Positions 1 to 12,379 of a DNA stretch of 12,379 nt are shown in pieces. Made by a program: the position numbers and the translations under genes. The notes beneath the pieces are model-generated. The model was not told the origin of the DNA. It did not search any database and was given only the letters and a program-made list of their open reading frames with translations. The stretch comes from Deltaproteobacteria bacterium. GTDB taxonomy: Bacteria; JAUYMQ01. Position 1 is the stretch's first letter. The number at the start of each line of letters is the position of its first letter. The stretch is from positions 1 to 12,379 of the forward strand of contig JAUYMQ010000612.1 in NCBI GenBank assembly GCA_030698575.1, read 5' to 3'.

Positions 1-89
1 CACGGCATAGGTCCTGCAGACTGAAAACACGCCCCCCGAGCGTGCTTGCCGTGGTCCTCATTCTTCAGGGCCGTCTTCAGGAGACAGCA

Positions 90-641
90 ATGCAGACAGC
101 AGAAGAAAAGAGAGCGGCGCGTTTGGAGTACAAACGCTCCCCGGAGGGCCGGGCCAAGCGTAAGGCCTATGACTCGACGCCCTGGGGGCGTGCACAGCAG
201 AAGGCGTGCACCGACCGGTACAGGGCGGCGCATCCTGATAGGGTGAAAGCCAGTAAGAACTCGCCCGCCGCGAAAAGGGCGGCCGCTAGGTATCGCCGTA
301 GCCCAGCGGGCAAGGCTAGGCAGAGGGCGCGCGATCTGAGGCCGGAGCGAGTGGCCGCACAGAAAGCGGCTTTGGCGAAACGCCGGCGTTTCTCGCCCGA
401 TCAGATCGGCATCCTGCTCCACTACCAGGATCACACATGCGGCATCTGTGGGTGCACGATCGCGGCATCAGCGGCATGCGACCACGACCACACCACGGGT
501 GAGTATCGCGGCCTGCTTTGCATGCCGTGCAACGTCACTGAGGGTTATATCCGCAAGAGCGGGTTGACTCCTGCGGAATACGGCGCGAGGCTCGAGGCCT
601 ACCTCGCGAATCCGCCGGCCAGTATCTTCGAATTAGTTTGA
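90..641 (+). CDS. Endonuclease VII-type HNH nuclease with basic repeat N-terminus
   Basis: This 183-residue protein has the recombination endonuclease VII signature in its C-terminal half. It carries a Zn knuckle C117-x2-C120, a DHDH catalytic cluster at 131-134, then RGLLC (140-144) with C147 and N148. Known members of this family (T4 gp49 type) cut branched DNA such as Holliday junctions, and relatives behave as free-standing homing nucleases. Residues 1-100 are very rich in Arg, Lys and Ala and contain imperfect copies of a Y-x-R-S-P-x-G-R/K-A unit, probably a DNA-contact segment. I chose the ATG at 90 because AGGAGA lies 5 nt upstream. The reading frame opens earlier, at a GTG at 42, but that codon has no ribosome site. 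The gene is followed by a 164-base spacer and the small genes leading to terS. The nuclease fold is well supported; its biological role (packaging, resolution or homing) is not decided by the sequence. Confidence 0.88.
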   Translation: MQTAEEKRAARLEYKRSPEGRAKRKAYDSTPWGRAQQKACTDRYRAAHPDRVKASKNSPAAKRAAARYRRSPAGKARQRARDLRPERVAAQKAALAKRRRFSPDQIGILLHYQDHTCGICGCTIAASAACDHDHTTGEYRGLLCMPCNVTEGYIRKSGLTPAEYGARLEAYLANPPASIFELV

Positions 642-644
642 TCA

Positions 645-662
645 GCCCTCTTTGATAAGGGC
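645..662 (+). terminator. Weak hairpin after the first endonuclease gene
   Basis: GCCCT (645-649) pairs with AGGGC (658-662) around an 8-nt loop just after the stop codon at 641. No T tract follows, so it is at best a weak or factor-dependent terminator, or an mRNA end-protecting hairpin. I see nothing else clear in the rest of the 642-805 spacer. Confidence 0.25.
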
Positions 663-805
663 ATCCATCCTAGGCCCATGAGGCGCTTTGATAACCGGAT
701 GGTGTCCCTATCCAAGAGGGTGTCTACCAGGCGAACGCCTCTGGCGAGCCACGCATATCGCGGGCGAACTTCCCGCACACCCTCTCACTCTCAAGGACAA
801 CCCGC

Positions 806-1087
806 ATGGCAATGGGCATGATGGACGCAGGCACGATGGATGCGGGCGCGATGTCGCCGGCCTCGGCAGGCGGCGATCTCTCGCAAGGCTACTGTATCGA
901 GGTCAGCGTGCTCCCTGATGGTGGCTTCCAGGTGAGTGGCCCGGGACCGCTGAAGACCGAGGAGTACACCGGCGAGATGCTAGACAGCATTGGCGCCGCT
1001 CTCAAGGCGGTGATAGCGATCATCAAGGACAATCCGGTCGCGGGCGATGACACCGCGCAGATGAGCGCAGGCTATGCCGCGCGCTGA
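806..1087 (+). CDS. Small phage protein of unknown function
   Basis: I do not recognise a named family for this 93-residue protein. The ATG at 806 has AAGGA at 793-797, 8 nt upstream, which is convincing. The first ~16 residues are Met/Ala/Gly/Asp-rich with an imperfect tandem M-D-A-G unit. The middle (GYCIEVSVLPDGGFQVSG) looks like a short beta hairpin, and residues ~55-75 look helical (MLDSIGAALKAVIAII). No membrane segment, signal peptide or metal site is evident. The gene overlaps the next one by 14 nt, so the two are probably translated together and co-expressed with terS. A small virion or packaging accessory role is possible but is only a guess from position. Confidence 0.7.
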   Translation: MAMGMMDAGTMDAGAMSPASAGGDLSQGYCIEVSVLPDGGFQVSGPGPLKTEEYTGEMLDSIGAALKAVIAIIKDNPVAGDDTAQMSAGYAAR

Positions 1088-1289
1088 GATACTACTCGAG
1101 GACAGCGAGACCGAGGGCGCACATGTGCGCTTTGTGTTCCCCGACGGATTTGATGCGAAGTCGCCCTCACATCAGATGTGCAATATCATCCGGTCGCAGT
1201 TGGATGACCTCGCGGCCGAGGGCGTGCTCAAGTCACTGCCAATCGAGGGCGATGCGGTTGACGCCCTCGTTGACTCGGCCAAGTTGTAA
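1074..1289 (+). CDS. Small acidic protein of unknown function
   Basis: A 71-residue, rather acidic protein starting at ATG 1074, inside the last codons of the preceding gene. The ribosome site is weak (GCGCAGG region just upstream), so translational coupling to the upstream gene is the likely route. The sequence shows an N-terminal strand-like part (HVRFVFPDGFD) and a helical second half (MCNIIRSQLDDLAAEG). There are no recognisable catalytic motifs. Its stop codon TAA (1287-1289) lies within the TAAGGA ribosome site of the terminase small subunit gene, which supports one polycistronic unit. Function unknown. Confidence 0.65.
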   Translation: MPRAEILLEDSETEGAHVRFVFPDGFDAKSPSHQMCNIIRSQLDDLAAEGVLKSLPIEGDAVDALVDSAKL

Positions 1290-1299
1290 GGATTAGCAA

Positions 1300-1815
1300 G
1301 TGGCGCTGACGGCTAAGCAGGAGGCGTTTGCCCGGGCTGTTGCTATTGGTGGCATGAATCAAACGGCTGCTTACGCAAGTACATACGAAGTTGGCAAATC
1401 AACCCAGAAGAGCATTCAAGACTCAGCCTCTCGGCTGGCGGCAGAGCCCCAGGTCAAAGCCAGGATTAAGCTGCTAACAGAGAGAGCGGCGGGCGTCGCC
1501 GTGAAAAAGGCGGGGCTCACGCTCGCGCAGTCAATGGCTGAGGCTGAGAGCCTGCTCGAGGATGCCCAGGCCCTGGGCCAGATCAGTGCCGGCGTTGCCG
1601 CTGCCAAGCTGCGTGCCCAGCTTGCGGGGCATCTCGTTGAAAAGAAAGAAGAAAAGACAGGTCCGCTCACTGATATGGACGTGACCTCGCTCCTGGCCTT
1701 GAAGGCCGAAGTGCAGGCCCAGCTTCAGCGGAACAAGGATGCCCTGGACCTGGTTGGTGACCTCGAGTCGCACGTCGCTGTGCCCTTGCCCCTCATGCGT
1801 AGGGTTATCGGCTAG
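1300..1815 (+). CDS. terS: Terminase small subunit
   Basis: The small terminase subunit binds the phage packaging site and hands DNA to the large subunit. The 171-residue product begins LTAKQEAFARAVAIGG followed by N-Q-T-A-A-Y, the pattern of the Terminase_2 family, whose N-terminal helix-turn-helix recognises DNA. Residues ~35-60 (SIQDSASRLAAEPQVKARI) continue the family's helical region with the usual 'A..p.V..ri' element. The rest is helical, ending in a Gln/Leu-rich segment that may drive ring oligomerisation. The length fits the family. The start is a GTG with TAAGGA at 1287-1292, 7 nt upstream. terL does not follow directly: about 1.4 kb containing a structured spacer, a nuclease gene and three small genes lies between them. 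The call rests on family pattern plus context. Confidence 0.85.
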   Translation: MALTAKQEAFARAVAIGGMNQTAAYASTYEVGKSTQKSIQDSASRLAAEPQVKARIKLLTERAAGVAVKKAGLTLAQSMAEAESLLEDAQALGQISAGVAAAKLRAQLAGHLVEKKEEKTGPLTDMDVTSLLALKAEVQAQLQRNKDALDLVGDLESHVAVPLPLMRRVIG

Positions 1816-1830
1816 CGAGTCCTACTACAG

Positions 1831-1888
1831 GCACCAGTGATGCGTGTATTATCAATGGCTTAGGCCGTGATTGGTACACGCATGGTGC
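1831..1888. repeat. Long imperfect hairpin, 58 nt
   Basis: The outer stem GCACC (1831-1835) pairs with GGTGC (1884-1888). A 4-nt bulge (1836-1839) follows. ATGCGTGTA (1840-1848) then pairs perfectly with TACACGCAT (1875-1883). Inside are two G-T wobbles and an A-T pair, a 3x3 internal loop, and a distal stem (1855-1859 with 1864-1868) capped by the tetraloop TTAG (1860-1863). Pairing on both strands makes it a candidate RNA element or protein-binding site. No T tract follows, so a simple intrinsic terminator is unlikely. Confidence 0.7.
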
Positions 1889-1890
1889 AC

Positions 1891-1927
1891 TCGTGCGCGT
1901 GATCGTCACCTGACGCGCGCCGCACGA
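1891..1927. repeat. Second inverted repeat downstream of terS
   Basis: TCGTGCG near 1891-1897 pairs with CGCACGA near 1921-1927 (7 bp). An inner alternative stem pairs GCGCGT with ACGCGC around a 12-nt loop. The two pairings compete in part, so the exact fold is uncertain. It lies 2 nt after the larger hairpin. Confidence 0.5.
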
Positions 1928-1957
1928 CGGGCGTTCGGTTGACCACCCTTTCGGGCA

Positions 1958-2002
1958 GGGGGCCGGCCCTCCCTTTTTCCAGGCCGGCGCCGCGCGGCCC
2001 CC
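1958..2002. repeat. Very GC-rich nested inverted repeat
   Basis: GGGGGCC (1958-1964) is complementary to GGCCCCC (1996-2002). Within it GCCGGCC (1962-1968) is complementary to GGCCGGC (1982-1988), with a pyrimidine-rich loop containing CCCTTTTTCC. The two stems share bases 1962-1964, so they are alternatives or a partial nest. Either would be very stable. Confidence 0.6.
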
Positions 2003-2125
2003 ACCCGGCACCCCCGCGGCGATGGGACCCGCGGCGTGGGTACCCATATCACGTGGCGATAGAGGGTCTAACAAAAATTTTTCTTCTGAATCAACGAACT
2101 TGCTATTTTTTACAAGGAGCGTCTG

Positions 2126-2479
2126 TTGCCCTCTCTCGATCGAGCTGTGCGCCGCGCCACCGAGAAGAGGTATATCCAGCGCCACCCCGATAAGCGCAAG
2201 GTTATAAAAAAAGACGCAAAATTGCGTGCCCTTGGATTCGCAAAGGGCGAATACCAAGAGGCCCTTCTACTCCAAGGCAATCGCTGTGCGATATGCGCCG
2301 TGGACTTCGCTTCTATCTCCTCGCGCCAAGTGTGCGCTGACCATGATCACGCCACCGGCCAGGCGCGCGGGGTCCTTTGCAACAATTGCAACACGGCCAT
2401 CGGGATGCTGAAGGACTCGCCAGAACGGCTCCTCGCTGCGGTTCGGTATCTGGAGCACCCGCCACTCAGTCTCGTCTAG
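2126..2479 (+). CDS. Endonuclease VII-type HNH nuclease (short form)
   Basis: A 117-residue protein with a complete endonuclease VII core: Zn knuckle C54-x2-C57, DHDH at 72-75, RGVLC at 81-85, then C88 and N89, followed by a helical tail (LLAAVRYLEHPP). The short N-terminus is basic (KRKVIKKDAKLRALG). The start is TTG at 2126. It is rare, but AAGGAG at 2114-2119 sits 6 nt upstream, and the frame is closed by TGA at 2087-2089, so no better start exists. Known relatives cleave branched DNA or act as homing nucleases. This copy shares the core but not the repeat-rich N-terminus of the nuclease at 90-641. Its place between terS and terL, just after a structured spacer, fits either a mobile nuclease or a factor used in packaging. 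The family call is firm; the role is inferred. Confidence 0.88.
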   Translation: MPSLDRAVRRATEKRYIQRHPDKRKVIKKDAKLRALGFAKGEYQEALLLQGNRCAICAVDFASISSRQVCADHDHATGQARGVLCNNCNTAIGMLKDSPERLLAAVRYLEHPPLSLV

Positions 2480-2548
2480 CCACAAGTTCTGCGGTGCGAA
2501 GCGCTGGTCCCTGACCATGCCTGCCCAAAGCGGTAGCGATCCCCCGTC

Positions 2549-2560
2549 GGGCTTCGGCCT
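2549..2560 (+). other. Small UUCG tetraloop hairpin
   Basis: GGGC (2549-2552) and GCCT (2557-2560) close a TTCG loop, a C(UUCG)G-type stable hairpin in RNA. It ends immediately before a GTG at 2561, where a ribosome site would be needed. This argues against that GTG as the main start of the following gene. Confidence 0.4.
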
Positions 2561-2599
2561 GTGCTACTGCCGCCGCACTTTTACAACTCGGAGCCCCAG

Positions 2600-2866
2600 T
2601 TGAGAACGTGGTTTTTGGTGCTCAAGACGTGGCGTATTCGCCACATCCCCGCCGACGGACCGTGCTGGAAGGGCGAGATACAGGTGGGCCCATTCCTTAT
2701 CGGCTGGCAGTCCCGTGCTACCGCCACCGCGATTCAACAACCTGGAGCCCGCGTGAAAGCCACCCTGCAATTCATTCGTGACGTGCTGATGATGGCTTTC
2801 GCGATCGTCGCCGGCAGCGTGGTCTTCGTTGTCGCTGTCATCGGCGCCATAAGGAGAAAGAAGTGA
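2600..2866 (+). CDS. Small C-terminal membrane-anchored protein
   Basis: An 88-residue protein of unknown function. Residues 1-40 are aromatic and basic (RTWFLVLKTWRIRHIP, then GPFLIGW). The C-terminus has one clear transmembrane segment (MMAFAIVAGSVVFVVAVIGA) ending in a positive RRKK tail. I chose the TTG at 2600 because GGAG at 2590-2593 lies 6 nt upstream and the codon overlaps the stop of a 28-codon reading frame (2517-2603). The frame also contains a GTG at 2561, which lacks a ribosome site and follows a hairpin. A second internal GTG at 2753 has GGAG 5 nt upstream and could yield a ~37-residue membrane peptide alone. The stop overlaps the next start (GTGA). A lysis or membrane accessory role is possible, but no holin or spanin hallmark is decisive. 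Confidence 0.6.
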   Translation: MRTWFLVLKTWRIRHIPADGPCWKGEIQVGPFLIGWQSRATATAIQQPGARVKATLQFIRDVLMMAFAIVAGSVVFVVAVIGAIRRKK

Positions 2867-3021
2867 TCGCCTCCGCCCCACAGGCCCCCGCCACGCTACC
2901 CGAGCCCACCAGCATGGCCGTCTGGGTCCAGGTAAAGGTCCCGGTCGATAAAGGGTGCGCCATCTGCCGCAAATCCGGACTATGCGTCTGTGTCTTCGCA
3001 GGCAACGATACGGTCCACTGA
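2863..3021 (+). CDS. Cys-rich mini-protein (52 aa), possible zinc knuckle
   Basis: A short gene starting at GTG 2863 with a strong AAGGAG (2851-2856) 6 nt upstream. It overlaps the upstream stop by 4 nt. The product has a Pro/Ala-rich first 17 residues, a strand-like WVQVKVPV stretch, and a tight cysteine cluster C32-x2-C35-x5-C41-x-C43. Four closely spaced cysteines suggest a metal-binding knuckle, although disulphides cannot be excluded. No family is recognised. The ribosome site and overlap make expression likely. The position just before terL suggests a packaging or host-takeover accessory, which is inference only. Confidence 0.6.
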   Translation: MIASAPQAPATLPEPTSMAVWVQVKVPVDKGCAICRKSGLCVCVFAGNDTVH

Positions 3022-3022
3022 C

Positions 3023-3217
3023 GTGAACGAGTACTACCCCGATTACTGGACGGCGCCGCGCGTGCCCTCGCCAGATCCGCATTATCTTCGGTCGGCGGTA
3101 CCCGCTGGCCGCTGGGTGTTCGTTCCGGATCACCCGGCGCCTTATGTGCCACCCTGGGTTCCCTCCATTACGGAGCCATACATACCGCCCTGGCTGCCGA
3201 ACACGATCGTTTGCTGA
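3023..3217 (+). CDS. Pro/Trp/Tyr-rich small protein
   Basis: A 64-residue product starting at GTG 3023, one base after the stop of the Cys-rich mini-gene. Its stop TGA shares a base with the terL ATG (TGATG at 3215-3219). It is rich in Pro, Trp and Tyr. The C-terminal third holds two similar units, YVPPWVPSITEP and YIPPWLPNTI. No membrane segment or known domain is visible. The frame also opens at GTG 2990, which would add 11 residues but overlaps the previous gene; neither start has a clear ribosome site, so coupling is assumed. Function unknown; the WPP-like repeats could form an extended protein-binding tail. Confidence 0.5.
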   Translation: MNEYYPDYWTAPRVPSPDPHYLRSAVPAGRWVFVPDHPAPYVPPWVPSITEPYIPPWLPNTIVC

Positions 3218-4668
3218 TGCTGGTCGCCACAGATACCGCGTCCCTGCAACGGCAGAACAACGAAATCGAGCGAGCGCTCTCGTACAACCAGCTCGCGCAG
3301 TACGTACCGTATCCCAAGCAGTTGGAGTTCCATTCCGCGGGCGCGAACCCGGATGTCCGGGAGCGTTTGCTGATCGCCGGGAACCAGTTGGGCAAGACGC
3401 TTTCCGCCTCCCGCGAGGCGGCGATGCACGCAACAGGCCTGTACCCCAGCTGGTGGCCAGGTGTGCGCTTCCTCAAACCGACCACCGGGTGGGCGGCATC
3501 CATTACTTCGCAAGGCACGCGCGACACTGTACAGCGGATGTTGCTCGGCCGCCCTGGTGAGTTCGGCACCGGCTCGATACCGAAGGCCTCGATCATCGAG
3601 GTCAAGAAGGCGACCCACGGGGTCGCGGACTCGGTAGAGACGATCACCGTCCGGCACCACCCGACGGGGGGCACCAGCCGGATCACACTCAAGACCTATG
3701 ATCAAGGCAGAGAACGCTGGCAGGGCGACACGCTTAATTGGGTTTGGTTTGATGAGGAGCCGCCCGAGGACATCCATACCGAGGGTATGACCCGCACGAA
3801 TGCTACCGGCGGCATTGGGTTCATGACCTTCACACCGTTGCTCGGCATGAGCACGGTCGTTAAGTGGTTCCTAATCGATAAAGCACAGGGCACCCACGTC
3901 ACGACGATGACGATCGAGGATGCGCTCCACTACACGCCGGAGCAGCGCGTCAATATCATCGCCGCCTACCCGGCGCACGAGCGCGATGCTCGCGCGCGCG
4001 GGAAGCCGATCATGGGGTCCGGTTTAGTCTTCCCGTTTGAAGATGAGTTGATCGCGGAACCCCCGTTGCAAATTCCAGACCATTGGCCACGGATCGTGGG
4101 AATTGATCTGGGATACGGACACCCGTTTGCCGCGGTCTGGATTGCGTGGGATAGGGATACCGACACAGCCCATCTCTACGATACATACCGCCGGAAGGAA
4201 GCCACGCCCATTACCCACTCCGCGGTGATCCGCGCGAAGGGCGCCTGGATACCGGTCGCGTTCCCGCACGACGGTGAGAACCGCGACGGCCGCAATAGCG
4301 GTCTGACCGTCGCGCAGCAGTTCCGCGACCTCGGCTGCAACATGCTGAAGGTGCGCGCGACGCACCCGCCCGCGAAGGGGCAGAAAGAAGGTGATGGTGG
4401 CATCTCGCTTGAAGCTGGTCTCAGCGACATGTTCGATCGCATGCAGACCGGGCGCCTGAAGGTCGCCAAACACCTTGCCGATTTCTTCGAGGAGAAGAGC
4501 ATGTACCACCGCAAGGATGGCCTGGTGGTCAAGGAAGGTGACGATATTTTATCGGCCACTCGCATCGCGTTGATGATGCTGCGCTTCGCGAAGGTAAAAC
4601 AGGCTCCGCGCGAAGCCGCGATTCCGGGGTTCAAACCGACTGTAAGGGGTGTGGGGATGCTCGGATGA
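3217..4668 (+). CDS. terL: Terminase large subunit (packaging ATPase and nuclease)
   Basis: This 483-residue motor cuts concatemeric DNA and pumps it into the capsid through the portal. The N-terminal ATPase has an adenine-binding YPKQLEFH element (32-39), Walker A GNQLGKT (55-61), Walker B VWFDEE (176-181) with the catalytic Glu, and a coupling motif MTFTPLLG near 205-212. The RNase H-like nuclease begins at RIVGIDLGYGHP, with D297 as first acidic residue. HDGE near 351-354 and GDD at 441-443 in the GDDILSATR segment supply the other acidic positions. All key residues are present and the length is normal. I prefer the ATG at 3217 over the TTG at 3211 because it overlaps the upstream stop. 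There is no strong ribosome site, so coupling is likely. It overlaps the downstream HNH gene by 4 nt. Confidence 0.95.
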   Translation: MLVATDTASLQRQNNEIERALSYNQLAQYVPYPKQLEFHSAGANPDVRERLLIAGNQLGKTLSASREAAMHATGLYPSWWPGVRFLKPTTGWAASITSQGTRDTVQRMLLGRPGEFGTGSIPKASIIEVKKATHGVADSVETITVRHHPTGGTSRITLKTYDQGRERWQGDTLNWVWFDEEPPEDIHTEGMTRTNATGGIGFMTFTPLLGMSTVVKWFLIDKAQGTHVTTMTIEDALHYTPEQRVNIIAAYPAHERDARARGKPIMGSGLVFPFEDELIAEPPLQIPDHWPRIVGIDLGYGHPFAAVWIAWDRDTDTAHLYDTYRRKEATPITHSAVIRAKGAWIPVAFPHDGENRDGRNSGLTVAQQFRDLGCNMLKVRATHPPAKGQKEGDGGISLEAGLSDMFDRMQTGRLKVAKHLADFFEEKSMYHRKDGLVVKEGDDILSATRIALMMLRFAKVKQAPREAAIPGFKPTVRGVGMLG

Positions 4669-5312
4669 AGATCTGTTCGGTTTGTGCAGTGGATAAGGAA
4701 GAGAGCGAGTTCTACAAGATGGGCGCCGGGCATCGTGCCCGTTGCAAGAAGTGCGACAGCGCGGACTCCGCTGCTTGGCGCGCGGCGAACAAAGAGTATG
4801 ACACCGCGAGAAACGCTGCTTGGCGCTTGGCCAACCCGGAGCAAACCGCGGCCGCTAAGAAAGTCTGGCACCAAGCCCACCGAAGCGAGGCGAATAAGCG
4901 TCGCAGAGGATGGAGCGATGAGAAGCGGGCGGAAGTTAAGGTGGTAGCCAAAAAGTATCGGGCGACAAACGCCGAAAAAATAAAAGTAACAGAGCGTGCG
5001 TGGGTTGCGAATAATCGGGAAAAGGTGAATGCAGGGAACGCCGCTTGGAAGAAAGCGAACCCAGCAAAAATTGCAGCGATCAACGCGCGCCGCGAAGCCG
5101 ATAAGATCCGCGCCACCCCCGCGTGGGCCGACCTCGAGGCGATCAAGGACGTTTACGCGGAGGCCGCGTACTTCGGCATGCACGTCGACCATATCGTTCC
5201 CTTGCGCGGGAGGACCGTCTGCGGTCTCCACGTCTGGGACAACCTGCAGTTGCTCACGCCGAAAGAGAACATAGCCAAGGGCAACCGCCACTGGCCAGGG
5301 ATGTCCGGCTGA
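4665..5312 (+). CDS. HNH endonuclease with N-terminal zinc knuckle and helical repeats
   Basis: A 215-residue protein in three parts. Residues 4-30 hold two CxxC pairs (C4, C7, C27, C30), a probable zinc finger. Residues 37-145 are a basic helical stretch of imperfect ~16-18-residue units built on A-W-R/K-x-A-N-P/x-E/K. The C-terminus is a classical HNH: H173-V-D175-H176-I-V-P-L, G182, W191-D-N193-L, N202-x2-K205. HNH proteins cleave DNA, and some HNH proteins encoded beside terminases are known to be needed for cos cleavage and packaging in other phages. The start ATG lies in a 4-nt overlap with the terL stop (ATGA), so the two are translationally coupled. This core differs from the two endonuclease VII-type genes upstream, so the three are not simple duplicates. 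Confidence 0.9.
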   Translation: MKICSVCAVDKEESEFYKMGAGHRARCKKCDSADSAAWRAANKEYDTARNAAWRLANPEQTAAAKKVWHQAHRSEANKRRRGWSDEKRAEVKVVAKKYRATNAEKIKVTERAWVANNREKVNAGNAAWKKANPAKIAAINARREADKIRATPAWADLEAIKDVYAEAAYFGMHVDHIVPLRGRTVCGLHVWDNLQLLTPKENIAKGNRHWPGMSG

Positions 5313-5313
5313 C

Positions 5314-5332
5314 CTTTTGTACTATACAAAAG
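5314..5332. promoter_or_regulatory. Perfect 8-bp palindromic hairpin after the HNH gene
   Basis: CTTTTGTA (5314-5321) and TACAAAAG (5325-5332) flank a 3-nt CTA. The element begins 2 nt after the HNH stop codon and is AT-rich in a GC-rich neighbourhood. It lacks a T tract. It contains a TACTAT string resembling a -10 box, but no good -35 is seen. An operator or weak terminator is plausible. Confidence 0.4.
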
Positions 5333-5350
5333 ATGAAAAGGGTAGTACGC

Positions 5351-5369
5351 CGTTCACTTTCCGTGAACG
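5351..5369. promoter_or_regulatory. Second palindromic hairpin before the secreted-protein gene
   Basis: CGTTCAC (5351-5357) and GTGAACG (5363-5369) flank a TTTCC loop. It has the same total size (19 nt) as the hairpin at 5314-5332 but a different sequence. It lies about 30 nt before the start of the next gene, where it could act as an operator or mRNA structure. Confidence 0.4.
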
Positions 5370-5399
5370 AATCTAATTACTGAACAGAGGATGGGCCAA

Positions 5400-5768
5400 G
5401 TGAAAAGGATCATTGCTTTCGTATTCACGATGCTGTGCGCGCTCTCCGCGTTCGCGGTCGACGGCAGCAGTGTGCAGGCCAGCGACGGCCAGGGGACGGT
5501 TATCACGCTGACGCTAGACGTCTGCGGAAACCCGGCGATACTGGACAAGATCAAGGAGATCAACCCGGACATCGTTGCCCGCGGAGGGGAACCCCTCGAC
5601 GCCAACAACTTTCATTCGGGTGCCTTGCTCTATCAGGGCACCTCGTACGGCGCCTGCTGGACGATGGTGGGCGATGATGTGGTCGGTATCCTCGCTGATG
5701 CGGACGAGAGAGGTGTGCTCTCCATGTTCGTCCCCGGGACAGCCTTCCGCAGTACGCGTGGTATCTAA
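5400..5768 (+). CDS. Small secreted protein with Sec signal peptide
   Basis: A 122-residue protein whose first 19 residues form a textbook signal peptide: MKRI, a hydrophobic core (AFVFTMLCALSA), and a probable cut after AFA before VDG. The GTG at 5400 is preferred over the ATG at 5391. AGAGG (5386-5390) gives good spacing only to 5400, and the GTG start places KR right at the N-terminus as expected. There is no lipobox in the right form. The mature part has strand-like VITLTLDV, a helix (AILDKIKEIN) and two cysteines (DVCGN and GACWT) that could pair in the periplasm. It sits in a morphogenesis cluster, so it may be a periplasm-acting phage factor or a cargo gene. No family recognised. Confidence 0.75.
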   Translation: MKRIIAFVFTMLCALSAFAVDGSSVQASDGQGTVITLTLDVCGNPAILDKIKEINPDIVARGGEPLDANNFHSGALLYQGTSYGACWTMVGDDVVGILADADERGVLSMFVPGTAFRSTRGI

Positions 5769-5786
5769 ACATCAAAGGACACAAAC

Positions 5787-6161
5787 ATGGCAACTGCTGT
5801 AGCAACCGTATCGCGCGACATCGGAGAGAGGGATGGGTCGACCATCAAGTATTCGTGGCCACTCACGAGCACGAACGTCGACGGCCAGCCCGTCGAGTGG
5901 ACGGAGTGGGCCGACCGCACTTGGACCGTCACCGGCACCTGGGGTGGGGCTACCTGCTCGTTTGAGGGTAGCAACGATGGCTCGGTCTACGTGACCTTGT
6001 CGAACGCCGCCGGTGGGACCGCGGCCACGAAGACCGCGGACGGCGCCCTCGCGATCATCGAGACGCCGCGCTATGTCCGCCCGAAGCTCACGACCGCGGG
6101 GACGGACGCCGTCCTCACGGTGATTATGATTGCACGCCGGCATACCGGAATGAGGACATAG
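5787..6161 (+). CDS. Probable small virion protein, beta-rich
   Basis: A 124-residue protein with AAAGGA at 5774-5779, 7 nt before the ATG. The order of motifs, SWPLTSTNVDGQPVEW then WTVTGTWGGATCSFEGSNDG, and the closing YVRPKLTTAGTD.AVLTVIMIARR, looks like a beta sandwich. I recall similar short proteins in phage structural clusters, usually unnamed, but cannot confirm homology here. It is followed after 2 nt by the coiled-coil gene. A capsid decoration or head-tail joining role is likely from fold and context, but not shown. Confidence 0.7.
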   Translation: MATAVATVSRDIGERDGSTIKYSWPLTSTNVDGQPVEWTEWADRTWTVTGTWGGATCSFEGSNDGSVYVTLSNAAGGTAATKTADGALAIIETPRYVRPKLTTAGTDAVLTVIMIARRHTGMRT

Positions 6162-6163
6162 AC

Positions 6164-6691
6164 ATGGACAAGTTCACCGCAGCAGAAAGCATCCGCCGTC
6201 TCGCGGTCCAGTATCAGGGGATGGTCGAGGCGGCCGACGCGCTCGAGAAGTTGGGCTCGTTCGAGCAGGCGACCGCGGAAGCGGGTGTCGCGCGCGACAA
6301 AGCGGTCTTGGAGCTCGCTACCGCCACCGAAGCGCTCGAGGGTATGAAGTCCGCCGTCGAGGCCGCGAGGGCGGAGGCCGAGGGATCGCGAGCGCGCGGC
6401 AAGCAGTACGCCGCCGGCGTGATCGAGCAGGCGAAGGCGGATTACTCACGAATGATCGCGGAAGCGAAGGCGGCCGCGCAGAGGCTCGTGGGCGAGGCGA
6501 AGGAGCACGCCGCCGCGGTATCCGCGGAAGCGCAAGCCAAGGTCGAAGCGCTCATTGCTAAGGCCAACGAGATTGCTGCGGCCATCGTCGCGGCCACAGA
6601 TAGCAAGAGCAGGGCCGAGGCAGCCGCCGAGGCAGCGCAAGCGAAGCTGGCAGCGATCCGCGAGCAGATCGCGAACCTGGTTGCGGGCTGA
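6164..6691 (+). CDS. Alanine-rich coiled-coil protein
   Basis: A 175-residue protein that is almost entirely helical: Ala, Glu, Lys and Arg in heptad-like spacing from about residue 30 to the end (for example AKAAAQRLVGEAKEHAAAV). The ATG has GAGGA at 6152-6156 at a good distance. No catalytic motif, signal or membrane segment is seen. Such low-complexity coiled coils occur among phage scaffolds, tail tape fragments and internal head proteins. The position between two probable virion genes allows a scaffolding or core role, but the usual scaffold-then-capsid pair is not identifiable. The stop TGA shares a base with the ATG of the next mini-gene (TGATG). Confidence 0.75.
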   Translation: MDKFTAAESIRRLAVQYQGMVEAADALEKLGSFEQATAEAGVARDKAVLELATATEALEGMKSAVEAARAEAEGSRARGKQYAAGVIEQAKADYSRMIAEAKAAAQRLVGEAKEHAAAVSAEAQAKVEALIAKANEIAAAIVAATDSKSRAEAAAEAAQAKLAAIREQIANLVAG

Positions 6692-6801
6692 TGGAAAGCA
6701 AAACTGGCTTTCGGGCCAAGTTGAGCGTCAAGGTTACCCGCGGCCATCGCGTCTCTCCCTGGCAAACATTGAAGGACTGGTTAAGGAGTATTTGGCTATG
6801 A
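6691..6801 (+). CDS. 36-residue basic mini-protein linking two genes
   Basis: A short frame starting at ATG 6691, which shares its first base with the upstream stop (TGATG). It ends in TGA 6799-6801, which overlaps the downstream ATG at 6798 by 4 nt (ATGA). The product is basic and ends in an amphipathic Trp-rich tail (SPWQTLKDWLRSIWL). Exact coupling at both ends and the lack of any unused spacer argue that it is translated. It could equally serve mainly to bring ribosomes to the next gene. No ribosome site of its own and no known family. Confidence 0.5.
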   Translation: MESKTGFRAKLSVKVTRGHRVSPWQTLKDWLRSIWL

Positions 6802-7640
6802 AATCGAAAATCATCAAACTGCCGTTCGGCGCCGGCCGGATCGTCCTCGCGCACGAACTCGAAGGGTCCGCCACCCACCTCGGTGGGATCAAGTTCGGGA
6901 CCAACCTGCGCGCGAATCAGATTCGCGACGGCCGGGTAATCGGCGAGCGCAACCTCGGCTCCGGTCTCGTGACCAACGTCGGCGTGCTCGCGCTCGCCAA
7001 CGACTTCGGCTGGAGCGCGACCAACGCGCTCAATTCGCTGTTCGCGAAGATGAAATACCACGCCTCCGGCAAGGGTACCACCTCCGCGGCGGAGACAGAC
7101 ATCAAGCTCGAGACAGTCTCCACCGTCGGCGGTCAGACCCCCGTCGCTGGGACCCAGGTCCTGGTCTCCGCAGCGAACGCACAGAAGTATCAGTCGGTGG
7201 CGACGATTGCATACACCGGCGCGGAAGCGGTCACCGAGTGGGGTTTCCTCGCGTATGGCAGCACGTTGCCTGCAGTCGCAGATCTGTCGGACGCAACCGG
7301 CTCGCCCTTCACCGCCGGCGGCGCTACAAGTGGCACGACCACAGGCACGACCCTGACGGCATCGAGCGCGACCGTGATGGGTCAGCAGATGTCCATCTTC
7401 GAGCGCACGTCCGGCACCAACTTGTCGTACGGTCTCGTCACCTCGAACACTACTTCTGTCATCACCGTCCCGGCGTGGTATTTGGTTGCGACCGGTGCAG
7501 CGGGACAAGCACCAGGAAACGCAGAGACGTACGTCATCCGCCCGATCATGTGGGACCACAAGGTGTTCTCCGCGATCAACGTAGTGAACGGCGACAGCAT
7601 TCAGTACACCTACACGCTCACGATCTCGTCCGGCGGGTAA
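6798..7640 (+). CDS. Probable phage structural protein
   Basis: A 280-residue protein starting at ATG 6798, with AAGGAG at 6783-6788. The N-terminus (MKSKIIKLPFGAGRI) leads into a region with GLVTNVGVLALANDF and an ALNSLFAKMKYHASG helix. A Thr/Ser/Gly-rich central stretch follows (SGTTTGTTLTASSATV), then a beta-rich C-terminus with MWDHKVFSAINVVNGDSIQ and a final LTISSGG. The composition is that of a virion protein with an immunoglobulin-like or jelly-roll part. I recall similar C-termini in unnamed phage virion proteins, without being able to check. It lacks clear marks of an HK97-fold major capsid protein. Decoration, tail or appendage are the likely options. Confidence 0.65.
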   Translation: MKSKIIKLPFGAGRIVLAHELEGSATHLGGIKFGTNLRANQIRDGRVIGERNLGSGLVTNVGVLALANDFGWSATNALNSLFAKMKYHASGKGTTSAAETDIKLETVSTVGGQTPVAGTQVLVSAANAQKYQSVATIAYTGAEAVTEWGFLAYGSTLPAVADLSDATGSPFTAGGATSGTTTGTTLTASSATVMGQQMSIFERTSGTNLSYGLVTSNTTSVITVPAWYLVATGAAGQAPGNAETYVIRPIMWDHKVFSAINVVNGDSIQYTYTLTISSGG

Positions 7641-7676
7641 GCCCCGTAGGGGGTAGCGCGGCTTCTGGCCGATGAT

Positions 7677-9482
7677 ATGACAATCGCAGTCAGGGGCACT
7701 CCGCAGACAGGGGCAGGCACCAACGGCGGGGACATAACCCTTACCTTCACCACAGGGGCGGGGGCGCCGGTAGAGGGGGATGTAGTTGTTGTTTTCGGTG
7801 GTCACGGTGTCACGGTAACGACGCTTGCGGCTCCGGGGTCGGGATACACTCAGATAGGCATTCACACCGGGTCCGCCCCCATCTTCGGGGCGTGGTACAA
7901 AGTTATGACGGCCACGCCGGACCTGAGCGTGGTGTGCAGTGGTGGCGGCAATGCAAGTGATGGCGTCGCGTACTGCTGCTGGGTATTTAGTGGGGTGAAC
8001 GCCGCTGTCCTGGACCAGACCACGGTAACCGCCGGACCGACCGCGAGCACGAATCCGGACTGCGCCTCTATCACCACCGTAACCGCGAACGCTTGGGTGC
8101 TCGCGATGGCCGGGAGCGCCGTCAACGACGCCGCAATAACAGGACCGACAGGTTATGCGAATACAATCGACGACAACGGCAATGATGCCGCCGATATTAC
8201 CGCTGGCGGGGGCACGTTAGCCGTAGTTTCCCCCGGGGCTACCGACCCTGCCAGTTGGACGGCATGGGCATCCGGTACATGGTACGGGATTACTGCAGCG
8301 CTTAAACCCGCGGTATCGACGGCGTACACGCAGGATCTCGGTACCTGCGCGCTGTCTTTTATAGGTGTGCAAGCCAAGTCGACCAGTCGGGCGGTAACCG
8401 GTGCGCTCTCGTTCATCGGCGCGCAGACCAAGAATACAAGCAGGGTGTTAGCGGGAGCGCTGTCCTTCATCGGCGACGCTGCGAAGGCAACGAGCAGGGC
8501 GCTGACCGGGGCACTCTCCTTTGTCGGCAACCTAGCAGCCTCTAAGCTGGTTTATCAGGCACTCGAGGGGGTGCTGAGTTTCATCTCCACGAGCACGACC
8601 TGGGACGCGTTTACGTGGGACGCGTTCACCTGGGACGCTGATACCGTCACCAAGCAGGTCAATAAGGTAACGTCTGGTACGTTGTCTTTTGTTGGTGAGC
8701 AGATCAAGTCGATCACCCGAGCGCTGACGGGTACTCTGTCGTTCATCGGCGCCACGGCGAAGGGGACGAGCAGGGCCGTCACCGGAACGCTCTCGTTTGT
8801 CGGATCGATGCTTCGAGCATTCCCGAAGGTGCTCACCGGGGGGCTGTCTTTTATAGGTGTGCAAGCCAAGTCGACCAGTCGGGCGGTAACCGGTGCGCTC
8901 TCGTTCATCGGCGCGCAGACCAAGTCGATCACCCGAGCGCTGACGGGTACTCTGTCGTTCATCGGCGCGATGCTACGAGCTTTCCCCAAGGCATTCACCG
9001 GGGCGCTCTCTTTCATTGGCACGAGTACCCGGCGTGCCAGCAGGGGTCTCACAGGCGTTGTGTCGTTCATCGGGTCCACTCCCTTGCGGGTGGTGGCCCG
9101 CGCGCTCGCAGGAGCTGTGAGCTTCGTCGGCGCGAACACCAGGCGCACCAGCAAAGTCCTCGCGGGCGCTCTCTCGTTCGTCGGACAGGTGATCAAGCGG
9201 ACGGCCAGGAGCACGACCGGCGCGCTCTCCTTCGTTGGCAACGCGGTAAAGACATCAGCAAAAGCATTCACCGCGGCCTTATCGTTCGCAGGGACGTTCT
9301 CTAAGCAAGCAGGTAAGGCGTTGGCTGGTGCACTCTCCTTCGTTGGGTCGAAGGTAGCGGGGACGTCTAAGGCCCTCATCGCGAGCCTGAACTTCATTGG
9401 CCTCCTGGAATCTGTCGGTTCCGAGGTCGCCAGTACGGTGGTCAGCATTCTGGTCTGGGCCCGCCGTATGGGCCGTAGATAA
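7677..9482 (+). CDS. Repeat-rich virion/tail-type protein with nineteen 18-residue repeats
   Basis: A 601-residue protein. Residues 1-~218 form a Gly/Thr-rich beta domain of the kind found in phage appendage proteins (GDITLTFTTGAGAP, ending WYGITAALKPA). Residues 224-587 are nineteen units close to A-L-S-F-I/V-G-x3-K/R-x-T-S-R/K-A-L-T-G, mostly exactly 18 residues. Unit 4 is 20 residues and unit 5 is 36, carrying a tandem W-D-A-F-T insert. The end is a short basic tail (WARRMGRR). The regular spacing suggests a beta solenoid or elongated stalk. The start ATG has no strong ribosome site; a GGGGG run lies ~25 nt upstream. Identical DNA blocks between units show recent internal duplication. Tail fibre, tail needle or stalk are possible; the exact role is unknown. 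Confidence 0.75.
   Translation: MTIAVRGTPQTGAGTNGGDITLTFTTGAGAPVEGDVVVVFGGHGVTVTTLAAPGSGYTQIGIHTGSAPIFGAWYKVMTATPDLSVVCSGGGNASDGVAYCCWVFSGVNAAVLDQTTVTAGPTASTNPDCASITTVTANAWVLAMAGSAVNDAAITGPTGYANTIDDNGNDAADITAGGGTLAVVSPGATDPASWTAWASGTWYGITAALKPAVSTAYTQDLGTCALSFIGVQAKSTSRAVTGALSFIGAQTKNTSRVLAGALSFIGDAAKATSRALTGALSFVGNLAASKLVYQALEGVLSFISTSTTWDAFTWDAFTWDADTVTKQVNKVTSGTLSFVGEQIKSITRALTGTLSFIGATAKGTSRAVTGTLSFVGSMLRAFPKVLTGGLSFIGVQAKSTSRAVTGALSFIGAQTKSITRALTGTLSFIGAMLRAFPKAFTGALSFIGTSTRRASRGLTGVVSFIGSTPLRVVARALAGAVSFVGANTRRTSKVLAGALSFVGQVIKRTARSTTGALSFVGNAVKTSAKAFTAALSFAGTFSKQAGKALAGALSFVGSKVAGTSKALIASLNFIGLLESVGSEVASTVVSILVWARRMGRR
8346..9437 (+). repeat. Array of 19 coding repeats (54-bp unit)
   Basis: The DNA underlying units 1-19 of the repeat protein. 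Most units are 54 bp and keep frame throughout. Exact copies exist at 8351-8432 and 8843-8924 (82 bp, offset 492), and at 8705-8752 and 8921-8968 (48 bp, offset 216). Other units have diverged strongly at DNA level while keeping the LSF[IV]G core. Confidence 0.9.
8601..8645 (+). repeat. 15-bp tandem repeat coding W-D-A-F-T
   Basis: Three adjacent 15-bp units start TGGGACGC at 8601, 8616 and 8631, encoding WDAFT, WDAFT and WDADT. They interrupt unit 5 of the 18-residue repeat array and account for its extra length. Confidence 0.85.
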
Positions 9483-9487
9483 ATACC

Positions 9488-9506
9488 CCAGGCCCAGCCT
9501 GGTTTT
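9488..9506 (+). terminator. Short intrinsic terminator candidate
   Basis: CCAGGC (9488-9493) pairs with GCCTGG (9497-9502) around CCA, followed by TTTT (9503-9506). It lies 5 nt after the stop of the repeat-protein gene. The stem is short, so read-through is likely. Confidence 0.5.
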
Positions 9507-9537
9507 CAGCAGCTAAACATCCAGAGGAGCAGTAGAC

Positions 9538-9987
9538 ATGAGCGGATTCAGATCAACGGTAAGCCCCCCGAACGTCCGCCGGATCGCGCCCTCTGACGCG
9601 TGGCTTACGGACCCCACCACAGGCTCGCCGATCGGCGTCGTCAATCAGAACGCGAACGGCAAGCACGGGCAGTTCTATCCCGTTCCCCTGACCGCCGCGC
9701 AGATCGCGGCGCCGACGGACGAGATGCTTGACGATACCGACGTCACGTACGCCCTCAACGTCGCCCCGTTCACGCGATATATGAGCGATGGGACGTCGTT
9801 CACTCAGCAGCAGACCGCGGGGAGCACCTTCGGTATCGCGTCTAGCCAGTCGACGATTCCGGCAGGGAGTCCGCTGGTCACTATCGATCAGTACTCTCAG
9901 GCCGTTGTCTATGCCCCACTCACCGTGGAGAGTACCGCCGGCCTCGAGGTACAGGGGGAGCTCCGGGTCTATACCTGGCCCGCGTAA
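9538..9987 (+). CDS. Small probable structural protein
   Basis: A 149-residue protein with AGAGGAG at 9523-9529, 8 nt before ATG 9538. The sequence is polar and beta-like, with no signal or membrane segment. Landmarks are PSDAWLTDPTTGSPIGVVN, a YPVPLTAAQIAAPTDEML stretch, and a closing LEVQGELRVYTWPA. It is bracketed by terminator-like hairpins on both sides, so it may be expressed at its own level. I do not recognise a named family. Its place between two repeat-rich virion-type genes suggests a virion or appendage component, but this is inference. Confidence 0.7.
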   Translation: MSGFRSTVSPPNVRRIAPSDAWLTDPTTGSPIGVVNQNANGKHGQFYPVPLTAAQIAAPTDEMLDDTDVTYALNVAPFTRYMSDGTSFTQQQTAGSTFGIASSQSTIPAGSPLVTIDQYSQAVVYAPLTVESTAGLEVQGELRVYTWPA

Positions 9988-10011
9988 CGAACTCGCAGTA
10001 GATGTGCAAGC

Positions 10012-10036
10012 AGGGCCGCTAACCGCGGCCCTTTTC
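10012..10036 (+). terminator. Intrinsic terminator, copy 1
   Basis: AGGGCCGC (10012-10019) pairs with GCGGCCCT (10025-10032) around TAACC, running into TTTTC. It is a strong GC stem with a T run, placed 24 nt after the stop at 9987. Confidence 0.85.
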
Positions 10037-10042
10037 ATTTGA

Positions 10043-10067
10043 GGGGCCGCTATCCGCGGCCCTTTTC
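10043..10067 (+). terminator. Intrinsic terminator, copy 2
   Basis: GGGCCGC (10044-10050) pairs with GCGGCCC (10056-10062) around TATCC, followed by TTTTC. It is a near copy of the terminator 31 bp upstream. The next gene's AGGAG begins only 7 bases after its T run. Confidence 0.85.
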
Positions 10068-10085
10068 AATTCTAGGAGATTCAAA

Positions 10086-11693
10086 ATGGCCTCAACCCCA
10101 GCAACCATCATCACAGCGAACGCCGTCAAAGGTCAGCCCGGTTCGGGCGACGCCGGTGGCGCACTCGAACTCGTCGGCGGTCTCGGTGGCACCTCTAGCG
10201 AAGGCGGCGTAGCCTCCCTCACAGGGGGCGCGGGTACCGCGGCCGCGGGAGCGCGTGCGGACGTTATCGGCGGCGCCGGCGGGACAGGCGACTCAGCCGG
10301 CGGCGCGGTCAACGCGACCGGCGGCGCGGGCGGGGCCACGAACGGGGTAGGTGGCGTTGCCACCATCAAGGGCGGCGCGGGTAACGGTTCAGGCGCCGGT
10401 GCGGCGGTTGTTGCTGTCGGCGGTGTCGGCGGCGCGACGGGCGCGGGCGGCGCGGCCAGCCTCAAAGGCGGAGCGGGCGGCGGGACCTCTGGTTCCGGTG
10501 GCGCGGCCACCCTCCAAGGTGGAGCGGGCGGCGCGGCGACAGTGGTCGGCGGGATTACCTACGTCACCGGCGGAACCTCGCTGACGAGCGGCACGGGCGC
10601 GGCGGTAACGATCACCGGTGGCGCCACGGGGACCACTGGTAGCGGCGGACCGGTCAATATCACGGGTGCCGTCAGCGGTACGACGGGTGCAGTAAACGGC
10701 GGCGCGGTCACGATCGCGGGCGGTGCAGCGGGCGCAGGTAGCACGGGCGCGGGCGGCGCGGTCTCACTGATCGGTGGCGCGAGTGGCAGCGGCGCAACGG
10801 GCGCGGGCGGTGCGGCGACCCTCAAGGGTGGCGCGAGCGGCTCGACCAACGACGTGGGCGGCGTACTGACCCTTGCCGGCGGTGCGGGCACGGGCACGGG
10901 CGCAGGCGCTGCGATCAATATGACCGGCGGTGTCGGCGGAGCGACCTCGGGCGCAGGTGGCGCGGTAGCTGTCGCTGGCGGCGCGGGCGGAACAAGCAAC
11001 GGTGCCGGTGGTGCGGTTTCAAGCACCGGTGGTGCGGCTACTGGCGGGAACAACGCCGGCGGCGCGGCGAGTTTGATTGGCGGCCTGGGTACAGGTAGTG
11101 CCGCGGGCGGTGCGATCACCATCACCTCCGGTGCGGCGGGTGCAACCGGCGTCGCGGGAGCGGTTGACATCGCGGTCGGTGCAGCTACAGCAGGCGCAGG
11201 CTCTACCGCGACCATTTCTGGTGGCGCGGGCGCTGGCGGCACGGCAGCGGGCGGTAATGTCGATCTTATCCCTGGTGCGGCGGTCTCTACCGGCGTCCCG
11301 GGCGAGGTCATGGTCAATAGCGTCGCGGGCATCTTCTGCGTGAGCTACATCCAGGGTATCGCTGGAGAGGCCACCGCGGACCAGACCTTCTTCGTGGCCC
11401 CGCGTGATTGCCGTATCCAAGCAATCTCGCAGGTGCACTCGGTAGCACAGGGTGCGGCGGCGACGTGTGTGATCTCGAAAGAGACGACCACTGGCGCACC
11501 TGGCGCGGGTACCGATGTCATGTCGAACACCTTCAACCTCAACGCGACGGCGAACACGGTTCAGACGGGCACGCTGTCCGGTACCGTTGCCACGATAACC
11601 TTGGCCGCTGGCGACCGTTTGTCGGTCGACTTCAGTACCACGGTTGGCTCGCTGGCGGGTAACGTCATCACGGTTCTCCTGAACCCGGTCTAA
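10086..11693 (+). CDS. Glycine-repeat fibre-like protein with C-terminal virion domain
   Basis: A 535-residue protein with AGGAG at 10074-10078, 7 nt before ATG 10086. After a short N-terminus, residues 22-405 are about 23 units of 15-18 residues close to G-G-A-V-T-L-x-G-G-A-G-x-G-x-T-G-A. Alternating small and aliphatic residues with Gly pairs suggest a beta solenoid or a polyglycine-type stack forming a stiff rod. Residues ~406-535 are different: SYIQGIAGEATADQTFFVAP, a CRIQAISQVHS strand and GDRLSVDFSTT near the end. I recall this kind of C-terminal domain in phage decoration or head-fibre proteins. It is preceded by two strong terminators, so it may have its own promoter. Likely a virion-exposed fibre or decoration protein; the host receptor or partner is unknown. 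Confidence 0.75.
   Translation: MASTPATIITANAVKGQPGSGDAGGALELVGGLGGTSSEGGVASLTGGAGTAAAGARADVIGGAGGTGDSAGGAVNATGGAGGATNGVGGVATIKGGAGNGSGAGAAVVAVGGVGGATGAGGAASLKGGAGGGTSGSGGAATLQGGAGGAATVVGGITYVTGGTSLTSGTGAAVTITGGATGTTGSGGPVNITGAVSGTTGAVNGGAVTIAGGAAGAGSTGAGGAVSLIGGASGSGATGAGGAATLKGGASGSTNDVGGVLTLAGGAGTGTGAGAAINMTGGVGGATSGAGGAVAVAGGAGGTSNGAGGAVSSTGGAATGGNNAGGAASLIGGLGTGSAAGGAITITSGAAGATGVAGAVDIAVGAATAGAGSTATISGGAGAGGTAAGGNVDLIPGAAVSTGVPGEVMVNSVAGIFCVSYIQGIAGEATADQTFFVAPRDCRIQAISQVHSVAQGAAATCVISKETTTGAPGAGTDVMSNTFNLNATANTVQTGTLSGTVATITLAAGDRLSVDFSTTVGSLAGNVITVLLNPV
10149..11300 (+). repeat. Glycine-rich coding repeat array
   Basis: The DNA for about 23 units of 45-54 bp, extremely rich in GGCGCGGGC-like strings. 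Reverse-strand open frames across it are Pro/Ala-rich mirror images and are not genes. Unit lengths vary (15-18 residues), so it is less regular than the array at 8346-9437. Confidence 0.85.
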
Positions 11694-11709
11694 GAGCCGG
11701 TAGAGCCTG

Positions 11710-12379
11710 ATGTCGTTCGATCTCCCTGACGAGGTAGCAGCACTCCTGCAAGAGCACGAGGAGAAGGGCGCCCAGCGTTTGGCGGCCCTGACCCTCGCGC
11801 TCGTAACGAAACGGCAGGAGGCGATCAACGATCGCAAAGCGTCGGGCATCGAGGACATCTGGATGCGGGCCGAGGAGGCGTACCTCGGTATCGACGACAC
11901 GAACCGGGGCACGTTTGCGAAAGCCCGGTGGTCGAAGCCGACCACGATGAACGCCCCCCTGACTTCGGGGGCGGTCCTCGATGAAGTTGGCGACATAAGA
12001 TCTGACGCGTTTGTCCGCCTTACGAGCCGGTACGTCGACGCCGGCGCAGCGAAATTGGGAGAGATCCTTCTCCCGGCGGACGAGAAGGCGTTCTCGTTTA
12101 CCAATACCCCCGTCCCTGACCTGGTCAGAGCGCTCAAAGACAACAGCCAGGCGGTGGTCAACGGCGTGCCGCTGGAGCGCGACGCGCCCCCGCCCGCGCA
12201 AGGTATGCCAGGCATGCCCCCACCGGCAGCACAGGCCCAGCCCGGTGCTCCTGCTCCCGGTGTCCCGCTCACAGTCAAGGACCTCGCGCAGGAAGCGCTC
12301 GATTTCGCCGGTGAGGCAGCCAAGAAGGCAGAGAAGCGCATCAGCGATTGGATGGTGCAGTCGCGCTACCGGGCCGAAA
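11710..12379 (+). CDS. Portal protein (N-terminal part, cut by window end)
   Basis: An open frame from ATG 11710 to the window edge, 223 codons without a stop. Residues 1-40 are helical (LPDEVAALLQEHEEKG). Next comes RKASGIEDIWMRAEEAYLGI with DDTNR, a pattern I associate with podovirus-type portal proteins, which form the dodecameric channel for DNA entry and dock terL. Residues ~155-185 are a Pro/Ala-rich linker (PPPAQGMPGMPPP), then helical VKDLAQEALDFAGEAAKKAEK and a KRISDWMVQSRYRAE region typical of portal N-terminal parts. There is only a weak ribosome site, and the gene begins 16 nt after the stop of the fibre-like gene. The portal call is fairly firm from pattern and from terminase context. 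Confidence 0.75.
   Translation, partial: MSFDLPDEVAALLQEHEEKGAQRLAALTLALVTKRQEAINDRKASGIEDIWMRAEEAYLGIDDTNRGTFAKARWSKPTTMNAPLTSGAVLDEVGDIRSDAFVRLTSRYVDAGAAKLGEILLPADEKAFSFTNTPVPDLVRALKDNSQAVVNGVPLERDAPPPAQGMPGMPPPAAQAQPGAPAPGVPLTVKDLAQEALDFAGEAAKKAEKRISDWMVQSRYRAE

Follow-up and report, generated by a model that had tools for sequence, protein, structure and literature searches.

The analysed stretch of DNA (the window) carries phage packaging and head genes and spans contig C179 of a 4.1-Mb MAG over its full length of 12,379 bases. The gene for the terminase small subunit TerS (1300-1815, plus strand; phrog_51, E=4.9e-10) is followed by a non-coding spacer of 310 bases (1816-2125), an EndoVII-like HNH nuclease gene with a TTG start at 2126 (2126-2479, plus strand; PF02945, E=4e-20), small genes and the gene for the terminase large subunit TerL (3211-4668, plus strand). 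This TerL is P22-like (Terminase_6N/6C; phrog_2) and 40% identical to the TerL of PaP3. Another EndoVII-like HNH gene (90-641) is separated from TerS by two small genes, and a third HNH gene is located at 4665-5312, which places three EndoVII/HNH-type nuclease genes around the terminase genes within a span of 5.3 kb.

A first-pass annotation had described the spacer as the gene-free region of an otherwise gap-free sequence. From the end of TerS at 1815 to the nuclease start, no credible gene was found; the window has, however, further gene-free gaps at 642-805 and 2480-2560. The first of these, 164 bases long, separates the first nuclease gene from the ORF that follows it and contains no recognised gene. 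Positions 1-70 (plus strand), 5' of the first EndoVII-like gene, match the Rfam int-alpA RNA (RF02996, 40.8 bits vs a cutoff of 35.8); the match is truncated by the contig end and has no integrase or alpA beside it. Two repetitive proteins without convincing family match are encoded at 7677-9482 (repeated 'ALSFIG...TSRAVTG' units) and at 10086-11693 (glycine-rich, with 'GGAGG'-type repeats).

The inverted repeats that the same annotation had described are present, and the spacer contains more of them than its dinucleotide shuffles. For arms of 7 nt, 9 repeats were observed vs 1.5 expected (P about 0.002), for 8 nt 3 vs 0.33 (P about 0.02) and for 9 nt 1 vs 0.09 (P about 0.07). The proposed direct repeat CCCGCGGCG is exact, with copies at 2013 and 2028 (2013-2036), and the sharp shift to AT-rich sequence was likewise found, with a GC fraction of 0.925 at 1980-2019 and of 0.325 in the part that begins at 2060. 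The AT-rich tail reaches 2125 rather than ending at 2113. Folding of the spacer against shuffled controls gave z-scores of -3.76 for the plus and -2.64 for the minus strand. The strongest hairpin is situated at the 5' end (1831-1888) and combines an outer stem, GCACCA/TGGTGC, with perfectly paired arms of 9 bp (1840-1848/1875-1883). A weak terminator-like GC stem followed by T5 is found on the plus strand at 1958-1978 (2 overlapping matches vs 0.4 expected). The right half of the spacer consists of a GC block (1965-2017), the direct repeats, a box on the plus strand with the sequence GGGTCTAACAAAAATTTTT (2064-2082), which forms the centre of the element as GGGTCT-AAC-AAAAATTTTT, and, 33 bases on from GGGTC, the motif AACTTGC with an imperfect inverted repeat (2097-2116). 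When the spacer was shuffled 3000 times, a box of the GGG(N)TC type turned up in only 2 of the resulting sequences. An Rfam search of the spacer returned nothing at threshold, and BLAST against 50,697 phage records gave chance matches only.

With nhmmer, homologs of the spacer were detected in C38 (L090), a second contig from this MAG (E=3e-4), and in L002 (E=0.004). A further homolog is present in L249/L250, with E=2e-10 when the window was the only query and E=1e-14 for a profile of three sequences. All these elements are located 5' of related TerL genes; the TerL proteins of L002 and C38 are 67% and 74% identical to that of the window, and the L249 TerL is 78% identical to that of C38. The gene order of L249 (p806-p1074-TerS-spacer-p2990-TerL) equals that of the window minus the nuclease gene, and the TerS proteins of the two are 59% identical. 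L002 has a tRNA-Met gene (444-519) between the element and TerL, at the place of the nuclease gene of the window and C38.

Alignment of the homologs, a check suggested with the first-pass annotation, showed conservation of the right half (about 1965-2116) in C38, L249/L250 and L002, whereas the left half, which includes the strongest hairpin, is common only to the window and C38; the 5' hairpin could not be aligned in L249 or L002. The GC block is 77% identical in L249 over 53 nt (E=3.5e-8) and 85% identical in L002 over 40 nt (E=4e-7). The window and L249 have the conserved block GGGTACCCATA in common; CCCGCGG also occurs in two copies in L249, and direct repeats are present in these two sequences only. 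GGGTC and AAATTTTT are unchanged across the four homologs. AACTTGC with its inverted repeat is kept in three of the four and is not conserved in L002. The inverted repeat is a perfect 8-bp repeat in L249, where the region 2097-2116 is 90% identical over 20 nt, imperfect in the window and absent in L002. A pattern scan with the GC block gave, save for L002, chance matches without a box, and a match of L290 to the 5' half of the spacer was located inside a TerS-like gene and was discarded as chance.

This pattern of conservation bears on two alternatives raised earlier. A structured RNA of the TerS-TerL transcript would be in line with the z-score of the plus strand and with three compensatory pairs in the 5' hairpin between the window and C38 (two sequences only). 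However, this hairpin could not be aligned in L249, AT and GC words of single-strand-like character make up the conserved blocks, Rfam gave no match, and the consensus fold of the conserved core of four sequences gains nothing from covariation (+0.88 kcal/mol, unfavourable), which makes such an RNA very unlikely. Equally, we see hardly any likelihood that the spacer is a scar or homing target of the adjoining nuclease gene. A nuclease gene is found 3' of the element in the window and C38, and HNH genes are present near the box in two further viral contigs (L125 and L157), but L249/L250 and L002 contain the element with no nuclease gene between it and TerL. Because L249 has the element without the nuclease gene, an insertion scar is contradicted; for the same reason, the EndoVII-like gene (2126-2479) was presumably inserted 3' of it.

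The box resembles sequences near the ends of cos phages. In D3, HK97, Marinobacter AS1, lambda (cosQ) and Che8, the right end of the record is preceded at a distance of 25-45 nt by a GGG(N)TC box, and the right end of phiC31 has a degenerate form. We take the record ends to be the physical ends for lambda, HK97, D3, Che8 and phiC31; AS1 is known as a record end only. Five of the six cos phages have GGG(N)TC near the right end, where 1.9 would be expected from shuffled sequences (P=0.005), and a looser pattern also permitting CC gave P=0.18 for the same six phages. Lambda needs cosQ, a highly conserved site, to make the terminating cut (PMC4669245).

Like the lambda cos site (cosQ-cosN-cosB), whose GGGTCC box is situated to the left of the cut at a distance of about 30 nt, the element of the window combines such a box with a nearby A/T tract and adjacent terminase genes, and occurs once per genome. 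It differs from lambda cos in its position 3' of TerS and in the P22-like TerL, and no R sites or IHF site were identified in it. The 3' cos sites of the HK97/D3 type share a G-rich GGG(N)TC + AAA..TT box 43-45 nt from the right end and, in D3, AS1 and Che8, an HNH gene beside the box; in contrast, the TerL of the window belongs to another family, and its HNH gene is EndoVII-like and missing in L249. With P22, whose 22-bp pac is located inside TerS, the window shares a P22-like TerL and a site tied to TerS, but its element is outside TerS, and the P22 pac sequence had no match in the window at up to 3 mismatches. The Bruynoghevirus phages PaP3, LUZ24 and Delta also have a P22-like TerL, an extra gene between TerS and TerL and tRNAs nearby; unlike the window, PaP3 has no GGGTC + A5T5 box at its record ends. 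PaP3 was dropped as a cos precedent for P22-like TerL, since its cos is disputed in the literature; the ends of Delta and LUZ24 are reported as direct terminal repeats of 182-184 bp (PMC8540360).

A scan of IMG/VR with the pattern GGGTCYNNNAAAAATTTTT, derived from the window and L002, revealed 57 stretches, 20 of them within 2.5 kb of TerL, vs 35 stretches and none near TerL (0/35) for the permuted control pattern GTGGCYNNNAAAAATTTTT. The majority of the 20 loci come from a single clade, L096 and its relatives, where TerS is directly preceded by the box and a G-rich stretch and followed by TerL and portal. L125 represents another lineage with an HK97-type TerL and its HNH gene beside the box; in L116, the box has the opposite orientation. 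Given this predominance of a single clade and the use of L002 in defining the pattern, the independent support amounts to two or three lineages. Parts of the box-bearing lineages also have CCTAYG ahead of the box or AACTTGC 31-36 nt past the box start; in C38 and the L096 clade, AACTTGC is 33-36 nt away from GGGTC. Only one copy of the box is present in each of nine viral records (two mismatches allowed) and in the MAG (one mismatch allowed). Among TerL relatives of at most 67% identity, L002 excepted, no box was found 5' of TerL, which, on the sequences compared, counts most strongly against a general role of the box. In a comparison of 21 contigs, contig ends were found close to the box (Fisher P=0.006), with an offset that is not fixed: the end of L148 is 34 nt from the GGGTC start, as predicted, and those of L143 and L128 are on the opposite side of the box. 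This clustering is suggestive only.

The spacer could also combine a terminator of the TerS transcript with a promoter of the TerL operon, the A-tract acting like an UP element, and would then be conserved as regulatory DNA. The terminator-like stem with T5 (1958-1978), the A5T5 tract 40-60 nt 5' of the next gene in the window and C38 and, in the L096 clade, its position 5' of TerS at the start of the packaging and head genes agree with such a role. We nevertheless consider it unlikely: a search of the spacer for sigma-70-like promoters found none, the box matches lambda cosQ and the cos ends of D3 and AS1 rather than a promoter, and it is single-copy, which promoters need not be.

We therefore favour, with moderate confidence, a conserved DNA element that is most likely a recognition or cleavage site of the terminase, a function deduced from sequence comparison. 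The pac or cos site proposed in the first-pass annotation is thus the best supported of its three suggestions, as the box recurs beside terminase genes, once per genome, and resembles lambda cosQ and HK97/D3-type boxes; it stands as a proposal, and the ends might be cohesive (cos), headful (pac) or terminal repeats. The conserved blocks, the single copy, the proximity to TerL in several lineages and the likeness to cos ends argue for a packaging site, and the reversed orientation in L116, the TerL relatives without a box, the lack of a conserved AACTTGC in L002 and the position 3' of TerS argue against it, as does the P22-like TerL family, which includes headful (P22) and terminal-repeat members (Delta, LUZ24) (PMC8540360).

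As a terminase site, the spacer would be the sequence that the terminase recognises, and the replicated concatemer would be cut near there. The GC-rich repeat block at the left may provide TerS contacts, the box at 2064-2082 would act as a cosQ-like GGGTCY motif with a bendable A5T5 tract, and the AACTTGC inverted repeat at 2097-2116 would be the likely cut region. Terminase binding, cutting and the kind of ends are inferences here. More tentatively, a lambda cosQ-like box of GGGTCY and an A/T tract might mark the terminase site for terminases of the P22-like, epsilon15-like and HK97-like kinds, and the sequence of an uncultured genome would then suffice to locate its packaging site. In this clade, such a site would be situated between both terminase genes and might serve as an insertion place for nuclease genes. 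For uncultured phages, the usual guess of packaging type and genome ends relies on the terminase protein, an unreliable guide within the P22-like family. If the box marks the site in several terminase families, ends would become predictable from contigs; for this clade, the specific candidate cut region is about 2094-2116.

An attachment site was also considered, as CGAGTCC..GGCACCAG in the spacer resembles tRNA 3' ends. This was rejected, since the matches were tRNA-like ends or chance and a second copy was not found in the MAG. In C38, the TerL gene itself (L090, 1196-3778) contains an in-frame, intein-like insert that splits the Walker A motif (GNQLGK/T) and includes a LAGLIDADG_3 domain.
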